From positions 1 to 64,000 of the forward strand of contig JABXHX010000025.1 in the NCBI GenBank assembly GCA_013373385.1: a stretch of 64,000 nucleotides of DNA. Direction: 5' to 3'. The notes under the pieces were generated by a model, which made no database searches, was not told the origin of the DNA, and saw nothing but the letters and a program-made list of their open reading frames with translations. Shown piece after piece: positions 1-64,000 of this stretch; the stretch's first letter is position 1, and every line of letters starts with the position of its first letter. The position numbers were made by a program, and so were the translations under genes. Origin of the DNA: Flavobacteriaceae bacterium (GTDB lineage Bacteria > Bacteroidota > Bacteroidia > Flavobacteriales > Flavobacteriaceae).

Positions 1-1446
1 CGTGATTGGAATATTTCTCGTCAGTTATGGTGGGGACAGCAAATTCCTGCGTTTTACTTTGGAGACGGAAAAGAAGATTTTGTAGTCGCAGAGAATATTG
101 AAAATGCAGTAAAATTAGCGCAAGAAAAAACAGGAAATACATCATTAACTTCTTCTGACTTAAAACAAGATCCAGATGCGTTAGATACATGGTTTTCTTC
201 TTGGTTATGGCCAATGTCTGTTTTCGACGGAATTCGTAATCCTGAGAATGAAGAAATCAAGTATTATTACCCAACTAACGATTTAGTTACTGGACCAGAT
301 ATTTTATTCTTCTGGGTAGCACGTATGATTATTGCAGGATATGAGTACAAAGATGAGCGTCCGTTTGAAAATGTTTACTTAACAGGACTTGTACGTGATA
401 AGCAACGTAGAAAAATGAGTAAATCTTTAGGGAACTCACCAGATGCGTTAAAATTAATTGAAGATTTTGGTGCTGACGGAGTTCGTGTAGGATTGTTATT
501 AAGTTCTGCAGCTGGTAACGATTTATTATTTGACGAAGATTTATGTCAGCAAGGAAAAGGATTTGCAAATAAAATTTGGAATACCTTCCGTTTAATTAAA
601 GGATGGGAGATTGATGAAAATTTAGCGCAACCAGAAACTGCTAAAATAGGATTAGCTTGGTACGAAGCTAAATTTAATAAAGTATTACTTGAGATTGAAG
701 ATCACTTTAGTAAATATCGCTTATCAGATGCGTTAATGGCTATTTACAAGTTAATTACAGATGATTTTTCATCATGGTTATTAGAAATTGTAAAACCAGG
801 ATACCAACAGCCAATTGATGCAATCACATACAAAGCTGTAATAGAAATATTAGAGAATAACTTAAAAGTATTGCATCCATTTATGCCTTTCTTAACAGAA
901 GAAATTTGGCAACATATTACTGAAAGAACTCCAGAAGAAGCGTTAATTATAGCTAAATACCCAGCAATTGGTGATGTTAATGAAAATTTGATTACTAATT
1001 TTGAGTTTATGACAGATGTGGTTTCGGGAATTAGAACTATCAGAAAAAATAAAAACATTTCATTTAAAGATGCTATTGAATTGTCGGTAGTAAATAGTGA
1101 AAACTTTACAAAAGAGTTTGATGCTGTAATTCAGAAGTTAACGAATGCCTCTGAAGTTTCTTATGTATCAGAAAAAGTTGAAGGAGCTGCATCGTTCCGT
1201 GTAAAATCGAATGAATACTTTGTTCCTATTTCATTAGATACGATTGATGTTGAAGCGGAAATCACCAAATTAAATGCCGAATTAAAGCGTGCAGAAGGTT
1301 TCTTAACAGGAATTCAAAAGAAATTATCAAACGAACGATTTGTAAGCAATGCACCGGAACAAGTAATTACGTTAGAACGTAAAAAAGAATCGGATACTTT
1401 AGCAAAAATTGAAACAATTAAAGCAAGTTTAGCTTCATTAGAATAA
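1..1446 (+). CDS. valS: Valyl-tRNA synthetase, C-terminal part
   Basis: This class I aminoacyl-tRNA synthetase charges tRNA-Val with valine in the cytoplasm. The reading frame is open from base 1, so the gene starts upstream of the window; the ORF-track start at 214 is only an internal Met. The first residues read RDWNISRQLWWGQQIPA, typical of the ValRS catalytic core. The KMSKS signature is present (KMSKSLGNSPDAL), followed by the helical anticodon-binding domain and a C-terminal coiled-coil tRNA arm rich in Glu, Lys and Leu. The three-T-rich hairpin directly after the stop is a good terminator. Identification is secure; the missing N-terminal part, including the HIGH motif, cannot be judged. 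Confidence 0.97.
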   Translation, partial: RDWNISRQLWWGQQIPAFYFGDGKEDFVVAENIENAVKLAQEKTGNTSLTSSDLKQDPDALDTWFSSWLWPMSVFDGIRNPENEEIKYYYPTNDLVTGPDILFFWVARMIIAGYEYKDERPFENVYLTGLVRDKQRRKMSKSLGNSPDALKLIEDFGADGVRVGLLLSSAAGNDLLFDEDLCQQGKGFANKIWNTFRLIKGWEIDENLAQPETAKIGLAWYEAKFNKVLLEIEDHFSKYRLSDALMAIYKLITDDFSSWLLEIVKPGYQQPIDAITYKAVIEILENNLKVLHPFMPFLTEEIWQHITERTPEEALIIAKYPAIGDVNENLITNFEFMTDVVSGIRTIRKNKNISFKDAIELSVVNSENFTKEFDAVIQKLTNASEVSYVSEKVEGAASFRVKSNEYFVPISLDTIDVEAEITKLNAELKRAEGFLTGIQKKLSNERFVSNAPEQVITLERKKESDTLAKIETIKASLASLE

Positions 1447-1455
1447 ACAGAGTTA

Positions 1456-1486
1456 CCCTCATTTTACTTGAAATGAGGGTTTTTTA
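1456..1486 (+). terminator. Rho-independent terminator after valS
   Basis: Perfect 9-bp stem (CCCTCATTT / AAATGAGGG) with a 6-nt loop and a following run of Ts, ten bases after the valS stop codon. The T run is only on the plus side, so it serves valS rather than the convergent dehydrogenase gene. Confidence 0.9.
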
Positions 1487-1494
1487 ATACTGAT

Positions 1495-4422
1495 TTATTC
1501 AATCAATGCCTCTCTTAAAATAGTAATAGGATGTTTAGCAATTCGTTGAGTTCCGTCAAAAATTTGATGCCTACAACTTGTTCCAGCAGCAATTATTTCT
1601 GTGTCTGAAGAACAGCTTCTTACTTTTGGGAATAACGTATCTTCACCAACTTGCATACTCAATTCGTAATGCTCTTTTTCATACCCAAAGCTACCTGCCA
1701 TACCACAACAACCAGTATTTAAAATGGTAACTGAATAATTGGTAGGAATGTTTAAAATATTGAAACTTGCTGCTGTACTCGACAATGCTTTTTGATGACA
1801 GTGTCCGTGAATTTTTAATATTTTACTTTCTTTTGTAAATATATTTACATCAATATTTTCTTTTTGATTTTCGATGTTTAAAAACTCCTCAATAGTAAAA
1901 CAGTTCTCAGAAAGTTCTTTTGCGGCTTTTTTATCGCTTGCAATTCGCAAGTATTCATCTCTAAACGTTAAAATTGCTGAAGGTTCAATTCCGATTAATG
2001 GAGTTTCTTTAGTAATAACATCTTTAAAAATTGCGATATTTTTATTGCAAACCTCTTTGGCTTCTTTTAAAAAACCTTTAGATATAAAGCTACGACCACT
2101 TTCTTTGTGATTGAGCACTACAACTTCGTAACCTAATCTTTCTAATACTGTAATTGCATCTTTACCAATTTCTACATCATAGTAGTTTGTAAATTCATCG
2201 TTAAATAGATATACTTTCTTTAGATCTCTCGACGTTGCTCGAGATGACAAATTAGAGGCAACATATTGTTTTTGAAACCATTTGCTAAATGTTTTTGAAG
2301 CTAATTTTGGAACACTTCTTTGTTGTGCAACACCCATTATTCCTTTAGCCAATGAAGTGTTTAATAATACATTTGTTAGGGCAGGAGTGATGCTTCCTAA
2401 TTTGTTGTACTTTACATTGTTTGCAAACAATTTACTTCTAAAAGAATACCCATTGGTTTCTTGGTATTGGTATAAAAATTCAGCTTTTAAGGCGGCAACA
2501 TCAACATTACTTGGACATTCTGAGGCACATGCTTTACAGCTCAAGCAGAGGTCAAATACCTGCTTTAATTCTTTATGGTTGAATTTATTAGGTTGATCAG
2601 AATTGGTTAAAAATTCTCGTAACGTATTTGCTCTTGCTCTTGTAGTATCTTTTTCATCTCTGGATGCTCTATAACTCGGGCACATTGTTCCACCAGCTGA
2701 AACTGGTTTTCTACAGTCTCCAGAACCGTTACACTTTTCTGCTAATTTTAGAATTCCTTCACTTTCAGAAAAATCTTGAATGGTTTTTATTACTGGTTCT
2801 GTTCTGTCAACCTCATAGCGTAAGCTTTTGTCCATAGGAAAAGCATCAGTAATTTTCCCTCTGTTAAATACATTGTTTGGGTCAAATGCTTTTTTAATAC
2901 GTCTAAATAGTTGATAGTTTTCTTCTCCAATCATCAATGGAATAAATTCAGCACGTACAATTCCATCTCCATGCTCTCCACTAAAAGATCCTTTATATTT
3001 CTTAACTAATTCGGCTGTTTCAGTGGTAATTTTTCTAAACAGTACTACATCTTCAGATTTCTTTAAATTTAATATTGGTCGTAAGTGAATTTCTCCAGCT
3101 CCAGCATGTGCATAATACACAGCTTTTTGCTGGTATGTATCCATAATTTGGGTAAACTCTTCAATAAAGTCAGGTAAATCATTTAAATCAACAGCTGTAT
3201 CTTCTATACAAGCAACAGCTTTATGATCTCCAACCATATTTCCTAACAAACCTAGCCCGGCTTTACGTAGTGCAAATATTTTGTTGATATCGGCTCCATA
3301 TATTTTAGGGTGATGATATCCTAAACCACTTTTTTCTAAATCTACAATTAAGTTATCTGCTAATATTTCTGCTTCTTCTACAGTGTCTGCTGATACTTCT
3401 AACATTAAAATAGCACCTGGATCACCTTGTAAGAAAAATCTATTTTTAGCTTGCTCTCGGTTGTTTTTGGTACAATCTAAAATTATTTTGTCCATTAACT
3501 CACAAGTGTACAACTTGTGTTTCATAGTAATTACAGTGGCTTTTAAACTCTCATTAACACTGTTAAAATGAGAAGTAACCATAATACTTTTACTTGGCTG
3601 TACATCATCTAATTGAACCGTGATTTGTGTAGAAAAAGCTAATGTTCCTTCACTTCCAGATAAGAATTTTGCTACATTTATGGTTGGTTCAGTTCCGCCA
3701 AATAAGTCAGACTTCAGGAATTCATCCACGGCGTAACCGGTGTTACGCCTGTGAATGCTTTCTTTAGGGAATTCCTGTTTAATTTTTTCTTGAGTAGATT
3801 CTGAAATAAGTTCAGAATATATTGATTTGTAGATGTTACCTTCTAAAGAATCTAATTCCATTTTTTGCTTAAACTCCTCTGAAGTGATTTCGGAGAAAGT
3901 AGCCAAACTACCATCACTTAAAATGGTATCAATAGAAAGCACTTTATCTCGTGTTACCCCATAACGAATAGAAGTACTACCGGATGAATTGTTTCCAACC
4001 ATACCACCAATCATACATCGGTTAGAAGTTGAGGTGTTTGGTCCAAAGAATAACCCGTGAGGCTTTAGATAAAGATTCAACTCATCTCTAATAACTCCAG
4101 GTTCAAGAGTAACTGTTTTATTAGTAGTATCTAAAGAGATAATTTTGGTAAAATATTTAGAAACATCTACTACAATTCCATCTCCCACACATTGTCCTGC
4201 AAGAGAAGTTCCTGCTGTTCTCGGAATTAGGGTAGTATTGTTTTTAGAAGTAAAAGCAATTAATTCTTGAATGTCTTTTACATTTTTAGGATAAGCAACT
4301 GCTAATGGAATTTTCCTATATACAGAAGCATCTGTAGCATATATTGTTTTATGTAAATCGTCAAAAAATAACTCTCCTTCTAGAGAATTGTTTAATGCGT
4401 TTAATTGTGTATGGTTAATCAT
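1495..4422 (-). CDS. FAD-linked D-2-hydroxyacid dehydrogenase with Fe-S and CCG domains (YdiJ-type)
   Basis: A 975-residue fusion of a GlcD-like flavoprotein and a GlpC-like iron-sulfur protein. Visible in order: an FAD-binding type 4 domain (about residues 35-240, with PRTAGTSLAGQCVGDG), the FAD-linked oxidase C-terminal domain (about 270-540, with SGEHGDGIVRAEF), a ferredoxin-like segment (about 565-690, with CLSCKACASECP), and a C-terminal CCG domain (KIHGHCHQKAL, NTGCCGMAGSFGYE). This architecture is that of YdiJ and of the Pseudomonas D-2-hydroxyglutarate dehydrogenase; D-lactate is an alternative substrate. It lies 9 bp downstream of an Lrp/AsnC gene, probably in one operon, and opposite a DUF1338 gene, which favours D-2-hydroxyglutarate. 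Oddity: a palindromic repeat is read in frame between the Fe-S and CCG domains (NLSSRATSRDL). Substrate is inferred, architecture is clear. Confidence 0.85.
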   Translation of the reverse strand: MINHTQLNALNNSLEGELFFDDLHKTIYATDASVYRKIPLAVAYPKNVKDIQELIAFTSKNNTTLIPRTAGTSLAGQCVGDGIVVDVSKYFTKIISLDTTNKTVTLEPGVIRDELNLYLKPHGLFFGPNTSTSNRCMIGGMVGNNSSGSTSIRYGVTRDKVLSIDTILSDGSLATFSEITSEEFKQKMELDSLEGNIYKSIYSELISESTQEKIKQEFPKESIHRRNTGYAVDEFLKSDLFGGTEPTINVAKFLSGSEGTLAFSTQITVQLDDVQPSKSIMVTSHFNSVNESLKATVITMKHKLYTCELMDKIILDCTKNNREQAKNRFFLQGDPGAILMLEVSADTVEEAEILADNLIVDLEKSGLGYHHPKIYGADINKIFALRKAGLGLLGNMVGDHKAVACIEDTAVDLNDLPDFIEEFTQIMDTYQQKAVYYAHAGAGEIHLRPILNLKKSEDVVLFRKITTETAELVKKYKGSFSGEHGDGIVRAEFIPLMIGEENYQLFRRIKKAFDPNNVFNRGKITDAFPMDKSLRYEVDRTEPVIKTIQDFSESEGILKLAEKCNGSGDCRKPVSAGGTMCPSYRASRDEKDTTRARANTLREFLTNSDQPNKFNHKELKQVFDLCLSCKACASECPSNVDVAALKAEFLYQYQETNGYSFRSKLFANNVKYNKLGSITPALTNVLLNTSLAKGIMGVAQQRSVPKLASKTFSKWFQKQYVASNLSSRATSRDLKKVYLFNDEFTNYYDVEIGKDAITVLERLGYEVVVLNHKESGRSFISKGFLKEAKEVCNKNIAIFKDVITKETPLIGIEPSAILTFRDEYLRIASDKKAAKELSENCFTIEEFLNIENQKENIDVNIFTKESKILKIHGHCHQKALSSTAASFNILNIPTNYSVTILNTGCCGMAGSFGYEKEHYELSMQVGEDTLFPKVRSCSSDTEIIAAGTSCRHQIFDGTQRIAKHPITILREALIE
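2223..2250. repeat. Palindromic dispersed-repeat-like element inside a coding frame
   Basis: The sequence TCTCGA-CGTTGC-TCGAGA, flanked by GATC and TGACA, forms a hairpin and, on the coding strand, reads TGTCATCTCGAGCAACGTCG and onward to AGAGATCT. From memory this matches a short palindrome scattered between genes in many Bacteroidota genomes. Here it encodes LSSRATSRDL in a linker of the FAD/Fe-S dehydrogenase without breaking the frame. No second copy was seen in the window. Confidence 0.6.
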
Positions 4423-4431
4423 TAGTTAGTG

Positions 4432-4890
4432 CTATTGAATAGGAACATTTTTCTTAAATCCAGCATCAAAACAGATAAATGTATCTGTGCCTGCAACTCC
4501 GTTTATTAAATGAACTTGTTCGTATAAAATTTCTCTTAAATGTTCATTGTTGTGTGCAAATATCAGAATAAATATGGCATAATTTCCAGAAACATAATTG
4601 CATTCAACAACTTCATCAATTTTAGTGAGTGCTTCCATCACAGATTTGGCAAAACGTGCTTCACGTAAACGAATACCTGTATATGATTTGGTGTTAAAAC
4701 CTAGTTTCTTTTCATCAAGAATAAACTCAGCATTTTTAATAACACCACTTTCGGTTAGCTTTTTAATTCGCTGATGTACCAACGAATTAGAAACGTTCAA
4801 TTCTTCTGCTATCTGCGAGTAAGCTTTACGTGCATCTTTACGTAATTGTAACAGGATTTGTTTGTCTATATAATCAAATTGACCTTCCAT
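4432..4890 (-). CDS. Lrp/AsnC-family transcriptional regulator
   Basis: A 152-residue protein of the usual Lrp/AsnC length. The N-terminus is a helix-turn-helix (residues about 4-60: IDKQILLQLRKDARKAYSQI followed by LNVSNSLVHQRIKKL), and the C-terminus is a RAM/Lrp ligand-binding domain ending in a typical AGTDTFICFD-like strand. Such proteins sense amino acids or related metabolites and bind palindromic sites as oligomers. The gene is followed after 9 bp by the FAD/Fe-S dehydrogenase and is divergent from the DUF1338 gene, with a 156-bp AT-rich gap holding a clean inverted repeat. It probably controls itself and both neighbours. The ligand is unknown; an amino acid or keto acid of lysine breakdown is a guess. 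Confidence 0.92.
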   Translation of the reverse strand: MEGQFDYIDKQILLQLRKDARKAYSQIAEELNVSNSLVHQRIKKLTESGVIKNAEFILDEKKLGFNTKSYTGIRLREARFAKSVMEALTKIDEVVECNYVSGNYAIFILIFAHNNEHLREILYEQVHLINGVAGTDTFICFDAGFKKNVPIQ

Positions 4891-4967
4891 ATGGTTGAAA
4901 TAAAATAATTGAGTGTCAAATATTTTTAAATATATAAAATAAAAATCAAATTAATATAAAATTAATT

Positions 4968-4991
4968 TTATAAGTGTAAAATTACTTATAA
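4968..4991. promoter_or_regulatory. Candidate Lrp/AsnC operator palindrome
   Basis: Perfect 8-bp inverted repeat TTATAAGT-N8-ACTTATAA in the divergent gap between the regulator gene and the DUF1338 gene. Its centre is about 67 bp before the DUF1338 start and 89 bp before the regulator start. A second, more AT-rich inverted repeat (AAATTAA-N7-TTAATTT) lies just beside it at 4948-4968. Function as an operator is inferred from position and symmetry. Confidence 0.45.
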
Positions 4992-5018
4992 TGTATGATT
5001 TAATAAAGTAAATCAATT

Positions 5019-5026
5019 TATTTTTG
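5019..5026 (+). promoter_or_regulatory. -7 promoter element upstream of the DUF1338 gene
   Basis: TATTTTTG fits the Bacteroidota -7 consensus TAnnTTTG and ends 20 bp before the start codon. No clear TTG -33 box lies at the usual distance, which would be compatible with a promoter needing an activator. Confidence 0.5.
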
Positions 5027-5046
5027 TAGTGAAAATTTAATTAACA

Positions 5047-5856
5047 ATGACAACAACTGAAATTTTTAACAATTTGTGGAATGAGTATACAGAGAGAACT
5101 CCTTCTGCTCAAAAAATAAAAGATTTGTTTACTAATAAAGGAAACACTGTTTATAATGATCATGTGGCTTTTAGAACTTTTGACGATGCAAGGGTAAATA
5201 TTGATGTATTGGCAAGGCCATTCATAACTGTGGGTTATATTGAATGTGGTGAATATACTTTTGAAGCTAAGAAATTGTATGCAAAGCATTTTGAACATGC
5301 TACTGATAAGAATGCACCAAGAGTATTCATTAGTCAGTTAAAAACTGTTGAGTTTTCTTACGAATTGCAAGCTGCAGTTAAAAACATGATTGATAGCATT
5401 CCTACTGAAGAACTAGAAAGTGATTTGGTTTTTAAAGGGCGTTTATGGAGCCAACCTTCTTATGAAGTGTACAAACAATTACAAGCAGAAACTGAGTATG
5501 CTGCTTGGTTGTATGTAAATGGTTTTTGTGCGAATCATTTTACGGTAGATGTAAACAAGTTAGATACTTTTAATTCTTTGCAAGAGGTAAATGAGTTTTT
5601 AAAGGAAAACGGATTTAAGATGAATACTTCTGGAGGGGAAATTAAAGGGACTCCAGCGCAATTGTTAGAACAATCTAGTGTATTAGCAGATAAAATTCCT
5701 GTTAAATTTGCAGAAGCTACCAAAGAAATAACTTCTTGTTATTACGAGTTTGCTTTTCGTCATGCTATGACAAATGGAGAATTATACTCTGGCTTTATTG
5801 CCGGTTCTGCAGATAAGATTTTTGAAAGTACCGATATGGTACTGCAAGAAAATTAG
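5047..5856 (+). CDS. DUF1338 protein, probable 2-oxoadipate dioxygenase/decarboxylase
   Basis: A 269-residue DUF1338 protein. Characterised members (HglS of Pseudomonas putida and plant FLO7 types) are Fe(II) enzymes that convert 2-oxoadipate plus O2 to D-2-hydroxyglutarate and CO2 in lysine breakdown. The metal ligands I recall for the family can be placed here: H39 in NDHVAFRTF, H164 in ANHFTVDVN and E234 in CYYEFAFRH, with R43 four residues after the first His, the spacing of the substrate-binding Arg. The protein is of the short type rather than the about 460-residue HglS. It faces an Lrp regulator and a YdiJ-type dehydrogenase able to oxidise D-2-hydroxyglutarate. The family is certain; the substrate is inferred from ligands and neighbours. 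Confidence 0.85.
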   Translation: MTTTEIFNNLWNEYTERTPSAQKIKDLFTNKGNTVYNDHVAFRTFDDARVNIDVLARPFITVGYIECGEYTFEAKKLYAKHFEHATDKNAPRVFISQLKTVEFSYELQAAVKNMIDSIPTEELESDLVFKGRLWSQPSYEVYKQLQAETEYAAWLYVNGFCANHFTVDVNKLDTFNSLQEVNEFLKENGFKMNTSGGEIKGTPAQLLEQSSVLADKIPVKFAEATKEITSCYYEFAFRHAMTNGELYSGFIAGSADKIFESTDMVLQEN

Positions 5857-5860
5857 TTTC

Positions 5861-8299
5861 TTAAAAACTAAATTCTTTGCTTAAAGGGAGCTCAATACAA
5901 AATTTAGTTCCCTTTTTTGGTGTACTTTTTACATTTATTTTTCCACCGTGTAAGTCTACAAATTCTTTACAAAGAATTAATCCCAAACCTGTACCAGTTT
6001 CTTTTTGTGTACCAGAGGTTGATATATTTTTGTCTATTTGGAAGATATTTTTTAATTGCATCTCATCCATTCCAATACCGTTATCTTCAATAGAAATTGA
6101 ATATTTTTTTGATTTTTGTTTTATCTTAACTTTTATTTTACCCTGCGTGTTGGTAAATTTAATTGCATTAGAAATTAGGTTTCTAAAAATAGTATCAACC
6201 ATTTGACGGTCAGCGCTTATAATTGCTTTTTCAGGAAGTTTTTCTTGTATGGTTATATTTTTTTGTTTGGCTACATATTCTAATAAATCAATTGTTTTTT
6301 TTACTGATTTAGACAAGTCAAATACTTTAGGGTTGTATTCCATTTTATTGGTTTGTATGCTAGACCATTCAATAAGATTATTTAGTAAGTCCATCGCTTT
6401 TTGTGATGAATTTTCAATAATATTAGCATATTCTTCTATACTCTCGTAATTTTTTTCTTTCACCTGTTTTGCCAAAATATTACTGAATCCTAAAACATTG
6501 TTAAAAGGAGCTCTTAAATCATGACTAATAATCGAGAAAAATTTATCTTTTGTAGCAATAGATTCTTTAAGTTGTTGCTCTGCAATTTTTTGTTTTGTGT
6601 TATCGTAATACAACACATAAACTTTATCCTTTTTATTTATCTTAATAATTGATGTATACGCCTGTACATCTCTTATTTCTCCACTAGCTAGTTGATGTTT
6701 AAACTCATTATAAGAACGTTTGTTGACAACCGTATGATTTAATAAATCTGCAATGGTGTCTTTATCAAGAATATTGATATCGCTAATTTTCATTTTTTTA
6801 AGCTGCTCAAGTGAATAGCCGTAAAAATTTATGGCAGCATGATTGGCTTGTTCTATGCATTGTGTTTCAGGATCTATGATAAGTTTAACCGCATTGGCTT
6901 GCTCAAACATAGCTTTGAATCTATTCTTATTTTCTATAATTGCTAACTCATTTGATTTTTTTTGTGTAACGTCAATAATGATAGAAGCAAGCTTTTTTTC
7001 ACCACTAAAATCAATTGTAGAAGTGAACACACTTACATCTTTAATTGAGCCGTCAGAAAGTTTGTGCTTAAATTCAAAATAATCTCGCTCATTATTTTTA
7101 GCAAGAAGCATTTCTCTTTGGACTTCTTTTTCTGATAGCTGATTGATATCACTTATTTTTTTGTTGCATAGCTCTTCTTTTGTATATCCGTAAAAATTTA
7201 AAGCAGCGTTATTAGCATTTTCAATAAAACCAGTTTCAGGATTAATAATAATTTTAGCAATCTTAGATTGTTCAAATAACAATTTAAAATGTTCTCTACT
7301 TTCTTTGAGTTGCTTTTCACTTTCTAGTTTTTGAGTAATGTCTATAAAAGAGCCAGTAATAGTATCGTCAATCATAGTGAAAGAAATTTCTACTTGTTTT
7401 TTCGTACCATTTTTGGCTGTTAAAGTGTAGGTTCTTTCTTCTACTTCAGATGGGTTTATTTTATATTTTTCAACATCCTCTATAAAAGTAGCATAAGCTT
7501 CTTTTCTATAATCTTCATCTGGAAAAACGTTTAAAAACCACGAATCCCAATCTGGGGTGTCTTGAATTGTGTAACCTAGTAATTCTTCAAATTTTTTATT
7601 CATATAAGAAACTTCAGTTCCTTTAGATGAGCAGATGGCAATAGGTAAATAATTAAAAACTACTTTTTTTTCTTCTTCATTTAAAGTTTTGTGAAATGCC
7701 TCAGCTTGATTAGATTTTTCAATAAACTGCGTGTTTAGCTTTTTAAGTAAAAGGTTTTGTTTTTTTAATGTATGGTTTTGTAAGCTAAGTTTTAAATCAT
7801 TTTCTACTAGGTTTTTTAAATGTAAAATAAGATTCTCATAAGTTTTATTAAGCTTTATTTCTTTACTATCTAAAATGCAAATGGTACCAAAAACCTCATC
7901 GTCTGGCCAATTTATAGGATATCCTAAATAAGAAATCATATTCAAATCACTATCTAAATTGTTATCTTTCCAAAGTTCATCTTTTAATGCATTGGCTACA
8001 TACAATTTTTTTTGGGTTCCGATAACAGTCTCGCAGTACAACCCAAATTTGAGTTGTACTTTTTCGCCAATTAAATACGGATTTTTTGGAGAGTTGTTTT
8101 TCTGAAAAACCTCAATAGTATCTTGGTTTAACTTCATGATTAAACCAGTAGGTACGCTAGTAACTTGAGTAATAGTATCAAGAACTGATTGCCATTTTTT
8201 AGTAGTTTTTTTAGGGATTTTCGGTTTGTTATTAGAGCCAATATTTACCCTAACAGGTATATTAGTCTCTCTAACCATTACAGTAGAAAACGTATTCAT
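5861..8299 (-). CDS. GAF-PAS-PAS-PAS sensor histidine kinase
   Basis: An 812-residue cytoplasmic sensor kinase with no transmembrane segment. In order: a GAF-like domain (about residues 36-170), a coiled stretch, PAS1 (about 212-335), PAS2 (about 340-455), PAS3 (about 465-575), a HisKA dimerisation domain with the phospho-acceptor in FFSIISHDLRAPFNN, and a HATPase domain with N (NLISNAIKFTN), G1 (DNGIGM) and G2 (GTGLGL) boxes. PAS2 and PAS3 are clearly duplicated copies, both with the pattern FYGY and KISDIN. There is no receiver domain and no response-regulator gene nearby, so it is an orphan. The gene is convergent with the DUF1338 gene, 4 bp apart. The signal is unknown. Confidence 0.93.
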   Translation of the reverse strand: MNTFSTVMVRETNIPVRVNIGSNNKPKIPKKTTKKWQSVLDTITQVTSVPTGLIMKLNQDTIEVFQKNNSPKNPYLIGEKVQLKFGLYCETVIGTQKKLYVANALKDELWKDNNLDSDLNMISYLGYPINWPDDEVFGTICILDSKEIKLNKTYENLILHLKNLVENDLKLSLQNHTLKKQNLLLKKLNTQFIEKSNQAEAFHKTLNEEEKKVVFNYLPIAICSSKGTEVSYMNKKFEELLGYTIQDTPDWDSWFLNVFPDEDYRKEAYATFIEDVEKYKINPSEVEERTYTLTAKNGTKKQVEISFTMIDDTITGSFIDITQKLESEKQLKESREHFKLLFEQSKIAKIIINPETGFIENANNAALNFYGYTKEELCNKKISDINQLSEKEVQREMLLAKNNERDYFEFKHKLSDGSIKDVSVFTSTIDFSGEKKLASIIIDVTQKKSNELAIIENKNRFKAMFEQANAVKLIIDPETQCIEQANHAAINFYGYSLEQLKKMKISDINILDKDTIADLLNHTVVNKRSYNEFKHQLASGEIRDVQAYTSIIKINKKDKVYVLYYDNTKQKIAEQQLKESIATKDKFFSIISHDLRAPFNNVLGFSNILAKQVKEKNYESIEEYANIIENSSQKAMDLLNNLIEWSSIQTNKMEYNPKVFDLSKSVKKTIDLLEYVAKQKNITIQEKLPEKAIISADRQMVDTIFRNLISNAIKFTNTQGKIKVKIKQKSKKYSISIEDNGIGMDEMQLKNIFQIDKNISTSGTQKETGTGLGLILCKEFVDLHGGKINVKSTPKKGTKFCIELPLSKEFSF

Positions 8300-8502
8300 A
8301 ATTTGGGGGAATTTGTACTTGTTAATATAATAGATTTACTTGTAAATCAAAATATTAACTTAGTAAAGTTACAGAAAAATTAATTATAAAACAAGTATAA
8401 GGTAATGCTTTATGTTAAAGAAATTAAAAACTCTCGAGTGTGTTTGCTTTACCATATTGGTTTTTATACCTTGTACTTCTATTAATTACCAAACAAATCC
8501 TA

Positions 8503-10998
8503 ATGAAAAAATTAGTCCTACTATTTTTATTTGTTGCTTCTGTAGCAACAGCACAACAAGTAGATTTATCGTATTATTTACCAAAAGGTGTTAGCTATAA
8601 TAGCGCCATACCAACACCAAAATCTGTTATTGGCCATGAGGTTGGTGAGTGGCATATAACACATGATAAGTTGGTAGAATACATGAAGGCTTTAGCAAAA
8701 GTATCCGATAGAATTACATTAGAAAATCGCGGAACTACTTTTGAGGGCAGACCTTTGTTGTTGTTAACGATTACACATCCTAATAATCATCACAAAATAG
8801 AAAACATTAGACAGCGTCATATTGATGCGACCAACAATGCTACTTTAGATGTTTCTAATGACCCCATTGTGGTATACCAAGGATTTTCTATCCATGGCAA
8901 TGAGTCAAGTGGTTCAAATGCAGCATTAGCTGTTGCATATTATTTAGCAGCTGCAGAAGGCGTAGCCATAGATAATTTATTAAAAAATACTGTGATATTA
9001 TTTGACCCTTCATTTAATCCGGATGGATTGCAACGTTTTGCGTATTGGGCAAATACAAATAAGGCGAGTAATATCAATCCTGATCCAAATGATAGAGAAT
9101 ATCATGAGGTTTGGCCTGGAGGAAGAACCAACCACTATTGGTTTGACATGAATAGAGATTGGTTGCCAGTACAATTGCCAGAATCTAGAGCGCGTATTGC
9201 TTCGTTTCATAAATGGTTGCCAAATATTTTAACCGATCATCACGAAATGGGATCAAATTCTTCGTTTTTCTTTCAACCTGGAATTCCGTCTAGAACTAAT
9301 CCGTTAACACCACAGTTAAATCAAGACTTAACCAAAGAAATAGCAGCATATCATGCGAAAGCATTAGATAAAATTGGTTCTTTGTATTATTCTGAAGAGA
9401 GTTTTGATGATTTTTATTACGGAAAAGGATCTACTTTTCCAGATGTAAATGGAAGTATCGGGATTTTATTTGAGCAAGGAAGTTCTCGCGGTCATGCACA
9501 AGAAACAGTAAACGGAATTTTAACATTTCCGTTTACAATAAGAAACCAATTTACAGCAGCATTATCTACGCTAGAGGCTGCCAGTAAAATGCGTGTTAAG
9601 ATTAAAAAGTACCAGCAAAACTTTTATAAAAAAGCAAAAAGAGAAAGCGCAAAAACCAAAGCCATTGTTTTTGGTGATGAAAAAGATGCAGCAAAAACCT
9701 ATCATTTAGCAGAAATTTTAAAGCGACATAACATTAAGTTTAATGAGGTGAAATCTGATTTCACTTCAAAAGGAAAAAGGTATAAAAAAGGATACAGCTA
9801 TGTGATTCCGATGAATCAAAAAAATAGCCGTTTGGTAAAAGCCATGTTTCAGAAAACGACCAAGTTTACAGACAGTTTGTTTTACGATATTTCTGCATGG
9901 ACATTTCCGTTGGCATTTAATTTAGATTACGAAGAAAACATTTCAAATAGCCGAATTGGTAAAGAAGTAACCAATTTAGAAATGCCAAAAGGTTCGGTTG
10001 TTTTTAAAAGCGATTATGGGTATTTAATGCCTTGGAATGAGTATTACAGTCCGAAAGCATTGAATGCAATTCTAGATAAAGGAATTAGAGTAAAAGTAGC
10101 CATGAAGCAATTTAAGAATGGTGGTAGAGCTTATGATTATGGGACCATTTTTATTCCAGTTCAAAATCAAAAATTAAATAGCAGAGATTTGTTTGTATTT
10201 TTAGAAAAAGTAGCCAAGAAAAGTCACTTGCAAATGTATGGAACTAGTACAGGATTAAATGACGGAATTGATTTAGGGTCTAATAATTTTAGAAATGTGA
10301 CACCTAAAAAAGTAGCAGTTTTGGTAGGTAGAGGTTTTTCTAGTTACGATGCCGGAGAAATTTGGCATTTATTTGATACTAGGTACAATATGAAGATTAC
10401 AAAACTAGATACTGATTATGCAAGTAGAGTAGATTTAAGTAAATACACAACCATTATTGCAAATGGTAGCACAAGTGATAAAGCTTTAGAAAACAAATTA
10501 AAAACTTGGGTAAGAAATGGAGGTACTTTAATTGGATTCCGTCATACAACTAGATGGTTATCTTCTAGAAAGTTCATGAACTTAGAGTTTCAATCAGCTA
10601 AAAGTCCAACAGCACCAGTATCTTTTGAAAATAAAAATTTGCAATCTGGTGCACAAGTAATTGGCGGAGCCATTTTTAATACCAAGTTAGATTTATCTCA
10701 TCCTATCAATTTTGGATATAAGAATAACACTTTACCAATGTTTAGAAACACAACTATTTTTGTAAAACCTAACAAACGTAGTTATAACAACCCGATACAG
10801 TATACCAATAGTCCGTTATTAGCGGGTTATATTTCTAAACCTAATTTAGAACAGTTAAAGAATACAGTGCCTTTTCAGATTCAACGAAACGGTAGAGGTA
10901 GAGTGGTGGCTTTTACAGACAACACCAATTTTAGAGCATTTTGGTACGGAACAAACAAGTTGTTAATGAATGCAATTTTCTTTAGTAATTCTATGTAA
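8503..10998 (+). CDS. Secreted M14-family zinc carboxypeptidase
   Basis: An 831-residue exported metallopeptidase. I choose the Met at 8503 because it begins a clean signal peptide (MKKLVLLFLFVASVATAQQ); the ORF-track start at 8440 adds 21 unlikely residues. The M14 domain occupies about residues 40-380: zinc ligands in SIHGNESSG, the substrate-binding FNPDGLQRF and WFDMNRDW segments, DHHEMGSNSS, and the catalytic Glu in ILFEQGSSRG. The remaining 450 residues form a C-terminal region resembling a GATase1-like fold (VAVLVGRGFSSYDAGEIW), usual in large Bacteroidota members of this family. It likely degrades peptides in the periplasm or outside the cell for nutrition. A strong hairpin terminator follows. 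Substrate is not deducible. Confidence 0.92.
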   Translation: MKKLVLLFLFVASVATAQQVDLSYYLPKGVSYNSAIPTPKSVIGHEVGEWHITHDKLVEYMKALAKVSDRITLENRGTTFEGRPLLLLTITHPNNHHKIENIRQRHIDATNNATLDVSNDPIVVYQGFSIHGNESSGSNAALAVAYYLAAAEGVAIDNLLKNTVILFDPSFNPDGLQRFAYWANTNKASNINPDPNDREYHEVWPGGRTNHYWFDMNRDWLPVQLPESRARIASFHKWLPNILTDHHEMGSNSSFFFQPGIPSRTNPLTPQLNQDLTKEIAAYHAKALDKIGSLYYSEESFDDFYYGKGSTFPDVNGSIGILFEQGSSRGHAQETVNGILTFPFTIRNQFTAALSTLEAASKMRVKIKKYQQNFYKKAKRESAKTKAIVFGDEKDAAKTYHLAEILKRHNIKFNEVKSDFTSKGKRYKKGYSYVIPMNQKNSRLVKAMFQKTTKFTDSLFYDISAWTFPLAFNLDYEENISNSRIGKEVTNLEMPKGSVVFKSDYGYLMPWNEYYSPKALNAILDKGIRVKVAMKQFKNGGRAYDYGTIFIPVQNQKLNSRDLFVFLEKVAKKSHLQMYGTSTGLNDGIDLGSNNFRNVTPKKVAVLVGRGFSSYDAGEIWHLFDTRYNMKITKLDTDYASRVDLSKYTTIIANGSTSDKALENKLKTWVRNGGTLIGFRHTTRWLSSRKFMNLEFQSAKSPTAPVSFENKNLQSGAQVIGGAIFNTKLDLSHPINFGYKNNTLPMFRNTTIFVKPNKRSYNNPIQYTNSPLLAGYISKPNLEQLKNTVPFQIQRNGRGRVVAFTDNTNFRAFWYGTNKLLMNAIFFSNSM

Positions 10999-11018
10999 AA
11001 CTTAGTGAGAATAAATTT

Positions 11019-11048
11019 AAAAAACTCTTGATTTTTCAAGAGTTTTTT
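11019..11048 (+). terminator. Terminator after the M14 carboxypeptidase
   Basis: AAAACTCTTGA / TCAAGAGTTTT stem with a TTTT loop and a T run, 20 bp after the stop codon. Confidence 0.88.
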
Positions 11049-11097
11049 TGTAACAAACTTTACAGATACTCGTCATATAAACGAATATAAAATAACT

Positions 11098-11256
11098 ATG
11101 AGTTTATTAAGAGTATTATTAGCCATCTTTTTTCCACCGCTTTCTGTTATAGATAAAGGGTGTGGTTCTTTTGTAATTATCTTTTTGCTGACACTTTGTG
11201 GATGGATTCCTGGTGTTATTGGAGCATTAGTGATTTTAAATAATCCAAAAAATTAG
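11098..11256 (+). CDS. YqaE/Pmp3-family small membrane protein
   Basis: A 52-residue protein too short for the ORF track: it begins MSLLRVLLAIFFPPLSVIDK and ends LVILNNPKN. The pattern LAIFFPPLSV, a central Gly/Cys, then LCGWIPGVIGAL is the hallmark of the Pmp3/YqaE (UPF0057) proteolipids, which are two-helix inner-membrane proteins linked to membrane potential and salt or stress tolerance. The start is the only ATG in frame and lies 50 bp after the preceding terminator, so it is a separate transcript. Length (50-55 residues) matches the family exactly. Precise role in this organism is unknown. Confidence 0.9.
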   Translation: MSLLRVLLAIFFPPLSVIDKGCGSFVIIFLLTLCGWIPGVIGALVILNNPKN

Positions 11257-11321
11257 ATAATTGGATAAATAGAATGATTAGATTTTAAGATTGCTTTTTA
11301 CTAACACCTAATTACTAATTG

Positions 11322-11660
11322 CTATTTCACCTGCTCGCCATTTTTTATTTGCTTAGAAGCCTGCAGTAATACCACATTGCCTTCCTCATTATAAATACCT
11401 AGCACTAGGCATTCGCTGCTAAAGTTAGCAATTTGTCTTGGTTTAAAGTTTACAATTGAAGTTACTTGGCGATTCAATAAATCTTCTTTGGTATATAAAT
11501 CTGTAATTTGTGCACTCGACTTTTTAATACCTAAATCACCAAAATCTATATGTAACTGATAGGCAGGTTTTCTTGCTTTAGGAAAATCATTGACTTCTAT
11601 AATGGTTCCTACTCTAATATCAACTTTTAAAAAGTCTTCAAATAAAATTTCTTTAACCAT
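11322..11660 (-). CDS. csaA: CsaA-type tRNA-binding domain protein
   Basis: A 112-residue single-domain protein with the tRNA-binding OB fold found at the C-terminus of bacterial methionyl-tRNA synthetases. Diagnostic stretches are DFLKVDIRVGTI near the start, KKSSAQIT in the middle and RQIANFSSECLVLG before the end. CsaA of Bacillus subtilis is a homodimer described as an export-related chaperone that binds tRNA-like ligands. Length is normal for the family. It is the last gene of a compact minus-strand run of four (TPR lipoprotein, DinB-like, NTF2-like, CsaA), with only 3 bp separating it from the gene before. Confidence in family is high; cellular role is modestly supported. Confidence 0.92.
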   Translation of the reverse strand: MVKEILFEDFLKVDIRVGTIIEVNDFPKARKPAYQLHIDFGDLGIKKSSAQITDLYTKEDLLNRQVTSIVNFKPRQIANFSSECLVLGIYNEEGNVVLLQASKQIKNGEQVK

Positions 11661-11663
11661 AGC

Positions 11664-12110
11664 TTATTGTTTTACTGGATAAGGTCTAAATGTATATGAT
11701 TTCTGAACAATTTTCCAGCTTCCTTTGTATTTTAATAATAAGAAATAATCAGTATACATTCTACCATAATTGGGCATTAAAATTTCTACTTTGGCAGAAG
11801 CTGCATTGTTTTCGTAATCTATGGCAATAATTCTACCAATTCGATTCGATTTTTTACCTTTTTTTATATTAGCAATATACCGTTTTCCAGAACGAGCCCA
11901 AGCGCTATCTCCACGTACGGTATATAATTTAAAATCTGGGTGAAAAGCTCTTTTTAAGCGATCTGGTTGTCCATTAGCAGTGCCTTCAATATAATCCATC
12001 AAAGTGGTTCTTATCATTTCTATTTCTGATTTTTTATTTTTCTCTTGAGCGGTTATTGATAGCGAAATAATTAAGCAAATCAATGTAGCTAGGTTTTTGA
12101 ATGATTTCAT
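11664..12110 (-). CDS. Exported NTF2-like / lumazine-binding-like protein
   Basis: A 148-residue protein with an N-terminal signal peptide (MKSFKNLATLICLIISLSITAQ) and an SnoaL/NTF2-like cone fold: the helix IRTTLMDYIEGTANGQPDRL, then AFHPDFKLYTV, and C-terminal strands ending YFLLLKYKGSWKIVQKSY. It resembles the putative lumazine-binding (DUF4440-like) proteins common in Flavobacteriia, which are small periplasmic proteins without an assigned reaction. It is separated from the DinB-like gene by 1 bp and from csaA by 3 bp, so it is surely co-transcribed. Ligand or enzymatic activity cannot be inferred. Confidence 0.8.
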   Translation of the reverse strand: MKSFKNLATLICLIISLSITAQEKNKKSEIEMIRTTLMDYIEGTANGQPDRLKRAFHPDFKLYTVRGDSAWARSGKRYIANIKKGKKSNRIGRIIAIDYENNAASAKVEILMPNYGRMYTDYFLLLKYKGSWKIVQKSYTFRPYPVKQ

Positions 12111-12111
12111 A

Positions 12112-12651
12112 TTAAATCCAGTTTTTTCTTTTTAATAAGTTTTCTATATGTGCGTAGTGATGATTGCAATGCCAAGCATAAATAGCAATGTTTTTCTTTA
12201 AAGAAACAGTATCTCCACTTTCAGGATGGATAAACGTTTTATTCAAATCGTCATCTGTCAACCCTTTCAGTAAATATACCCATTTTGCATGAACTGCGTA
12301 GATAAAATTGATGGCCAATGCAATTGGAGCGTTTTTAGTATCAAAAATCTCTGCCCATCTTTCTTCAAAGTAAGGTTTGATTGTAGGTTGATTTTCAGTA
12401 AGTGTCCATTTAAAACGAATGTAACTATTTACATGACTATCTCCACAATGATGCACTGTTTGTCTAATCGTCCAACCACCTTTACGATAGGGAGTTTCCA
12501 ATTGTTCATCTGATAAATTACGGACTAAGGCCTCTATTTTTTTCGGAAAATACTCAATAGTCTGAATCCAGTTTTGAATATTTTCTTTAGTGATTTCTGT
12601 TGGTAATTGTACTTTGCCAATCGGATATTTTAATTGTTCTAAATTAATCAA
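12112..12651 (-). CDS. YfiT/BstA-like DinB-superfamily metal-dependent protein
   Basis: A 179-residue four-helix-bundle protein of the YfiT/BstA branch of the DinB superfamily. The start LKYPIGKVQLP is typical for YfiT, and the three-histidine metal site is visible as TVHHCGDSH in helix 2 and WHCNHHYAHI at the C-terminus. Characterised relatives are zinc- or nickel-dependent; BstA of Firmicutes transfers bacillithiol to electrophiles. Whether this organism makes bacillithiol is not shown here (some Bacteroidota do). The gene overlaps the preceding TPR lipoprotein gene by 8 bp and sits 1 bp before the NTF2-like gene, so the three form one transcription unit. Confidence 0.88.
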   Translation of the reverse strand: MINLEQLKYPIGKVQLPTEITKENIQNWIQTIEYFPKKIEALVRNLSDEQLETPYRKGGWTIRQTVHHCGDSHVNSYIRFKWTLTENQPTIKPYFEERWAEIFDTKNAPIALAINFIYAVHAKWVYLLKGLTDDDLNKTFIHPESGDTVSLKKNIAIYAWHCNHHYAHIENLLKRKNWI

Positions 12652-13321
12652 GTGTATAGTTCTTTAAAAATTGCTTAGCTCTTTTATTATCAGCATCTAA
12701 GGTAAGTACTTTTTTAAAACAATTTACAGCATTGGTTGTGTCTCTACTTGCCCAATAAGCTTCTCCTAAACTATCATACACATTTGCACTTTTTGGATGC
12801 AAAGCAACATTCATTTTAAAAATTTCTATCGCTTTGTTGTGATTGTTTTTTCTCAAAGCGCGATATCCTTTTAAATTAATGTCATCTTCTCGAATACTTC
12901 TGCTATTAGGGTTGTTCTTTTTTACGAGTAAATATCCTTCTAAGGCCTTGTCATATTGTTCATTATCAAAATATTCTTTGGGTGTTTTCTGACCTTCTTC
13001 TAACTTAGAAAAATAAATAGTATTTCCTTTGTGTTCTCTCTTTTCTGCAAGCTTTATATAGGTGGTTGGTTTGGTTACAAAAATAAATTTTTCGTTCATT
13101 TCTCTAAGATAAAAAGTACTATCGTTAACCTTTAAAGGTTTGATATCTTTTGTTCCTCTCCATTTTACAAATAATTGACTGTCTGTAAAGTAGACAGAAA
13201 TAATTTCATTTGTATTAAATAAATAGTTTCCACTAAAGGTTGAGATAAATTCAGGTGAGTTTTTTGAGTTATTACAGCTAATAAAAAGAGTGATAAAAAA
13301 GAGTAAAAGAAGGCGTTTCAT
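12644..13321 (-). CDS. Tetratricopeptide-repeat lipoprotein
   Basis: A 225-residue protein. I choose the Met at 13321 since it begins a lipoprotein signal (MKRLLLLFFITLFISC, Cys at residue 17); the track start at 13348 puts nine polar residues before it. After the lipobox comes a beta-rich segment of about 80 residues (FSGNYLFNTNEIISVYF), then two or three TPR units (KALEGYLLVKKNNPNSRS; YDSLGEAYWASRDTTNAVNC). Such proteins anchor protein-protein contacts at the membrane facing the periplasm. It is the first gene of the four-gene run toward csaA. Partners and function are unknown. Confidence 0.82.
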   Translation of the reverse strand: MKRLLLLFFITLFISCNNSKNSPEFISTFSGNYLFNTNEIISVYFTDSQLFVKWRGTKDIKPLKVNDSTFYLREMNEKFIFVTKPTTYIKLAEKREHKGNTIYFSKLEEGQKTPKEYFDNEQYDKALEGYLLVKKNNPNSRSIREDDINLKGYRALRKNNHNKAIEIFKMNVALHPKSANVYDSLGEAYWASRDTTNAVNCFKKVLTLDADNKRAKQFLKNYTLD

Positions 13322-13440
13322 ATACAGTGCGATTTTATATTTAATCAATTAGACTAAGCTAAATAGTTGTTTGTTACACGAAAATAAAAAATAGTTTGTA
13401 AACAAAATTGTCTATATTTAGAAAATAAAAATTATATTTT

Positions 13441-13845
13441 ATGGCTAAACTTATAAAACCACTAATGCTTATTGCTGTTTTTGGTCTAATGGCTTTTACT
13501 TCTTTAAAATCAGAAGAAGCTATTTATACCTCAATTCATACAGTAAAAGACTCAAAAATTAAGATACCTAAAGAGGTACAAAAGATTATTGATAAAAAAT
13601 GCATGGGCTGTCATAAGCCAGATTCAAGAAACAGAAAAGGAAAGAAAAAATTACAATGGGAAAAACTAGTAAAACTAGACAAAAAAGGGCAGAAAAAATT
13701 TGTAGGTGCATTGTTTGAAGTTTTAGAAGAGCAAAGTATGCCGCCAAAGAGGATGTTACAGAGATATCCAAAAATGAAATTAACAGCAAAAGAATCTGCT
13801 GTTTTATTAGCTTGGGCAGAAAAGCTAGAGAAAAAACTTAAATAA
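13441..13845 (+). CDS. Exported heme-binding domain protein with one CxxCH
   Basis: A 134-residue protein with an N-terminal signal or anchor (AKLIKPLMLIAVFGLMAFTS) and one c-type heme site, KKCMGCHKPDSRNRKG. The downstream Met in EEQSMPPKRM is a plausible sixth heme ligand. The C-terminal helix TAKESAVLLAWAEKLEK ends as in the Haem_bd family proteins found in Bacteroidota, usually small periplasmic monoheme proteins. The region between is very Lys-rich. It is monocistronic, ending in a bidirectional hairpin shared with the convergent hydrolase gene. An electron-transfer role is likely but the partner is not visible. Confidence 0.83.
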   Translation: MAKLIKPLMLIAVFGLMAFTSLKSEEAIYTSIHTVKDSKIKIPKEVQKIIDKKCMGCHKPDSRNRKGKKKLQWEKLVKLDKKGQKKFVGALFEVLEEQSMPPKRMLQRYPKMKLTAKESAVLLAWAEKLEKKLK

Positions 13846-13873
13846 AAAAAGCACTCTTTAGAGTGCTTTTTTT
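13846..13873. terminator. Bidirectional terminator
   Basis: AAAAAGCACTC-TTTA-GAGTGCTTTTT hairpin with A and T runs on both sides, between convergent stop codons. It uses the same GCACTC stem as the hairpin at 16054-16084. Confidence 0.9.
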
Positions 13874-13875
13874 AT

Positions 13876-14664
13876 TTATTTAAATGTTTCTAAAAACCGA
13901 AACACTTTATTCCAAGTATCGTCAACAGCAGTTTTAGTTCTAACAGCAACAAGCATTGAAGAGCCATGAACTCCATCTTTAGCAATATAAGTTTGATGGT
14001 TAAATTCGGTAGCTAAATTAAATTGCTTTTTTACACTTTCAATTCCCATTTCTTTAGATGGTCTTAATAATAGCAATGGAGTTTTTAAAGTTTTTAATAA
14101 ATTATCGGCATTGCAATCTTTCATTGGCCCTCCAGAAGCAGGAGAAAAAGCAAGTACGCCGTGAATTTTATTTTGATGGTTATGGGCTAATTTAATAGCT
14201 AAAGCTGCACTGTAACTACTCCCCCAAACAATTTTTTTACCTTGATAGCCTTGTTTTGATATATACAGTAAGGCGGCTTCTAAATCTGGGTAAGCTTCGC
14301 AATAACTATAATTTTTATAAGTAGAACCAGCCAGTGTTCTGTTGTAGTTTCCAAATAATTGTCCGCCAGATCGTTGGTCTATAGCAAGTACATTAAATCC
14401 TTTTGCTGTCAATTTAGGAATAATAGTACTATACTCGCCTTTAGCATTTGATCTAGCTTGGTGAAATAAAAGAATTATTGGCTGAGATTTATTTTGTTCG
14501 TATAAATCTCCCACAACTTTCATGCTGTCTTTAGCATAAAAGCTAACTTCTTTACCTGTTGTTTTTACAGTTAAAGGTGTTGTATCTTTTTTCTTTTCTT
14601 TACAAGAACTTACTACAAGAATACTTACCAAACTTATAACAAATAGTTTTTTATATGTATTCAT
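13876..14664 (-). CDS. Alpha/beta-hydrolase lipoprotein
   Basis: A 262-residue serine hydrolase-fold protein. The Met at 14664 is chosen because it begins a lipoprotein signal (NTYKKLFVISLVSILVVSSC); the track start at 14709 lies inside nhaA. The fold is clear: the oxyanion segment PIILLFHQARSNAKGEY, the nucleophile elbow WGSSYSAALA (Ser where many enzymes have GxSxG with a final Gly), and a late catalytic His in DGVHGSS. It resembles dienelactone hydrolase-like esterases. The start codon lies 1 bp after the nhaA stop, so the two are translationally linked. Substrate is unknown; periplasmic face of a membrane is expected from the lipobox. Confidence 0.85.
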   Translation of the reverse strand: MNTYKKLFVISLVSILVVSSCKEKKKDTTPLTVKTTGKEVSFYAKDSMKVVGDLYEQNKSQPIILLFHQARSNAKGEYSTIIPKLTAKGFNVLAIDQRSGGQLFGNYNRTLAGSTYKNYSYCEAYPDLEAALLYISKQGYQGKKIVWGSSYSAALAIKLAHNHQNKIHGVLAFSPASGGPMKDCNADNLLKTLKTPLLLLRPSKEMGIESVKKQFNLATEFNHQTYIAKDGVHGSSMLVAVRTKTAVDDTWNKVFRFLETFK

Positions 14665-14665
14665 T

Positions 14666-15967
14666 TTATATAGATTGTTTTTTATTAAATCGCAAAATAA
14701 AATAGCCAAGGATAGCTGAAATAAATGAGCCTATTAAAATTCCGACTTTTGCAGAATCTATAAACTTAGGGTTGTCTTTAAAAGCTAAACTAGCAATAAA
14801 AATAGCCATTGTAAAACCGATACCAGCTAAAAAGGAAACCCCAATAATTTGCTGATTGTTAATTTCAGTTGGTATTTCTATCAGTTTTATTTTTTTTGCA
14901 AGCAAAACTATACTTGATATTCCTATACTGTTGCCCAAAACTAAACAGACAACAATATTTCTAATAATTACAACATCTAGTGCTGTATTACTACTTATTG
15001 CTACCCCTGCATTAGCAAATGCAAAAATAGGAATGATAAAATAGGCTACCCAGCTATGTAACTTGTGTTCTAAATGCTGTAACGGAGATTGGTATTTGTT
15101 TGTCCAATCTTCTAGCTCGTCAATCTGTTCTATTTGTTCTTTAGATAGTATAGGTTTTTCTGATTTTGCAACATTTTTAATATTATTTGAAATGCTAATT
15201 AAGTTATCTAAAAAAACACTGGTGCTAATTCTTTGTCTTACAGGAACAGAAAAGGCTAGTAAAATACCAGCAACAGTAGGATGTATACCAGATTTTAAAA
15301 ATAAGACCCAAATTATAACTCCAAAAGACAGCATTAAAAACTTTGAATAGTATCCTTTAAAAGAAAGTAAATAAAGAATAGCTAATAATACAAGCGCACT
15401 AATAATCATAGCACCATTTAAATTGCCGCTATAAAATAAAGCAATAACCAATACTGCACCTATGTCGTCAACAATCGCAAAAGCAGTTAAGAATACTTTT
15501 AGGCTTAAAGGCACTCTATTACCTAAAAGCTTTAATATGGCTAAAGAAAAAGCAATATCTGTTGCCATAGGAATACCCCAACCTTTAAAAGTTTCTGGGT
15601 TTTGGTTTAAAACCATAAACAAAGCAACTGGAACAAGCATGCCTCCTAGAGCGCCAAATAATGGAAAAGCTATTTTTTTAACCGAATTTAATTCTCCAAT
15701 AAGCAATTCTCTTTTGATTTCTAATCCTATTAAGAAAAAAAAGATTGCCATTAAACCGTCATTAACCCAAAGTAATAAGGGTTTGTTAAGGCTAAAAGTT
15801 TCTGTGGTAATTCCTATGTTGTATTGCCAGATAGATTGATATGTATCACTGTAAGGAGAATTTGCCCAAAACAATGCTACAAGTGTGGCAATCATCAATA
15901 GTATACCACTAAAACTTTCAATTTTTACAAACTTTTGAAATGGTGTTAGAAAAACTTTTTGTATCAT
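14666..15967 (-). CDS. nhaA: Na+/H+ antiporter NhaA
   Basis: A 433-residue inner-membrane antiporter that exports Na+ (or Li+) in exchange for protons. Twelve or so hydrophobic helices are visible, with the key Asp pair in FAIVDDIGAVLVIALFY (D163/D164 of E. coli) and the N-terminal ATLVALFWANSPYSDTY stretch typical of NhaA. A cytoplasmic loop insert (SISNNIKNVAKSEKPILSKE and following) makes it somewhat longer than the E. coli protein, as in many Bacteroidota. Start at 15967 rather than 15991 is favoured because a promoter (TTG-N20-TAAGTTTG) ends at 15993, placing the transcript start near 15985. It leads a two-gene unit with the lipoprotein hydrolase. Confidence 0.95.
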   Translation of the reverse strand: MIQKVFLTPFQKFVKIESFSGILLMIATLVALFWANSPYSDTYQSIWQYNIGITTETFSLNKPLLLWVNDGLMAIFFFLIGLEIKRELLIGELNSVKKIAFPLFGALGGMLVPVALFMVLNQNPETFKGWGIPMATDIAFSLAILKLLGNRVPLSLKVFLTAFAIVDDIGAVLVIALFYSGNLNGAMIISALVLLAILYLLSFKGYYSKFLMLSFGVIIWVLFLKSGIHPTVAGILLAFSVPVRQRISTSVFLDNLISISNNIKNVAKSEKPILSKEQIEQIDELEDWTNKYQSPLQHLEHKLHSWVAYFIIPIFAFANAGVAISSNTALDVVIIRNIVVCLVLGNSIGISSIVLLAKKIKLIEIPTEINNQQIIGVSFLAGIGFTMAIFIASLAFKDNPKFIDSAKVGILIGSFISAILGYFILRFNKKQSI

Positions 15968-15992
15968 ATTTCTGTTTTTGAACTTTTGCACT

Positions 15993-16023
15993 CAAACTTA
16001 CTTTAAATTTTTAGCTTTTGCAA
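15993..16023 (-). promoter_or_regulatory. Flavobacterial promoter for nhaA
   Basis: On the minus strand TTG, 20 nt, TAAGTTTG, matching the Bacteroidota -33/-7 consensus, with the -7 box 25 bp before the nhaA ATG. Confidence 0.6.
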
Positions 16024-16053
16024 TTTGATTTTCAGATTAGAAAGTATAACAAA

Positions 16054-16084
16054 CAAAAAAAGCACTCTTTTCGAGTGCTTTTTA
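16054..16084 (-). terminator. Terminator after the cyclophilin-FKBP gene
   Basis: Hairpin AAGCACTC-GAAAA-GAGTGCTT read on the minus strand, followed by a T run, 18 bp after the isomerase stop codon. The stem repeats the sequence of the terminator at 13846-13873. Confidence 0.85.
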
Positions 16085-16101
16085 AAAATTGTATGTAGTG
16101 A

Positions 16102-17031
16102 TTATTTTACATCCATTAACTCAACATCAAAGATTAAGGTTGCGTTAGGCGGTATCACTCCGCCAGCACCAGCAGCACCATAAGCCAAGTCAGATGGAAT
16201 TACTAAACGCGCTTTATCACCAACTTTTAATAGTTGAATTCCTTCATCCCAACCAGCAATAACTTGACCAACACCAATTGCAAAATCAATAGGTTGCTTT
16301 CTTTTGTAAGATGAGTCAAATACAGTTCCGTCTAACAATTGTCCTTTGTAGTGTACAGAAACCATTGCGCCTTTAGTGACCTGTTTTCCATCTCCGTTTT
16401 GTAAGATTTTGTAACGTAATCCACTAGGGGTTTCTTCATATCCTGCAGCAACGCTGTCTAATAATTCTTTTTGTTTTGCTTTTTCTTCTGCGATACGTTT
16501 TTCACGTGCACCTTCAAAAGTTCTAAATGCTTCAACAGCATTAAAAGCTTCAGCAGCTTCACCTACACGTATAATTTCTACGTCCATAGTATCATCTTGT
16601 GCTACAGCATCAACAACATCTTGCCCCTCTACAACACTTCCAAAAACTGTGTGCTTACCATCTAACCATGGAGTTGCCACATGTGTGATAAAAAATTGTG
16701 AACCATTGGTTCCTGGACCCGCATTTGCCATTGATAATTTCCCTGGGGCATCGTGTTTTAATTCAGGGTGAATTTCATCATCAAATTTGTAGCCAGGGTT
16801 TCCTGTTCCTGTTCCTTGTGGGCATCCACCTTGAATCATAAAGTCAGCAATTACTCTATGAAACTTTAATCCATTATAGTAAGGCGTTCCCTGTGGTTTT
16901 GCTGAGTTTTCTAAACTTCCTTCTGCTAAAGCAACAAAGTTACCAACAGTTCCTGGAGTTTTTTCGTGTTCTAGATTTACTAAAATGTCTCCTTTAGGAG
17001 TGATAAATTTTGCGTATATTCCGTTATTCAT
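16102..17031 (-). CDS. Cyclophilin-FKBP fusion peptidyl-prolyl isomerase
   Basis: A 309-residue cytosolic protein without signal peptide joining two unrelated prolyl isomerase folds. Residues about 1-165 are cyclophilin ([38 protein letters not shown]), a charged helical linker of about 35 residues follows ([19 protein letters not shown]), and residues about 200-309 are FKBP ([40 protein letters not shown]). Key residues of both domains are present, so both should be active. Such dual-family immunophilins (cyclophilin first) have been described from Flavobacterium. It likely acts as a folding helper. It is followed by a good terminator and preceded after 55 bp by the outer-membrane protein gene on the same strand. 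Confidence 0.94.
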
Positions 17032-17086
17032 GTTTATTGATTTTTCTTATTTAATATATTAGGTGCTGAAATAAATTCAGCGCAAA

Positions 17087-18655
17087 TTATTTTTTTGTGT
17101 TTAATATTGATAAGCTATAGGTTAATCCGAAATTGATATTAGTAGAATTGACATTTCCAAAAGGAGAAATCATTTGACCAGCAGAAGCGTTTAAAAATAA
17201 ATCATCATTGATGTGATAATTTATTCCGGCTGTTGGTCTAATAAAAACACCTTCTCCAGAATCAACTCTACCACCACCAGCTACACCACCTGTGGCTTCT
17301 GCAAAAAGAGAAATACTGTTGTTTAAAAACTTATTAGTTCGGATACCTAATCCAAACATTCCGTGAGCGTAGCCACCAGATTTTCCTTCATAAGCAAAAG
17401 AAGCTTCTCCTACTAAATAGTACCTATGATTTATATCGAACAATAACTTTAAAGCAAGTAGTTGTAAGTCGCTATCTGGAATTCCGAATTTAGCCACATC
17501 AAGATAGGTTTGATTTTGGACTCCAATACTAATACCAAAGGTATTAATGCCAGTATATTTTTCTTCTGTAAATGGATGCTGTATACCACCGCTTAATCCA
17601 TAGTATTTTAAGCTAAAACCAGCAGTTAATGCTTCAAAACTAGCCACTCCACCAATGGCTTTGTGATATCCACCGTGAGCACTTATTCCAAAATAATCTG
17701 TTAGTTTTATGTTAAATCCAGCCTTAGGGTAGATAGTTAAGCCACCTTCAGGATAAATTCTTCCTCCCGCTGCTCCAATTCCAAATTTTCCAAAGAAATT
17801 TACATATTTGGTTTCGATAAAGTTCTTACCCATACCAAAAAACAAATCCATAAAACCAGCGGTTAGACCACCATACATGGCATCAACATGTGCATAAATA
17901 AAAGTGTTGTTGGTTAAATAGCGTTGGTATTCAAACCCTAAAATTGATAAGGTGTGGTTGATTGGTTTATAAGAAGGAGTTGTACTTGCGTCTGTTCTAG
18001 AGTTACCTCTAGGAAAAAAATAATCAAACGTTATTTGCTGCACACTTTTAACTGCAGGTTTTTTCCAAAATGCACCTGTATTATTGTCTGCAATAAACGT
18101 TTTTTGCGCGTTTTTGTAGGAACTGTATCTTAAGGTTGTAGGAATTTCTACAAAAACAGAGATATTATCGTCTTTTTGAATCCCTGTAAAGAAATTCATA
18201 TTACCATATTGTACTCCAGTAGCAAAATAGGTACTCTTGTATTTAAGTCCGATGTTGGTATATAAAATACCCCCGCCGTTTACCAAACTTCTATAGCCAC
18301 CACCACCACCAAAGTGTACGTTTGCATCAAAGTATAGGTTTCTGTAAATTTTTTGTTGTGCTCCTAAAGTTACTCCAAGAGTAAATAGTCCACCTTGATC
18401 TCCTGTAATGGCAGTGTGAAATCCAGCGCCAGCATATAACCATTTATTTAATGTAAAGTTATAATTTAATCCAACAAAACCCATAGTTGGCTCTAGATTA
18501 TAGCCAACTTTATCTACTGGTTGATGAATTAAGATGTAGTTTAACCGAATGTTGTTATTCATAGTTTTACCCTCTAACTCTGATAGGTTATACGTTTGAG
18601 TAAAAGCATTGATACTAATAAGACTAATTAAAAGAAATAGTATATTTTTTTTCAT
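17087..18655 (-). CDS. Outer-membrane beta-barrel protein, uncharacterised
   Basis: A 522-residue exported protein: signal peptide KKNILFLLISLISINAFTQ, then alternating aromatic/Gly-rich strands throughout (LNKWLYAGAGFHTAITGDQG, FFGKFGIGAAGGRIYPEGG) and a C-terminal strand ending NFGLTYSLSILNTKK, as expected of an outer-membrane barrel. No plug domain or TonB box is seen, so it is not a TonB-dependent receptor. It lies 6 bp downstream of prfC on the same strand and may be read with it. I do not recognise a specific family; porin-like or surface role is a guess. Confidence 0.75.
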   Translation of the reverse strand: MKKNILFLLISLISINAFTQTYNLSELEGKTMNNNIRLNYILIHQPVDKVGYNLEPTMGFVGLNYNFTLNKWLYAGAGFHTAITGDQGGLFTLGVTLGAQQKIYRNLYFDANVHFGGGGGYRSLVNGGGILYTNIGLKYKSTYFATGVQYGNMNFFTGIQKDDNISVFVEIPTTLRYSSYKNAQKTFIADNNTGAFWKKPAVKSVQQITFDYFFPRGNSRTDASTTPSYKPINHTLSILGFEYQRYLTNNTFIYAHVDAMYGGLTAGFMDLFFGMGKNFIETKYVNFFGKFGIGAAGGRIYPEGGLTIYPKAGFNIKLTDYFGISAHGGYHKAIGGVASFEALTAGFSLKYYGLSGGIQHPFTEEKYTGINTFGISIGVQNQTYLDVAKFGIPDSDLQLLALKLLFDINHRYYLVGEASFAYEGKSGGYAHGMFGLGIRTNKFLNNSISLFAEATGGVAGGGRVDSGEGVFIRPTAGINYHINDDLFLNASAGQMISPFGNVNSTNINFGLTYSLSILNTKK

Positions 18656-18661
18656 AATGAT

Positions 18662-20251
18662 TTATTGATATTCACTTGTAAAGTGCAATTTAACACTTGG
18701 AAATTTACTTTGTGTCATTTGAAGGGTAAAAGCTGAGTCTGCTAAAAATACCAACTGACCTTGTTTGTCTTTTGCTAAATAGCGTTGTTTAACTCTTTTA
18801 AATTCTTTGAATTCTTCACTTTTTTCGTTTTCTGCTTCTACCCAACATGCTTTATGTACTTGTAAATTTTCGTAGGTACATTTGGCTCCGTATTCGTGTT
18901 CCAATCGATATTGAATTACTTCGTATTGTAATGCACCAACAGTACCAATTACTTTTCTTCCGTTGATATCTAAGGTAAAAAGCTGAGCAACACCTTCATC
19001 CATCAACTGATCTAACCCTTTGTACAATTGCTTGGCTTTCATTGGATCTGCATTATTTACATATCGGAAATGTTCTGGAGAGAAACTCGGAATTCCTTTA
19101 AAATTAATTTGCTCACCCTCAGTTAAGGTGTCGCCAATTTTAAAGTTTCCGGTGTCGTGTAAACCAACAATATCTCCTGGGAATGATTCTTCAACAATTT
19201 CCTTTTTTTCAGCAAAGAAAGCATTAGGGCTAGAAAATTTTACTTTTTTACCATTTCTAACATGAAGGTATGGTGTGTTTCGTTTAAAAGTTCCTGATAC
19301 AATTTTTACAAAAGCCAAACGATCTCGGTGTTTAGGATCCATATTTGCATGGATTTTAAACACAAAGCCCGTCATTTTATTTTCTTTTGAATCAACTAAG
19401 CGTTCTTCAGATTTTTTTGGTTGTGGAGTAGGAGCGATTTCAATAAACGCATCTAACAATTCTTTGACCCCGAAATTATTCAATGCAGAACCAAAAAATA
19501 CAGGCTGCAAATCACCATTTAAATAGGCATCGTGATTAAATTTTGGATATACTTCTTGTACCAATTCTAGTTCTTCTCGTAAGGTTTCAGCAGCAGTTTT
19601 ACCAACAATTGTATCTAGTTCTGGGTTAGAGATATCATCAAATTCTATCCCTTTAGAAATGGTAGTTTTATTGTCTCCAGAAAATAAATTGATTTTCTTT
19701 TCCCAAATATTATAGATTCCTTTAAAGTCATATCCCATGCCGATGGGGAAACTCATAGGTGTAACAGTGAGTCCTAATTTTTGCTCAACTTCATCCAGTA
19801 AGTCAAATGCATCTTTACCCTCTCTATCTAATTTATTGATGAAAACTAGCATTGGTATGTTACGCATTCTACAAACTTCTACCAATTTTTCTGTTTGTGC
19901 CTCAACCCCTTTTGCCACATCAATTACTACAATAACAGAATCAACGGCAGTTAAGGTTCTGTAGGTGTCTTCTGCAAAATCTTTATGTCCAGGTGTGTCT
20001 AAGATGTTTATTTTTTTGTTTTTGTAGATAAATGCTAAAACAGATGTTGCAACTGAAATTCCACGTTGACGTTCAATTTCCATAAAATCTGAAGTAGCTC
20101 CTTTTTTAATCTTGTTATTTTTTACTGCTCCAGCTTCTTGTATAGCACCACCAAATAATAATAATTTTTCAGTTAAAGTTGTCTTACCAGCATCTGGATG
20201 TGAAATAATACCAAATGTTCTTCTACGCTGTATTTCTTCTAATAAACTCAT
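18662..20251 (-). CDS. prfC: Peptide chain release factor 3
   Basis: A 529-residue translational GTPase that recycles RF1/RF2 from the ribosome after termination. The G domain shows the P-loop SHPDAGKTTLTEKLLLFGGA, the switch segment RQRGISVATSV, DTPGHKDFAED (G3) and NKLDREGKD (G4). The C-terminal part carries the RF3-specific domain (VGALQYEVIQYRLEHEYG). Length equals E. coli RF3. A -7 box (TACCTTTG) lies 18 bp upstream. The outer-membrane protein gene follows after 6 bp. Confidence 0.97.
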   Translation of the reverse strand: MSLLEEIQRRRTFGIISHPDAGKTTLTEKLLLFGGAIQEAGAVKNNKIKKGATSDFMEIERQRGISVATSVLAFIYKNKKINILDTPGHKDFAEDTYRTLTAVDSVIVVIDVAKGVEAQTEKLVEVCRMRNIPMLVFINKLDREGKDAFDLLDEVEQKLGLTVTPMSFPIGMGYDFKGIYNIWEKKINLFSGDNKTTISKGIEFDDISNPELDTIVGKTAAETLREELELVQEVYPKFNHDAYLNGDLQPVFFGSALNNFGVKELLDAFIEIAPTPQPKKSEERLVDSKENKMTGFVFKIHANMDPKHRDRLAFVKIVSGTFKRNTPYLHVRNGKKVKFSSPNAFFAEKKEIVEESFPGDIVGLHDTGNFKIGDTLTEGEQINFKGIPSFSPEHFRYVNNADPMKAKQLYKGLDQLMDEGVAQLFTLDINGRKVIGTVGALQYEVIQYRLEHEYGAKCTYENLQVHKACWVEAENEKSEEFKEFKRVKQRYLAKDKQGQLVFLADSAFTLQMTQSKFPSVKLHFTSEYQ

Positions 20252-20268
20252 CTACAAATTTTGAGGGG

Positions 20269-20276
20269 CAAAGGTA
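20269..20276 (-). promoter_or_regulatory. -7 promoter element upstream of prfC
   Basis: On the minus strand TACCTTTGC fits TAnnTTTG; it ends 17 bp before the prfC ATG. No TTG at the usual 19-nt distance was found. Confidence 0.45.
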
Positions 20277-20380
20277 CGGTTTATTCTGATATTTTATAAA
20301 ACACAATTCTATAAAATATACCGTGTAAAAAATTCAATAATCAATATGAACTTTTCAATTATTGTGTTTAAATTGGGCGC

Positions 20381-20547
20381 ATGAAGCGAATAGGACTACT
20401 TATTTTACTGCTAATTTCTTTTGCTTGTAAAGAAACTAAAGATAAGTGTTGCTAAATTTAAATAATGATGCTTGTTTAGTTTGGACTATTTCTGTTGATA
20501 AGAAAAATCAACTAAAAGTAGTCAAGTTTAATTTAGACGGAATTTGA
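20381..20547 (+). pseudogene. Frameshifted short lipoprotein remnant
   Basis: An ATG at 20381 opens MKRIGLLILLLISFACKETK, a perfect lipoprotein signal with lipobox and Cys, but stops after 24 residues at 20455. Starting at 20452 in another frame, an open stretch reads LNLNNDACLVWTISVDKKNQ and onward to KFNLDGI with its stop at 20547. Adding one C after TGTTGC would join the two into one reading frame of about 55 residues. It looks like a decayed or frameshifted small lipoprotein gene; a sequencing error is the alternative. It sits alone in a 299-bp gap between prfC and the next isomerase gene, convergent to the latter. Confidence 0.4.
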
Positions 20548-20550
20548 GAA

Positions 20551-21252
20551 TTATTCAATAATTTCAACTTTCATTTTTACATCAACTATTGGCCACTCAT
20601 CTGGACCTACTTCAACTTCGGCAATTTTATCTAAGGTAGAAAACCCCGAAATTACTTCCCCAAATACAGTATGTTGGTTGTTTAAATGATGTGCACCATT
20701 TTTACTGTGTACCATGTAAAACTCAAACGGACTGGATAGTTTATCGGGATTGTTTTCCCAATGCCTGGCAGCGGCTAGAGCACCGTATTTGTGTTTTCTA
20801 TGTGCTAAGAATTCAGGTTTTATCAGGTAATTTCCGTATTTGTTGCGTTGTTTCATGGTGTATTCGTCATCAGAATTTCCTCCTTGAATTACAAAATTTT
20901 TGGCAACTCTATAAAAAACGGTGGTATCAAAATACTTAATTTTTGTCAAGAAAATAAAGTTGGCCCTGTGTATAGGTGTATCATTGTACAGTCGCAGTTT
21001 AATCTTACCATATTCTGTAGTAATCATCACCTTAGTTTCTTTATTTGTTTTTTCGTACTCGGTAAAGAAGGCTTCAACATTATTACTGTGTAAACTATCC
21101 CAAGACTTTTCGGCTTTCTTTATATCGGGTTTGATTTTGGTACTATCTTTTAGAATTGTATTGATTTTTTTAGGCAGCTCTTTCTTTTTTTCTGCACAAG
21201 CAATGATAGAAATCATCAAAAAAAGACAAAGAGATTGAAAAGCGATTTTCAT
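20551..21252 (-). CDS. Cyclophilin-type peptidyl-prolyl isomerase lipoprotein
   Basis: A 233-residue exported isomerase. The Met at 21252 starts a lipoprotein signal (KIAFQSLCLFLMISIIAC); the nine residues before it in the track are unlikely, and the idi promoter occupies that DNA on the other strand. After a Lys-rich linker, the cyclophilin domain (about residues 85-233) has FYRVAKNFVIQGGNSDDEY, FYMVHSKNGAHHLNNQHTVFG and a final VDVKMKVEIIE strand. The catalytic Arg and QGG are kept. It probably helps fold periplasmic or outer-membrane proteins. It is divergent from idi. Confidence 0.9.
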   Translation of the reverse strand: MKIAFQSLCLFLMISIIACAEKKKELPKKINTILKDSTKIKPDIKKAEKSWDSLHSNNVEAFFTEYEKTNKETKVMITTEYGKIKLRLYNDTPIHRANFIFLTKIKYFDTTVFYRVAKNFVIQGGNSDDEYTMKQRNKYGNYLIKPEFLAHRKHKYGALAAARHWENNPDKLSSPFEFYMVHSKNGAHHLNNQHTVFGEVISGFSTLDKIAEVEVGPDEWPIVDVKMKVEIIE

Positions 21253-21273
21253 TTTATAAATACGGTATTTTGA

Positions 21274-21303
21274 TTGCAAAGATAATTGATTTTGTTACAT
21301 TTG
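21274..21303 (+). promoter_or_regulatory. Flavobacterial promoter for idi
   Basis: TTG, exactly 19 nt, TACATTTG: a full match to the Bacteroidota sigma-ABfr type consensus. The -7 box ends only 4 nt before the idi ATG, implying a leaderless or nearly leaderless transcript. Confidence 0.65.
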
Positions 21304-21307
21304 TTTT

Positions 21308-21850
21308 ATGTTAGAAGAACAGGTAATTTTAGTCGATACAGACGATCGTCAGATAGGTTTAATGCCAAAGATGGAGGCGCATGAAAAAGCATTGTTGCAC
21401 AGAGCGTTTTCTGTATTTATTTTTAATGATAAAGGTGAGTTAATGTTACAACAAAGAGCTGTTGACAAGTACCATTCGCCTTTATTATGGACAAATACTT
21501 GCTGTTCTCATCAACGAGAAGGAGAAACTAATATAGTTGCAGGTAAAAGACGATTGCAAGAAGAGATGGGTTTTTCTTGTGAGTTAGAAGAAGTATTTTG
21601 GTTTGTATACAAAGCACCTTTTGATAATGGTTTAACAGAGCACGAATTAGACCATGTAATGGTAGGTAGGTACAACAAAAATCCTAAGATTAATAAAGAA
21701 GAAGTGGCAGCTTTTAAATGGATGCCATTGGTAGCTGTTAAAAAAGATATCGAGAATAGACCAGAACTCTATACAGAGTGGTTTAAAATTATCTTTAAAG
21801 AATCGTATGATAAAATTTCGAATTACAAGTTTTTATATCCAACAATTTAA
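21308..21850 (+). CDS. idi: Isopentenyl-diphosphate delta-isomerase, type 1
   Basis: A 180-residue Nudix-fold enzyme converting isopentenyl to dimethylallyl diphosphate for isoprenoid synthesis. Motifs: LLHRAFSVFIFND at the N-terminus, the active-site Cys in WTNTCCSHQREGE, the Nudix-like AGKRRLQEEMGF, and the catalytic Glu region TEHELDHVMVG. Length is standard. The N-terminus EEQVILVDTDDRQIG aligns with known family starts, so the ATG at 21308 is real even though the promoter abuts it. queD follows after 2 bp and is co-transcribed. Confidence 0.96.
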   Translation: MLEEQVILVDTDDRQIGLMPKMEAHEKALLHRAFSVFIFNDKGELMLQQRAVDKYHSPLLWTNTCCSHQREGETNIVAGKRRLQEEMGFSCELEEVFWFVYKAPFDNGLTEHELDHVMVGRYNKNPKINKEEVAAFKWMPLVAVKKDIENRPELYTEWFKIIFKESYDKISNYKFLYPTI

Positions 21851-21852
21851 GT

Positions 21853-22266
21853 ATGCCAAAAGTAACAGCACATAGAAAGGCACATTTTAATGCAGCACAC
21901 AGGTTATTTAAACCAGAATGGTCTGACGAGAAGAATGCTGAAGTTTTTGGTAAATGCAGCAATCCGAATTATCATGGGCATAATTATGAATTGATTGTTT
22001 CTGTTACTGGAGAGGTTGATAAAGAAACAGGGTTTGTAATGGATTTATCTGTATTACGCGAATTGATTAAAACAGAAATCGAAGATGCATTTGACCATAA
22101 AAATTTAAATGTAGAAGTAGAAGAGTTTAAAAATCTAAATCCGACTGTAGAAAATATTGCAGTGGTAATTTACAACAAGCTGAGAACTAAAATTAGAACA
22201 TCTTTAGATATTGCAATTACCCTGTATGAAACTCCTCGAAATTATGTGACTTACTCAGGAGAGTAA
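21853..22266 (+). CDS. queD: 6-carboxytetrahydropterin synthase (QueD/PTPS)
   Basis: A 137-residue zinc enzyme of the pyruvoyl-tetrahydropterin synthase family; QueD makes 6-carboxy-5,6,7,8-tetrahydropterin for queuosine in tRNA. Zinc ligands are in FNAAHRL and NYHGHNYEL; the catalytic Cys is in GKCSNPNYHGH; the Glu near the end is in LYETPRNY. The short length fits QueD rather than eukaryotic PTPS. It lies 2 bp after idi, a pairing without obvious metabolic logic, and its stop directly abuts the stop of a small gene on the other strand. Confidence 0.93.
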   Translation: MPKVTAHRKAHFNAAHRLFKPEWSDEKNAEVFGKCSNPNYHGHNYELIVSVTGEVDKETGFVMDLSVLRELIKTEIEDAFDHKNLNVEVEEFKNLNPTVENIAVVIYNKLRTKIRTSLDIAITLYETPRNYVTYSGE

Positions 22267-22368
22267 TTAGTTGTTTTTATTTCTTTTTTGATAGTTAGTA
22301 ACAAGTCTTACAGCCAGTCTAGCAAAAAGAATAATTGTAATAATAAGTACTATATTAAATCCGTCCAT
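22267..22368 (-). CDS. Small single-helix membrane protein (33 residues)
   Basis: Not in the ORF track. The minus strand reads MDGFNIVLIITIILFARLAV followed by RLVTNYQKRNKNN and a stop. One hydrophobic helix (about residues 4-20) is followed by a basic tail, as in many bacterial small membrane proteins. The ATG lies 1 bp after the stop of the DUF6090 gene (TAAAATG), which suggests translational coupling, and the stop abuts the queD stop with no gap. It is the last gene of the DUF6090-isomerase cluster. Family not recognised; existence is inferred from the coupling and the transmembrane pattern. Confidence 0.55.
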   Translation of the reverse strand: MDGFNIVLIITIILFARLAVRLVTNYQKRNKNN

Positions 22369-22369
22369 T

Positions 22370-23089
22370 TTATTTTTTTTGCAATGTTTTTTTTAATTCT
22401 TGTTGTAACTGGTAATTAATGGTTAACAAATTAGAAGCTTGTATTCTGCAATTAATGACAGAAGCTCTTAAAAAGTTAATGACTTTTTTATTTTTAGGAT
22501 ATTCAATAATCGAATAGTATTTTTTTAAGGGTGTATTGTTTGGTAAGTTAAAAGATACATCTGAATATTTTAGCAATAAATCACCAGCATATTTATCAAA
22601 GTACTTATCTTTTTGACCAAAAGCAATAGTAATATAATTATACTGTAAAATATATTTTCTTAATAATTCTTGAATGTTTTTGTTAGAAAAGGCTTCAATT
22701 TTTTGAGCATTGTTTAATATAACGGTTGACTGATATGCCATGCCAATATCGAACATACGATAATTATTAAAAGGGGTGTTCGCAGTAGAATCTGAGGCTC
22801 TATTTCTTTCAATAGCATTTAATATTTTTACATTGCTTAGGTAGCTTTTCAGGTGGAAAATTCTAGAATTAAAAAAAGCAGAATCGGTTTTAACGTCTTC
22901 GAACAACTCTTCAAGCAAGCCAACTTCAATTTTAGTATTAATGTTATCTTTGTTCCAATTATTTATTTGTACAGCAATTAAGATACCAATAACAACTAAT
23001 ACAATTTCTATAAAAGCATATCTAACAAACTTTAACTTACTGTTTTGCAACGTTAATCTTCTACGAGTTTTTTTAAAATATTTTAGCAT
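22370..23089 (-). CDS. DUF6090-family membrane protein (copy 2)
   Basis: A 239-residue protein with a basic N-terminus (LKYFKKTRRRLTLQNSKLKF), one transmembrane helix in the family signature YAFIEIVLVVIGILIAVQIN and NWN, and a helical periplasmic region. This signature defines the DUF6090 family, abundant in Flavobacteriia and without known function. Its start overlaps the preceding isomerase stop by one base (TAATG). A paralogue lies on the other side of the isomerase. Single-helix anchoring with a coiled, mostly helical outer domain suggests a scaffold or sensor, which is inference. Confidence 0.88.
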   Translation of the reverse strand: MLKYFKKTRRRLTLQNSKLKFVRYAFIEIVLVVIGILIAVQINNWNKDNINTKIEVGLLEELFEDVKTDSAFFNSRIFHLKSYLSNVKILNAIERNRASDSTANTPFNNYRMFDIGMAYQSTVILNNAQKIEAFSNKNIQELLRKYILQYNYITIAFGQKDKYFDKYAGDLLLKYSDVSFNLPNNTPLKKYYSIIEYPKNKKVINFLRASVINCRIQASNLLTINYQLQQELKKTLQKK

Positions 23090-23646
23090 TATTCAATTCG
23101 TTTAATAGATTTAATAATTATAGGACGGACTAATAATTGATTTTTATTTTGACCAGATTGAATTTTTTTAACAATCTCCATACCTTTGGTTACTTTACCA
23201 AAAGCTGCAAAACCAAAACCATCTGGATTTCTTTTTCCTTTAAAATCTAATTCTGGTTGTTTATTAATACAAATAAAAAAACTACTGGTAGCGGTGTTTG
23301 GTTTGCCTCTTGCCATAGATAAAGTACCATTTGTATGTAAAATTCCTGTTGCTTCTGTTGTTTCAATTTTAATAGGTTCAAAATCTTTATTATCGGCTCT
23401 TTTAGCTTGAATCACTTCTATTTTTATATCTCTTTTAGCTTCATTTTCTAGGGTGGTAACTCTAAAAAATGTACTGTTTGTGTACAAACCAGCATCAACA
23501 TATCTTAAAAAATTAGCTACAGTTTTTGGAGCTTTTTCTGGGTATAATTCAATAAGGATTTTGCCAACAGAGGTGTCAATTACACAATGAGTATTTTTAT
23601 TACAGTTTGTAAATATCACGAAGAAGAGTAGTAGTATTCTTTTCAT
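23089..23646 (-). CDS. Divergent cyclophilin-type isomerase lipoprotein
   Basis: A 185-residue protein with lipoprotein signal (KRILLLFFVIFTNC) and a cyclophilin domain: TSVGKILIELYPEKAPKTVA, TLSMARGKPNTATSSFFICI and GFGFAAFGKVTKGMEIV. The catalytic Arg is kept in STFFRV, but the usual FMIQGGD stretch is replaced by an insert (VTTLENEAKRDIKIEVIQAK), so the active site is altered. This subgroup is common in Bacteroidota. It lies 6 bp after one DUF6090 gene and overlaps the start of the next by one base. It may act on, or with, the two DUF6090 proteins. Confidence 0.88.
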   Translation of the reverse strand: MKRILLLFFVIFTNCNKNTHCVIDTSVGKILIELYPEKAPKTVANFLRYVDAGLYTNSTFFRVTTLENEAKRDIKIEVIQAKRADNKDFEPIKIETTEATGILHTNGTLSMARGKPNTATSSFFICINKQPELDFKGKRNPDGFGFAAFGKVTKGMEIVKKIQSGQNKNQLLVRPIIIKSIKRIE

Positions 23647-23652
23647 ACCTAT

Positions 23653-24432
23653 TTATTTTTCTAATTCTAAATCTATCTTTTTAATCAAAGAATCTGATGC
23701 GATTAACATTTCATTAATTAAACTTAAATGATAATCTTCTATCCATATTTTTAATTTTATAGCATTGACTAAGGCTAATTGTTTGTCTATTTTTTCTAAC
23801 TGATTTCTTGTGTATTTCTTTAGCTTTAGGTGCTGCTTAAATAGAACTGTATCTTTCCCTTTGAAATTTAAATTATCAAGATTTAATTCTATCAATGAAT
23901 TAAAAACAGGAAAAACTTCTTTATAAAAAATGTTGTTAATATCATTATTTATATAATTTTCAGATTCTTTACTGCTAAGATAATAATCAATTATATCGTT
24001 AGATAACTCTTTGCTTTTAATTAATGAAAACTGACCAGAGGCAAGTAATTCAGTATATGTATTATTAATTTCGGGGTATTTTTCTGAACCTAATAAAAAA
24101 TTAAGTTTAGGGTTTATACTATCTATCATTGTAAAACTTTCTAGTTTATAGTAATCATATAATAAAGATTTTGCAATGGTAATGTTTTCTGTATAAAAAT
24201 CTTGTAACTCTTTAAAAGTGCTAATTTGGTAGGTTAAATCTTCTGTTATGTTTGTTAAATACCATCTTTCTTTTTCTCTTTTTTGATTTTCTTCATTTAA
24301 GTTGCTAATATATAAAGCAAGTAGAATACCTATCATTACAAGAACAATTTCTCCAAAGGCATAAGAAAAGTAATTGTTTAATTTTTTCTTTTTCAAGAAC
24401 TGTAATCGTATTTTCTTTAAAGTTCTTATCAT
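23653..24432 (-). CDS. DUF6090-family membrane protein (copy 1)
   Basis: A 259-residue paralogue of the protein at 22370. A basic N-terminus (RTLKKIRLQFLKKKKLNNYF) precedes the transmembrane signature YAFGEIVLVMIGILLALYI and SNLNEE, then a long helical region rich in Leu, Ile and Lys. It is the first gene of a four-gene unit (DUF6090, isomerase, DUF6090, 33-residue membrane protein) and has a candidate promoter 47 bp upstream. No function is established for the family. Confidence 0.88.
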   Translation of the reverse strand: MIRTLKKIRLQFLKKKKLNNYFSYAFGEIVLVMIGILLALYISNLNEENQKREKERWYLTNITEDLTYQISTFKELQDFYTENITIAKSLLYDYYKLESFTMIDSINPKLNFLLGSEKYPEINNTYTELLASGQFSLIKSKELSNDIIDYYLSSKESENYINNDINNIFYKEVFPVFNSLIELNLDNLNFKGKDTVLFKQHLKLKKYTRNQLEKIDKQLALVNAIKLKIWIEDYHLSLINEMLIASDSLIKKIDLELEK

Positions 24433-24478
24433 AAGTTTTGATAAGGTAATAGTCTGTGTGTTAGTATGTATCTAATTT

Positions 24479-24512
24479 CAAAGTTAATTAATTTTATTTA
24501 GAGATATTTCAA
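24479..24512 (-). promoter_or_regulatory. Candidate promoter for the DUF6090 cluster
   Basis: Minus strand TTG, 23 nt, TAACTTTG; the -7 box fits the consensus and the spacing is at the long end. It lies 47-54 bp before the first DUF6090 start. Confidence 0.4.
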
Positions 24513-24526
24513 TTGTATAATAACTG

Positions 24527-24534
24527 TAAATTTG
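24527..24534 (+). promoter_or_regulatory. -7 promoter element upstream of manA
   Basis: TAAATTTG matches TAnnTTTG and ends 26 bp before the manA ATG; no well-spaced TTG is present. Confidence 0.45.
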
Positions 24535-24560
24535 TCGAAGTAAATTTTTAATGAAATACT

Positions 24561-25538
24561 ATGCACTTAAATCAATTCTTAAAGTTTCATCCTATTTTAA
24601 AAGAAAAAATTTGGGGAGGAAAAAAATTAAATCAACTTTTTAATAAAAATTCTAACAAAGATAACATAGGGGAAAGTTGGGAGATTTCTGATGTAGAAAA
24701 CGATACCTCTATTGTTTGTAATGGGAATTTAAAAGATAGAAATTTAAAAGAATTGATAAGTGAATTTAAAGGAGATTTAGTCGGAGAAAAAATCTACCAA
24801 CAATTTGGAGAAAAATTCCCATTACTCATAAAATTCATTGATGCTAAAGAGGCTTTGAGTATTCAATTACATCCAAATAATGAGTTGGCACAACAGCGAC
24901 ATAATTCGTTTGGTAAAACCGAAATGTGGTACGTAATGCAAGCCGATGAAAAAGCAAACTTGATAGTTGGTTTTAAGAAAGATTCTAATCAAAAAGAATA
25001 CCTAGCGAATTTAGAACGCAAATCACTGTTAACAATTTTAAATGTTGATGAGGTTTGTGAAGGCGATGTGTATTTTATTCCTACAGGAAGAGTGCATGCA
25101 ATTGGAGCTGGAGTTTTATTGGCAGAGATACAGCAAACCTCAGATATTACGTATAGAGTATACGATTGGGATAGACCCAATCCAGATGGTACATATAGAG
25201 AGTTGCATACAGAAGAAGCATTAGATGCTATAGATTTTAAGGCGCAAAAATCTTATAAAACTAGCTACAATAAAGAAAAAAATATATCTTCAGAAATTGT
25301 TTCATGTCCTTATTTTACAACTAATGTTTTGCCTTTATCATCTAAGATTAAAGTGAATCATTCAGATAAAGATTCGTTTGTTATTTATATGTGTGTTAAA
25401 GGGGCAGTTTTATTTATGTTAAATGGTGGGGAAGAAGTATTAATTATGGGAGAAACTTTATTGGCGCCAGCATGTATAAAAGAGTTTGAAATTATTCCGA
25501 GAGAACCATCTGAATTATTAGAAGTATTTATTAAATAA
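24561..25538 (+). CDS. manA: Type I mannose-6-phosphate isomerase
   Basis: A 325-residue zinc enzyme interconverting fructose-6-phosphate and mannose-6-phosphate. Motifs: an N-terminal LKEKIWGGKKLNQLF, zinc ligands in SIQLHPNNELA, the signature IPTGRVHAIGAGVLLAEIQQ, and TYRVYDWDR. The short length is that of the Bacillus/Bacteroidota type I group. It sits just upstream of the Kdo8N genes with the same direction, 83 bp away and with its own promoter element, so it likely feeds mannose-containing surface polysaccharide. Identification is strong. Confidence 0.94.
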   Translation: MHLNQFLKFHPILKEKIWGGKKLNQLFNKNSNKDNIGESWEISDVENDTSIVCNGNLKDRNLKELISEFKGDLVGEKIYQQFGEKFPLLIKFIDAKEALSIQLHPNNELAQQRHNSFGKTEMWYVMQADEKANLIVGFKKDSNQKEYLANLERKSLLTILNVDEVCEGDVYFIPTGRVHAIGAGVLLAEIQQTSDITYRVYDWDRPNPDGTYRELHTEEALDAIDFKAQKSYKTSYNKEKNISSEIVSCPYFTTNVLPLSSKIKVNHSDKDSFVIYMCVKGAVLFMLNGGEEVLIMGETLLAPACIKEFEIIPREPSELLEVFIK

Positions 25539-25589
25539 TACCCCTTAACAACTTCAACTTTTAGTTTATAAAATCAAGGATTAATTCTT

Positions 25590-25597
25590 TATCTTTG
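25590..25597 (+). promoter_or_regulatory. -7 promoter element upstream of kdnA
   Basis: TATCTTTG matches TAnnTTTG. It overlaps the TTG the ORF track used as a start (25595), which shows the true start is the ATG at 25622. Confidence 0.55.
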
Positions 25598-25621
25598 ATG
25601 CTTCATTTAAAAACAGAAAAA

Positions 25622-26815
25622 ATGCCAGGATTTGAATTATTTGGAGATGCAGAACGTAAAGAAGTAAACGACGTTTTAGAAAGCGGAGTATTAATGCGTT
25701 ACGGATTTGACGGCGCAAGAAACGGACATTGGAAAGCCAAAGAATTAGAACAAGAATTACAAAATACATTAGGAGTTAACCATGCGCAATTAACCAGTAG
25801 TGGAACTACAGCGTTAAATGTTGCATTAGCAGTATTAGGGGTTGGAGCTGGAGATGAAGTGATTATGCCAACATTTACTTTTGTGGCTAGTTTCGAATCT
25901 ATTTTAGCTGCAGGAGCAACGCCAATTTTAGTAGATATTGACGATACATTAACGCTAGACCCTAAAGCTGTTGAAGCTGCAATTACTGCAAAAACAAAAG
26001 TTGTAATGCCTGTGCATATGTGTGGGGCTATGGCAGATTTAGATGCATTAAAAGCTATTTGTGACAAACATAATTTAATCTTATTAGAAGATGCATGTCA
26101 GGCAATTGGAGGATCTTATAAAGGGAAAAAACTAGGAACAATTGGAGATGCAGGTTGTTTTTCTTTTGACTATGTAAAAACAATTACTTGTGGCGAAGGT
26201 GGTGCGGTAGTTACCAACGATGCTACTTTAGCTTTACACGCAGATCATTATACAGATCACGGACACGATCATGTTGGAAATGATAGAGGGGCTGAGTCTC
26301 ATCCATTTTTAGGATATAATTTTAGAATCTCAGAATTAAATGCAGCTGTTGGTTTAGCGCAAGTAAGAAGATTAGAAGATTTTGTAGCTACACAACGTAA
26401 AAATAAAAAAGTATTAAAAGATGCGTTGGCTACGATTCCAGAAGTTTCGTTTAGAAGATTACCAGATGAAGATGGAGATAGTGCAGGATTCTTATCATTT
26501 TTTATGCCTACGAAAGCATTGACAGATAAAGTAGTTGCGGCATTTAAAGAACATGGTGTAGATGCATATTGGAACTACTATGAAAATGATTGGCATTATG
26601 TACGTAAATGGAATCACTTAAAAGATAAAGTTTCTTTATATCCATTAGCAGATCAAATTGTAAACGGAATGCAAGATTTAAACAATGCAGACTTTTCGCA
26701 ATCAGATGATTTTATCTCGAGAAACATTTCTTGTTTGATTAAGTTATCTTGGACTGATGCTGAAGTTCAAGAAAGAGCAGCTAAGATGGTAGCAGCAATT
26801 AAATCTGTTTTATAG
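25622..26815 (+). CDS. kdnA: 8-amino-3,8-dideoxy-manno-octulosonate transaminase (DegT family)
   Basis: A 397-residue PLP enzyme of the DegT/DnrJ/EryC1 family. The internal-aldimine Lys is in [19 protein letters not shown]; the N-terminal [14 protein letters not shown] and the motif [16 protein letters not shown] are, as I recall, particular to the KdnA group. KdnA of Shewanella oneidensis aminates the 8-aldehyde of Kdo to give Kdo8N. Support comes from context: kdsB starts 1 bp downstream and a KdnB-like oxidase lies 1.5 kb further. Start at 25622 is chosen because a -7 promoter box covers the track start. The alternative is another sugar aminotransferase, but the gene set argues against it. 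Confidence 0.88.
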
Positions 26816-26816
26816 T

Positions 26817-27548
26817 ATGAAAGTTATTGCAATGATTCCTGCTCGATACGGAGCAACTCGCTTTCCAGGTAAGCTCATGGCTGATTTAGGAGGGAAGCCA
26901 GTAATTGTTAGAACTTATGAAGCTACAGTTGCTACAAATCTTTTTGATGAGGTGTATGTAGTTACTGATAGTGAAATTATCAAAGGCGAAGTAGAGAAGT
27001 TTGGAGGAAAGGCAATCATGAGTATCAAAGAACACGAATGTGGTTCAGACAGAATTGCAGAAGCCGTTGAAAACTTAGAGGTAGATATCGTTGTAAACGT
27101 TCAAGGAGATGAACCTTTTGTAAAAAAAGAACCTTTAGAAAAAGTATTGGCCGTTTTTAACGGAGATGACGCAGCTCAAATAGACTTAGCTTCTTTAATG
27201 CAAGAAATTACAGATTGGAAAGATATTACCGATCCTAACTATGTAAAAGTAATTGTTGATGAAAACGATTACGCACTGTACTTTTCTCGTTCACCAATTC
27301 CGTATCCAAGAGATAAAGATGCAGGTGCAAGATATTTTGAACATATAGGTGTCTATGCATTTAGAAAACAAGCCATTTTAGATTTTTATCATTTGCCAAT
27401 GCGTTCGTTAGAAGCAACGGAAAAAATAGAATGTATTCGTTATTTAGAATACGGAAAGAAAATTAAAATGGTAGAAACAGATTTTATGGGAATCGAAATA
27501 GATACACCAGAAGATTTGATAAAAGCACAACAGTATTTAACTAAATAA
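26817..27548 (+). CDS. kdsB: 3-deoxy-manno-octulosonate cytidylyltransferase
   Basis: A 243-residue enzyme that activates Kdo, or here probably Kdo8N, with CTP to the CMP-sugar used by Kdo transferase WaaA. The signature [21 protein letters not shown] starts the protein; other motifs are [21 protein letters not shown] and the C-terminal [16 protein letters not shown]. Length is normal. It is separated from kdnA by 1 bp and closes this transcription unit with a strong terminator. Acting on the amino form is an inference from the neighbours, as in Shewanella KdsB. Confidence 0.95.
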
Positions 27549-27554
27549 TTACGT

Positions 27555-27581
27555 AAGCCTCATGTTTCATGAGGCTTTTTA
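27555..27581 (+). terminator. Terminator after kdsB
   Basis: Ten-bp perfect stem AAGCCTCATG-TTT-CATGAGGCTT followed by Ts, six bases after the kdsB stop codon; it separates kdnA-kdsB from the HAD gene, which starts only 12 bp later. Confidence 0.9.
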
Positions 27582-27593
27582 ATTTTAAATAAA

Positions 27594-28286
27594 ATGTATA
27601 AAAATATTAAAGTAATTGCTTTTGATGCAGATGATACGCTTTGGGTAAATGAAACTTATTTTAGAGCAGCAGAGCAACAATTTGCCAAATTACTATCAAG
27701 ATACGAGACCGAAAATAAAATAGATCAAGAACTGTTTAAAACCGAAATAAAAAACTTAGCATTGTACGGCTATGGTGTAAAAGGTTTTATGCTGTCTATG
27801 ATAGAATGCGCTTTAGAACTTTCCAATTACAGTATCAATCCAAAACTGTTAAACGACATACTAAACATAGGCAAAGAAATGCTAGACAAACCAATTGAAT
27901 TGTTAGAAGGTGTAGAAGAAGTTTTAAAGTCCTTATATGGTAACTATAAGTTGATCGTTGCAACGAAAGGAGATTTGTTAGATCAAGAAAGAAAGTTAGA
28001 AAAATCGGGTTTGTTGAGATATTTTCATCACATAGAAGTCATGAGTGAGAAAAACAAGGCTGGATATAAAAAACTGTTAGCCCATTTAGATATTCATGCC
28101 AATGAATTATTAATGATAGGGAACTCCTTAAAATCAGATGTGTTACCCTTAATAAACATAGGTGCATCAGCTATTCATGTGCCTTTTCATACAACTTGGG
28201 CACACGAAGAAGTATCAGAAAAAGAGCAACGAAATATTAATTACAAAATAATAAATAATTTAAAAGAACTTGTATCAATTCTTTAG
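27594..28286 (+). CDS. HAD-superfamily hydrolase with C1 cap
   Basis: A 230-residue HAD phosphatase. Motif I is VIAFDADDTLWVNE, motif II VATKGD, motif III the Lys in EKNKAGYKKL, and motif IV MIGNSLKSDVLP. A helical cap lies between residues about 20 and 95, so it is not a KdsC-type capless Kdo-8-phosphate phosphatase; it resembles YjjG/pyrophosphatase-like members. It lies between kdsB and kdnB and is read in the same direction, but a terminator precedes it and a promoter follows, so it may not belong to the pathway. Substrate is unknown. Confidence 0.88.
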   Translation: MYKNIKVIAFDADDTLWVNETYFRAAEQQFAKLLSRYETENKIDQELFKTEIKNLALYGYGVKGFMLSMIECALELSNYSINPKLLNDILNIGKEMLDKPIELLEGVEEVLKSLYGNYKLIVATKGDLLDQERKLEKSGLLRYFHHIEVMSEKNKAGYKKLLAHLDIHANELLMIGNSLKSDVLPLINIGASAIHVPFHTTWAHEEVSEKEQRNINYKIINNLKELVSIL

Positions 28287-28301
28287 ATTGATGTATTTTT
28301 G
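28270..28301 (+). promoter_or_regulatory. Flavobacterial promoter for kdnB
   Basis: TTG, 21 nt, TATTTTTGC; the -7 box ends 20 bp before the kdnB ATG, and the -33 box overlaps the end of the HAD gene. Confidence 0.55.
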
Positions 28302-28321
28302 CTATAAATAAAATTAATACA

Positions 28322-29404
28322 ATGAGTTTCAGAAATTTTCCAATGGTTCCTCGCGTAGTTTTTGGTAGAGGGTGTTTTAATCAATTAGACGAAATCTTAA
28401 GTCCAAAGCGTAAAAGCGAAAAAGCGCCATTCATATTTATTGTAGATGATGTTTTTAAAGGAAACGATTGGCTAATTAGTAGAATTCCGTTGCATTTTAA
28501 TGATAAAATTATATATGTAAGTGCAGAGGAAGAGCCTAAAACAAGTTATGTTGATGGATATAGAGATCAGATTTTTGCAGAGTTTGATGAAGTTCCATCA
28601 GGAATCATCGGAATTGGTGGAGGTACTATGTTAGATTATGCAAAAGCCATTGCATTAATGATGACAAATCCAGGAAGTTCTGCTGATTATCAAGGTTGGG
28701 ATTTAGTTAAAAATCAAGGTGTGTATCATGTAGGAATTCCTACAATTTCTGGAACAGGAGCAGAAGTTTCTAGAACAACAGTTTTAACAGGACCAGAACG
28801 TAAATTAGGAATGAACTCAGATTATACACCATTTGATCAAGTGGTTTTAGATCCAGAATTAACGAAAGATGTGCCAACAAACCAATGGTTTTATACAGGA
28901 ATGGATTGCTATATTCACTGTATAGAATCTTTAACTGGTACGTATTTAAATGCATTTAGTGAAAGTTACGGAGAAAAATCGCTAGACTTGTGTAGAGAAG
29001 TGTATTTAGAAAAAGACGAACGTGACGAAGATAGTCAGGATAAATTAATGATGGCATCTTGGCATGGAGGTATGAGTATTGCGTATTCTCAGGTTGGAGT
29101 AGCCCACGCCATGAGTTATGGATTGTCTTATTTGTTGGGAACCAAGCACGGAGTAGGAAACTGTATTGTTTTTGATCTGTTAGAAGAATTTTATCCAGAA
29201 GGTGTTGCAGAGTTTAAGCAAATGGTTAAAAAACATAATATTGATATTCCAAAAGGATTATGTAAAGATTTAACAGATAAAGAATTTGATATTATGATTG
29301 ATGTTTCTTTAAGTTTAGTGCCTTTATGGGAAAATGCTTTAGGGAAGGATTGGCAAAAAACTATTACTAGAGAAAAATTAAGAGCAATGTACGAGAAAAT
29401 GTAA
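28322..29404 (+). CDS. kdnB: 3-deoxy-manno-octulosonate 8-oxidase (iron alcohol dehydrogenase family)
   Basis: A 360-residue iron-containing alcohol dehydrogenase. The N-terminus FPMVPRVVFGRGCFNQL, the NAD-binding GIGGGTMLDYAKAIAL, the metal segments MDCYIHCIESLTGTYLNAFS and GVAHAMSYGLSYLLGTKHGV are visible. Within the family it matches KdnB, which in Shewanella oxidises the C8 hydroxyl of Kdo so that KdnA can aminate it. Length agrees. A KdnA-like gene and kdsB lie just upstream, completing the Kdo8N route. It has its own promoter. Generic alcohol dehydrogenase is the weaker alternative. Confidence 0.87.
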   Translation: MSFRNFPMVPRVVFGRGCFNQLDEILSPKRKSEKAPFIFIVDDVFKGNDWLISRIPLHFNDKIIYVSAEEEPKTSYVDGYRDQIFAEFDEVPSGIIGIGGGTMLDYAKAIALMMTNPGSSADYQGWDLVKNQGVYHVGIPTISGTGAEVSRTTVLTGPERKLGMNSDYTPFDQVVLDPELTKDVPTNQWFYTGMDCYIHCIESLTGTYLNAFSESYGEKSLDLCREVYLEKDERDEDSQDKLMMASWHGGMSIAYSQVGVAHAMSYGLSYLLGTKHGVGNCIVFDLLEEFYPEGVAEFKQMVKKHNIDIPKGLCKDLTDKEFDIMIDVSLSLVPLWENALGKDWQKTITREKLRAMYEKM

Positions 29405-29438
29405 TTTACTTTATATACTTTAAACCAAAAGATTATCG

Positions 29439-29446
29439 TAAATTTG
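29439..29446 (+). promoter_or_regulatory. -7 promoter element upstream of the 86-residue protein
   Basis: TAAATTTGC fits the -7 consensus and ends 22 bp before the ATG at 29469. Confidence 0.45.
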
Positions 29447-29468
29447 CATTCAAAATAACAAAAGAATT

Positions 29469-29729
29469 ATGGCAAGCATAAAAAATTTAAAAAAAGATAT
29501 TAATTACACGTTAGGAGATATTATTGGTGTATGTGATTTTATTAAAACTGATACTGATAAAACTGAAGGAGCTGATAAGGTTATTGATGAAACCATTGAC
29601 GTTTTTGATGAGCTTATGGAAAAAGTGCATGCTAAAAATGTAGAAAATAAGAAAGTACATTTTAAGTCTGTAAGAAAAGAGTTAGAAGAGAAAGCAACTG
29701 GATTGGTTGCAAAAATTAACAAGCTTTAA
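29469..29729 (+). CDS. Small helical protein of unknown function (86 residues)
   Basis: An acidic/basic, all-helical cytosolic protein with no signal peptide: ASIKNLKKDINYTLGDIIGV, then CDFIKTDTDKTEGADKVIDE, a central DELMEKVHAK and the C-terminal KELEEKATGLVAKINKL. I recognise it only as a type of small protein conserved in Flavobacteriia; no domain or function can be named. It has its own promoter element and its own terminator, so it is monocistronic, which fits a well-expressed small protein. Confidence 0.8.
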   Translation: MASIKNLKKDINYTLGDIIGVCDFIKTDTDKTEGADKVIDETIDVFDELMEKVHAKNVENKKVHFKSVRKELEEKATGLVAKINKL

Positions 29730-29753
29730 TAAAAAATTAACTTCATTTTAAAG

Positions 29754-29783
29754 AAAATCACCTTTTTAAAAGGTGATTTTTTT
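29754..29783 (+). terminator. Terminator after the 86-residue protein
   Basis: AAAATCACCTTTT / AAAAGGTGATTTT stem followed by Ts, 24 bp past the stop codon. Confidence 0.88.
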
Positions 29784-29810
29784 GTATTTTTACTTAAACG
29801 ATATACTAAA

Positions 29811-29818
29811 TAATTTTG
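29811..29818 (+). promoter_or_regulatory. -7 promoter element upstream of the 65-residue protein
   Basis: TAATTTTG fits TAnnTTTG and lies 34 bp before the ATG at 29853; no well-placed TTG. Confidence 0.4.
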
Positions 29819-29852
29819 TTGAACGTTTAACTAAAAAAAGCTTTGTAGAAAT

Positions 29853-30050
29853 ATGGCTAGAGCAATGTTTGAGTACACAAAAACGGTACTAAAAAAAGTA
29901 AGTTTTAATGCAGATTTATTTTGTAAAGAGTTAGAAAAGGCATTAGAAAGGTTATTGCCTCATGAAGTAAATGAACTCTCTATTTGGATCAAACAATTTA
30001 CATCTAACAAACCCGAATTGTATGCATGTTTGGCATTAATTAAGAAATAA
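29853..30050 (+). CDS. Small protein of unknown function (65 residues)
   Basis: A 65-residue soluble protein: ARAMFEYTKTVLKKVSFNAD, then LFCKELEKALERLLPHEVNE and a C-terminal region ending ELYACLALIKK. It is helical with no signal peptide. The start is supported by a -7 element 34 bp upstream and the end by a strong bidirectional terminator immediately after the stop. It looks like a conserved small flavobacterial protein; I cannot assign a family or role. Confidence 0.78.
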   Translation: MARAMFEYTKTVLKKVSFNADLFCKELEKALERLLPHEVNELSIWIKQFTSNKPELYACLALIKK

Positions 30051-30084
30051 AAAAAAAGGAGAATCTAACGATTCTCCTTTTTTA
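30051..30084. terminator. Bidirectional terminator
   Basis: AAAAAAGGAGAATC-TAAC-GATTCTCCTTTTTT: 14-bp stem with A and T tracts on both sides. It overlaps the last codons of the convergent Spy-like gene. Confidence 0.92.
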
Positions 30085-30541
30085 GTTTTCTAACTTTTTG
30101 ATTTTTATAACGTCTAAACAACCTTCGGTTAAAATCTCGTTCTACAGCATCAAGCTTAACAATTTTTTTATAAGAAATAATTTTACTCAAATCGTATTGA
30201 AATTTTACATGTGCTTCGTATTCTGCTTTTTCTGCAGCAAGCATTTCTTTTGCAAAAACTTTAGCTTGTTTTTCTGTTAATTTATCTAAACCACCAATTA
30301 CGGAAATTCTCTTTTTTAAAGCACTTCTTTTACCATGGTAAAGATTGTAGCGTTCTTTTTCAAAACGATTGTAAATTGGCCAAAAATCAGCAGCTTCTTT
30401 TGCTGTTAGGTTTAACTTCTCTGTAATATAAGAAACTTTTAAGGCTTTAATTTTTTTTCTATCTCCTCTTTTTTGAGAAAATAAACTTGTGCTTATGATT
30501 AGAGCTAAAAAAAGTATTAGTATGTGTGTTTTCTTGTTCAT
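30065..30541 (-). CDS. Spy/CpxP-like periplasmic protein
   Basis: A 158-residue exported, strongly basic helical protein. Signal peptide NKKTHILILFLALIISTSLFSQ, then a helical bundle with the LTXXQ-like stretch YITEKLNLTAKEAADFWPIY and a second copy-like segment LDKLTEKQAKVFAKEMLAAE. This resembles Spy/CpxP, periplasmic chaperones and regulators of envelope stress. It is the last gene of an ECF sigma / anti-sigma operon; its start overlaps the anti-sigma stop by one base. It may act as a sensor or target of the sigma factor; this is inference. Confidence 0.8.
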   Translation of the reverse strand: MNKKTHILILFLALIISTSLFSQKRGDRKKIKALKVSYITEKLNLTAKEAADFWPIYNRFEKERYNLYHGKRSALKKRISVIGGLDKLTEKQAKVFAKEMLAAEKAEYEAHVKFQYDLSKIISYKKIVKLDAVERDFNRRLFRRYKNQKVRKLKKENR

Positions 30542-31077
30542 TATTGTTCAATTTCATTAATAAAACTACTACTGTTAATTGTATTAAAATAATCTAAAAT
30601 ATCTTCATCTTGTATAGATGTTTCATTTTCAATAAGGTTGCCATCTGTAAAATCTGTATCAATAAATTCAATTTGAGTTGATGTGCTGTAATTTTCATTA
30701 ATCCAGATCTCTAACTCATCTGATGTGATAGAATCAAAAGAATAGTTTTCTGACGCGTTAAAATAATTCAGCCCAATAAAAAGCAAGATACAAGCTGCAG
30801 CAGCTGCAGGAATGGCTTGCAATACTCTTTTACGCAAAGAAACAACTTTTACTTCTTTTTTAGGAAGTTCTACTTTTGATAAAATTTCTTGCTCAACAGA
30901 TGTAAAATAATCTTTTGGCACATCAAAAGCATTGCCTTTAGGTAAGCTTTTTTCAGCTAAGTTACACATTATAGTATCTTCAAGTAGATCAAAGTAATTA
31001 TTAGGTACAGAAAAACCATGCGTGCAGTTTGTGACTTTTTTTGTGAAATCTTCGCTATGTAGTTTTTTTCTATCCAT
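30541..31077 (-). CDS. Probable membrane anti-sigma factor
   Basis: A 178-residue protein with an N-terminal cytosolic region of about 85 residues, one transmembrane helix (VLQAIPAAAAACILLFIGLN) and an acidic periplasmic tail rich in Asp, Glu and Ser. Two similar N-terminal segments, FSVPNNYFDLLEDTIM and FDVPKDYFTSVEQEIL, form an internal repeat. The gene starts 32 bp after the sigma factor stop and overlaps the Spy-like gene by one base. Position and topology indicate an anti-sigma factor that holds the sigma subunit at the membrane, although no ZAS-type zinc motif (HxxxCxxC) is seen. Confidence 0.75.
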   Translation of the reverse strand: MDRKKLHSEDFTKKVTNCTHGFSVPNNYFDLLEDTIMCNLAEKSLPKGNAFDVPKDYFTSVEQEILSKVELPKKEVKVVSLRKRVLQAIPAAAAACILLFIGLNYFNASENYSFDSITSDELEIWINENYSTSTQIEFIDTDFTDGNLIENETSIQDEDILDYFNTINSSSFINEIEQ

Positions 31078-31109
31078 TTAGTTCTTAGACTCTAAGCTGT
31101 TAAAAAGGT

Positions 31110-31664
31110 TTAAACCAATGTGTATTTATTTTTTATAAATTCTTCTATTTTTTTTACTGCATGAAAGTAAGATGCTTTTAAAGCTCCTTCTGATGTTTCT
31201 AGTATGTCAGATATTTGCTTGTACTTTAAATTATCAAAATACTTCATGTTGAAAACAAGTTGCTGCTTTGTCGGTAAAGATGCGATGGCTTTTTGTAGCA
31301 CTTGTTGTATTTCATCGCCAGAAAATAAACTATCACTGTCTAAATTAGAGGTCAATCCATATTGGTATTCAGTAATATCTAAATTGTTCTCTTTTGCTCT
31401 TTTATTAATAAAACTGATAGACTCGTTCGTGGCAATTCTGTACATCCAAGAAAACAATTGGCTTTCTTGTTTAAAGTTATGGATGCCTTTAAAAATTTTA
31501 ATAAAGGTGTTTTGCAACACATCATCGGCATCATCATGAGAAATTACAATTTTACGAATATGCCAATACAGACGCTCTTTATAGGTAGCAACCAATTGCC
31601 TGTATGCTTGCTCTTTTGTGCTAGCATTTTGTAGTTGCTCTATTAAAGTTATTTCGTCTATCAA
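31110..31664 (-). CDS. ECF-type RNA polymerase sigma factor
   Basis: A 184-residue sigma-70 family protein with region 2 (YWHIRKIVISHDDADDVLQN, then FIKIFKGIHNF and FSWMYRIATNESISF) and region 4 (LPTKQQLVFNMKYFDNLKYK, with SEGALKASYFHAVKKIEEF). Length and lack of regions 1 and 3 mark an ECF sigma factor of the RpoE type. It heads a unit with a one-helix anti-sigma protein and a Spy-like periplasmic protein, so its regulon is probably envelope-related. No receptor gene of the FecA type is nearby, which argues against iron signalling. Confidence 0.92.
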   Translation of the reverse strand: MIDEITLIEQLQNASTKEQAYRQLVATYKERLYWHIRKIVISHDDADDVLQNTFIKIFKGIHNFKQESQLFSWMYRIATNESISFINKRAKENNLDITEYQYGLTSNLDSDSLFSGDEIQQVLQKAIASLPTKQQLVFNMKYFDNLKYKQISDILETSEGALKASYFHAVKKIEEFIKNKYTLV

Positions 31665-31716
31665 CTAGTTATTTTTAGTGTTAGACGTTCAGAATATAGA
31701 AAGGTTTAATAGTGAT

Positions 31717-33159
31717 TTATTTTTTCCTTTTTATATATCCAAAAAGTCTATCCTTTTTAATTATTTCTGCAATACCTTCTGGCAACATTTCTTCCCATCC
31801 TTTTTCTCCTTTCATAATCATTTTTAGAACTCTTCTAGAAAAAATATGAAGTATGTCTGGGTTAAAATCTTTAATGTCGATTAGTTTACCGTTGTGTTTA
31901 AAGAATTTATATAATTCTTTCATACGTGGGTGAACTTTAAGATTTTCACTAGTAATATAGTCTCCTGTTTTTTCTTCTTTGTAAGGATACATGTATATCT
32001 TTAAATCTCTATAGAATAGTTTACCAAAAGCTTCTAAAATTCCACCACTGATATGACGGTAATACTTTTCGTCAAAAATCTGAATCAAATTATAGACACC
32101 CATTGCTAGCGCCATTCTTTCTTTGGTAAACTCGCTAAAGTATTCTACCAATTTATAGTATTCTTGAAAATTTGTAATCATTACTTTTTGCCCAAGAGAA
32201 CACAGTAATTCAGCTCTGTCTAAAAAGTCACGTTCATTAATTTCTCCTTCGGCTCTAAGGTTGGCTAAGGTAATTTCAAAAATAATTTGAGAATTTTTTT
32301 GATCTACTTTGTTTTCACTAAAAAACAGTTCTTTAGAACGTTCAAACATATCCATGTTAACCTTAGTTACAGGTCTAAAGCTACCACGTAAAGCCAAAAT
32401 ATTTTTTTTGTATAGTACTTGTGCTGGGAGTAGATTGTTGCCGTCAGAATCAAACATTACGGCATTTGTCATTCCATTTTTAACCAATTGTAAACTCATC
32501 AAACGGTTGTCTACATACATAAAACGAGGTCCAGAGAAGTTAATCATATCAATTTCTAACTGATCTTTATCTAGATTGTCGTAAAAAGATTTGACCAATT
32601 CCTTAGGATTATCATTCATGTAAAATGCTCCATAAATCAAGTTTACTCCTAAAACCCCTAAAGTTTCTTGTTGTAGACGGGCATCTGTTTCTTTAAAGCG
32701 CAAGTGTAATACAATCTCGTTGTACGCTTCTAGCGGGTCTAATTGAAAACGAATTCCAACCCAACCATGTCCTTTAAATTTTTTACTAAAGTTAATAGTT
32801 GCAACTGTGTTGGCGTAACTAAAAAATAATTTATCTGGATGCTTTTTTCTACTTAATCGCTCTTCAATTAAATCAATTTCATGCGAAAGCATTCTTTTTA
32901 AACGAGGTTCGGTAACATATCTATTGTCAGCTTCAACTCCATAAATGGCATCAGAGAAATCTTTATCGTAAGCACTCATTGCTTTAGCAATGGTTCCAGA
33001 TGCGCCACCAGCTCTAAAAAAATTTCGAACAGTTTCTTGTCCAGCTCCAATTTCTGCAAATGTTCCGTAGATGTGTGCGTTTAAGTTAATTCGTAAAGCT
33101 TTGCTCTTAGTTGTAGGTACAGTGCTTATTTTTTGGTCTCCTTTTAAGGTAATTGCCAT
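31717..33159 (-). CDS. Conserved Bacteroidota protein of unknown function (480 residues)
   Basis: A soluble-looking 480-residue protein; the Met at 33159 is preferred over 33180 because the upstream residues are weak. Highly ordered and compact: LRINLNAHIYGTFAEIGAGQ, FRAGGASGTIAKAMSAYDKD, LGVLGVNLIYGAFYMNDNP and FSGPRFMYVDNRLMSLQL. There is no signal peptide and no barrel or plug pattern. As I recall, close homologues often carry the automatic label TonB-dependent receptor, which this sequence does not support. The conserved AEIGAGQETVRNFFRAGGASG stretch suggests a nucleotide or phosphate site, but this is a guess. It is monocistronic and divergent from the PhnP-like gene. Confidence 0.8.
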   Translation of the reverse strand: MAITLKGDQKISTVPTTKSKALRINLNAHIYGTFAEIGAGQETVRNFFRAGGASGTIAKAMSAYDKDFSDAIYGVEADNRYVTEPRLKRMLSHEIDLIEERLSRKKHPDKLFFSYANTVATINFSKKFKGHGWVGIRFQLDPLEAYNEIVLHLRFKETDARLQQETLGVLGVNLIYGAFYMNDNPKELVKSFYDNLDKDQLEIDMINFSGPRFMYVDNRLMSLQLVKNGMTNAVMFDSDGNNLLPAQVLYKKNILALRGSFRPVTKVNMDMFERSKELFFSENKVDQKNSQIIFEITLANLRAEGEINERDFLDRAELLCSLGQKVMITNFQEYYKLVEYFSEFTKERMALAMGVYNLIQIFDEKYYRHISGGILEAFGKLFYRDLKIYMYPYKEEKTGDYITSENLKVHPRMKELYKFFKHNGKLIDIKDFNPDILHIFSRRVLKMIMKGEKGWEEMLPEGIAEIIKKDRLFGYIKRKK

Positions 33160-33218
33160 GGGTTTGTTTTTATACAACAAATGTACTAAAATTAGCTGTT
33201 TTCAGTCAAATATTATCT

Positions 33219-33226
33219 TATTTTTG
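33219..33226 (+). promoter_or_regulatory. -7 promoter element upstream of the PhnP-like gene
   Basis: TATTTTTG fits the -7 consensus, 24 bp before the ATG at 33251. Confidence 0.45.
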
Positions 33227-33250
33227 TAGACTAGATTCACAATTATTTTT

Positions 33251-34012
33251 ATGAAAATTACTTTCTTAGGGACTGGAACTTCACAAGGAATTCCGATGAT
33301 AGCAAACAACCATCCAGTATGTTTGTCTGATGATGAAAAAGACAAGCGCTTACGTTCTTCTATCATGGTTTCTTGGGATGATAAGAATTATATTGTTGAT
33401 TGTGGGCCAGATTTTCGCCAACAAATGCTACGAGAAAATGTACAGCATATCAACGGAGTGCTGTATACACATGAGCATGCAGATCATACTGCAGGAATGG
33501 ATGATTTACGACCGTTTTGTTATCAAATGGGAGAGGTGCCAATTTATCTTGACAAAAGAACATTGACAAGTTTACAAAAGCGATTTGAGTATATTTTTGC
33601 TACAGAAAACCGTTATCCGGGAGCACCGAAAGTAATGCCACATTTAATTGATGACACCTCGTTTTTTCTTGATGGCGTAGAGGTAACTCCAATTGAGGTA
33701 TTACACGGAAAATTGCCTGTTACTTGTTATCGTTTTAATGATATGGCTTATTTAACAGATGTTAAAACCATGGCGTCATCTGAAAAAGAGAAGTTACAAA
33801 ATCTCGAAATGCTAGTTGTAAATGCATTACGTGTAGAGGAGCATCCTACGCATTTTAATTTGCAGGAGGCTTTAGATTTTGTAGCAGAAATTCAGCCAAA
33901 GAGAGCTTATTTTTCCCATATCAGTCATCGACTAGGTTTTCATGCAGAAGTTGAGCAGCACTTGCCAGAAAATGTATTTTTAGCATATGATGGGCTAAAA
34001 ATTGAGATGTAG
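33251..34012 (+). CDS. PhnP-like MBL-fold metal hydrolase
   Basis: A 253-residue metallo-beta-lactamase-fold enzyme. The N-terminus MKITFLGTGTSQGIPMIANN, DCGPDFRQQML and the metal motif YTHEHADHTAGMDD are as in PhnP, a phosphodiesterase acting on phosphoribosyl 1,2-cyclic phosphate; later metal ligands are in AYLTDVKTM and FSHISHRLGFH. In organisms without a phosphonate operon, as seems the case here, these proteins are housekeeping phosphodiesterases of unclear substrate. It is single, with its own promoter element. Confidence 0.9.
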   Translation: MKITFLGTGTSQGIPMIANNHPVCLSDDEKDKRLRSSIMVSWDDKNYIVDCGPDFRQQMLRENVQHINGVLYTHEHADHTAGMDDLRPFCYQMGEVPIYLDKRTLTSLQKRFEYIFATENRYPGAPKVMPHLIDDTSFFLDGVEVTPIEVLHGKLPVTCYRFNDMAYLTDVKTMASSEKEKLQNLEMLVVNALRVEEHPTHFNLQEALDFVAEIQPKRAYFSHISHRLGFHAEVEQHLPENVFLAYDGLKIEM

Positions 34013-34037
34013 AATTACATTAAGTCTTAGTTGTTAT

Positions 34038-34397
34038 TCAGCTAAACTTCAATTTAGTTGTTGACATTAAATATCCGATAATTGAAGAAGGTAAAACTGT
34101 AGAAATTAGAAATAGAATTCCAATAAATATTTCACTGGTAAAAGCGTACGCAGCAGTAGAGCCGATAATCCAAAATATAGATAAATAAATACCTAATTTT
34201 TTATAATCAGAAAAATTTACTTTGTTATTGCTATTTCTTTGTAATACGATATTTGTAGCTACTTCTTTTGCTATATTTATAGGAATGCCTTGCTTTTCTA
34301 TTTTTGCGTAAAGCACTTCTTCTTCAAGCCTAGTGTTTATAAATTTTAGACCTATTTGATATGCTTCATATTTTAACTGTTCTTTAGACTTTTTCAT
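34038..34397 (-). CDS. Small two-helix membrane protein, uncharacterised
   Basis: A 119-residue protein with a charged helical N-terminal half (KKSKEQLKYEAYQIGLKFIN, RLEEEVLYAKIEKQGIPINI) and two C-terminal transmembrane helices (LGIYLSIFWIIGSTAAYAFT and IGILFLISTVLPSSIIGYLM). No motif points to a function. It is convergent with the PhnP-like gene and lies 94 bp downstream of the esterase gene on the same strand, so it may be a trailing member of that operon. Confidence 0.72.
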   Translation of the reverse strand: MKKSKEQLKYEAYQIGLKFINTRLEEEVLYAKIEKQGIPINIAKEVATNIVLQRNSNNKVNFSDYKKLGIYLSIFWIIGSTAAYAFTSEIFIGILFLISTVLPSSIIGYLMSTTKLKFS

Positions 34398-34491
34398 CTT
34401 AGCTGTTTTTAATAAATATTAAGTAAAAGTTTGAAAACAATTCTCAACGTCAGCTAAAGGTAGTCAAAAATAAATTTAGATTCAAGATAAT

Positions 34492-35136
34492 TTAACCTAA
34501 TCGTTCTTCAATCCAAGATTTAAAGCTGTGAAAATTCTGTGGTGCTACTCCGTGTCCAACAGGATATTCAGAATACACATTCTGTAAATTATTTGCAGTT
34601 AAAAACTCAGGAGCTTTTCTTGCCCATTCTACAGGTAATACTTGATCTACAGAGCCATGAGAAATGTAATAGTCAGTAGTAATACCTAATTCTGAAACAT
34701 TGTTAGGTAGTAATTCATCATTAATGTAGCCACTTAATGCAACAACGTGGTTTACTTTGTTTGGATAATTAAAACTCAAAGCATAACTTAAAATTGCACC
34801 TTGACTAAAGCCTAGTAAAAAAGTTTTACTTGGGTTGTGTTTTTCTTTTAACTCATCAATAAAAGCAGCAATTTTTGTTAAAGAAACTCTTGCTTCATCT
34901 AAATCAGAATACTTTTCATCATTTGCATCTAATGTTATAGCATACCATGCATACCCACCAAACATCATATTGTAAGGAGCTCTTGCACTTACAATTAACA
35001 ACTCATTAGGTAATTCTGAAGCAAAAGAAAATAAATCTTCCTCATTACTACCGTAACCATGCAGTAAAATTAATAATGGTGGATTTTGTTGTTGCGTCTT
35101 TGGTTGACGAACCACATAGTGCAATTCTGAACTCAT
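34492..35136 (-). CDS. Carboxylesterase/phospholipase-type alpha/beta hydrolase
   Basis: A 214-residue serine hydrolase with no signal peptide. Motifs: PPLLILLHGYGSNEEDLFSF, the nucleophile elbow FLLGFSQGAILSYAL (GFSQG), the acid in SHGSVDQVLPVEWA and the His in YPVGHGVAPQNF. This is the family of the YpfH/EstB-like esterases and lysophospholipases. It lies 7 bp downstream of the dihydroorotase-like gene, as the last tightly packed member of a minus-strand run beginning with the LolD-like ATPase gene. Natural substrate unknown. Confidence 0.9.
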   Translation of the reverse strand: MSSELHYVVRQPKTQQQNPPLLILLHGYGSNEEDLFSFASELPNELLIVSARAPYNMMFGGYAWYAITLDANDEKYSDLDEARVSLTKIAAFIDELKEKHNPSKTFLLGFSQGAILSYALSFNYPNKVNHVVALSGYINDELLPNNVSELGITTDYYISHGSVDQVLPVEWARKAPEFLTANNLQNVYSEYPVGHGVAPQNFHSFKSWIEERLG

Positions 35137-35143
35137 ACTTATT

Positions 35144-36400
35144 TTATTGAGTAATTAATTGATTGTTAGTGAAAACCCCATAAACCTTACCTTGTAGCTT
35201 TTTTCCTAAAAAAGCTGAGTTTTTTGAAGTTGAAGATATATGTTCTTTAGAAAAAATATAATTTTCAGATGGATTAAATAAACTCAATTCAGCTTGTTCT
35301 CCAATTGCAATTATAGTCTCCTCAAGATTGAATATGGCTCTTGGTTTGTGTGTTAAGCAGTCTATAGTTTTTTGGATATCAAGTACAGAATTTACAGCTC
35401 CAAACAAGCTTTCTAGGCCAATGGTGCCATTTTTTGCAGCGCTAAACTCTACCTTTTTATTTTCTATATCTATAGGGTTGTGATCTGATGTAATCATATC
35501 AATTGTTTCATCATTAATAGCCTCAATCAAAGCATTACAGTCTGCTTGTGTACGCAAAGGTGGTGTTACTTTTACATTGCTGTCAAATCCATGTAGTTCA
35601 TCATCTGTTAACAATAGATTGTGCGCTGCCACACTACAACTTACTTGTAAGCCTTTTCGCTTTGCTTCTTTAATCAATTCTACAGATTTAGCAGTAGATA
35701 TGGTTGGAATATGTAGTTTTCCGCCAGTGTATTCTAGTAAGAAAAGGTCTCTTGCAATTTGCAAGTGTTCTGCTAAAGCCGGAATTCCTTTTAATCCAAG
35801 TTTGGTACTGTTTTCTCCTTCGTTAACCAATCCTTCTCCTGCAATCGAATTGTTTTTTGGGAAGCTTAAAATCAGTCCGTTAAAATTTTGAGCGTATTGC
35901 AAGGCAACTTTCATCAAGTTGTCATTCGTTAATGGCTTGTTGTAATCTCCAAAAGCAATAGCACCCGATTGTTGCATATCGTACAATTCTGCCATTTCTA
36001 TTCCTTTGCTTTGTTGAGTTAACGAAGCAATTGGGAACAACTTGGTGGCATGTATTTTAGATTTGTTGATTAAAAATTCTACAGCAGATTTGTTGTCTAC
36101 AATAGGATCAGTATTGGCGTTAACAGCAATAGCGGTAAAGCCACTTTTTGCAGCTGTTTGTAAGCCGTTAGCAATGGTTTCTCTTTCTTCAAAACCAGGC
36201 TCACCTAAAGAAACACTCGTATCAAACCAACCACAAGAAACGTGTAAGTTATCGAGATTAACAACAGTATAGTCTGGTTTTTCGGGAATTGAGTCTTCTA
36301 TTTTCTCAATAATACCATTGGTAATTAAGAGGTCTTTTTTTTGATTATTGAATTGACTGTTAGCGTCTATTATAGTAGCTGATTTTAATAGCGTACTCAT
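35144..36400 (-). CDS. Dihydroorotase homologue lacking most metal ligands
   Basis: A 418-residue amidohydrolase-fold protein aligned to type I dihydroorotases: LDNLHVSCGWFDTSVSLGEP, GLKGIPALAEHLQIARDLFL and LQVSCSVAAHNLLLTDDEL all match the family. The catalytic site is degraded. The invariant DxHxH is DTSVS (Ser62, Ser64), the His of the QHAED segment is replaced in LILSFPKNN, the His of HIAHVST is Thr233 in HIPTIST, and the FSDDG pair reads FGDYN; only the late Asp remains (TSDHNPI). It is therefore probably a non-catalytic pseudo-dihydroorotase, like PyrC-prime/PyrX proteins that support aspartate transcarbamoylase. Its start overlaps the BatA-like gene by 4 bp. Confidence 0.88.
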   Translation of the reverse strand: MSTLLKSATIIDANSQFNNQKKDLLITNGIIEKIEDSIPEKPDYTVVNLDNLHVSCGWFDTSVSLGEPGFEERETIANGLQTAAKSGFTAIAVNANTDPIVDNKSAVEFLINKSKIHATKLFPIASLTQQSKGIEMAELYDMQQSGAIAFGDYNKPLTNDNLMKVALQYAQNFNGLILSFPKNNSIAGEGLVNEGENSTKLGLKGIPALAEHLQIARDLFLLEYTGGKLHIPTISTAKSVELIKEAKRKGLQVSCSVAAHNLLLTDDELHGFDSNVKVTPPLRTQADCNALIEAINDETIDMITSDHNPIDIENKKVEFSAAKNGTIGLESLFGAVNSVLDIQKTIDCLTHKPRAIFNLEETIIAIGEQAELSLFNPSENYIFSKEHISSTSKNSAFLGKKLQGKVYGVFTNNQLITQ

Positions 36401-38355
36401 GGTTTGAAGAATTTTAGTATCAATATTTCAAAAAGCAAAGATACAATAGCTAAGGTTAAAAACCATTTCCAAAGCCAAGTAACTTTATTTTTTTCTTTAT
36501 TTTTTTTTAAAACATCCTTTACAGAGTTTGATACGTATAGCTTTTTGTTGTCTTTAATTAATTCAGAAATAGGTAGAAAATTAAGTAAACTTTCTGCTGT
36601 AGGATAATTAAATGCTAAAGTGGCTATTGAATCATTTTCTTTTAACACAGTGTAAAATCCTTGTTTTTGAAGCTGCTCATTTATATGTAGGCTTGTTTTT
36701 GAAGCGTAGGTTTGTTGTAAGGGAATGATGATGCTTTGCTCTTTTTTTAATTTTAGAATTTGATTTTTCTCTAGAGAAACAGGAATGTCAATTTGATTCT
36801 CATTTCCAATTCTATAAGCTAGTTGTGGATATTGAGCACTCAGTTTACCAAAGTTGTAAAATACAGCAACCACTAATGGAGAATTGATAAAGTTGCTGAT
36901 TTGTGTATCTAGCGAATTAGAGAACCAATACACATTACCTGTTTTACTGTATACTTTACTTAAAAAAGGCAGTTTGTTGTTGTATGAAAGCAGTGTTGCG
37001 CTGCGGTTCAGTTGAGTTTGGTAATAGCTTTTAGCAGAAGGGTATTGAAAATTACTTACTTTTTTAGAAAACACATTCTTAAAAAATGGATGCTGAAAAT
37101 TGATACTTGTAATTGTAACTGAATCATTTTTATTTAAACGGATACTTCCTGTGTTTAATTTTTGTAAAAATGTATTATAAGAAACGATAGAAATTTGTTT
37201 GTTAGGAATAATAACTAAACTTTTTTGTTGAGCTAAATGTTGTTGTAAAAAAGTTGTAAGGGTATTCGGAATTTCAGTCAGTTCATTTAAAATAATTAGC
37301 TCTTGACTTTCTAACAAATTATAGTTGACATATTGTAGTGAACTTGAGCTAAAATTGAACTCGTTTTTTGAATAAATTTTTTCGATAAAATCTTGCTGTT
37401 TTCCAATAGAAAAAACATTGATTTTTTTTGTATTATTTATGTTGAAAAAAAAGCTGTTATCAAAATTGTAAATGTCGCTAAAATCTAAAGTGATTTTACC
37501 ATTAAATGTTGAGGTGTTTTGAATAGGGAATGAGATACTTTTTTTCTCATTTTTTGCAATAGAAAAAGTTTGTTTAGAAAAAATTACAGTGTCTTTATAT
37601 AAAGAAATCGGGATGTTCTTTTTTGCTTCTCCTTGGTTTTTTACAATAGCATAAAGCGTAAAATTGTTGTCTGTAGAATTTTGTACATAAACACTGTCAA
37701 TAGATAGGTTGCTGTTTTGTGAATTTTGTAGTTTTATTAAGGAAACAGGTTGTGTTACATTTGTAAATCGTATTTTATTTTCTTTTTTAATACTTTGAAA
37801 ATCAGATATTAATATATTTTTATATAAAGTTTTGGTTTTGGTTGATTTAATGTTGTCAATTTTTAGTAAAACTTCTTTTAAATCTCTTTGAAGTGCTTCA
37901 GGCTGTAGTTTTAAAAGCACATTTTTTAATTCGTTTGAACTTAAATTTTCGTAATAATTTGAATTGGTAAGTAAGTTGTATGTTTCTCCTTCAGAAATAT
38001 TTTCAATAATTTCTTTAATGCTTGTTTGTAATAAATTTCCTTTTTCGCCTTTAGAATTTAAACTTAAAGAATTGTCTAAATAAATAAAAAAATGCTGTGT
38101 TTTTTTTGCTTTTATATCACTAAAATATGGTTGTGAAAAAGCAAAAATAACAGCCGAAAAAAGTAATAATCTTGCAGTTAAAATCAACCACTTTTTTAGC
38201 TTTGAACTTTTGCGAGTTTGTTGTGCTAATTTTTGTAAAAAAGCAACGTTTGTAAAGGGTGTTCTTTTGAACTTTTGTAACTGAAATAAATGTACTATAA
38301 TAGGTACTAATAAAAATGCTAAAAAGTAGAGTATTTCTGGATGTTCAAATTGCAT
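36397..38355 (-). CDS. BatA-domain membrane protein
   Basis: A 652-residue inner-membrane protein. The N-terminal aerotolerance (BatA) domain is clear: QFEHPEILYFLAFLLVPIIV, followed by a basic KFKRTPFTNVAFL and a second helix LILTARLLLFSAVIFAFSQP. Then a vWA-like domain (FFIYLDNSLSLNSKGEKGNL, a damaged MIDAS-like DxSxS), a long periplasmic region and a C-terminal helix (WKWFLTLAIVSLLFEILILK). Such proteins occur throughout Bacteroidota and are poorly understood. The stop overlaps the start of the dihydroorotase-like gene by 4 bp (ATGA type), so the two are coupled. Confidence 0.87.
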   Translation of the reverse strand: MQFEHPEILYFLAFLLVPIIVHLFQLQKFKRTPFTNVAFLQKLAQQTRKSSKLKKWLILTARLLLFSAVIFAFSQPYFSDIKAKKTQHFFIYLDNSLSLNSKGEKGNLLQTSIKEIIENISEGETYNLLTNSNYYENLSSNELKNVLLKLQPEALQRDLKEVLLKIDNIKSTKTKTLYKNILISDFQSIKKENKIRFTNVTQPVSLIKLQNSQNSNLSIDSVYVQNSTDNNFTLYAIVKNQGEAKKNIPISLYKDTVIFSKQTFSIAKNEKKSISFPIQNTSTFNGKITLDFSDIYNFDNSFFFNINNTKKINVFSIGKQQDFIEKIYSKNEFNFSSSSLQYVNYNLLESQELIILNELTEIPNTLTTFLQQHLAQQKSLVIIPNKQISIVSYNTFLQKLNTGSIRLNKNDSVTITSINFQHPFFKNVFSKKVSNFQYPSAKSYYQTQLNRSATLLSYNNKLPFLSKVYSKTGNVYWFSNSLDTQISNFINSPLVVAVFYNFGKLSAQYPQLAYRIGNENQIDIPVSLEKNQILKLKKEQSIIIPLQQTYASKTSLHINEQLQKQGFYTVLKENDSIATLAFNYPTAESLLNFLPISELIKDNKKLYVSNSVKDVLKKNKEKNKVTWLWKWFLTLAIVSLLFEILILKFFKP

Positions 38356-38407
38356 AAATACGTTTCAGTTTTTTTCAAATATAGCTAACTATTAGTTAAG
38401 AATCTTG

Positions 38408-39178
38408 TTAAAAGTTTTCAAAAGCGCCTAATCCAAACAAAGCAAAATCATATTTTGCTGGGTCATTTCTATCTAATGTCCTTAAATTAGTGTCTAACTC
38501 GCATACAGCCTTCCAATCATTTTGTTTTCTAGTAAGCAATTCAAGTTTTCTAGCAACATTACCAGAATGCACATCTAAAGGGCAAGATAAATTTGCAGGA
38601 TTGTGTGTTTTCCAAATACCTAAATCTACACCTTTAGCATCAGTTCTTACCATCCAACGTAAAAACATATTGATTCTTTTTGCAGCCGAACCTTTTAAAG
38701 GGTCAGAGATGTGTTTTTCAGTACGGGCTTGATGCACTACTTCAAAAAAGATTTTTTTAAATTTAGAAATTGCTGTTTTGTAATTATTAGAGTTGTCAGT
38801 AATAGCAAGTGCTTGTTCTAATCCACTATGATTTCTATATATGTGCTGTAATGATTGTATAAACTGAATTGTGTCAGTAGCATTAAAGGTTCTGTGTACA
38901 AAATGATTAAAACGTTCTAGATCTTTTGGATGATGATTGTTAATGAAATCATATGGTGCATTATCGAGTAATTCCATTAAGCGAATGGCATTGTTGATAA
39001 TCATCTTTCTATTTCCCCAGGCAATAGTTGCAGTTAAAAAGCCTGCAATTTCTATATCTTCTTTCTTAGAAAACTGATGTGGAATTTGTATCGGGTCTGA
39101 CGCTATAAATGTAGGATTGTTATAAAGCGATACTTTTTCTTCTAGAAATTCTTTTAAATCGGTTTTAAGTAATGGCAT
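38408..39178 (-). CDS. TIGR02757/DUF2400 family protein
   Basis: A 256-residue soluble protein. I choose the Met at 39178 ([20 protein letters not shown]) because the 16 residues before it in the track are hydrophobic read-through of the preceding gene. The family signature is seen in IPHQFSKKEDIEIAGFLTAT, WGNRKMIINNAIRLMELLDN, FLRWMVRTDAKGVDLGIW and CPLDVHSGNVARKL. TIGR02757 proteins are common in Bacteroidota, have an alpha-helical fold reminiscent of HhH glycosylases, and have no proven function. It overlaps the CPBP gene by 14 bp. Confidence 0.9.
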   Translation of the reverse strand: MPLLKTDLKEFLEEKVSLYNNPTFIASDPIQIPHQFSKKEDIEIAGFLTATIAWGNRKMIINNAIRLMELLDNAPYDFINNHHPKDLERFNHFVHRTFNATDTIQFIQSLQHIYRNHSGLEQALAITDNSNNYKTAISKFKKIFFEVVHQARTEKHISDPLKGSAAKRINMFLRWMVRTDAKGVDLGIWKTHNPANLSCPLDVHSGNVARKLELLTRKQNDWKAVCELDTNLRTLDRNDPAKYDFALFGLGAFENF

Positions 39179-39722
39179 TTTTAGTAAGTAAATATAAAGA
39201 AAGTAAAAAACCGTTATAAAGCGCATGTAGCGCTATAGACCAAAGTAATCCAAATCGTATTCTAATAAAACCTAAATACAACCCAATAATAATTTGTGGT
39301 GCAATAAGTATTGGAGAAAATAGAAGAATATTTGTGTTGATTTCGTAATTAAAAATATGCATATACCCAAACAAAAGAGCGGCAGAATAAAAAACAATTG
39401 TAAAAGTTTTTGGGTTTTTAAAAAGAATCAATGGCGCTCTAAAGATGCACTCTTCAATAAGTGGGGCTACAACTACGGCTAGTAAGGTTACCTTTAAGGT
39501 GCTAGACTTTTTCATAATTTCTTTTAGTGAGTGTTTTCCTGTATCTAAAAGTCCAGAAAGTTCTAAAAAACCTGTAATAAAAGTAATTGTAAATGTTGTA
39601 ATTAACGATAAAGCTAGTAAGTCTATTAGTTTTCTAAAGCGGTACAGAAAATTACTGTTTTGCTCTTTTTTTAAAACAGGATATTTAAGGTATTGTATGA
39701 CTTCATTAAAGATTGTTATCAT
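39165..39722 (-). CDS. CPBP-family intramembrane protease
   Basis: A 185-residue membrane protein with about five helices. The ABI/CPBP signature is present: EExxxR in [16 protein letters not shown], the FxxxH motif in LFGYMHIFN and a final segment [15 protein letters not shown]. These are intramembrane glutamic proteases of the CAAX-protease group. It overlaps the LolD-like gene by 4 bp (ATGA) and the TIGR02757 gene by 14 bp, so translation of all three is linked. Target proteins are unknown. Confidence 0.9.
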
Positions 39723-40378
39723 ACAATTACACCATCTTTCATGGTAAGTGTTCTGTCTGACATGGCAGCCAATTCTTTATTGTGTGTCACTAACACAAAA
39801 GTTTGACCAAATTTATCCCTTAATTCAAAAAACAATTTATGAAGGTTTTTAGCAGAAGTAGAATCAAGATTTCCACTAGGTTCATCCGCAAGAATTACAG
39901 CTGGATTATTAATTAAGGCTCTTGCTACGGCAACACGCTGTTGTTCTCCACCAGAAAGCTGATTAGGTTTGTGATGCATTCTATTTTCTAGACCTAAAAA
40001 CTGCAATAATTCTTTGGCTTTTTCTTCAGCTTCTTTTTTGTTTTTTTTTGCAATAAACGCAGGAATGCAAACATTTTCTAAAGCTGTAAATTCTGGTAAT
40101 AGTTGGTGAAACTGAAATATAAAACCGATATGGGTGTTTCTAAATGTTGAAATTTCTCTATCGGAAATATTTTTTAAAGAAATGTTGTTTAGTGTTAATT
40201 CAAAATGGTTCTTCTTTTCTGGTCTGTCTAAGGTGCCTAGAATTTGTAATAATGTTGTTTTTCCGGCTCCAGATGGGCCAACAATAGCAACAACTTCCCC
40301 TTTTTTAATATGTAAATCAACTCCTTTTAAAACAGTTACTTCACCGTAAGATTTATGTATGTTTTTTGCAATTATCAT
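39719..40378 (-). CDS. LolD-like ABC transporter ATP-binding protein
   Basis: A 219-residue nucleotide-binding subunit of the MacB/LolD/FtsE group. Walker A is [20 protein letters not shown], the signature is [15 protein letters not shown] and Walker B is [12 protein letters not shown]. The ATG at 40378 is preferred to the TTG two codons earlier. LolD drives lipoprotein release with LolC/E, but no permease gene is adjacent, so the partner must be encoded elsewhere. It leads a six-gene minus-strand run. Confidence 0.93.
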
Positions 40379-40426
40379 AATCAAATATCAATAAGGCGAA
40401 TGTATTAAAAATATGTTACAAAAAAT

Positions 40427-40462
40427 GAAAGACCTTGAAAACATTACTTTTAAGGTCTTTTT
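40427..40462 (-). terminator. Terminator after the DUF5916 gene
   Basis: AAAGACCTT / AAGGTCTTT stem with inner pairing TTTT/AAAA and a short loop; about 18 bp past the stop codon at 40481 on the minus strand. Confidence 0.8.
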
Positions 40463-40480
40463 AGTTATTGTTTAATGGAA

Positions 40481-42907
40481 TTAGAATATATTTTTTAAGT
40501 TATTGTAATCAATGTAATACACGAACCTTAAAGAAAAAATATTCTGTTTTGGTTGATTGAATAGGTTGTCTAAATTGTCGAAGAAACCAAGACTTGAGTT
40601 GTTATCTGAGTTAGAAATTGTATTTCTATATAATGCTATTAATTGGCTTCCTGGAGCAAATTGCCATACATAATTTAAATCTAAATTCCAGTTGTTATAA
40701 TTGATGTCGTTTACACCGGTATATGCTATTGAGGTTAATGTCCCGTCAGTATTTAATTTAGAGTAATTACTATTATAATCTACTGAAGCCCAATAATGTC
40801 TAAAAGATAAAGACAGGGCAGATTTTGTACTGAAGTTGTATGTTCCTGATAATGAATTGGTATAACTTTTTCTATTTCTTTGACCAAAAAGAATATCGTT
40901 TCCAACAATATCAACATATCCTTGATCGTTAAGTGTTTTTCTGAAATTATAATTATACCTTAAAGAAAATTGATTACTTAGTCTAATTCTTGGTGTAATA
41001 CCATACTCGTAGCTTTCTTTAGGGTCGTTTTTATAAACTGTAGCATTCCAATTTGCATTGAGGCTAAATTTTTTCTGTCGATTTGTTCCAATGTTAGAAT
41101 AAATACTTAACCTTTGTGGTCTTAGAAAATAAACACCACTAGTGTTTCCTAGTCTAGGTTCGTTAAAATCTTTTCTTTCACTTCCAAAATTTAATCTAAT
41201 TCTAGAGTTAAGCCTTGATTTAGTTTCGAAGTTTAAATTTAAATTCGCTTGATATCCAGTATATTCTCCTGTATGGTGCTGATATTGAAGGTTATTAAAG
41301 AAATTTATATTAATTCTGTTAAAATAATTCCAAACTGGTTTTAAAGTTCTATAACCTGCACTACCATAAATTATTCTTTCGTTATTGCTAAAAAGAATTC
41401 CCATATCATTAGGGTTGTAGTTCTCATCTTCAAAATTATAGCCAATTTCCCAATTCCAATGTCCAGAATTCATTCCTACACTAGTATCAAAGGTATATCC
41501 TGTTTCTAGATTATTAACATCATCAGAGATATTACTCATTTTTAATGAACCATCTACATTGTATTTACTGTCTTTAGTTTCTATATGCCATAATAGCCCA
41601 GTTACATTGGCGTCTCTAAAGTTTCCATCTCTATACACATTAGTATTGATGAGTGTTACAGAAGAATTTTGATTAAATTGTTTGTCAATTACGGCAATAT
41701 TGTAATTGGAAAACGGACTAACAACTTCTTTCCTAGTTTGATTTGTTTTCTTGTTTTTAATGGTGGCTTCTGCTTTTTGAGTAAAAGCATTAAATAAACC
41801 AATCCCTAATCCATTTTTTGTTCTTCCAGAAATTTTAATAGCATTTAGCATGGTAACCTTGTTAGGATAGTTTATAATTTCTTCATCTACATTAAGATTA
41901 CCTGCTACATTAAATTGATCTATAGGAGAACTACCAATTCTTCTTGAATAAAAGAGTCTTCCTTTATTAAATAACTCTGTGCCTTCAGTAAAGAATTGTC
42001 TTTGTTCGTTAAAACGTTGTTCAAATGGCCCAAGATTTAGCGTAACATCATCAAATCCAGCTTGACTAAAATCTGGAATTAAAGTCGCATCTAATGTAAA
42101 GTTTTCAGAAAGCCCATATTTTAAATCCATTCCGAGGCTCCAGTCATATTCAGTTTTTCCATTGTAAGTATCTGAAATTGCTGAAGCATAAGGGTATAGC
42201 CCCAATCTAGTTGGTGGTTTGATGTCTCTAAAATTTTCAACTAGTCCATCATATTGAGTCCAAGTTCCAACTTTATTATCAATATGTGTCCAGGTGTGCT
42301 GCTCGTTTAATTTTTCTAATCTTCTATGAAAGTTAAAGCCCCAGCTTTGTACAGGTCTATTTGCAAAACGTATTGCTGAGTATGGAATTTTCATTTCTAC
42401 AGACCACCCTTTATCGTGGATTTTGGCAGCGCCATCCCAAACGGAGCTCCAGTTCCAATCTTCATTGCCATTTGAAACTTTTGAGTCTGCAATATTACCC
42501 GTACTTTGTACTAAAAACTCAAATGGATTTTGCCCATCATCATTAGGGTTTATGGTAATTAAAAAGAAATCAGCCTGACTAAAATTATCTCTTGTAGCAA
42601 ATTCTCTAGGAATACTTTCTGGGTTAGGGTCTAGCATTAAAGCAGAAATATACACTGCTTCATCATTGTAAATTATCTTTACTTGTGTTTGATATTCATT
42701 TGGTACAGTAACACCATTAGTAGGTCTAAACGTGACAAAATCTTTTGCGATATCGACATTTTCCCAAGCTTCATCATCTAATATTCCATCAATTTTTGGT
42801 GCTTTTGTAATTCTTTTTGCTTTTATTGTTTTTCGATTTACTTTCTCTTGTGCATTTGATAATTGAAATACTACTAATAAAAGTAGCGTAAGTGTCCTTA
42901 ATAACAT
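40481..42907 (-). CDS. DUF5916 outer-membrane protein with CBM9-like domain
   Basis: An 808-residue exported protein. Signal peptide LLRTLTLLLLVVFQLSNAQ; then a CBM9-like domain (about residues 30-210: KIDGILDDEAWENVDIAKDF, DEAVYISALMLDPNP, AAKIHDKGWSVEMKIPYSAI), followed by about 560 residues of beta-barrel-like sequence (DUF5916) with a final strand SLRFVYYIDYNNLKNIF. These proteins are common in Bacteroidota and presumed to be outer-membrane, possibly carbohydrate-related. It is monocistronic with a terminator. Ligand unknown. Confidence 0.87.
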   Translation of the reverse strand: MLLRTLTLLLLVVFQLSNAQEKVNRKTIKAKRITKAPKIDGILDDEAWENVDIAKDFVTFRPTNGVTVPNEYQTQVKIIYNDEAVYISALMLDPNPESIPREFATRDNFSQADFFLITINPNDDGQNPFEFLVQSTGNIADSKVSNGNEDWNWSSVWDGAAKIHDKGWSVEMKIPYSAIRFANRPVQSWGFNFHRRLEKLNEQHTWTHIDNKVGTWTQYDGLVENFRDIKPPTRLGLYPYASAISDTYNGKTEYDWSLGMDLKYGLSENFTLDATLIPDFSQAGFDDVTLNLGPFEQRFNEQRQFFTEGTELFNKGRLFYSRRIGSSPIDQFNVAGNLNVDEEIINYPNKVTMLNAIKISGRTKNGLGIGLFNAFTQKAEATIKNKKTNQTRKEVVSPFSNYNIAVIDKQFNQNSSVTLINTNVYRDGNFRDANVTGLLWHIETKDSKYNVDGSLKMSNISDDVNNLETGYTFDTSVGMNSGHWNWEIGYNFEDENYNPNDMGILFSNNERIIYGSAGYRTLKPVWNYFNRININFFNNLQYQHHTGEYTGYQANLNLNFETKSRLNSRIRLNFGSERKDFNEPRLGNTSGVYFLRPQRLSIYSNIGTNRQKKFSLNANWNATVYKNDPKESYEYGITPRIRLSNQFSLRYNYNFRKTLNDQGYVDIVGNDILFGQRNRKSYTNSLSGTYNFSTKSALSLSFRHYWASVDYNSNYSKLNTDGTLTSIAYTGVNDINYNNWNLDLNYVWQFAPGSQLIALYRNTISNSDNNSSLGFFDNLDNLFNQPKQNIFSLRFVYYIDYNNLKNIF

Positions 42908-43375
42908 TTTAGTATTGATTGATTTTACTTAAAGACTTCAAAGGTTGCAATGTGTAGCAAAATTTGATGTTAATTATATCTTAAAAGATATTTTAGGCAA
43001 AAATATTTTAAAGCAAACACCCTGTAAACTGCCTTGTAATGAACTGTATAGAAAATGTATTGAACTGTAAGGTTTTGTTAATCGAAATTAGTAATTAAGG
43101 CATTAGATGTGAAAATTAGAAATAAAATTCTCATTTTTTATAAATCAATACTGTTATTACGTAGGTTTTAACTCTATAAACCTTGTTTTTAACTAGTGTC
43201 TATACTTTATTTCTGCATAAATTAAAACTGATAAATAACACGTCTTTTATTCTTTTATTGTTTTATAAAGTAGCTTGTATCTGACTTTTAGTAACTCGTG
43301 ATATTTTATTTTCTTTAAGGTAGTTTTTACAAATTGAATTTGTACTTTTGCCGTGATAAAAAACATTCTTAAAAA
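42908..43375. other. 468-bp intergenic region upstream of sucC
   Basis: AT-rich divergent gap between the DUF5916 and sucC starts. I found no plausible small gene. It contains two loosely repeated GAACTGTA tracts near 43040-43075 and a -7 box for sucC at its end. No terminator, tRNA or known riboswitch was recognised. Confidence 0.6.
43343..43350 (+). promoter_or_regulatory. -7 promoter element upstream of sucC
   Basis: TACTTTTGC fits TAnnTTTG and ends 25 bp before the sucC ATG; a TTG lies only 6 nt upstream, so the -33 box is not clear. Confidence 0.5.
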
Positions 43376-44572
43376 ATGAATTTACACGAATACCAAGGGA
43401 AAGAAATTTTAAATAGTTTTGGCGTTAGAATTCAACGCGGAATCGTAGCTAGTAATCATAAAGAAGCAGTAGATGCGGCAAAACAACTAACTGTAGAAAC
43501 AGGTACAAGTTGGTACGTAGTGAAGGCTCAAATTCACGCCGGAGGAAGAGGAAAAGGTGGTGGAGTAAAATTAGCCAAAAACTTATCTGAAGTAGAAACA
43601 ATTTCTAATAATATTATTGGAATGATGTTGAAAACTCCGCAAACTTCTGCTGAAGGTAAAAAAGTAAATCAGGTTTTAATTGCAGAAGACGTGTATTATC
43701 CAGGTGATTCTGAGCCAGAAGAATACTACATGTCTGTTTTATTAAATAGAAATACAGGTAGAAATATGATTATGTATTCTACAGAAGGAGGTATGGATAT
43801 TGAAACAGTTGCAGAAGAAACACCACATTTAATATTTACAGAAGAGATAGATCCTACAATGGGATTATTACCTTTTCAAGCTCGTAAAATTGCATTTAAT
43901 CTAGGCTTGTCTGGTTTAGCATTTAAAGAAATGGTAAAATTTGTTTCTGATTTATATACAGCCTATGTACAATCAGATTCATCTTTATTTGAAATTAACC
44001 CAGTGCTAAAAACATCAGATAACAAAATTTTAGCTGTTGATGCTAAGGTAACTTTAGATGATAACGCATTATATAGACATAAAAATTATGCTCAATTACG
44101 TGATTTACGTGAAGAAAATCCGATTGAAGTTGAAGCAAATGCAGCTGGTCTTAATTATGTTGCCTTAGATGGTAATGTGGGGTGTATGGTAAACGGAGCA
44201 GGATTGGCAATGGGAACTATGGATTTAATTAAGCAAGCTGGTGGAGATCCTGCTAACTTTTTAGATGTTGGAGGAACTGCAGATGCACAAAGAGTTGAAA
44301 CAGCGTTTGGTATTATTTTAAAAGACCCAAATGTAAAGGCTATTTTAGTAAACATTTTTGGAGGAATTGTACGTTGTGACAGGGTTGCACAAGGTGTAGT
44401 TGATGCCTACAAAAACATGGGAGATAAAATTAAAGTGCCAATTATTTGTAGATTGCAAGGTACAAATGCAGTAGAAGCAAAAGAGTTAATTGACAATAGT
44501 GGAATGAAAATTATTTCTGCAACAGAATTTCAAGAAGCTGCAGACAAAGTGCAAGAAGTACTAGCAATGTAA
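43376..44572 (+). CDS. sucC: Succinate-CoA ligase (ADP-forming), beta subunit
   Basis: A 398-residue ATP-grasp subunit of the TCA-cycle enzyme converting succinyl-CoA to succinate with ATP formation. Signatures: MNLHEYQGKEILNSFGVRIQ at the start, KAQIHAGGRGKGGGVKLA, the GxDAxxFLDVGG-type stretch GGDPANFLDVGGTADAQRV and VNIFGGIVRCDRVAQGV. Length is standard. sucD is not adjacent, and a perfect-palindrome terminator follows, so the alpha subunit is encoded elsewhere, as is common in Flavobacteriia. Confidence 0.97.
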   Translation: MNLHEYQGKEILNSFGVRIQRGIVASNHKEAVDAAKQLTVETGTSWYVVKAQIHAGGRGKGGGVKLAKNLSEVETISNNIIGMMLKTPQTSAEGKKVNQVLIAEDVYYPGDSEPEEYYMSVLLNRNTGRNMIMYSTEGGMDIETVAEETPHLIFTEEIDPTMGLLPFQARKIAFNLGLSGLAFKEMVKFVSDLYTAYVQSDSSLFEINPVLKTSDNKILAVDAKVTLDDNALYRHKNYAQLRDLREENPIEVEANAAGLNYVALDGNVGCMVNGAGLAMGTMDLIKQAGGDPANFLDVGGTADAQRVETAFGIILKDPNVKAILVNIFGGIVRCDRVAQGVVDAYKNMGDKIKVPIICRLQGTNAVEAKELIDNSGMKIISATEFQEAADKVQEVLAM

Positions 44573-44601
44573 AAGAATAATTCTTAGAAAATATATTTAG
44601 C

Positions 44602-44631
44602 AAAAACGCCTCACAATTGTGAGGCGTTTTT
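44602..44631. terminator. Bidirectional terminator after sucC
   Basis: AAAAACGCCTCACAATTGTGAGGCGTTTTT, a perfect 30-bp palindrome between convergent sucC and SPOR-lipoprotein stop codons. Confidence 0.92.
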
Positions 44632-44654
44632 ATTTTATCTAACTTATAAAATTA

Positions 44655-45317
44655 CTAATTGTTGTAAAAATGATATATCCAAATTTTATCCTTATACATG
44701 GGGTCGTTATTATTCTCTAAATAATCTAAATAATTGTAGGCTTTGTTAATTGACTTAAATGACTTAATGCTAATTAAATGATTGCCTTCTCTGCTAATTT
44801 TGATATTGCTTTGTATGTTGCTTGTCGCTAATCTTTTTTGATGGGCAACCGCATTACTTTCAACACTGTAACTACCCACAATAACATGAAAAGGCTTATC
44901 AGCTTTACGTTTTTGGTCAGTCATGAGTTTATCAATACGATCAATTTTAGTCTTTAAAGACTCCTCATTAGGTTTAAAATTACTTGCATTTAGATATAGT
45001 TTCTTTGCTCCCGAATAGTTTTTGTTGGTATATAAGGAATCTGCCTTTTGTAGTAGACTTAGGTATTTATCCTCTTTTATTTTAGTAATTGCAGTGTTTA
45101 TTTTTGCAATTTGCTTTTGAGGATACTTTTCTTCTCTTTTTAAATTTAAGGCTTTTGTATAATATTTTTTTGCAGCTTCAAATTGTTGTAATGTAAATAA
45201 AGAGTCTGCAGTTTTAATGTCTTTTTGATAAGTGTTGTCTGTATTGCTACAAGCTGTAATAAGGATACTGGCAATACATATGAATAGATAGGTTGACTTA
45301 TACAATAAATTTTTCAT
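44655..45317 (-). CDS. TPR lipoprotein with SPOR-like C-terminus
   Basis: A 220-residue protein. The Met at 45317 gives a proper lipoprotein signal (KNLLYKSTYLFICIASILITAC); the 34 upstream residues in the track are spurious. After the lipobox come TPR-like helices (ADSLFTLQQFEAAKKYYTKA, ADSLYTNKNYSGAKKLYLNA) and a C-terminal SPOR-like domain: PFHVIVGSYSVESNAVAHQK, HLISIKSFKSINKAYNYLDY. SPOR domains bind denuded peptidoglycan glycans. The combination suggests a cell-wall-associated lipoprotein, possibly at the division site. It is monocistronic. Confidence 0.84.
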   Translation of the reverse strand: MKNLLYKSTYLFICIASILITACSNTDNTYQKDIKTADSLFTLQQFEAAKKYYTKALNLKREEKYPQKQIAKINTAITKIKEDKYLSLLQKADSLYTNKNYSGAKKLYLNASNFKPNEESLKTKIDRIDKLMTDQKRKADKPFHVIVGSYSVESNAVAHQKRLATSNIQSNIKISREGNHLISIKSFKSINKAYNYLDYLENNNDPMYKDKIWIYHFYNN

Positions 45318-45384
45318 GATAATTAGGTAAGGTTTAAAACTTTGATAAAAATAACTATTATTTTTAGTTATGCTTAAAGTAATA

Positions 45385-45416
45385 ATAAAAAAAAGCCTTC
45401 TAAGATAGAAGACTTT
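45385..45416 (-). terminator. Terminator after the M28 peptidase
   Basis: Minus strand AAAGTCTTCT-ATCTT-AGAAGGCTTT (one mismatch) followed by eight Ts, 22 bp past the M28 stop codon. Confidence 0.82.
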
Positions 45417-45437
45417 CATTTTTTATAAAAAATAGAG

Positions 45438-46985
45438 TTATTTAGTAGCTTTGTCTACAATAATTCTTTTTTCACGATTGGCTAGCTCCCATGCAGTATG
45501 AAAGATTAAACGTGATCTATTTTCTAATAAGTCGTAATTAATTTTATCTGGGGTATCGGTTGCTCTGTGATAATCATCATGAGTTCCGTTAAAGTAGAAA
45601 ATAATAGGAATATTGTTTTTTGCAAAATTATAGTGATCTGAACGATAGTAAAAGCGATTTGGATCTTTTTCGTCATTATACTTATAATCTAATTCAATAT
45701 TCATAAACTCCTTATTTACAGCTTCAGAAATTTCATGTAGCTCAGTACTTAATTTATCTGCACCAATTAGATAAATGTAGTTTCTATCTCCTTTACGTTT
45801 CGGGTCAATTCTACCAACCATATCAATATTTAAGTTTGCAACAGTATTTGCTAAAGGCACTAAAGGCTCGTAATCTGTGTAGTATCTTGAGCCTAGCAGT
45901 CCTTTTTCTTCACCAGTTACGTGTAAGAAGATGATTGAGCGTTTTGGGCCGTGACCTTTATCGGTAGCTGTTTTAAATGCTTCAGCAATTTCTAATAAAG
46001 AAACTGTTCCAGAACCATCATCATCAGCACCGTTAAAAACATCTCCTTTTTCATTAGTGCCAATATGGTCTAAGTGTGCAGAAATAACAATGTATTCATC
46101 TGGTTTTTCAGAACCTTTTATAATGGCAGCAACATTTTCTGAGTTTAAAGGTTTAAGCATACTCTTGTAATCCATCTCAAACTTTGTTTTTACTACGGTA
46201 GCTTTTGTAGATTTACTGATGTTGTTTACCAATGCTTTTCCTAATTTATCACTAATCATAAAATGATAAATAGGTTTTTCAGCATCTTTTTCTGGAGGTA
46301 AAGATAATCGGTTACTTCCACCGTTATACTCGCGGTTTTTATAGAATTTTGAATAACGCTCAAACAAGCTGTTATTCATAAATAAAACTGCTTTAGCTCC
46401 ATTTTTTTTAGCAGCATCTCTTTTTGCAGAAAGCGCTTGTCTGTTTGACCATTTAGAAGCTTTTTTATCGCCTGTAATAACATTATTACCTGTTTTATCG
46501 GTAGGTTCTCCAGCTTTTACAACAACAACTTTACCTTTAACATCTAGATCCTTATAGTCAGAATATTTTTCATCGTCAATTCCGTAACCAGCATAAACAA
46601 TCTCAGCAGTAGAAATTGTATTTGTTTCAGCAGAAGTCAATGAAATAAAATCATCGTAATAGCTGAATGTTTTATCGTTTACCGTCATTTTCACCTTAGG
46701 TGTTTGAACAATGTTTAATGGCACTTTTTGAAAGTAAGTTCCTTCTATCAAAGATGGAATACCTAAAGCTTCATATTCTTTTTTAAGGTATGCAATTGCT
46801 TTTTTTTGCCCTGGTTTTCCAGTGTCTCTACCTTCAAACTCATCAGATGCATACACATACAAATGATCTTTTAGTTCTTTTTGGGTAATTGTTCCTGCAT
46901 AAGTAACAATATCTTCTTTTGTAGCTTCTTGCTTACAAGAAATCATGAATACTAAAGCAGCTACCAATAATATAGGTTTTTTCAT
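45438..46985 (-). CDS. M28-family metallopeptidase lipoprotein
   Basis: A 515-residue exported aminopeptidase-like zinc enzyme. Lipoprotein signal KKPILLVAALVFMISC; a PA-like inserted domain (about residues 120-260: YGIDDEKYSDYKDLDVKGKV); then the M28 catalytic domain with VISAHLDHIGTNEKGDVFNG, GADDDGSGTVSLLEIA, the catalytic Glu pair in HVTGEEKGLLGSRYY and NLNIDMVGRID, and a late His in FNGTHDDYHRATDTPDKI. All ligands appear intact. It likely releases N-terminal residues from peptides at the cell surface. Single gene with terminator. Confidence 0.93.
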   Translation of the reverse strand: MKKPILLVAALVFMISCKQEATKEDIVTYAGTITQKELKDHLYVYASDEFEGRDTGKPGQKKAIAYLKKEYEALGIPSLIEGTYFQKVPLNIVQTPKVKMTVNDKTFSYYDDFISLTSAETNTISTAEIVYAGYGIDDEKYSDYKDLDVKGKVVVVKAGEPTDKTGNNVITGDKKASKWSNRQALSAKRDAAKKNGAKAVLFMNNSLFERYSKFYKNREYNGGSNRLSLPPEKDAEKPIYHFMISDKLGKALVNNISKSTKATVVKTKFEMDYKSMLKPLNSENVAAIIKGSEKPDEYIVISAHLDHIGTNEKGDVFNGADDDGSGTVSLLEIAEAFKTATDKGHGPKRSIIFLHVTGEEKGLLGSRYYTDYEPLVPLANTVANLNIDMVGRIDPKRKGDRNYIYLIGADKLSTELHEISEAVNKEFMNIELDYKYNDEKDPNRFYYRSDHYNFAKNNIPIIFYFNGTHDDYHRATDTPDKINYDLLENRSRLIFHTAWELANREKRIIVDKATK

Positions 46986-47098
46986 TTTTTTAGTTGTTTA
47001 TAAGTAATCTACGATATTACAAAAAAGTATGTATAAGATGCTTATTACTGTATCTTTTTAACACTTTTTAACATATATATTCTAGTCTTCTCAAAATC

Positions 47099-48301
47099 CT
47101 AAAAAATTCTATAGCCAAAATTAATTGAGAAAGATTTATAGCGATTATCGTCCCATGCATCATTAAATAAACCATTTGTGTTGAATCTTGTTGGATTAAA
47201 TATCTGCAAATGCATATTGATTTTTGAATTCCAGTTATACCCTAATCCGAATGCAAGACCAATTGGTGAGGAAAATTGTAAATCTGGCCTGTTGTTAAAA
47301 TCAATTTCAGATTTTAAATTAAAATCGATTGTAAATGCTGCTGAAAAAAACACTCTTGATTGATTATTTAAATACAAATTATGTTTAACTCCTATTGGAG
47401 TTCTGATAGAAGAATATTTAAAATTAATAGGATATGTTGTTGGAGTAGCAGATGAAGATCCAGGAATTACTAAGTTGTAGTTGTCTACATAATAGTAATG
47501 GAATGTTGGTTCAATAAAGAAACTCCATTTTCCCTTATTATATGGTAATACATATTCTACTTCTACTCCAAGTTGTGGCCCTATTTTACTGTCAAAATCA
47601 TTGCCTCTTAGCGTGTAACTTGCTAATTCTAAACCAAGTTTTGCGTAAAAATTAAAATTACTTTTTGAATCACTATTAGAATCATCTTCTACATAGTTAT
47701 TATTATTACAATTGTTATATCGTTTAATATATCTAATTAAGTCAGATTTTTTGTAGTTAACTTTTAATGTGCTTAATTTTTTACAAGGAAGCTCTTGTTT
47801 TAGTTGAATTTTGTAAATATTGTTTTCACCTACTAAATTAGAAGCAGTTAAGTATTTTTTATATCCTAATTGAACAGGTGATTGATTGTTTTTTTGATAA
47901 AAAAAGCGTCTTAAATTATTTGCTTGATATTCCCAAAGAGAAGCTTTGCCAGATACTAATAGTTTTAAAAAAAGTGTTTCTTTTTTATTATTTAATTTTC
48001 TGTTGTTCTTTAGTTTTGTTGTTAAACTGCTAGATATGTCAATTTCTACATTAAACCTTTTGTAAATCAGATTTTTACCAATTTGAAAGCTAGTAACCGT
48101 TGTTATAGATTTTGATTGAAGCTCTGAGTTTTTTTCTAATTTATACTCAAAATCAACAGGGTTGTTTTTCCATTGTACATTTTTAATTAAGCAATGCACC
48201 ACTTTTCCATCATTAGTAGTAAATGTTCCTTTCTCAAATTTAATTTGAGCAATAGTATTTAATCCTATAAGAAGGATTAAAAGGGTAAGTTTTTGTTTCA
48301 T
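47099..48301 (-). CDS. Exported protein with C-terminal outer-membrane barrel
   Basis: A 400-residue protein. Signal peptide KQKLTLLILLIGLNTIAQ, then an N-terminal soluble domain of about 190 residues (FTTNDGKVVHCLIKNVQWKN, NNLRRFFYQKNNQSP, with a CNNNN run near residue 200) and a C-terminal beta-barrel of about eight strands (FYAKLGLELASYTLRGNDFD, SFFIEPTFHYYYVDNYNLV, final SFSINFGYRIF). This layout is common among uncharacterised Flavobacteriia outer-membrane proteins (PorT-like barrels). Function unknown. Confidence 0.78.
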   Translation of the reverse strand: MKQKLTLLILLIGLNTIAQIKFEKGTFTTNDGKVVHCLIKNVQWKNNPVDFEYKLEKNSELQSKSITTVTSFQIGKNLIYKRFNVEIDISSSLTTKLKNNRKLNNKKETLFLKLLVSGKASLWEYQANNLRRFFYQKNNQSPVQLGYKKYLTASNLVGENNIYKIQLKQELPCKKLSTLKVNYKKSDLIRYIKRYNNCNNNNYVEDDSNSDSKSNFNFYAKLGLELASYTLRGNDFDSKIGPQLGVEVEYVLPYNKGKWSFFIEPTFHYYYVDNYNLVIPGSSSATPTTYPINFKYSSIRTPIGVKHNLYLNNQSRVFFSAAFTIDFNLKSEIDFNNRPDLQFSSPIGLAFGLGYNWNSKINMHLQIFNPTRFNTNGLFNDAWDDNRYKSFSINFGYRIF

Positions 48302-48379
48302 AAAAATATAAGATTAATTGTTAGTTATTTGAATTTAAAACATCTTAAAAAGATTTAGTTTTCTGAACAGGAAAAAGCA

Positions 48380-50368
48380 TTATGCATATTTTTTTAAAGT
48401 ATTGATCTCATCCCTAAGTTGAGCAGCCACAATAAAATCTAAATTTTTGGCTGCTTCTTCCATTTTTTTTCGGGTTTCTCTAATGCGTTTCTCAATTTCT
48501 GGTTTAGGTAGGTAATCTAAATCTACTTCTGCTGCTTTATTGATAGCATTGTCGTAATGATAAGAAGTTATTGCGTTTTTAGAAAGTGTATTGTCAATTG
48601 CTTTTTTAATTTGAGTAGGTGTGATGTTGTTTGCAGTGTTGTAATTGACTTGTTTTTCTCTTCGTCTATTGGTTTCGTCCATAGTTTGTTGCATGCTTTT
48701 TGTGATTTTATCTGCATACATAATTGCAAGTCCGTTTACATTTCTAGCCGCTCTACCAACTGTTTGTGTAAGTGAACGATGACTTCTTAAAAAGCCTTCT
48801 TTATCTGCATCTAAAATAGCAACTAACGACACTTCTGGAAGATCTAATCCTTCTCTAAGTAAGTTGACTCCAATAAGCACATCAAACAGGCCTTTACGTA
48901 AATCTTGCATAATTTCTACACGTTCTAGAGTATCTACATCAGAATGAATATAGCGACATCTAACTTGTATTCTAGTTAAATATTTTGCCAATTCTTCTGC
49001 CATACGTTTGGTAAGTGTAGTAACCAAGGTGCGTTCGTCTTTTTCAACACGCACTTGAATTTCTTCAATCAAATCATCTATTTGATTAAGGCTAGGACGT
49101 ACTTCTATTACTGGATCTAGTAATCCTGTAGGGCGAATGACTTGTTCTACAAACAGACCTTCTGTTTTTTGCAATTCGTAATCTGCAGGAGTTGCACTAA
49201 CATAAATGACTTGATTTTGGATAGCTTCAAATTCTTCAAATTTTAAAGGACGATTGTCCATTGCGGCAGGTAATCGAAAACCGTGTTCAACTAGGTTTTC
49301 TTTTCTGCTTCTATCGCCTCCATACATAGCATGCGTTTGTGGTATGGTAACATGACTTTCATCAATTATCATCAAATAGTCTTCTGGAAAATAATCTAAC
49401 AAGCAGAATGGTCTTGTACCGGCTTTTCTTCCGTCTAAGTAGCGAGAGTAATTTTCAATTCCAGAGCAATATCCTAATTCACGAATCATTTCTAAGTCAA
49501 ACTCGGTACGCTCTTTTAAGCGTTTGGCTTCAAGATGTTTCCCAATCTCTTTAAAATAATCAACTTGTTTTACCATATCTTCTTGAATCTTATGAATAGC
49601 GTTTTGCAATACATCGGCAGATGTAACAAAAAGATTGGCAGGGTAGATGGTTAGCTTTTCAAATTGCTCAAGAATGGTATTGCTTTCCAACTCAAAAGAC
49701 TCAATTTCGTCTATTTCATCTCCAAAAAAATGGATGCGATAACCGTTATCTCCATACGATGGATAAATAGTAACAACATCGCCTTTTACTTTAAAAGTTC
49801 CGCTTTTAATTTCAAACTCGGTTCTAGCATAGAGGCTGGTAACTAATTGGTGTAAAAACTTAGTTCTAGTAATTTGTTGCCCTACTGTAATTGGAATGAC
49901 ATTTTTCTTGAATTCTTCTGGATTTCCAATACCGTATAAACAAGATACTGAAGCAACTACTAAGACGTCTCTACGACCTGAAAGTAGGGAAGAAGAGGTA
50001 CTGATTCTCAGTTTTTCTATATCATCATTTATTGATAAATCTTTTTCAATATAGGTTCCTGTTACTGGTATGTATGCTTCTGGTTGATAATAATCGTAAT
50101 AAGAAACAAAATATTCTACGGCATTGTTTGGGAAAAACTGCTTAAACTCAGAGTATAATTGAGCTGCCAATGTTTTGTTATGCGCCAAAACTAAGGTAGG
50201 TCTGTTTATTTTTTCAATTACGTTGGCAGCAGTAAAAGTTTTTCCAGAACCAGTAACACCAAGTAATGTCTGGTATTTTTCACCATCAACAACTCCTTTG
50301 ACTAGTTGATTGATTGCTTCTGGCTGATCTCCTGTGGGTTTAAACTTTGATTCTAATTGAAAATCCAT
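48380..50368 (-). CDS. uvrB: Excinuclease ABC subunit B
   Basis: A 662-residue DNA repair helicase-like protein that verifies damage with UvrA and recruits UvrC. The start is ATG at 50368 (DFQLESKFKPTGDQPEAI); the track begins at a GTG two codons earlier that lies inside the -7 promoter box. Walker A is LLGVTGSGKTFTAANVIEKI, the beta-hairpin is YYDYYQPEAYIPVTGTYIEK, helicase motifs include MIIDESHVTIPQ and GVNLLREGLDLPEVSLVAI, and the C-terminal UVR motif is NLDFIVAAQLRDEINTL. Length is standard. Confidence 0.97.
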   Translation of the reverse strand: MDFQLESKFKPTGDQPEAINQLVKGVVDGEKYQTLLGVTGSGKTFTAANVIEKINRPTLVLAHNKTLAAQLYSEFKQFFPNNAVEYFVSYYDYYQPEAYIPVTGTYIEKDLSINDDIEKLRISTSSSLLSGRRDVLVVASVSCLYGIGNPEEFKKNVIPITVGQQITRTKFLHQLVTSLYARTEFEIKSGTFKVKGDVVTIYPSYGDNGYRIHFFGDEIDEIESFELESNTILEQFEKLTIYPANLFVTSADVLQNAIHKIQEDMVKQVDYFKEIGKHLEAKRLKERTEFDLEMIRELGYCSGIENYSRYLDGRKAGTRPFCLLDYFPEDYLMIIDESHVTIPQTHAMYGGDRSRKENLVEHGFRLPAAMDNRPLKFEEFEAIQNQVIYVSATPADYELQKTEGLFVEQVIRPTGLLDPVIEVRPSLNQIDDLIEEIQVRVEKDERTLVTTLTKRMAEELAKYLTRIQVRCRYIHSDVDTLERVEIMQDLRKGLFDVLIGVNLLREGLDLPEVSLVAILDADKEGFLRSHRSLTQTVGRAARNVNGLAIMYADKITKSMQQTMDETNRRREKQVNYNTANNITPTQIKKAIDNTLSKNAITSYHYDNAINKAAEVDLDYLPKPEIEKRIRETRKKMEEAAKNLDFIVAAQLRDEINTLKKYA

Positions 50369-50373
50369 AGGCA

Positions 50374-50381
50374 CAAAAATA
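50374..50381 (-). promoter_or_regulatory. -7 promoter element abutting uvrB
   Basis: Minus strand TATTTTTG fits TAnnTTTG and ends only 5 nt before the uvrB ATG, implying a very short or missing leader. No -33 TTG at the usual spacing. Confidence 0.45.
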
Positions 50382-50413
50382 CAGATTAAGAGTAGAAAAT
50401 AGTGTGAATTGTA

Positions 50414-53260
50414 TTATTTTCTTAGCAAGCTGAAGTGACCAGTTTCTTTTCTAATATTTCCGTTGATGTCTTCCAGTACTGCATTGAACCAATAATCATT
50501 AGAAGGTAGTTTTTTTCCGTTAACGGTTCCATCCCATCCAACATTTTTATCGGTGATAACGGTAAGTACTTTTCCAAACCTGTCAAAGATTTCTACTCTT
50601 GCAGAAGTATAGTAGTTATTATTGGCTCCAACAATTTTCCAAGTATCGTAATCTCCGTCGTTATTAGGCGTAAAATGACGTTGAAAAAATAAGAAAGACA
50701 ATTGTTTACTACTTGTAATTCCACAACCATTTTTGTCTCTAACGTAGACAATATTTAGTCCAGGTTTTACATTGTTAAAAGTGTAGGTTAGTTTTTCTGA
50801 CCCTGAAACAAAATCTGCAGTATTGGTACTGTTTAATGCAAATTCATAGTCTCCAATTCCAGTAATAGTAACAGTTAATACATTTTTATCTGGATTGTCA
50901 ATATTGTCAGTAATATCTGTTTTGCTAATCAATGCTTTATTAGATTCTATAACATCAAAAGTATTGTAGCCAGAACTCTTCGTATCGTCATTTGGGTCTG
51001 CTACATTATTTTGATAACTTCTATAGGCAATTACTTTATAGGTACCTTGTACATTGGCTTTATGTGTTGAGTTCGTTGCTCCTGTAATTAAATTACCGTT
51101 CAAATACCATTCATAAGTATCAGCTGGGTTTCCAGTATTAGCATCTAAATCTACTGTCAATAATTGAGGGTTGTCTATTGGATTGTTTACACATAAATAT
51201 ACAGGATTTACATTCCCTTGCGGAACTGGTCTGGTATTTACAAATATTTTAAATTGTCCAATACCCGAACAAGCACTTGTACCTACAGTAGAAACCCTTA
51301 CAAAAACATCAGAATTATCTGTAAATAAATCATCTTCATACGGAGTGACAATTTGATTGGTTTGTAGCGAGGCATCTGTCGCATTTCTATAATACTCGAA
51401 AGTATGTGATGTAGCTGTAAAAGCACCCCCAGAGTTTGCGATTATCTCTTTTGTTTTTGTATCAAAATCATAATAAGCATTTCCAGAACCTACGCTATTT
51501 CTTGCGTTAGGGTTGTTGGCATTTACATCAGATTCTGTTAAGTATAAATTAGGATAATTGGCAGGAGTTGTAGCATTAGATTTTAATTCAATGCTTCCAA
51601 ATACTTTACAACCAGAAATGTTATTGGTTACTCTTACCGTTAAAGTATGATTGCCCGTATTGGTAGAAACACTGTTTCTGTAGTTAGCTTTGTTCACCGG
51701 ATTTGTGTAGTTGGTGTCAGCAGTTTCAAAGAACTCAACGGTAACATCCGATGCATTTTGAGTCAATGCGCCTTCTTTAGAACTAAGATTAAAAGAGGTA
51801 ATTCCGTCGGTTGGGTTCGAGTCAAAATCACACTGCTCATATACAGGAATGCTAAATACTTTTGGCAACGGAAGGAATTCAACTTCTACGGAACTATTGT
51901 ATTTTCTTTGTCTACCACATTTGTCTGTAATTGTCATTTCTAATCTATAAATTCCATTACCATAATTGGTATTGTCAATCTCTAAAATTCGTGTAGTAAT
52001 GTCTACGCTTGGGTCACCATCTTTGGTCCATTTGTATACAGAGCTGGCTCCGCCTACTAATTCAGGTTCCATTTTTAATTTCTGACCCACACAAACTTCT
52101 TGTTTTTGCTGATTAAGATTTACTGAAGTATCATCGCTATCTACAATATTTACAGGAGCAAAAAACGATTGAATAAAAGGAGGTAGGCCTTCTGATGATG
52201 TTGTGCCTGAAGCTAATGCAATACCATTTTCTTCAAATTTAACATCAGCTCCATTTTTATTAGGTTCGTTTATTACGCCTAAAAATGATTTTCTACTTCG
52301 TGCATAATAGATTCTACCGTCAATACCAAGTTGCAAAGCGCCTCGAAAACCAATTTCTGAGTGAATTTTGTACCTAGAACTATTGATATTGTTTGCAGTT
52401 AAATCAAATTGATAGATATTAGCTTCACTAGGGTCGTTAGCACCTTGACTGTGATCTCCAGTAGAAATGTATAGTTTTTCACTCGTATTAGAAAAGCCAA
52501 CCCCATAGCCATTTTCTCTATTTAAATCTATGGTTCTTTTATTTGTTACTTTTCCGTCTGTTGTATTAAAATCAAATAAAAAACTATTGTCACCTTGGTT
52601 GGCTAATACTAAGTATTTACCATCAGGAGAAACTTTTAATGCGCCCCTAGTAGTTCTTATGGATGCACCGAAAGAACTTGGAATAGCATTTGTATCTACA
52701 CCATTTGCATCAACCTTATAGGCGTAAAAATTGGAGCGGTCAGCAGAAATCACCCAAAAAGTATCACAGTCAAATCCTTCAACAGCCGTTACTTTTTCAG
52801 ACCAACCTGCATTGTATCCTAAATTAACAGGCCCAGTAGTAACTTCTCCTAAGCCTCCATTTTTTGATACATCTACAGTATACAGATTTAAACCAGAACC
52901 AATACTTATTGTAAATAAATAGTAAATTGTACTACTGGCTGGTTTTGGAACAACCAAAGCAGATTGTGTACTAGAAGGGTTTCCTAATAGGTTATTTGCT
53001 GGAGAACCCCCAGTGTAATTCATTACTTGATGATTTTTATTCCATACGGTTGAACCATCAGAATAAAAGAGCAAACTTCCTTTGTCGTCAGATATTGTAG
53101 AACATCCTTCAAATGTGTTTAATTCTCCTGTTATATTTGTTGGAGGAGAGGTAGAAAAATCTAATCCTGCTTTATGGCCAAAATACCAAAAATTCGCTTC
53201 TTTTTGTGCAAATGTGCTAAGAGTAAATAAAAGTAAAAAGGCACTTAGTACTATTCTCAT
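50414..53260 (-). CDS. T9SS type B cell-surface protein
   Basis: A 948-residue secreted protein. Signal peptide RIVLSAFLLLFTLSTFAQ; an N-terminal beta-propeller-like region of about 350 residues (ANFWYFGHKAGLDFSTSPP, GSLLFYSDGSTVWNKNHQVM); Ig/PKD-like repeats (SSVYKWTKDGDPSVDITT, DTYEWYLNGNLITGATN); and a C-terminal gliding-motility-type sorting domain (FFQRHFTPNNDGDYDTWKIV, IFDRFGKVLTVITDKNVGWD, NDYWFNAVLED). The last domain (TIGR04131 type) directs export by the type IX secretion system and surface anchoring, as in SprB. It is probably an adhesin or surface filament protein. No other T9SS genes are in the window. Confidence 0.9.
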   Translation of the reverse strand: MRIVLSAFLLLFTLSTFAQKEANFWYFGHKAGLDFSTSPPTNITGELNTFEGCSTISDDKGSLLFYSDGSTVWNKNHQVMNYTGGSPANNLLGNPSSTQSALVVPKPASSTIYYLFTISIGSGLNLYTVDVSKNGGLGEVTTGPVNLGYNAGWSEKVTAVEGFDCDTFWVISADRSNFYAYKVDANGVDTNAIPSSFGASIRTTRGALKVSPDGKYLVLANQGDNSFLFDFNTTDGKVTNKRTIDLNRENGYGVGFSNTSEKLYISTGDHSQGANDPSEANIYQFDLTANNINSSRYKIHSEIGFRGALQLGIDGRIYYARSRKSFLGVINEPNKNGADVKFEENGIALASGTTSSEGLPPFIQSFFAPVNIVDSDDTSVNLNQQKQEVCVGQKLKMEPELVGGASSVYKWTKDGDPSVDITTRILEIDNTNYGNGIYRLEMTITDKCGRQRKYNSSVEVEFLPLPKVFSIPVYEQCDFDSNPTDGITSFNLSSKEGALTQNASDVTVEFFETADTNYTNPVNKANYRNSVSTNTGNHTLTVRVTNNISGCKVFGSIELKSNATTPANYPNLYLTESDVNANNPNARNSVGSGNAYYDFDTKTKEIIANSGGAFTATSHTFEYYRNATDASLQTNQIVTPYEDDLFTDNSDVFVRVSTVGTSACSGIGQFKIFVNTRPVPQGNVNPVYLCVNNPIDNPQLLTVDLDANTGNPADTYEWYLNGNLITGATNSTHKANVQGTYKVIAYRSYQNNVADPNDDTKSSGYNTFDVIESNKALISKTDITDNIDNPDKNVLTVTITGIGDYEFALNSTNTADFVSGSEKLTYTFNNVKPGLNIVYVRDKNGCGITSSKQLSFLFFQRHFTPNNDGDYDTWKIVGANNNYYTSARVEIFDRFGKVLTVITDKNVGWDGTVNGKKLPSNDYWFNAVLEDINGNIRKETGHFSLLRK

Positions 53261-53282
53261 TCGATTTTTTTTTATCGAATGT

Positions 53283-53290
53283 CAAATATA
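53283..53290 (-). promoter_or_regulatory. -7 promoter element upstream of the T9SS surface protein
   Basis: Minus strand TATATTTG fits TAnnTTTG, 22 bp before the ATG at 53260; no well-spaced TTG. Confidence 0.4.
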
Positions 53291-53301
53291 ATTGAAAACT
53301 A

Positions 53302-54147
53302 TTACAAATCTCTCTTTTTTAACAAGGCATATGACAAGTAGATAAAAATTGCTGTCCATGCAGAAACAATTAGTATATCTAAATACTGTACTGAAAAGTC
53401 CTTTGTTATTTGCTCTCCAATCTGATTTGCAACAGATTTAACAGCGCCTAATCTTGTAAAAGGTTCTTTAATCAGATTAGACATGGCTTCTAAAGGGAGA
53501 AATTGCATGATGTTATTAACAGCTTCAGAGGTATGTTCATTACTTCTAAAAGAGTAAAATAAGTATCCTTTAAAAATACTTTCTATAATTAACCACACAA
53601 TTATGGCTCCAACGGCAAAAGCAGAACGTTTTACTAAAATTCCGAAGAATAATCCCATAGAAAAGAAACCTACAAGTTTAATAAAGAAAGCTAATAAGTA
53701 TTCAAGGTCAGAGATAATAATTGAAAACTCATTATAATCAGAATAAACAACCCCTAGAATTAGAGAAACTAAAAAAACAAATATTGTAGAAATTCCAGCA
53801 AAAGCAATTACTGTGTAAAATTTAGATAAAATAAATTCTTTTTTGCTTAGTCCATCTATTAGGTTTTGTTTGAGGGTTTTGTTACTGTACTCGTTTGCCA
53901 TCATAGAAACAATAACTAGCAGTAAAAAGAACTTAAAAATTGCTGCAACAAAAGTGTTAAAATGCCAGATGTAAGGAAAATTGAAAATCCCTTGTTCGGC
54001 TAAATGAAATTTAACAGGACCAATATCAAACTTAATTGCAGCTATTAATGCTATTGATGTTAATAAACCAAAGTAAATAATAGATAATACTTTACTTGCT
54101 CTGTTGTGTTTTAATTTATGAAATTCTATATTTAGTAATCTAAACAT
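53302..54147 (-). CDS. ABC transporter permease (ABC-2 type)
   Basis: A 281-residue inner-membrane protein with six predicted helices (KVLSIIYFGLLTSIALIAAI, FFLLLVIVSMMANEYSNKTL, VIAFAGISTIFVFLVSLILG, LLAFFIKLVGFFSMGLFFGI, FAVGAIIVWLIIESIFKGYL and a C-terminal WTAIFIYLSYALL). The segment NEYSNKTLKQNLIDGLSK is typical of ABC-2 export permeases. It lies 62 bp downstream of its ATPase gene, forming a two-gene export system. The substrate is not deducible; bacteriocin-immunity-like or drug export are options. Confidence 0.88.
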   Translation of the reverse strand: MFRLLNIEFHKLKHNRASKVLSIIYFGLLTSIALIAAIKFDIGPVKFHLAEQGIFNFPYIWHFNTFVAAIFKFFLLLVIVSMMANEYSNKTLKQNLIDGLSKKEFILSKFYTVIAFAGISTIFVFLVSLILGVVYSDYNEFSIIISDLEYLLAFFIKLVGFFSMGLFFGILVKRSAFAVGAIIVWLIIESIFKGYLFYSFRSNEHTSEAVNNIMQFLPLEAMSNLIKEPFTRLGAVKSVANQIGEQITKDFSVQYLDILIVSAWTAIFIYLSYALLKKRDL

Positions 54148-54209
54148 GATGTATTGTATATTTTATGAATTTAGTTTCGATACTAGTTATCAAAAAGATA
54201 TTCAGTTGA

Positions 54210-55109
54210 TTAATTGTTGTTTGTTAAGTCTAAGAATTGTTGTTCTAAACTTGGCTTGCGTTTTACCAAGTGAGATAACGCAATACCATTGTTGAATAAA
54301 AAAGAGTTCATCTCTGAAGCAGCCATTTCTTTGTTTAATGTCGCAATAATAATTTCTTCTTCTTTCTTTACCGAGCTAATAGCTTCGTGGTTTTCTAACA
54401 ACTCAATCAATGCATTCTCGCCAGTATCAGTTTTAAGTTCAAAGAGGCCATTAGAAGCTGTCATTTCATCAACTCTACCCGAATACAATTTTACGCCTTT
54501 TCTTATCACAACCACATGACTACAAACTTTTTCAACTTCGTCTAGTAGGTGAGAGGCTAGTAAAATAGTAGTACCACTTTTAGCAATTTCTTTTATAATT
54601 TGTCTAATTTCATGAATTCCTTGTGGGTCTAACCCGTTGGTTGGTTCATCTAAAATTAAAATTTCAGGGTCGTTTAACAAGGCAGAAGCAATGGCTAACC
54701 GTTGTTTCATTCCTAACGAAAAGGTTTTGAATTTACTGTCTCTACGTTCGTAAAGGTTTACGGTTTGTAGTTTTTCGTCAATCTTATCATAAGGCACTCC
54801 TTTAATTTTACAAATAAGTTGCAGGTTTTGTGTAGCGGTCATAAACGGATAAAAATTAGGACGCTCAATTATGGCACCTACTTTTTTCAAGGCTTCATGT
54901 GTAGATAAACTACCGTCAAACCAACTAAAGTTACCTGAAGTTTTATTTACAACATTTAAGATGATTCCTAATGTGGTAGATTTACCACTTCCGTTTGGAC
55001 CTAAAATTCCGTATACATTTCCTTTTTGTATGTCAAAAGAAAGGTTGTTTACTGCATGTACTGGGCCAAATTTTTTGTCTAGATTCTTTAAAGATAAGAT
55101 TGTTTCCAA
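54210..55109 (-). CDS. ABC transporter ATP-binding protein
   Basis: A 299-residue ATPase of the CcmA/NatA/BcrA group. Walker A is ILGPNGSGKSTTLGIILNVV, the signature is FSLGMKQRLAIASALL and Walker B is ILILDEPTNGLDPQG; a C-terminal regulatory domain of about 85 residues ends SLEQQFLDLTNNN. It pairs with the ABC-2 permease gene 62 bp downstream. The BcrA-like form is often used for export of peptides or lipids, but no substrate can be inferred. Confidence 0.93.
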   Translation of the reverse strand: METILSLKNLDKKFGPVHAVNNLSFDIQKGNVYGILGPNGSGKSTTLGIILNVVNKTSGNFSWFDGSLSTHEALKKVGAIIERPNFYPFMTATQNLQLICKIKGVPYDKIDEKLQTVNLYERRDSKFKTFSLGMKQRLAIASALLNDPEILILDEPTNGLDPQGIHEIRQIIKEIAKSGTTILLASHLLDEVEKVCSHVVVIRKGVKLYSGRVDEMTASNGLFELKTDTGENALIELLENHEAISSVKKEEEIIIATLNKEMAASEMNSFLFNNGIALSHLVKRKPSLEQQFLDLTNNN

Positions 55110-55192
55110 TGAAATTATTTTGTCGATTATGGTTGTTCGACGACCAAGATACCAAAATGTTACAGGAATTAAAGCTCTTTTAAAGAAAGATT

Positions 55193-55675
55193 TTAATAAT
55201 TATCAAAATCAAAATCATCAAAAATATCTAACGAATCGTCAGGCAAATCATCACTAAAATCGTCTGCAATAAATTCTTTGTCTGGTGCTTTTTCTGGCAT
55301 TTTGCCAATTGACATGATTAGCTTAGGTGCTTCTATGATTTCATCAGTAATATCAATTACTTCAATGTAAAAAGACCACATGCTAAAAAAGTCGTATACA
55401 TAAATAAGCTTATCATTTTTATTTGCCAGGGTGTCTTCTAAAACACATGTACGCATAGAGAGCGCATTCTCAAATTCTGACATGTTGAATAGTGGAATTT
55501 CCTCACCTTGATTCCAGTCATTATCGGTTCTGTAAAACGAAGCCATTTCTTGTCCGTCAAAATCAAATGATTTGGCAATTTCTAGATGCAACTCTTCTAA
55601 AGTAATCTTGTTATTGACTACAATTGTTCTTATTACATCTTCTGGTGTGTCTAATATGGCACGTACTTTATACAT
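55193..55675 (-). CDS. pRiA4b ORF-3-like / TnpR-passenger-like protein
   Basis: A 160-residue protein with the pRiA4b ORF-3 fold: KVRAILDTPEDVIRTIVVNN, TLEELHLEIAKSFDFDGQEM, ASFYRTDNDW and DKLIYVYDFFSMWSFYIEVI. The tail is strongly acidic (DDFSDDLPDDSLDIFDDFDF). Relatives are carried as passengers on some IS elements, but there is no transposase, inverted repeat or other mobile signature here, and this chromosomal form is widespread in Flavobacteriia. A -7 box TATTTTTG lies 27 bp upstream. Function unknown. Confidence 0.85.
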   Translation of the reverse strand: MYKVRAILDTPEDVIRTIVVNNKITLEELHLEIAKSFDFDGQEMASFYRTDNDWNQGEEIPLFNMSEFENALSMRTCVLEDTLANKNDKLIYVYDFFSMWSFYIEVIDITDEIIEAPKLIMSIGKMPEKAPDKEFIADDFSDDLPDDSLDIFDDFDFDNY

Positions 55676-55701
55676 TAAAAATTATGTTGTGACTGAGGCA
55701 G

Positions 55702-55709
55702 CAAAAATA
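55702..55709 (-). promoter_or_regulatory. -7 promoter element upstream of the pRiA4b-like gene
   Basis: Minus strand TATTTTTGC fits TAnnTTTG and ends 26 bp before the ATG at 55675. Confidence 0.45.
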
Positions 55710-55739
55710 CAATAAATAATATGTATTTTTACCATAAAT

Positions 55740-56168
55740 ATGAAGACAATGTTGGATAAAGAAATCGCTTTAAAAAAGCTAAATGCTATGTGTAAAAATA
55801 CTTTAATGGAAACTTTACACATACAATATACAGATGTAGGTGATGATTTTTTGGTGGCTACTATGCCTGTGAACCCAAGTGTACATCAACCTTACGGATT
55901 ATTACACGGGGGTGCAACGGCAGCTTTGGCAGAAAGTGTTGGAAGCGCAGCATCGGCAATTTTTGTTGATAACAAAACAGAGCTTGTTAAAGGAATTGAA
56001 TTGGCAATTAATCACATAAAAAGTGTTAAAGAAGGGATGGTAATTGCTACTGCAAAAATAATTCACAAAGGAAGTACTACCCATTTGTGGGAAATAAAAA
56101 TTACAAATGAAAATGGCGATTTAATTTCTGTAAGTAAATTGACTAATATTGTGTTAGAAAAACGGTAA
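55740..56168 (+). CDS. Hotdog-fold thioesterase, possible DHNA-CoA thioesterase
   Basis: A 142-residue PaaI/YbgC-type hotdog protein. The catalytic stretch is YGLLHGGATAALAESVGSAA and the strand KGIELAINHIKSVKEGMVIA is typical of MenI/EntH-like acyl-CoA thioesterases. The isochorismate synthase gene follows after 36 bp on the same strand, so a role in menaquinone synthesis, releasing 1,4-dihydroxy-2-naphthoate from its CoA ester, is likely. The Glu in ALAESVG is the expected catalytic residue. Fold certain; MenI role inferred from the neighbour. Confidence 0.88.
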   Translation: MKTMLDKEIALKKLNAMCKNTLMETLHIQYTDVGDDFLVATMPVNPSVHQPYGLLHGGATAALAESVGSAASAIFVDNKTELVKGIELAINHIKSVKEGMVIATAKIIHKGSTTHLWEIKITNENGDLISVSKLTNIVLEKR

Positions 56169-56204
56169 TTAAACCTATTTAAACAAACTTTTAATGTTGT
56201 TCAA

Positions 56205-57272
56205 TTGAAACAGATAGAAGATAAAATTAACCAAGCATATACAAACCAACTTCCGTTTGTAGTTTACAATAAGCCAAAAGAAGAGAAGGTAGTTGGACTT
56301 TTTCAAAAAGACAGTCAGTTGCATACGCTAACAACTAATTTTAATAAAAGTGGATTTGTTTTTGCGCCGTTTACTTCTGATAGAGAAACAATTATTTTTC
56401 CATTAGAAACGTCAGTAGTAATTGAAGAATCTTATGCTAAAAAAGCACTTAGTTTAAAAGAGGCTAGCGCAGAAGATAGTCAGCAAGCAAAAAAAAAACA
56501 TATTGCATTAATTACGAAAGCCATTAATGCAATTGCTACTGGTAATTTTGAGAAGGTAGTACTTTCTAGAAAAGTAGTAAAAGAAATTGAAACAATTGAT
56601 ATTGTAGAAGTATATCAAAAGCTGTTGAACACATATCCTAATGCATTTGTGTATGTGTGGTATCATCCAAGTGTTGGTTTGTGGTTTGGTGCAACTCCAG
56701 AGACATTACTTAATATTAAAAACTATACTTTTACAACCATGGCTTTGGCAGGTACGCAATTGTATATTGAAAACACCAAAGCTGTATGGCAGCCAAAAGA
56801 ACTACAAGAACAAGAGTTTGTTACTGAATATATTGTTCAAAAATTATCGCAGTTTGCAAAAGACATTCAACTTTCTGAAACTACTACGGTAAAAGCAGGT
56901 TCTTTATTACACTTAAAAACTGATATTTCAGCAAGATTAGATACTGCAAAAAATGACAGTTTGTACGCTTTGATAACTACATTGCATCCAACTCCAGCTG
57001 TTTGTGGCTTACCAAAAGAAATTACAAAACAGTTTATTTTAGAGAATGAAAATTACAATCGTTCTTATTATACCGGTTTTTTAGGTGAGCTAAATATGTG
57101 TAATGGTCAAAAAAGAAACTCGTCACATCTGTTTGTTAATTTACGTTGTATGGAGTTTAAAGATAATAGCGCTTTTATTTATGTCGGTGGAGGAATTACC
57201 AAAGACAGTGTTGCAGAAAAAGAATATCAAGAAACTGTTTCTAAAAGTAAGATTATGCTAAAAGTATTGTAA
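56205..57272 (+). CDS. menF: Isochorismate synthase, TTG start
   Basis: A 355-residue chorismate-utilising enzyme converting chorismate to isochorismate, first step of menaquinone synthesis. Motifs: EKVVLSRKVVKEIETIDIVE, FGATPETLLNIKNYTFTTMA, ALAGTQ, TLHPTPAVCGLPKEITKQFI and NRSYYTGFLGELNMCNGQ. No ATG or GTG lies in frame between the upstream stop at 56168 and the conserved region, so translation must begin at the TTG at 56205 (or a rarer codon). The thioesterase gene lies just upstream and is probably co-transcribed. A terminator follows. menD and other men genes are not in the window. Confidence 0.93.
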   Translation: MKQIEDKINQAYTNQLPFVVYNKPKEEKVVGLFQKDSQLHTLTTNFNKSGFVFAPFTSDRETIIFPLETSVVIEESYAKKALSLKEASAEDSQQAKKKHIALITKAINAIATGNFEKVVLSRKVVKEIETIDIVEVYQKLLNTYPNAFVYVWYHPSVGLWFGATPETLLNIKNYTFTTMALAGTQLYIENTKAVWQPKELQEQEFVTEYIVQKLSQFAKDIQLSETTTVKAGSLLHLKTDISARLDTAKNDSLYALITTLHPTPAVCGLPKEITKQFILENENYNRSYYTGFLGELNMCNGQKRNSSHLFVNLRCMEFKDNSAFIYVGGGITKDSVAEKEYQETVSKSKIMLKVL

Positions 57273-57275
57273 AAT

Positions 57276-57306
57276 AAAATCGCCATCAACTTTTGATGGC
57301 GATTTT
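57276..57306. terminator. Bidirectional terminator after menF
   Basis: AAAATCGCCATCAA-CTT-TTGATGGCGATTTT: a 14-bp stem followed by Ts, between convergent menF and DUF3276 genes. Confidence 0.92.
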
Positions 57307-57329
57307 TGTGAGAATTATTTGAATTAAAA

Positions 57330-57689
57330 TCAGATGTCATCAAACGAAACATCTGTAAAGCTTTCTGTGGTTGCATTTTCGGTAGCAACATCTTCCTTTT
57401 TATAATCTTTTTGGTGTCTTTCACTAATTACTTCTTCTCCTTTTTCATTAACAATAAAATCTGTTGCGGCTTTTAGCATTTCGTTAAACTCAGAAAAATC
57501 TTCTTTGTAAAGATAAATTTTGTGTTTTTGATAATGAAAAGAACCATCATCATGTGTAAACTTTTTACTTTCTGTAATCGTCAAATAATAATCATCTGCT
57601 TTTGTAGATCTAACATCAAAAAAGTATGTTCTTCTTCCTGCTCTCAACACTTGAGAAAAAATCTCTTCTTGTTCTACTCTCTCTGCCAT
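57330..57689 (-). CDS. DUF3276 / PUR-domain nucleic-acid-binding protein
   Basis: A 119-residue protein. The Met at 57689 (AERVEQEEIFSQVLRAGRR) is chosen because the track start at 57734 lies within the promoter. The PUR repeat is seen in TYFFDVRSTKADDYYLTITE, SKKF and HYQKHKIYLYKEDFSEF. Bacterial PUR proteins of this family (for example BpuR of Borrelia) bind single-stranded DNA or RNA and act as regulators. The C-terminal 30 residues are a flexible, Thr-rich acidic tail. It is monocistronic with a strong promoter and terminator. Confidence 0.9.
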   Translation of the reverse strand: MAERVEQEEIFSQVLRAGRRTYFFDVRSTKADDYYLTITESKKFTHDDGSFHYQKHKIYLYKEDFSEFNEMLKAATDFIVNEKGEEVISERHQKDYKKEDVATENATTESFTDVSFDDI

Positions 57690-57731
57690 AATAATTAAAA
57701 ATAAGTTATTTTTTAGTTTTTGTTTGCTGAA

Positions 57732-57761
57732 CAAATCTAAAAAAATATTTTACTTATTCAA
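57732..57761 (-). promoter_or_regulatory. Flavobacterial promoter for the DUF3276 gene
   Basis: Minus strand TTG, exactly 19 nt, TAGATTTG: full match to the consensus, with the -7 box 42 bp before the ATG at 57689. Confidence 0.65.
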
Positions 57762-57768
57762 CAAATCA

Positions 57769-59523
57769 TTAACTTTCTTTTTCTAAAAGTTGCTGCTCAT
57801 ACAGTTCTTTATAATAGCCCTGTTTTGTTATTAATTGATTATGAGTACCTTGTTGTACAATGCTTCCATTGTTTAATACAATAATTTTGTCGGCATTTTT
57901 TGCCGAAGAAACACGATGGCTAATAATAAATGTTGTTTTTTGCTTAGAAACTCTTTCTAGATTCGACAAAATTTGCTCTTCTGTTTCTGTATCTACTGCT
58001 GATAAGCAATCATCAAAAATTAAAATCTTTGGATTCTTAATAATAGCTCTAGCAATAGATACGCGTTGTTTTTGCCCGCCAGAGAGTGTAACACCTCTTT
58101 CTCCAAGTACAGTGGCATACTTGTCTTTAAAGTCGATAATATTATCGTGAATTACTGCATTTTTTGCAGCGGTAATAATTTCTTGTTTACTAGCATCTTG
58201 TTTTCCAAACTTTATATTACTCTCTATGGTATCAGAAAATAAAAAAGGGTCTTGAGGTACAAATCCAATTTGATTTCTAACATCGATTAAATTCATTTCT
58301 TTAATAGGTGTGTCGTCTATTAAAACTGTGCCAGTAGTAGTGTCGTATAGTCTAGAAATTAAATTGATAATAGAAGATTTTCCCGAGCCCGTTTTTCCTA
58401 AAATAGCAATGGTTTCACCATTATTAACTTTAAAGTTAATATTTTTTAATGCTGTAATATTTGTGTCTTCGTAAGTTAAACTTACATTGTTAAACTCAAT
58501 TGTGCCTTCAATTTCTGTGCGGTTTGTTTGTGTGTTTTTTATTTCTGGTACCTGTTGTAAAAACTCATTGATTCGTTGTTGAGAAGCTTCTGCTTGTTGT
58601 ACCATAGAAGTAACCCAACCCACAATTGCCACTGGCCAGGTTAAAATGTTTACATATAAAATAAACTCAGCAATTACTCCAATCGGTATTTCGCCAGCTA
58701 TATATTGTTTTCCTCCTATGTAAATTACAAGTAAATTACTGGCGCCAATTAGCAAGACCATTAAAGGAAAAAAGATAGCTTGTACTTTATAGAGGTCAAT
58801 GTTTTTTTCTTTACTATCATTGGCTAAAACGTCAAAATTGTTGATAATAGATTTCTCAATTCCGTATGACTTTACGACGTTGATCCCAGAAAAAAACTCT
58901 TGATTAAACGTTGTTAGTTTAGATAAATATTGCTGTACAATGGTGCTTTTTTTATTGATGGTTTTACTGAGAATAAAAATAGAAACCGATAAGATAGGGA
59001 ACGGAATCAAAGTATACGCTGTAAGTTTTGCATCTATGGTAAACATTTGGTAAAAGCCAACAGCAAATAATACAAGCATATTCATACTGTACATAATTGC
59101 GGGACCAAAATACATACGTACTTTAGAAACATCTTCACTAATTCTATTCATCAAGTCTCCCGTTCTATTTTTTTTGTAAAAGTTTACAGAGAGTCGTTGG
59201 TACTGTTGATAGATTTCGTTTTTTAAATCAAACTCAATCAATCTTGATGTAACAATAATGGTTTGACGCATTAAAAAAGTAAAAAAACCAGCCACCAAGG
59301 TTACACCAATAATTAGTAAAACATTCATTAAAAGTTGTTGCTTTACATCATCTGTATTGGTAAGTATTCCTTTTCTATATTCATCTACAACGTTAAAAGA
59401 ATCACCAATGATTCTTGGAATTTTTAAAGATAAAATTTTAGAAAGTACTGTAATAATAATGCCTATTATTAACCTGTATTTGTATTTTAAAAAGTACTTG
59501 TTTAAGTATTGTAATGCTTTCAT
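57769..59523 (-). CDS. ABC transporter, fused permease and ATPase (MsbA-like)
   Basis: A 584-residue half-transporter. Six transmembrane helices fill residues 1-310 (YRLIIGIIITVLSKILSLKI, NVLLIIGVTLVAGFFTFLMR) and the ATPase domain follows: Walker A IAILGKTGSGKSSIINLISR, Q-loop QIGFVPQDPFLFS, signature TLSGGQKQRVSIARAII, Walker B ILIFDDCLSAVD and the His switch in FIISHRVSSAKNADK. Homologues export lipids or drugs. The gene is divergent from the leucine dehydrogenase gene, an order conserved in many Flavobacteriaceae. Substrate not deducible. Confidence 0.92.
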   Translation of the reverse strand: MKALQYLNKYFLKYKYRLIIGIIITVLSKILSLKIPRIIGDSFNVVDEYRKGILTNTDDVKQQLLMNVLLIIGVTLVAGFFTFLMRQTIIVTSRLIEFDLKNEIYQQYQRLSVNFYKKNRTGDLMNRISEDVSKVRMYFGPAIMYSMNMLVLFAVGFYQMFTIDAKLTAYTLIPFPILSVSIFILSKTINKKSTIVQQYLSKLTTFNQEFFSGINVVKSYGIEKSIINNFDVLANDSKEKNIDLYKVQAIFFPLMVLLIGASNLLVIYIGGKQYIAGEIPIGVIAEFILYVNILTWPVAIVGWVTSMVQQAEASQQRINEFLQQVPEIKNTQTNRTEIEGTIEFNNVSLTYEDTNITALKNINFKVNNGETIAILGKTGSGKSSIINLISRLYDTTTGTVLIDDTPIKEMNLIDVRNQIGFVPQDPFLFSDTIESNIKFGKQDASKQEIITAAKNAVIHDNIIDFKDKYATVLGERGVTLSGGQKQRVSIARAIIKNPKILIFDDCLSAVDTETEEQILSNLERVSKQKTTFIISHRVSSAKNADKIIVLNNGSIVQQGTHNQLITKQGYYKELYEQQLLEKES

Positions 59524-59611
59524 TGATATCTCAAAACTACTAATTATTGAAACGTGTAGCTTTTTTTTGTTATTGTTTTCTTAACAATATTATAATTTGA
59601 TATTGTTTTTT

Positions 59612-59641
59612 TTGAAATGATTTGTTAATATCATATTTTTG
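59612..59641 (+). promoter_or_regulatory. Flavobacterial promoter for the leucine dehydrogenase gene
   Basis: TTG, exactly 19 nt, TATTTTTGC: full consensus match, with the -7 box ending 49 bp before the ATG. Confidence 0.65.
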
Positions 59642-59690
59642 CAGCATAATTTTTAAGAAATATTAAATAACCTCTTTTTAATCATATAAA

Positions 59691-60791
59691 ATGACAACAA
59701 ATATATTAGATGCAAAAGATTTAAAAAACGATCCAGTATTTGGACAAATTTCTTTTGATAAACACGAGCAGATCGTTTTTTGCAACGACGAAGATACAGG
59801 TTTAAAAGCAATTATTGGAATTCATAATACAGTTTTAGGTCCGGCACTAGGTGGAACAAGAATGTGGACTTATAAAACAGAATGGGATGCACTGAATGAT
59901 GTATTGCGTTTGTCAAGAGGAATGACCTATAAGTCTGCTATAACAGGATTAAATCTTGGAGGAGGTAAAGCAGTAATTATTGGAGATGCAAAGACTCAAA
60001 AAAACGATGATTTAATGCGTCGTTTTGGACAATTTGTAGATTCTTTAAGTGGTAAATATATCACAGCAGAAGATGTGGGTATGGAAACTCGTGACATGGA
60101 TGTAATTAAAGAAGTTACGCCACATGTTACTGGTATTTCAGAAAGTAAAGGAGGAGCTGGTAATCCATCGCCAATTACAGCCTATGGTGTGTATATGGGA
60201 ATGAAAGCCGCTGCAAAATACCAATTTGGCACAGATAATTTAGATGGAAAAACAGTGTTGGTACAAGGTGTTGGTCATGTGGGTGAGACTTTAGTGAAAC
60301 ACATTACTGAAGAAGGCGCAAAGGTTGTTATCAACGATATCAACGAAACACGTTTAGAAGAGTTAAGTAAAAAATACAATGCAAACGTTGTATTAGGAAA
60401 CGATATTTACGGATTAGACATAGATATTTACGCTCCTTGCGCTTTAGGTGCTACAATTAATGACGATACGATTCATCAATTAAAAGCTAAGGTAATTGCA
60501 GGTGCAGCAAACAACCAGTTGGCAGATGAAGTAAAACACGGTAGATTGTTAAAAGAAAAAGGAATTGCTTATGCTCCAGATTTTTTAATTAACGCTGGCG
60601 GTATTATCAATGTTTATGCTGAGTTAGAAGGTTATGGTAAAGATGAAATCATTAAAAAAACAGAAAATATTTACAATACAACCTTAGATATTTTTAGCCT
60701 ATCAGAAAAAGAAAATATTACAACCCACAGAGCAGCATTTAATATTGCGCAGCATAGAATTGATACTCGTAAAAAAGAACAAAACAAGTAA
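59691..60791 (+). CDS. Leucine-type (Glu/Leu/Phe/Val) dehydrogenase
   Basis: A 366-residue NAD-dependent amino-acid dehydrogenase; members deaminate leucine, valine and isoleucine to keto acids, a step of branched-chain amino-acid breakdown and of branched fatty-acid precursor supply. Motifs: LGPALGGTRMW, SGLNLGGGKAVIIGDAKTQ-like KSAITGLNLGGGKAVIIG with the catalytic Lys, YITAEDVGMETRDMDVI, the Rossmann stretch KTVLVQGVGHVGETLVKHI and GAANNQLA. Length matches leucine dehydrogenase. It has a clean promoter. Substrate is presumed from family. Confidence 0.92.
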   Translation: MTTNILDAKDLKNDPVFGQISFDKHEQIVFCNDEDTGLKAIIGIHNTVLGPALGGTRMWTYKTEWDALNDVLRLSRGMTYKSAITGLNLGGGKAVIIGDAKTQKNDDLMRRFGQFVDSLSGKYITAEDVGMETRDMDVIKEVTPHVTGISESKGGAGNPSPITAYGVYMGMKAAAKYQFGTDNLDGKTVLVQGVGHVGETLVKHITEEGAKVVINDINETRLEELSKKYNANVVLGNDIYGLDIDIYAPCALGATINDDTIHQLKAKVIAGAANNQLADEVKHGRLLKEKGIAYAPDFLINAGGIINVYAELEGYGKDEIIKKTENIYNTTLDIFSLSEKENITTHRAAFNIAQHRIDTRKKEQNK

Positions 60792-60810
60792 AACAATTCA
60801 ATAAAAATTA

Positions 60811-60818
60811 TATTTTTG
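60811..60818 (+). promoter_or_regulatory. -7 promoter element upstream of nusB
   Basis: TATTTTTGC fits TAnnTTTG and overlaps the TTG used as a start by the ORF track, so the true nusB start is the ATG at 60870. Confidence 0.5.
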
Positions 60819-60869
60819 CAGAGCGTTAGAAATAATCTATCGCTCTTTTTTTTAAATAAGTTCTTTAGA

Positions 60870-61808
60870 ATGATTAATAGAAGACATATCAGAGTCAAAG
60901 TAATGCAGTCGGTCTATGCAATGATAACATCAAAAGCAGACGACATTGTAAAAGAAGAAAAGTTTCTAAAACACAGCATAAAAAAGTTACTAGATTTATA
61001 TGTGTTGCAGCTTCAAGTTTTAGTAGAAGTACAAAAATTAGCAAAGCAAAAAATTGAGGTCTCTAAGAAAAAGCACCTTGCTACTAAAGAAGATTTACAT
61101 CCTAATACCAGATTTATAGACAATCAAGTTATAGTAAATATAGCCAACAGCCAGTCTGTATCTTTATATATAGAAAAGCATAAGTTAACTAATTGGGACT
61201 TAGATGATGAATACATTAAAATTGTTTGGCAAAAACTAGAAAAGAGCAATTTGTATAAATTTTATATGAATGCTAATGAGACTTCTTTTAAGAATGACAA
61301 AGATTTTGTATCAGACTTTTTTAAAGAGTTTATTGCTCCAGAAAATAAATTGGCAGAGTATTACGAAGATCAAACCATTAGTTGGTTAGATGACATTCCT
61401 TTTGTAAATACTTGGGTAGTTAGAACCTTAAGTAAGGTTAAAAAAGATAAAACAATCAGCTTAGGTAGGTTGTATAAAGATGAAGATGATGAGCAATTTG
61501 TATCAGACTTGTTTCGAAAAGTAATGTTACATCATACTTCTTTTGAAGAAGATATCAGCAGCAAAACACCTAATTGGGAGGCAGAAAGAATTGCAGATAT
61601 AGATATGATTCTAATTAAAATGGCAATTTGTGAGTTTTTGCATTTCCCATCAATTCCTGTTCGAGTAACAATCAATGAATATATAGAAATATCTAAAGAT
61701 TACTCAACTAATAAAAGTGGTTATTTTATCAACGGAGTGTTAGATAAAATTTCAAAAGAATATGAAAAAGATAAAAGACTTCATAAAATAGGTAGAGGAT
61801 TGTTATAA
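60870..61808 (+). CDS. nusB: Transcription antitermination factor NusB, long form
   Basis: A 312-residue protein. The Met at 60870 (INRRHIRVKVMQSVYAMITS) is chosen over the TTG at 60816, which lies in a promoter box. The start and the C-terminal domain (WEAERIADIDMILIKMAICE, FPSIPVRVTINEYIEISKDY, YFINGVLDKIS) are NusB. NusB binds boxA RNA with NusE during rRNA transcription. It is more than twice the length of E. coli NusB; a central insert of about 150 residues (IKIVWQKLEKSNLYKFYMNA and around) is usual in Bacteroidota. It leads the conserved nusB-DUF1573-yajC-YbbR-coaE order. Confidence 0.93.
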   Translation: MINRRHIRVKVMQSVYAMITSKADDIVKEEKFLKHSIKKLLDLYVLQLQVLVEVQKLAKQKIEVSKKKHLATKEDLHPNTRFIDNQVIVNIANSQSVSLYIEKHKLTNWDLDDEYIKIVWQKLEKSNLYKFYMNANETSFKNDKDFVSDFFKEFIAPENKLAEYYEDQTISWLDDIPFVNTWVVRTLSKVKKDKTISLGRLYKDEDDEQFVSDLFRKVMLHHTSFEEDISSKTPNWEAERIADIDMILIKMAICEFLHFPSIPVRVTINEYIEISKDYSTNKSGYFINGVLDKISKEYEKDKRLHKIGRGLL

Positions 61809-61837
61809 ATTATTATTTTTACTAAAATTTTAAAATC

Positions 61838-62305
61838 ATGAAGAAAATTATTGTATTTAGCCTTTTAATCTCTTTAGGATTATTAACATCATGTGGTAAT
61901 GGTAATGCCGCAGCAAAAGTTGATAGAGCCAAATTAGAAGAAGCAAGAAAAAGAGATAACGATATTAATAAAGGAGCTCCTGTAATTAAGTTTGATAAAA
62001 CAGTACATGATTTTGGAACTGTTACAGACGGAGAAGTTATTAAAACAACATTTAAACTAACCAACGTTGGTAAATCTGATTTAGTAATTACAGATGCTAA
62101 AACTACCTGTGGTTGTACCGTGCCATCATGGCCAAAAAACAAACCTATTAAACCGGGTGAATCTACAGAGATTTCTGTAGAGTTTAATACTGCTGGTAAA
62201 GGAGGAGGTAGACAATCTAAAGATGTGACTTTATTTACCAATACAGCAATTGGAAGAGAAGTGCTAAAGTTAAAGGGAGTAGTAAACAGAAAAACAAATA
62301 TATAA
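61838..62305 (+). CDS. DUF1573 lipoprotein
   Basis: A 155-residue exported protein with lipoprotein signal KKIIVFSLLISLGLLTSC and a DUF1573 Ig-like (ASH/MSP-like) domain: VIKFDKTVHDFGTVTDGEVI, TFKLTNVGKSDLVITDAKTT, CGCTVPSWPKNKPIKPGEST and a final VLKLKGVVNR. DUF1573 proteins are abundant in Bacteroidota and presumed periplasmic or outer-membrane, without a known reaction. It lies 29 bp after nusB and 10 bp before yajC, likely one operon. Confidence 0.92.
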   Translation: MKKIIVFSLLISLGLLTSCGNGNAAAKVDRAKLEEARKRDNDINKGAPVIKFDKTVHDFGTVTDGEVIKTTFKLTNVGKSDLVITDAKTTCGCTVPSWPKNKPIKPGESTEISVEFNTAGKGGGRQSKDVTLFTNTAIGREVLKLKGVVNRKTNI

Positions 62306-62315
62306 AAAGCAAAAA

Positions 62316-62627
62316 ATGATGTTTTTACAAACGGGAACAAGTGGTTTAGGTAGTATGTTGCCTTTTTTGGCAATGATAGTGGTTATCTATTTTTTTATGA
62401 TAAGACCACAAATGAATAAACAAAAGAAAGAAAAAAAGTTTCAAGCAGAGATTAAGAAAGGGACACGTGTTATTACCTCAAGTGGTATTCATGGAAAAAT
62501 AGTTGAGTTAAATGATAGCGATAATACTATAACTATTGAAACTGGTGCAGGAAAAATTAAATTTGAGAGAGCTGCTATTTCAATGGATCTAACCAATAAG
62601 CTAAATGCTCCTGTAGCAAAAAAATAA
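62316..62627 (+). CDS. yajC: Preprotein translocase subunit YajC
   Basis: A 103-residue membrane protein that associates with SecDF. One transmembrane helix (SMLPFLAMIVVIYFFMIRPQ), the characteristic IRPQMNKQKKEKKFQAEIKK and the SH3-like tail GTRVITSSGIHGKIVELND. Length and order (after DUF1573) are normal. Two ATG codons in tandem open the gene. A hairpin terminator follows. Confidence 0.96.
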   Translation: MMFLQTGTSGLGSMLPFLAMIVVIYFFMIRPQMNKQKKEKKFQAEIKKGTRVITSSGIHGKIVELNDSDNTITIETGAGKIKFERAAISMDLTNKLNAPVAKK

Positions 62628-62648
62628 TAGCAAAAGCTAAATAAAATT

Positions 62649-62675
62649 AAAAGAGAGCATTATGCTCTCTTTTTT
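62649..62675 (+). terminator. Terminator after yajC
   Basis: AAAAGAGAGCAT-T-ATGCTCTCTTTT stem with a T run, 22 bp past the stop codon. Confidence 0.88.
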
Positions 62676-62713
62676 ATTGAGTAAATTTACAACAGTATTC
62701 AATTACTATTTGT

Positions 62714-63655
62714 ATGCATAAAGCTAAAAAACAACCTAAAATTTCAAAATCATTTGTGATAGCAATTGGTATTGCGGTGTTTTTCTGGTTGCTTACAAAG
62801 CTGTCTAAAGAATACCAAACAATTGTTTCTTTTTCTGTAGATTATGTCAATGTTCCGTTTGATAAAAGTGTGCAGAAAGCTCCTGTAAAAGCTATAGATG
62901 TGCAATTAAAAGCGACAGGCTTTAAATTGTTTAGTTTGCAATTGAGGAAGAAAAAAATTCAACTAGACGCTTCAAGATTAATAAGAAAATCAAGTACAGA
63001 ATATTATTTTTTATTAAACAATCAAAAGATAGATATTCAGCATCAAATTTCAAACAACTATGCTATAAACGGTATTGTACAGGATACGGTTTATGTTAGT
63101 TTAGATCAATTAAAATCTAAAAAGGTTCCAGTAAAAGGTAACTTTGATTTGAGCTTTAAATCGGGCTATCAGTTAACAAAATCAATTTCTATACAACCCG
63201 ATTCTGTATTAATTTCTGGACCGGCATCAGAAATAAATAAAATACAAGAACTAGAGTTGGAAAAGTTAGCTTTATCAGAAGTTTCTGAATCGTTTACACA
63301 ACAGCTATTATTTAAAAAAACATCAAATTTAGTTAAGTATACGGTTAAAGAAGTTAAAATTATTGGAGAGGTAGATCGTTTTACAGAAGGTGTTTTAGAT
63401 GTGCCGTTTACAATTATAAATCTACCAGAAAAGACTCAAGTAAATACGTTTCCTAAAGCAGTTAAAATAGTATACCAAGTAGGGATATCTAATTTTAACA
63501 AGGTAAATGTAAATTCTTTTAGAGTAGTTTGCGATTATAAAACTTCGTTAGAAAGTAAATTAAACTATTTATTGCCAAAGGTAATTCAGAAACCATCCTT
63601 TGTTACTTCTGTTAGAATAAGGCCAAGTAAAATTGAATTTTTAATACAAAAATAA
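62714..63655 (+). CDS. YbbR-like domain membrane protein
   Basis: A 313-residue protein with a basic N-terminus, one transmembrane helix (SFVIAIGIAVFFWLLTKLSK) and YbbR-type beta domains outside (IVSFSVDYVNVPFDKSVQKA, KVPVKGNFDLSFKSGYQLTK, PDSVLISGPASEINKIQELE). YbbR proteins (CdaR in Firmicutes) regulate the diadenylate cyclase CdaA; whether that applies here is not shown, as no cdaA is in the window. Its stop overlaps the coaE start by one base (TAATG), so the two are co-translated. The order YbbR-coaE is conserved in Bacteroidota. Confidence 0.88.
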   Translation: MHKAKKQPKISKSFVIAIGIAVFFWLLTKLSKEYQTIVSFSVDYVNVPFDKSVQKAPVKAIDVQLKATGFKLFSLQLRKKKIQLDASRLIRKSSTEYYFLLNNQKIDIQHQISNNYAINGIVQDTVYVSLDQLKSKKVPVKGNFDLSFKSGYQLTKSISIQPDSVLISGPASEINKIQELELEKLALSEVSESFTQQLLFKKTSNLVKYTVKEVKIIGEVDRFTEGVLDVPFTIINLPEKTQVNTFPKAVKIVYQVGISNFNKVNVNSFRVVCDYKTSLESKLNYLLPKVIQKPSFVTSVRIRPSKIEFLIQK

Positions 63656-64000
63656 TGGTAGTTGGTTTAACAGGAGGTATTGGTAGTGGAAAAACAACGG
63701 TCGCTAACTTGTTTAATAAAATTGCAAATATAGCCATTTACTTAGCAGATAAAGAAGCTAAAGAATTAATGACCAAGTCTACCATCATCAAGGCACAATT
63801 AATAACTAGATTTGGTACAGAATGTTACATAAACAATCAGTTAAATAGAGCATATATTGCAAGTCTTGTTTTCTCTAACCCAGAAAAGCTCAAACAGCTA
63901 AACGCAATTGTACATCCAGAAGTAAACAAACACTTCAAGGCATTTGTTGCAGCAAACAGGCATAAAGATTATATTCTTTACGAAAACGCCATTCTTTTTG
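63655..64000 (+). CDS. coaE: Dephospho-CoA kinase, N-terminal part
   Basis: Last step of coenzyme A synthesis: phosphorylation of dephospho-CoA. The frame opens with VVGLTGGIGSGKTTVANLFN, the P-loop typical of CoaE, followed by LADKEAKELM (the DAD-like substrate segment) and LNAIVHPEVNKHF. The frame continues to the end of the window without a stop (115 residues visible), so the gene is cut by the window edge. It overlaps the YbbR gene stop by one base. Confidence 0.95.
   Translation, partial: MVVGLTGGIGSGKTTVANLFNKIANIAIYLADKEAKELMTKSTIIKAQLITRFGTECYINNQLNRAYIASLVFSNPEKLKQLNAIVHPEVNKHFKAFVAANRHKDYILYENAILF

Follow-up and report, generated by a model that had tools for sequence, protein, structure and literature searches.

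A conserved bacterial gene arrangement predicted to encode the lower half of plant-type lysine catabolism in a marine flavobacterium

The inspection of a 64,000-nt stretch of DNA from a marine flavobacterium (hereafter, the window) raised the question of whether a DUF1338 gene, an Lrp/AsnC-type regulator gene and a gene for a YdiJ-like dehydrogenase lie together because they serve a common route and, if so, which one. An ORF check showed all three genes to be intact (Table 1). The AsnC gene lies 9 bp upstream of the dehydrogenase gene and is divergent from the DUF1338 gene, with 156 bp between them. This layout, together with residues H39, H164, E234 and R43 of the DUF1338 protein, had been described in the original prediction, and was confirmed by ORF, Pfam and residue analyses. 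The genes for the last two predicted steps of a pathway thus adjoin, plus a likely switch gene. No Rfam elements were found at positions 1–12,000 of the window. The explanation we favour, with a probability of about 0.78, is that the locus encodes the lower half of the plant-type (saccharopine) lysine catabolic route.

Table 1. Position of the features of the locus in the window
Feature	Position	Strand	Basis
YdiJ-like FAD/Fe-S/CCG dehydrogenase, 975 aa	1495-4422	-	Pfam, YdiJ model and motifs
Lrp/AsnC-family regulator, 152 aa	4432-4890	-	HTH_24 and AsnC_trans_reg
DUF1338/HGLS protein, 269 aa	5047-5856	+	PF07063, residues and fold
Divergent intergenic region, candidate shared operator and promoter	4891-5046		Conserved elements

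The DUF1338 protein is predicted to be an Fe(II)-dependent 2-oxoadipate dioxygenase/decarboxylase (D-2-hydroxyglutarate synthase) of the short, plant FLO7-like form. It matched PF07063 (HGLS) with 111.3 bits (cut-off 25), and phmmer aligned it with 3LHO (1e-81) and with FLO7 6W1K (4e-37). The metal triad (H39, H164, E234) and the substrate arginine (R43) were invariant across 12 diverse homologues, and correspond in the alignment to motifs conserved in 3LHO and FLO7 (DH.AFRTF, NH.T and EFA). The AlphaFold model of the protein (pLDDT 91.6) had the fold of the solved hydroxyglutarate synthases, with a TM-score of 0.92 and 34% identity to FLO7 containing bound 2-oxoadipate (6W1K), and a TM-score of 0.89 to 3LHO. 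FLO7, AT1G07040, YdcJ and HglS each convert 2-oxoadipate to 2-hydroxyglutarate, and specificity in the family is predicted by the arginine (PMC7286885). Since rice FLO7 and Arabidopsis AT1G07040 are in that list, the short DUF1338 form had already been assigned, and the claim that this locus would assign it was not upheld. If the favoured explanation is true, however, the gene context adds support to the view that the short form acts on 2-oxoadipate outside plants too.

The neighbouring 975-aa protein is a predicted D-2-hydroxyglutarate dehydrogenase. Its FAD_binding_4, FAD-oxidase_C and Fer4_17/Fer4_8 domains scored above the Pfam cut-offs, and the order of its domains (FAD_binding_4, FAD-oxidase_C, Fe-S, CCG) was that of YdiJ. 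It contained Zn-type residues H439...H446, an SGEHGDG motif, the Fe-S motif CLSCKACASECP at residues 626–637, and CCG-type motifs near residues 873 and 902. The protein was colinear with E. coli YdiJ over its whole length, 294 of the 931 aligned residues being identical (32%). On the YdiJ equivalog model NF049975 it reached 613 bits, below the cut-off of 1350, while E. coli YdiJ scored 1728 bits; it is therefore termed YdiJ-like rather than filed as YdiJ, and its substrate is given as a prediction. Fused D-lactate dehydrogenases have this same domain layout, and glycolate and D-lactate enzymes were among its nearest PDB relatives. These observations, plus the missed YdiJ cut-off, would fit a fused Dld-II type D-lactate dehydrogenase whose adjacency to DUF1338 is unrelated to D-2-hydroxyglutarate. 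The whole-length colinearity with YdiJ and the repeated linkage to a predicted D-2-hydroxyglutarate producer, including loci in which a YdiJ-branch enzyme occupies the same operon position (see below), argue against this, and render it quite improbable. A distinction between D-2-hydroxyglutarate and D-lactate specificity was also sought in the sequence, but the substrate-binding Arg/Lys motif that the window enzyme has in common with E. coli YdiJ was apparently not diagnostic.

The linkage of these genes was determined in 85 distinct DUF1338 loci, each with at least 5 kb of flank on both sides. A dehydrogenase gene was found at 5 kb or less from DUF1338 in 51 of them, while about 0.4 would be expected at one dehydrogenase copy per 3 Mb; a dehydrogenase, ALDH7 or saccharopine dehydrogenase (SDH) gene was near DUF1338 in 63. 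The linkage takes at least six layouts, and its state changes a minimum of 19 times on the DUF1338 tree, indicating more than one inherited event. These counts refute a chance adjacency in one genome, an idea that retains practically no credibility despite the patchy presence of DUF1338 in the genus. The synteny expected by the original prediction was therefore present overall, although DUF1338 and the dehydrogenase were unlinked in three of the 13 carriers checked within the genus (G264, G357 and G224). In Flavobacterium the layout is AsnC < DUF1338 > ALDH7, and a DUF1338 gene of a second type adjoins SDH in one congener. The betaproteobacterial MAGs L152 and L187 show the order SDH-ALDH7-DUF1338-SerC-YdiJ; their dehydrogenase groups on one branch with E. 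coli YdiJ (100% SH-aLRT) and scores 1000–1028 bits on the YdiJ model, which indicates that dehydrogenases of two separate branches have been paired with DUF1338. The recurrence of the pairing in many bacteria supports the predicted functions. No prior report of a bacterial DUF1338-YdiJ linkage was found in the literature searched, and each enzyme type is already known; the locus is a conserved new arrangement of known enzymes.

The same survey bears on whether DUF1338 might act on some other 2-oxo acid, with the locus serving a different amino acid. Only DUF1338 was present within 5 kb in 28 of 117 distinct loci, and in Bacteroidales a lipoate ligase gene, not explained by lysine, often lay close by (23 loci), both of which are in line with this alternative. 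It is nevertheless very unlikely in view of the match to FLO7, the saccharopine and piperideine-6-carboxylate (P6C) dehydrogenase neighbours, and the finding that 2-oxoadipate is the only substrate of HglS, which requires the conserved arginine (PMC7286885).

The absence of a lysine aminotransferase from the window, correctly pointed out earlier, is no obstacle to the lysine pathway since the upper saccharopine route is encoded elsewhere in the same genome (G000). Genes were found for lysine-ketoglutarate reductase (LKR; contig C70, nearest PDB entry human AASS LKR), SDH (contig C53, nearest PDB entries yeast SDH and human AASS) and an ALDH7-type P6C/aminoadipate-semialdehyde dehydrogenase, split over contigs C12 and C77. 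It is thus plausible that 2-oxoadipate can form. The genome also contains a glutaryl-CoA dehydrogenase, so the DUF1338 route is not the sole outlet for this compound. An anti-correlation between DUF1338 and glutaryl-CoA dehydrogenase was not found (30/40 versus 34/40, p 0.40). Nine small genomes (<2.8 Mb) with a longer DUF1338 type lacked glutaryl-CoA dehydrogenase.

From the genes, their residues, the fold match, the linkage and the upper-pathway genes, we infer the following reactions, substrates, electron acceptor and regulator role. LKR, SDH, the P6C/aminoadipate-semialdehyde dehydrogenase and a putative aminotransferase, all encoded outside the locus, would produce 2-oxoadipate. The DUF1338 protein would bind it on Fe(II) held by H39, H164 and E234, while R43 would hold its distal carboxylate; decarboxylation and hydroxylation with O2 would then yield D-2-hydroxyglutarate. 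This would be oxidized to 2-oxoglutarate by the neighbouring dehydrogenase, whose Fe-S/CCG part would probably relay the electrons in the direction of the respiratory chain. The Lrp/AsnC protein would probably bind the shared intergenic region and tune both transcripts to lysine or to a pathway intermediate. The original proposal of a module leading from 2-oxoadipate via D-2-hydroxyglutarate to 2-oxoglutarate is thus supported: the DUF1338 protein resembles a solved hydroxyglutarate synthase in fold and residues, the linkage recurs in several layouts, relatives have saccharopine-pathway genes as neighbours, and the genome encodes the upper pathway. The assignment of a ligand to the regulator in that proposal is not supported.

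The regulator, predicted to act locally on the DUF1338 and dehydrogenase genes, contains an AsnC-type HTH (HTH_24) and an AsnC_trans_reg ligand-binding domain, both above the Pfam cut-off. It scored below the equivalog cut-offs for AsnC (121 bits versus 227) and for the lysine-responsive LysM (75 bits versus 180), and the locus does not assign its ligand. Of 121 loci, 41 had an AsnC gene next to DUF1338 on the other strand. Alignment of the intergenic regions revealed a conserved GTGTCAAAT at about positions 4912–4921 of the window, along with further elements resembling TGTCAAA; DUF1338 is preceded by a -7 box of Bacteroidota type (TAtTTTTG). TGTCAAA/TTTGACA was present in 17 of 39 divergent intergenic regions, while 2.0 were expected from dinucleotide shuffles, an enrichment that partly reflects descent since the regions are related sequences. 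No convincing copy of the candidate element was seen upstream of LKR, SDH or ALDH7 in the genome of the window.

Within the genus, all 43 congeners checked carry the dehydrogenase, whether or not they have DUF1338, which makes it a core gene; DUF1338 is accessory, being present in 40 of 168 congeners and missing from 128. The dehydrogenase is therefore not dedicated to the DUF1338 route. It probably also clears the D-2-hydroxyglutarate by-product of SerA, which would explain its presence in every congener checked. E. coli YdiJ has been tied to SerA (PMC9504171), and the dehydrogenase might accordingly be simply a housekeeping D-2-hydroxyglutarate recycler for SerA in serine synthesis, with DUF1338 merely gaining from the adjacency and AsnC answering to another amino acid. 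The place of SerC, which separates DUF1338 from YdiJ in L152 and L187 and comes after DUF1338 in L148, would agree with this. So would the behaviour of the AsnC gene, which was found in 16 of the 43 congeners, adjoined the dehydrogenase in 15 of them, and was kept, still beside the dehydrogenase, among the seven that lack DUF1338. However, operons with DUF1338 recur in unrelated lineages, and AsnC was commoner in congeners with DUF1338 (9/13) than in those without (7/30; Fisher p 0.007, not corrected for descent). In G264, Flavobacterium and Reichenbachiella, AsnC also accompanied DUF1338 where the dehydrogenase was not close by. A recycler for SerA alone is thus possible, but rather unlikely.

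If the lysine pathway is indeed the task of the locus, this would suggest that D-2-hydroxyglutarate dehydrogenases have a second branch, of Bacteroidota type, and the plant lysine route would gain a bacterial copy amenable to experiment, where the ligand of the regulator could be directly tested. More speculatively, and with little likelihood as a whole, some bacteria might hold the complete plant pathway in one regulated cluster (DUF1338, dehydrogenase, and saccharopine and P6C dehydrogenases) with a dedicated AsnC-type regulator sensing lysine or 2-aminoadipate. Retained alongside the glutaryl-CoA route, this cluster would provide an outlet that depends on O2 and needs no CoA; in the betaproteobacterial form, SerC would also act as the aminoadipate aminotransferase.

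Among known systems, rice FLO7 and Arabidopsis AT1G07040 (PDB 6W1K) share with the window protein the short DUF1338 fold, the His-His-Glu metal site, a substrate arginine four residues past the first histidine, and saccharopine-type lysine catabolism upstream; the window protein differs in being bacterial, in its 34% identity, and in that its gene adjoins those of the predicted follow-on dehydrogenase and regulator. HglS of Pseudomonas putida (PDB 6W1G, 6W1H) shares its family, predicted reaction and residues, but is longer, is 16% identical in a structural alignment, and serves a D-lysine route in that species. The closest solved structure, of equal length and 48% identical, is that of a putative hydrolase of Shewanella frigidimarina (PDB 3LHO), an uncharacterised protein. 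The YdiJ proteins of E. coli and Pantoea show the same colinear FAD, Fe-S and CCG fusion and have the motifs GLLGN..G..K..EDT, H..AG..H.RP and GEHG.G in common with the window enzyme, which lies on a separate Bacteroidota branch, with the identity and sub-threshold model score given above. E. coli AsnC (2CG4), the best PDB match of the regulator, has the same two-domain layout, although the regulator falls under the AsnC equivalog cut-off.

The three genes of the locus lie at the positions originally predicted and are all intact. Pfam searches confirmed HGLS/DUF1338, FAD/Fe-S dehydrogenase and AsnC domains in the corresponding proteins. The AsnC and dehydrogenase genes are separated by 9 bp, as already noted, while the divergent gap between the AsnC and DUF1338 genes spans 156 bp. 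The residues H39, R43, H164 and E234 had been correctly attributed to the DUF1338 protein, and were found to be invariant among 12 diverse homologues.

The occurrence of DUF1338 is patchy: it was detected in 40 of 168 congeners, 47 of 400 genomes of the family and 11 of 198 of the phylum. Synteny was analyzed in 117 distinct DUF1338 loci, 85 of which were flanked by 5 kb or more on each side; since these loci were collected by similarity to the window protein, its relatives are over-represented. The linkage of DUF1338 to the dehydrogenase, which the original prediction had proposed to check in other genomes, recurs: in 51 of the 85 well-flanked loci the dehydrogenase lay within 5 kb of DUF1338, versus about 0.4 expected, although the binomial figure is a guide only because the loci are related. 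A parsimony count gave 19 changes of linkage state, which argues against a single inherited event as the source of the linkage. The commonest partner layout was that of the window, with the YdiJ-like dehydrogenase and AsnC genes divergent from DUF1338 (28/117 loci), followed by the same-strand orders LplA-DUF1338-YdiJ (17/117) and DUF1338-YdiJ (10/117). In five of the 117 loci, from Flavobacterium, an AsnC gene was divergent from DUF1338 and ALDH7 (the piperideine-6-carboxylate dehydrogenase type), while two contained saccharopine dehydrogenase (SDH), ALDH7, DUF1338, SerC and YdiJ in the same orientation. DUF1338 stood alone in a further 28.

The window dehydrogenase is colinear with Escherichia coli YdiJ (32% identity), but scored 613 with the YdiJ model, under the cut-off of 1350. 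In a quick tree with SH-aLRT support only, it fell in a separate Bacteroidota branch, whereas the enzyme at the equivalent operon position in the metagenome-assembled genome (MAG) loci L152 and L187 belonged to the E. coli YdiJ branch; DUF1338 is thus paired with both dehydrogenase branches. All 43 congeners tested contained the dehydrogenase, with or without DUF1338, and several of those lacking DUF1338 retained the flanking ValS or M14 genes beside it. E. coli YdiJ has been tied to SerA, the serine synthesis enzyme, which makes D-2-hydroxyglutarate as a by-product (PMC9504171). For the window dehydrogenase, a core role such as the clearing of this D-2-hydroxyglutarate, with DUF1338 as an accessory supplier, would fit best. 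D-lactate is also a possible substrate.

The AsnC gene was present in 16 of the 43 congeners, adjoining the dehydrogenase in 15 and DUF1338 alone in one (G264). It was more common in congeners with DUF1338 (9/13 versus 7/30; P = 0.007, a statistic that ignores shared descent). TGTCAAA/TTTGACA elements were common to the divergent intergenic regions, but no convincing copy was found upstream of the genes for lysine-ketoglutarate reductase (LKR), SDH or ALDH7 in the window genome. The putative AsnC regulator likely controls both DUF1338 and the dehydrogenase locally.

The window had been reported to lack a lysine aminotransferase; outside it, however, the same genome encodes predicted enzymes of the upper pathway, namely an LKR-type protein (nearest PDB entry, the LKR of human AASS), an SDH closest to the yeast and human enzymes, and a piperideine-6-carboxylate dehydrogenase. 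The gene for the latter is split across two contigs, most likely by an assembly break. Since glutaryl-CoA dehydrogenase is encoded as well, 2-oxoadipate can apparently be drained by either of two routes in this cell. Among 80 relatives compared, the presence of glutaryl-CoA dehydrogenase was independent of DUF1338. Nine small genomes (1.6–2.7 Mb) with a longer DUF1338 type (G365, G395, G403, G460, G494, G571, G594, G655 and G678) gave no match to glutaryl-CoA dehydrogenase and may therefore rely on DUF1338 alone to dispose of 2-oxoadipate.

Other neighbours were observed in further lineages (see table for coordinates). In 23 Bacteroidales-type MAG loci, a lipoate-protein ligase A gene lies directly upstream of DUF1338 on the same strand, and a YdiJ-like gene often comes after DUF1338 (e.g. 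L127, L130, L133, L134 and L139). This places a lipoate ligase gene beside that of a predicted O2-dependent 2-oxoadipate enzyme. A SerC-type gene sits in SDH-ALDH7-DUF1338 operons, ahead of YdiJ where the contig extends that far; its product could be linked to SerA-made D-2-hydroxyglutarate, or act as the missing aminotransferase. A second DUF1338 type was found in a few congeners; at the matching site in the window's genome, SDH is present without DUF1338.

Coordinates of the window genes and related features (G000, window genome; C, its contigs; other G numbers, related genomes; L, DUF1338 loci)
Feature	Location	Strand	Remark
YdiJ-like dehydrogenase	window:1495-4422	-	
AsnC	window:4432-4890	-	
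DUF1338	window:5047-5856	+	
Piperideine-6-carboxylate dehydrogenase halves	G000:C12:51734-52537; G000:C77:83224-84006		overlap at query residues 253-268
SerC-type phosphoserine aminotransferase	L148:10598-11563; L152:10846-11919; L187:10841-11917		after DUF1338; betaproteobacterial MAGs
Second DUF1338 type	G218 (L281:7642-10081); G351 (L081)		about 300 aa, 38-39% identical; beside saccharopine dehydrogenase

The pairing of DUF1338 with the dehydrogenase is real and recurrent, and its enzyme types are already known. The solved structures nearest to the window DUF1338 protein are 3LHO, an uncharacterized Shewanella protein, and 6W1K, rice FLO7 with 2-oxoadipate. The AlphaFold model (pLDDT 91.6) superposed on 6W1K with a TM score of 0.92 (34% identity), whereas its match to the long-form HglS of P. 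putida was weak. 2-Hydroxyglutarate is formed from 2-oxoadipate by FLO7, AT1G07040, YdcJ and HglS alike, and the same reaction was predicted for any arginine-bearing DUF1338 protein (PMC7286885); that of the window protein is thus well predicted. The recurrent pairing of known enzyme types supports the pathway originally proposed, from 2-oxoadipate through D-2-hydroxyglutarate to 2-oxoglutarate, subject to the qualifications given here. The assignment of the short DUF1338 form is not new, since the activities of FLO7 and AT1G07040 had already been published.
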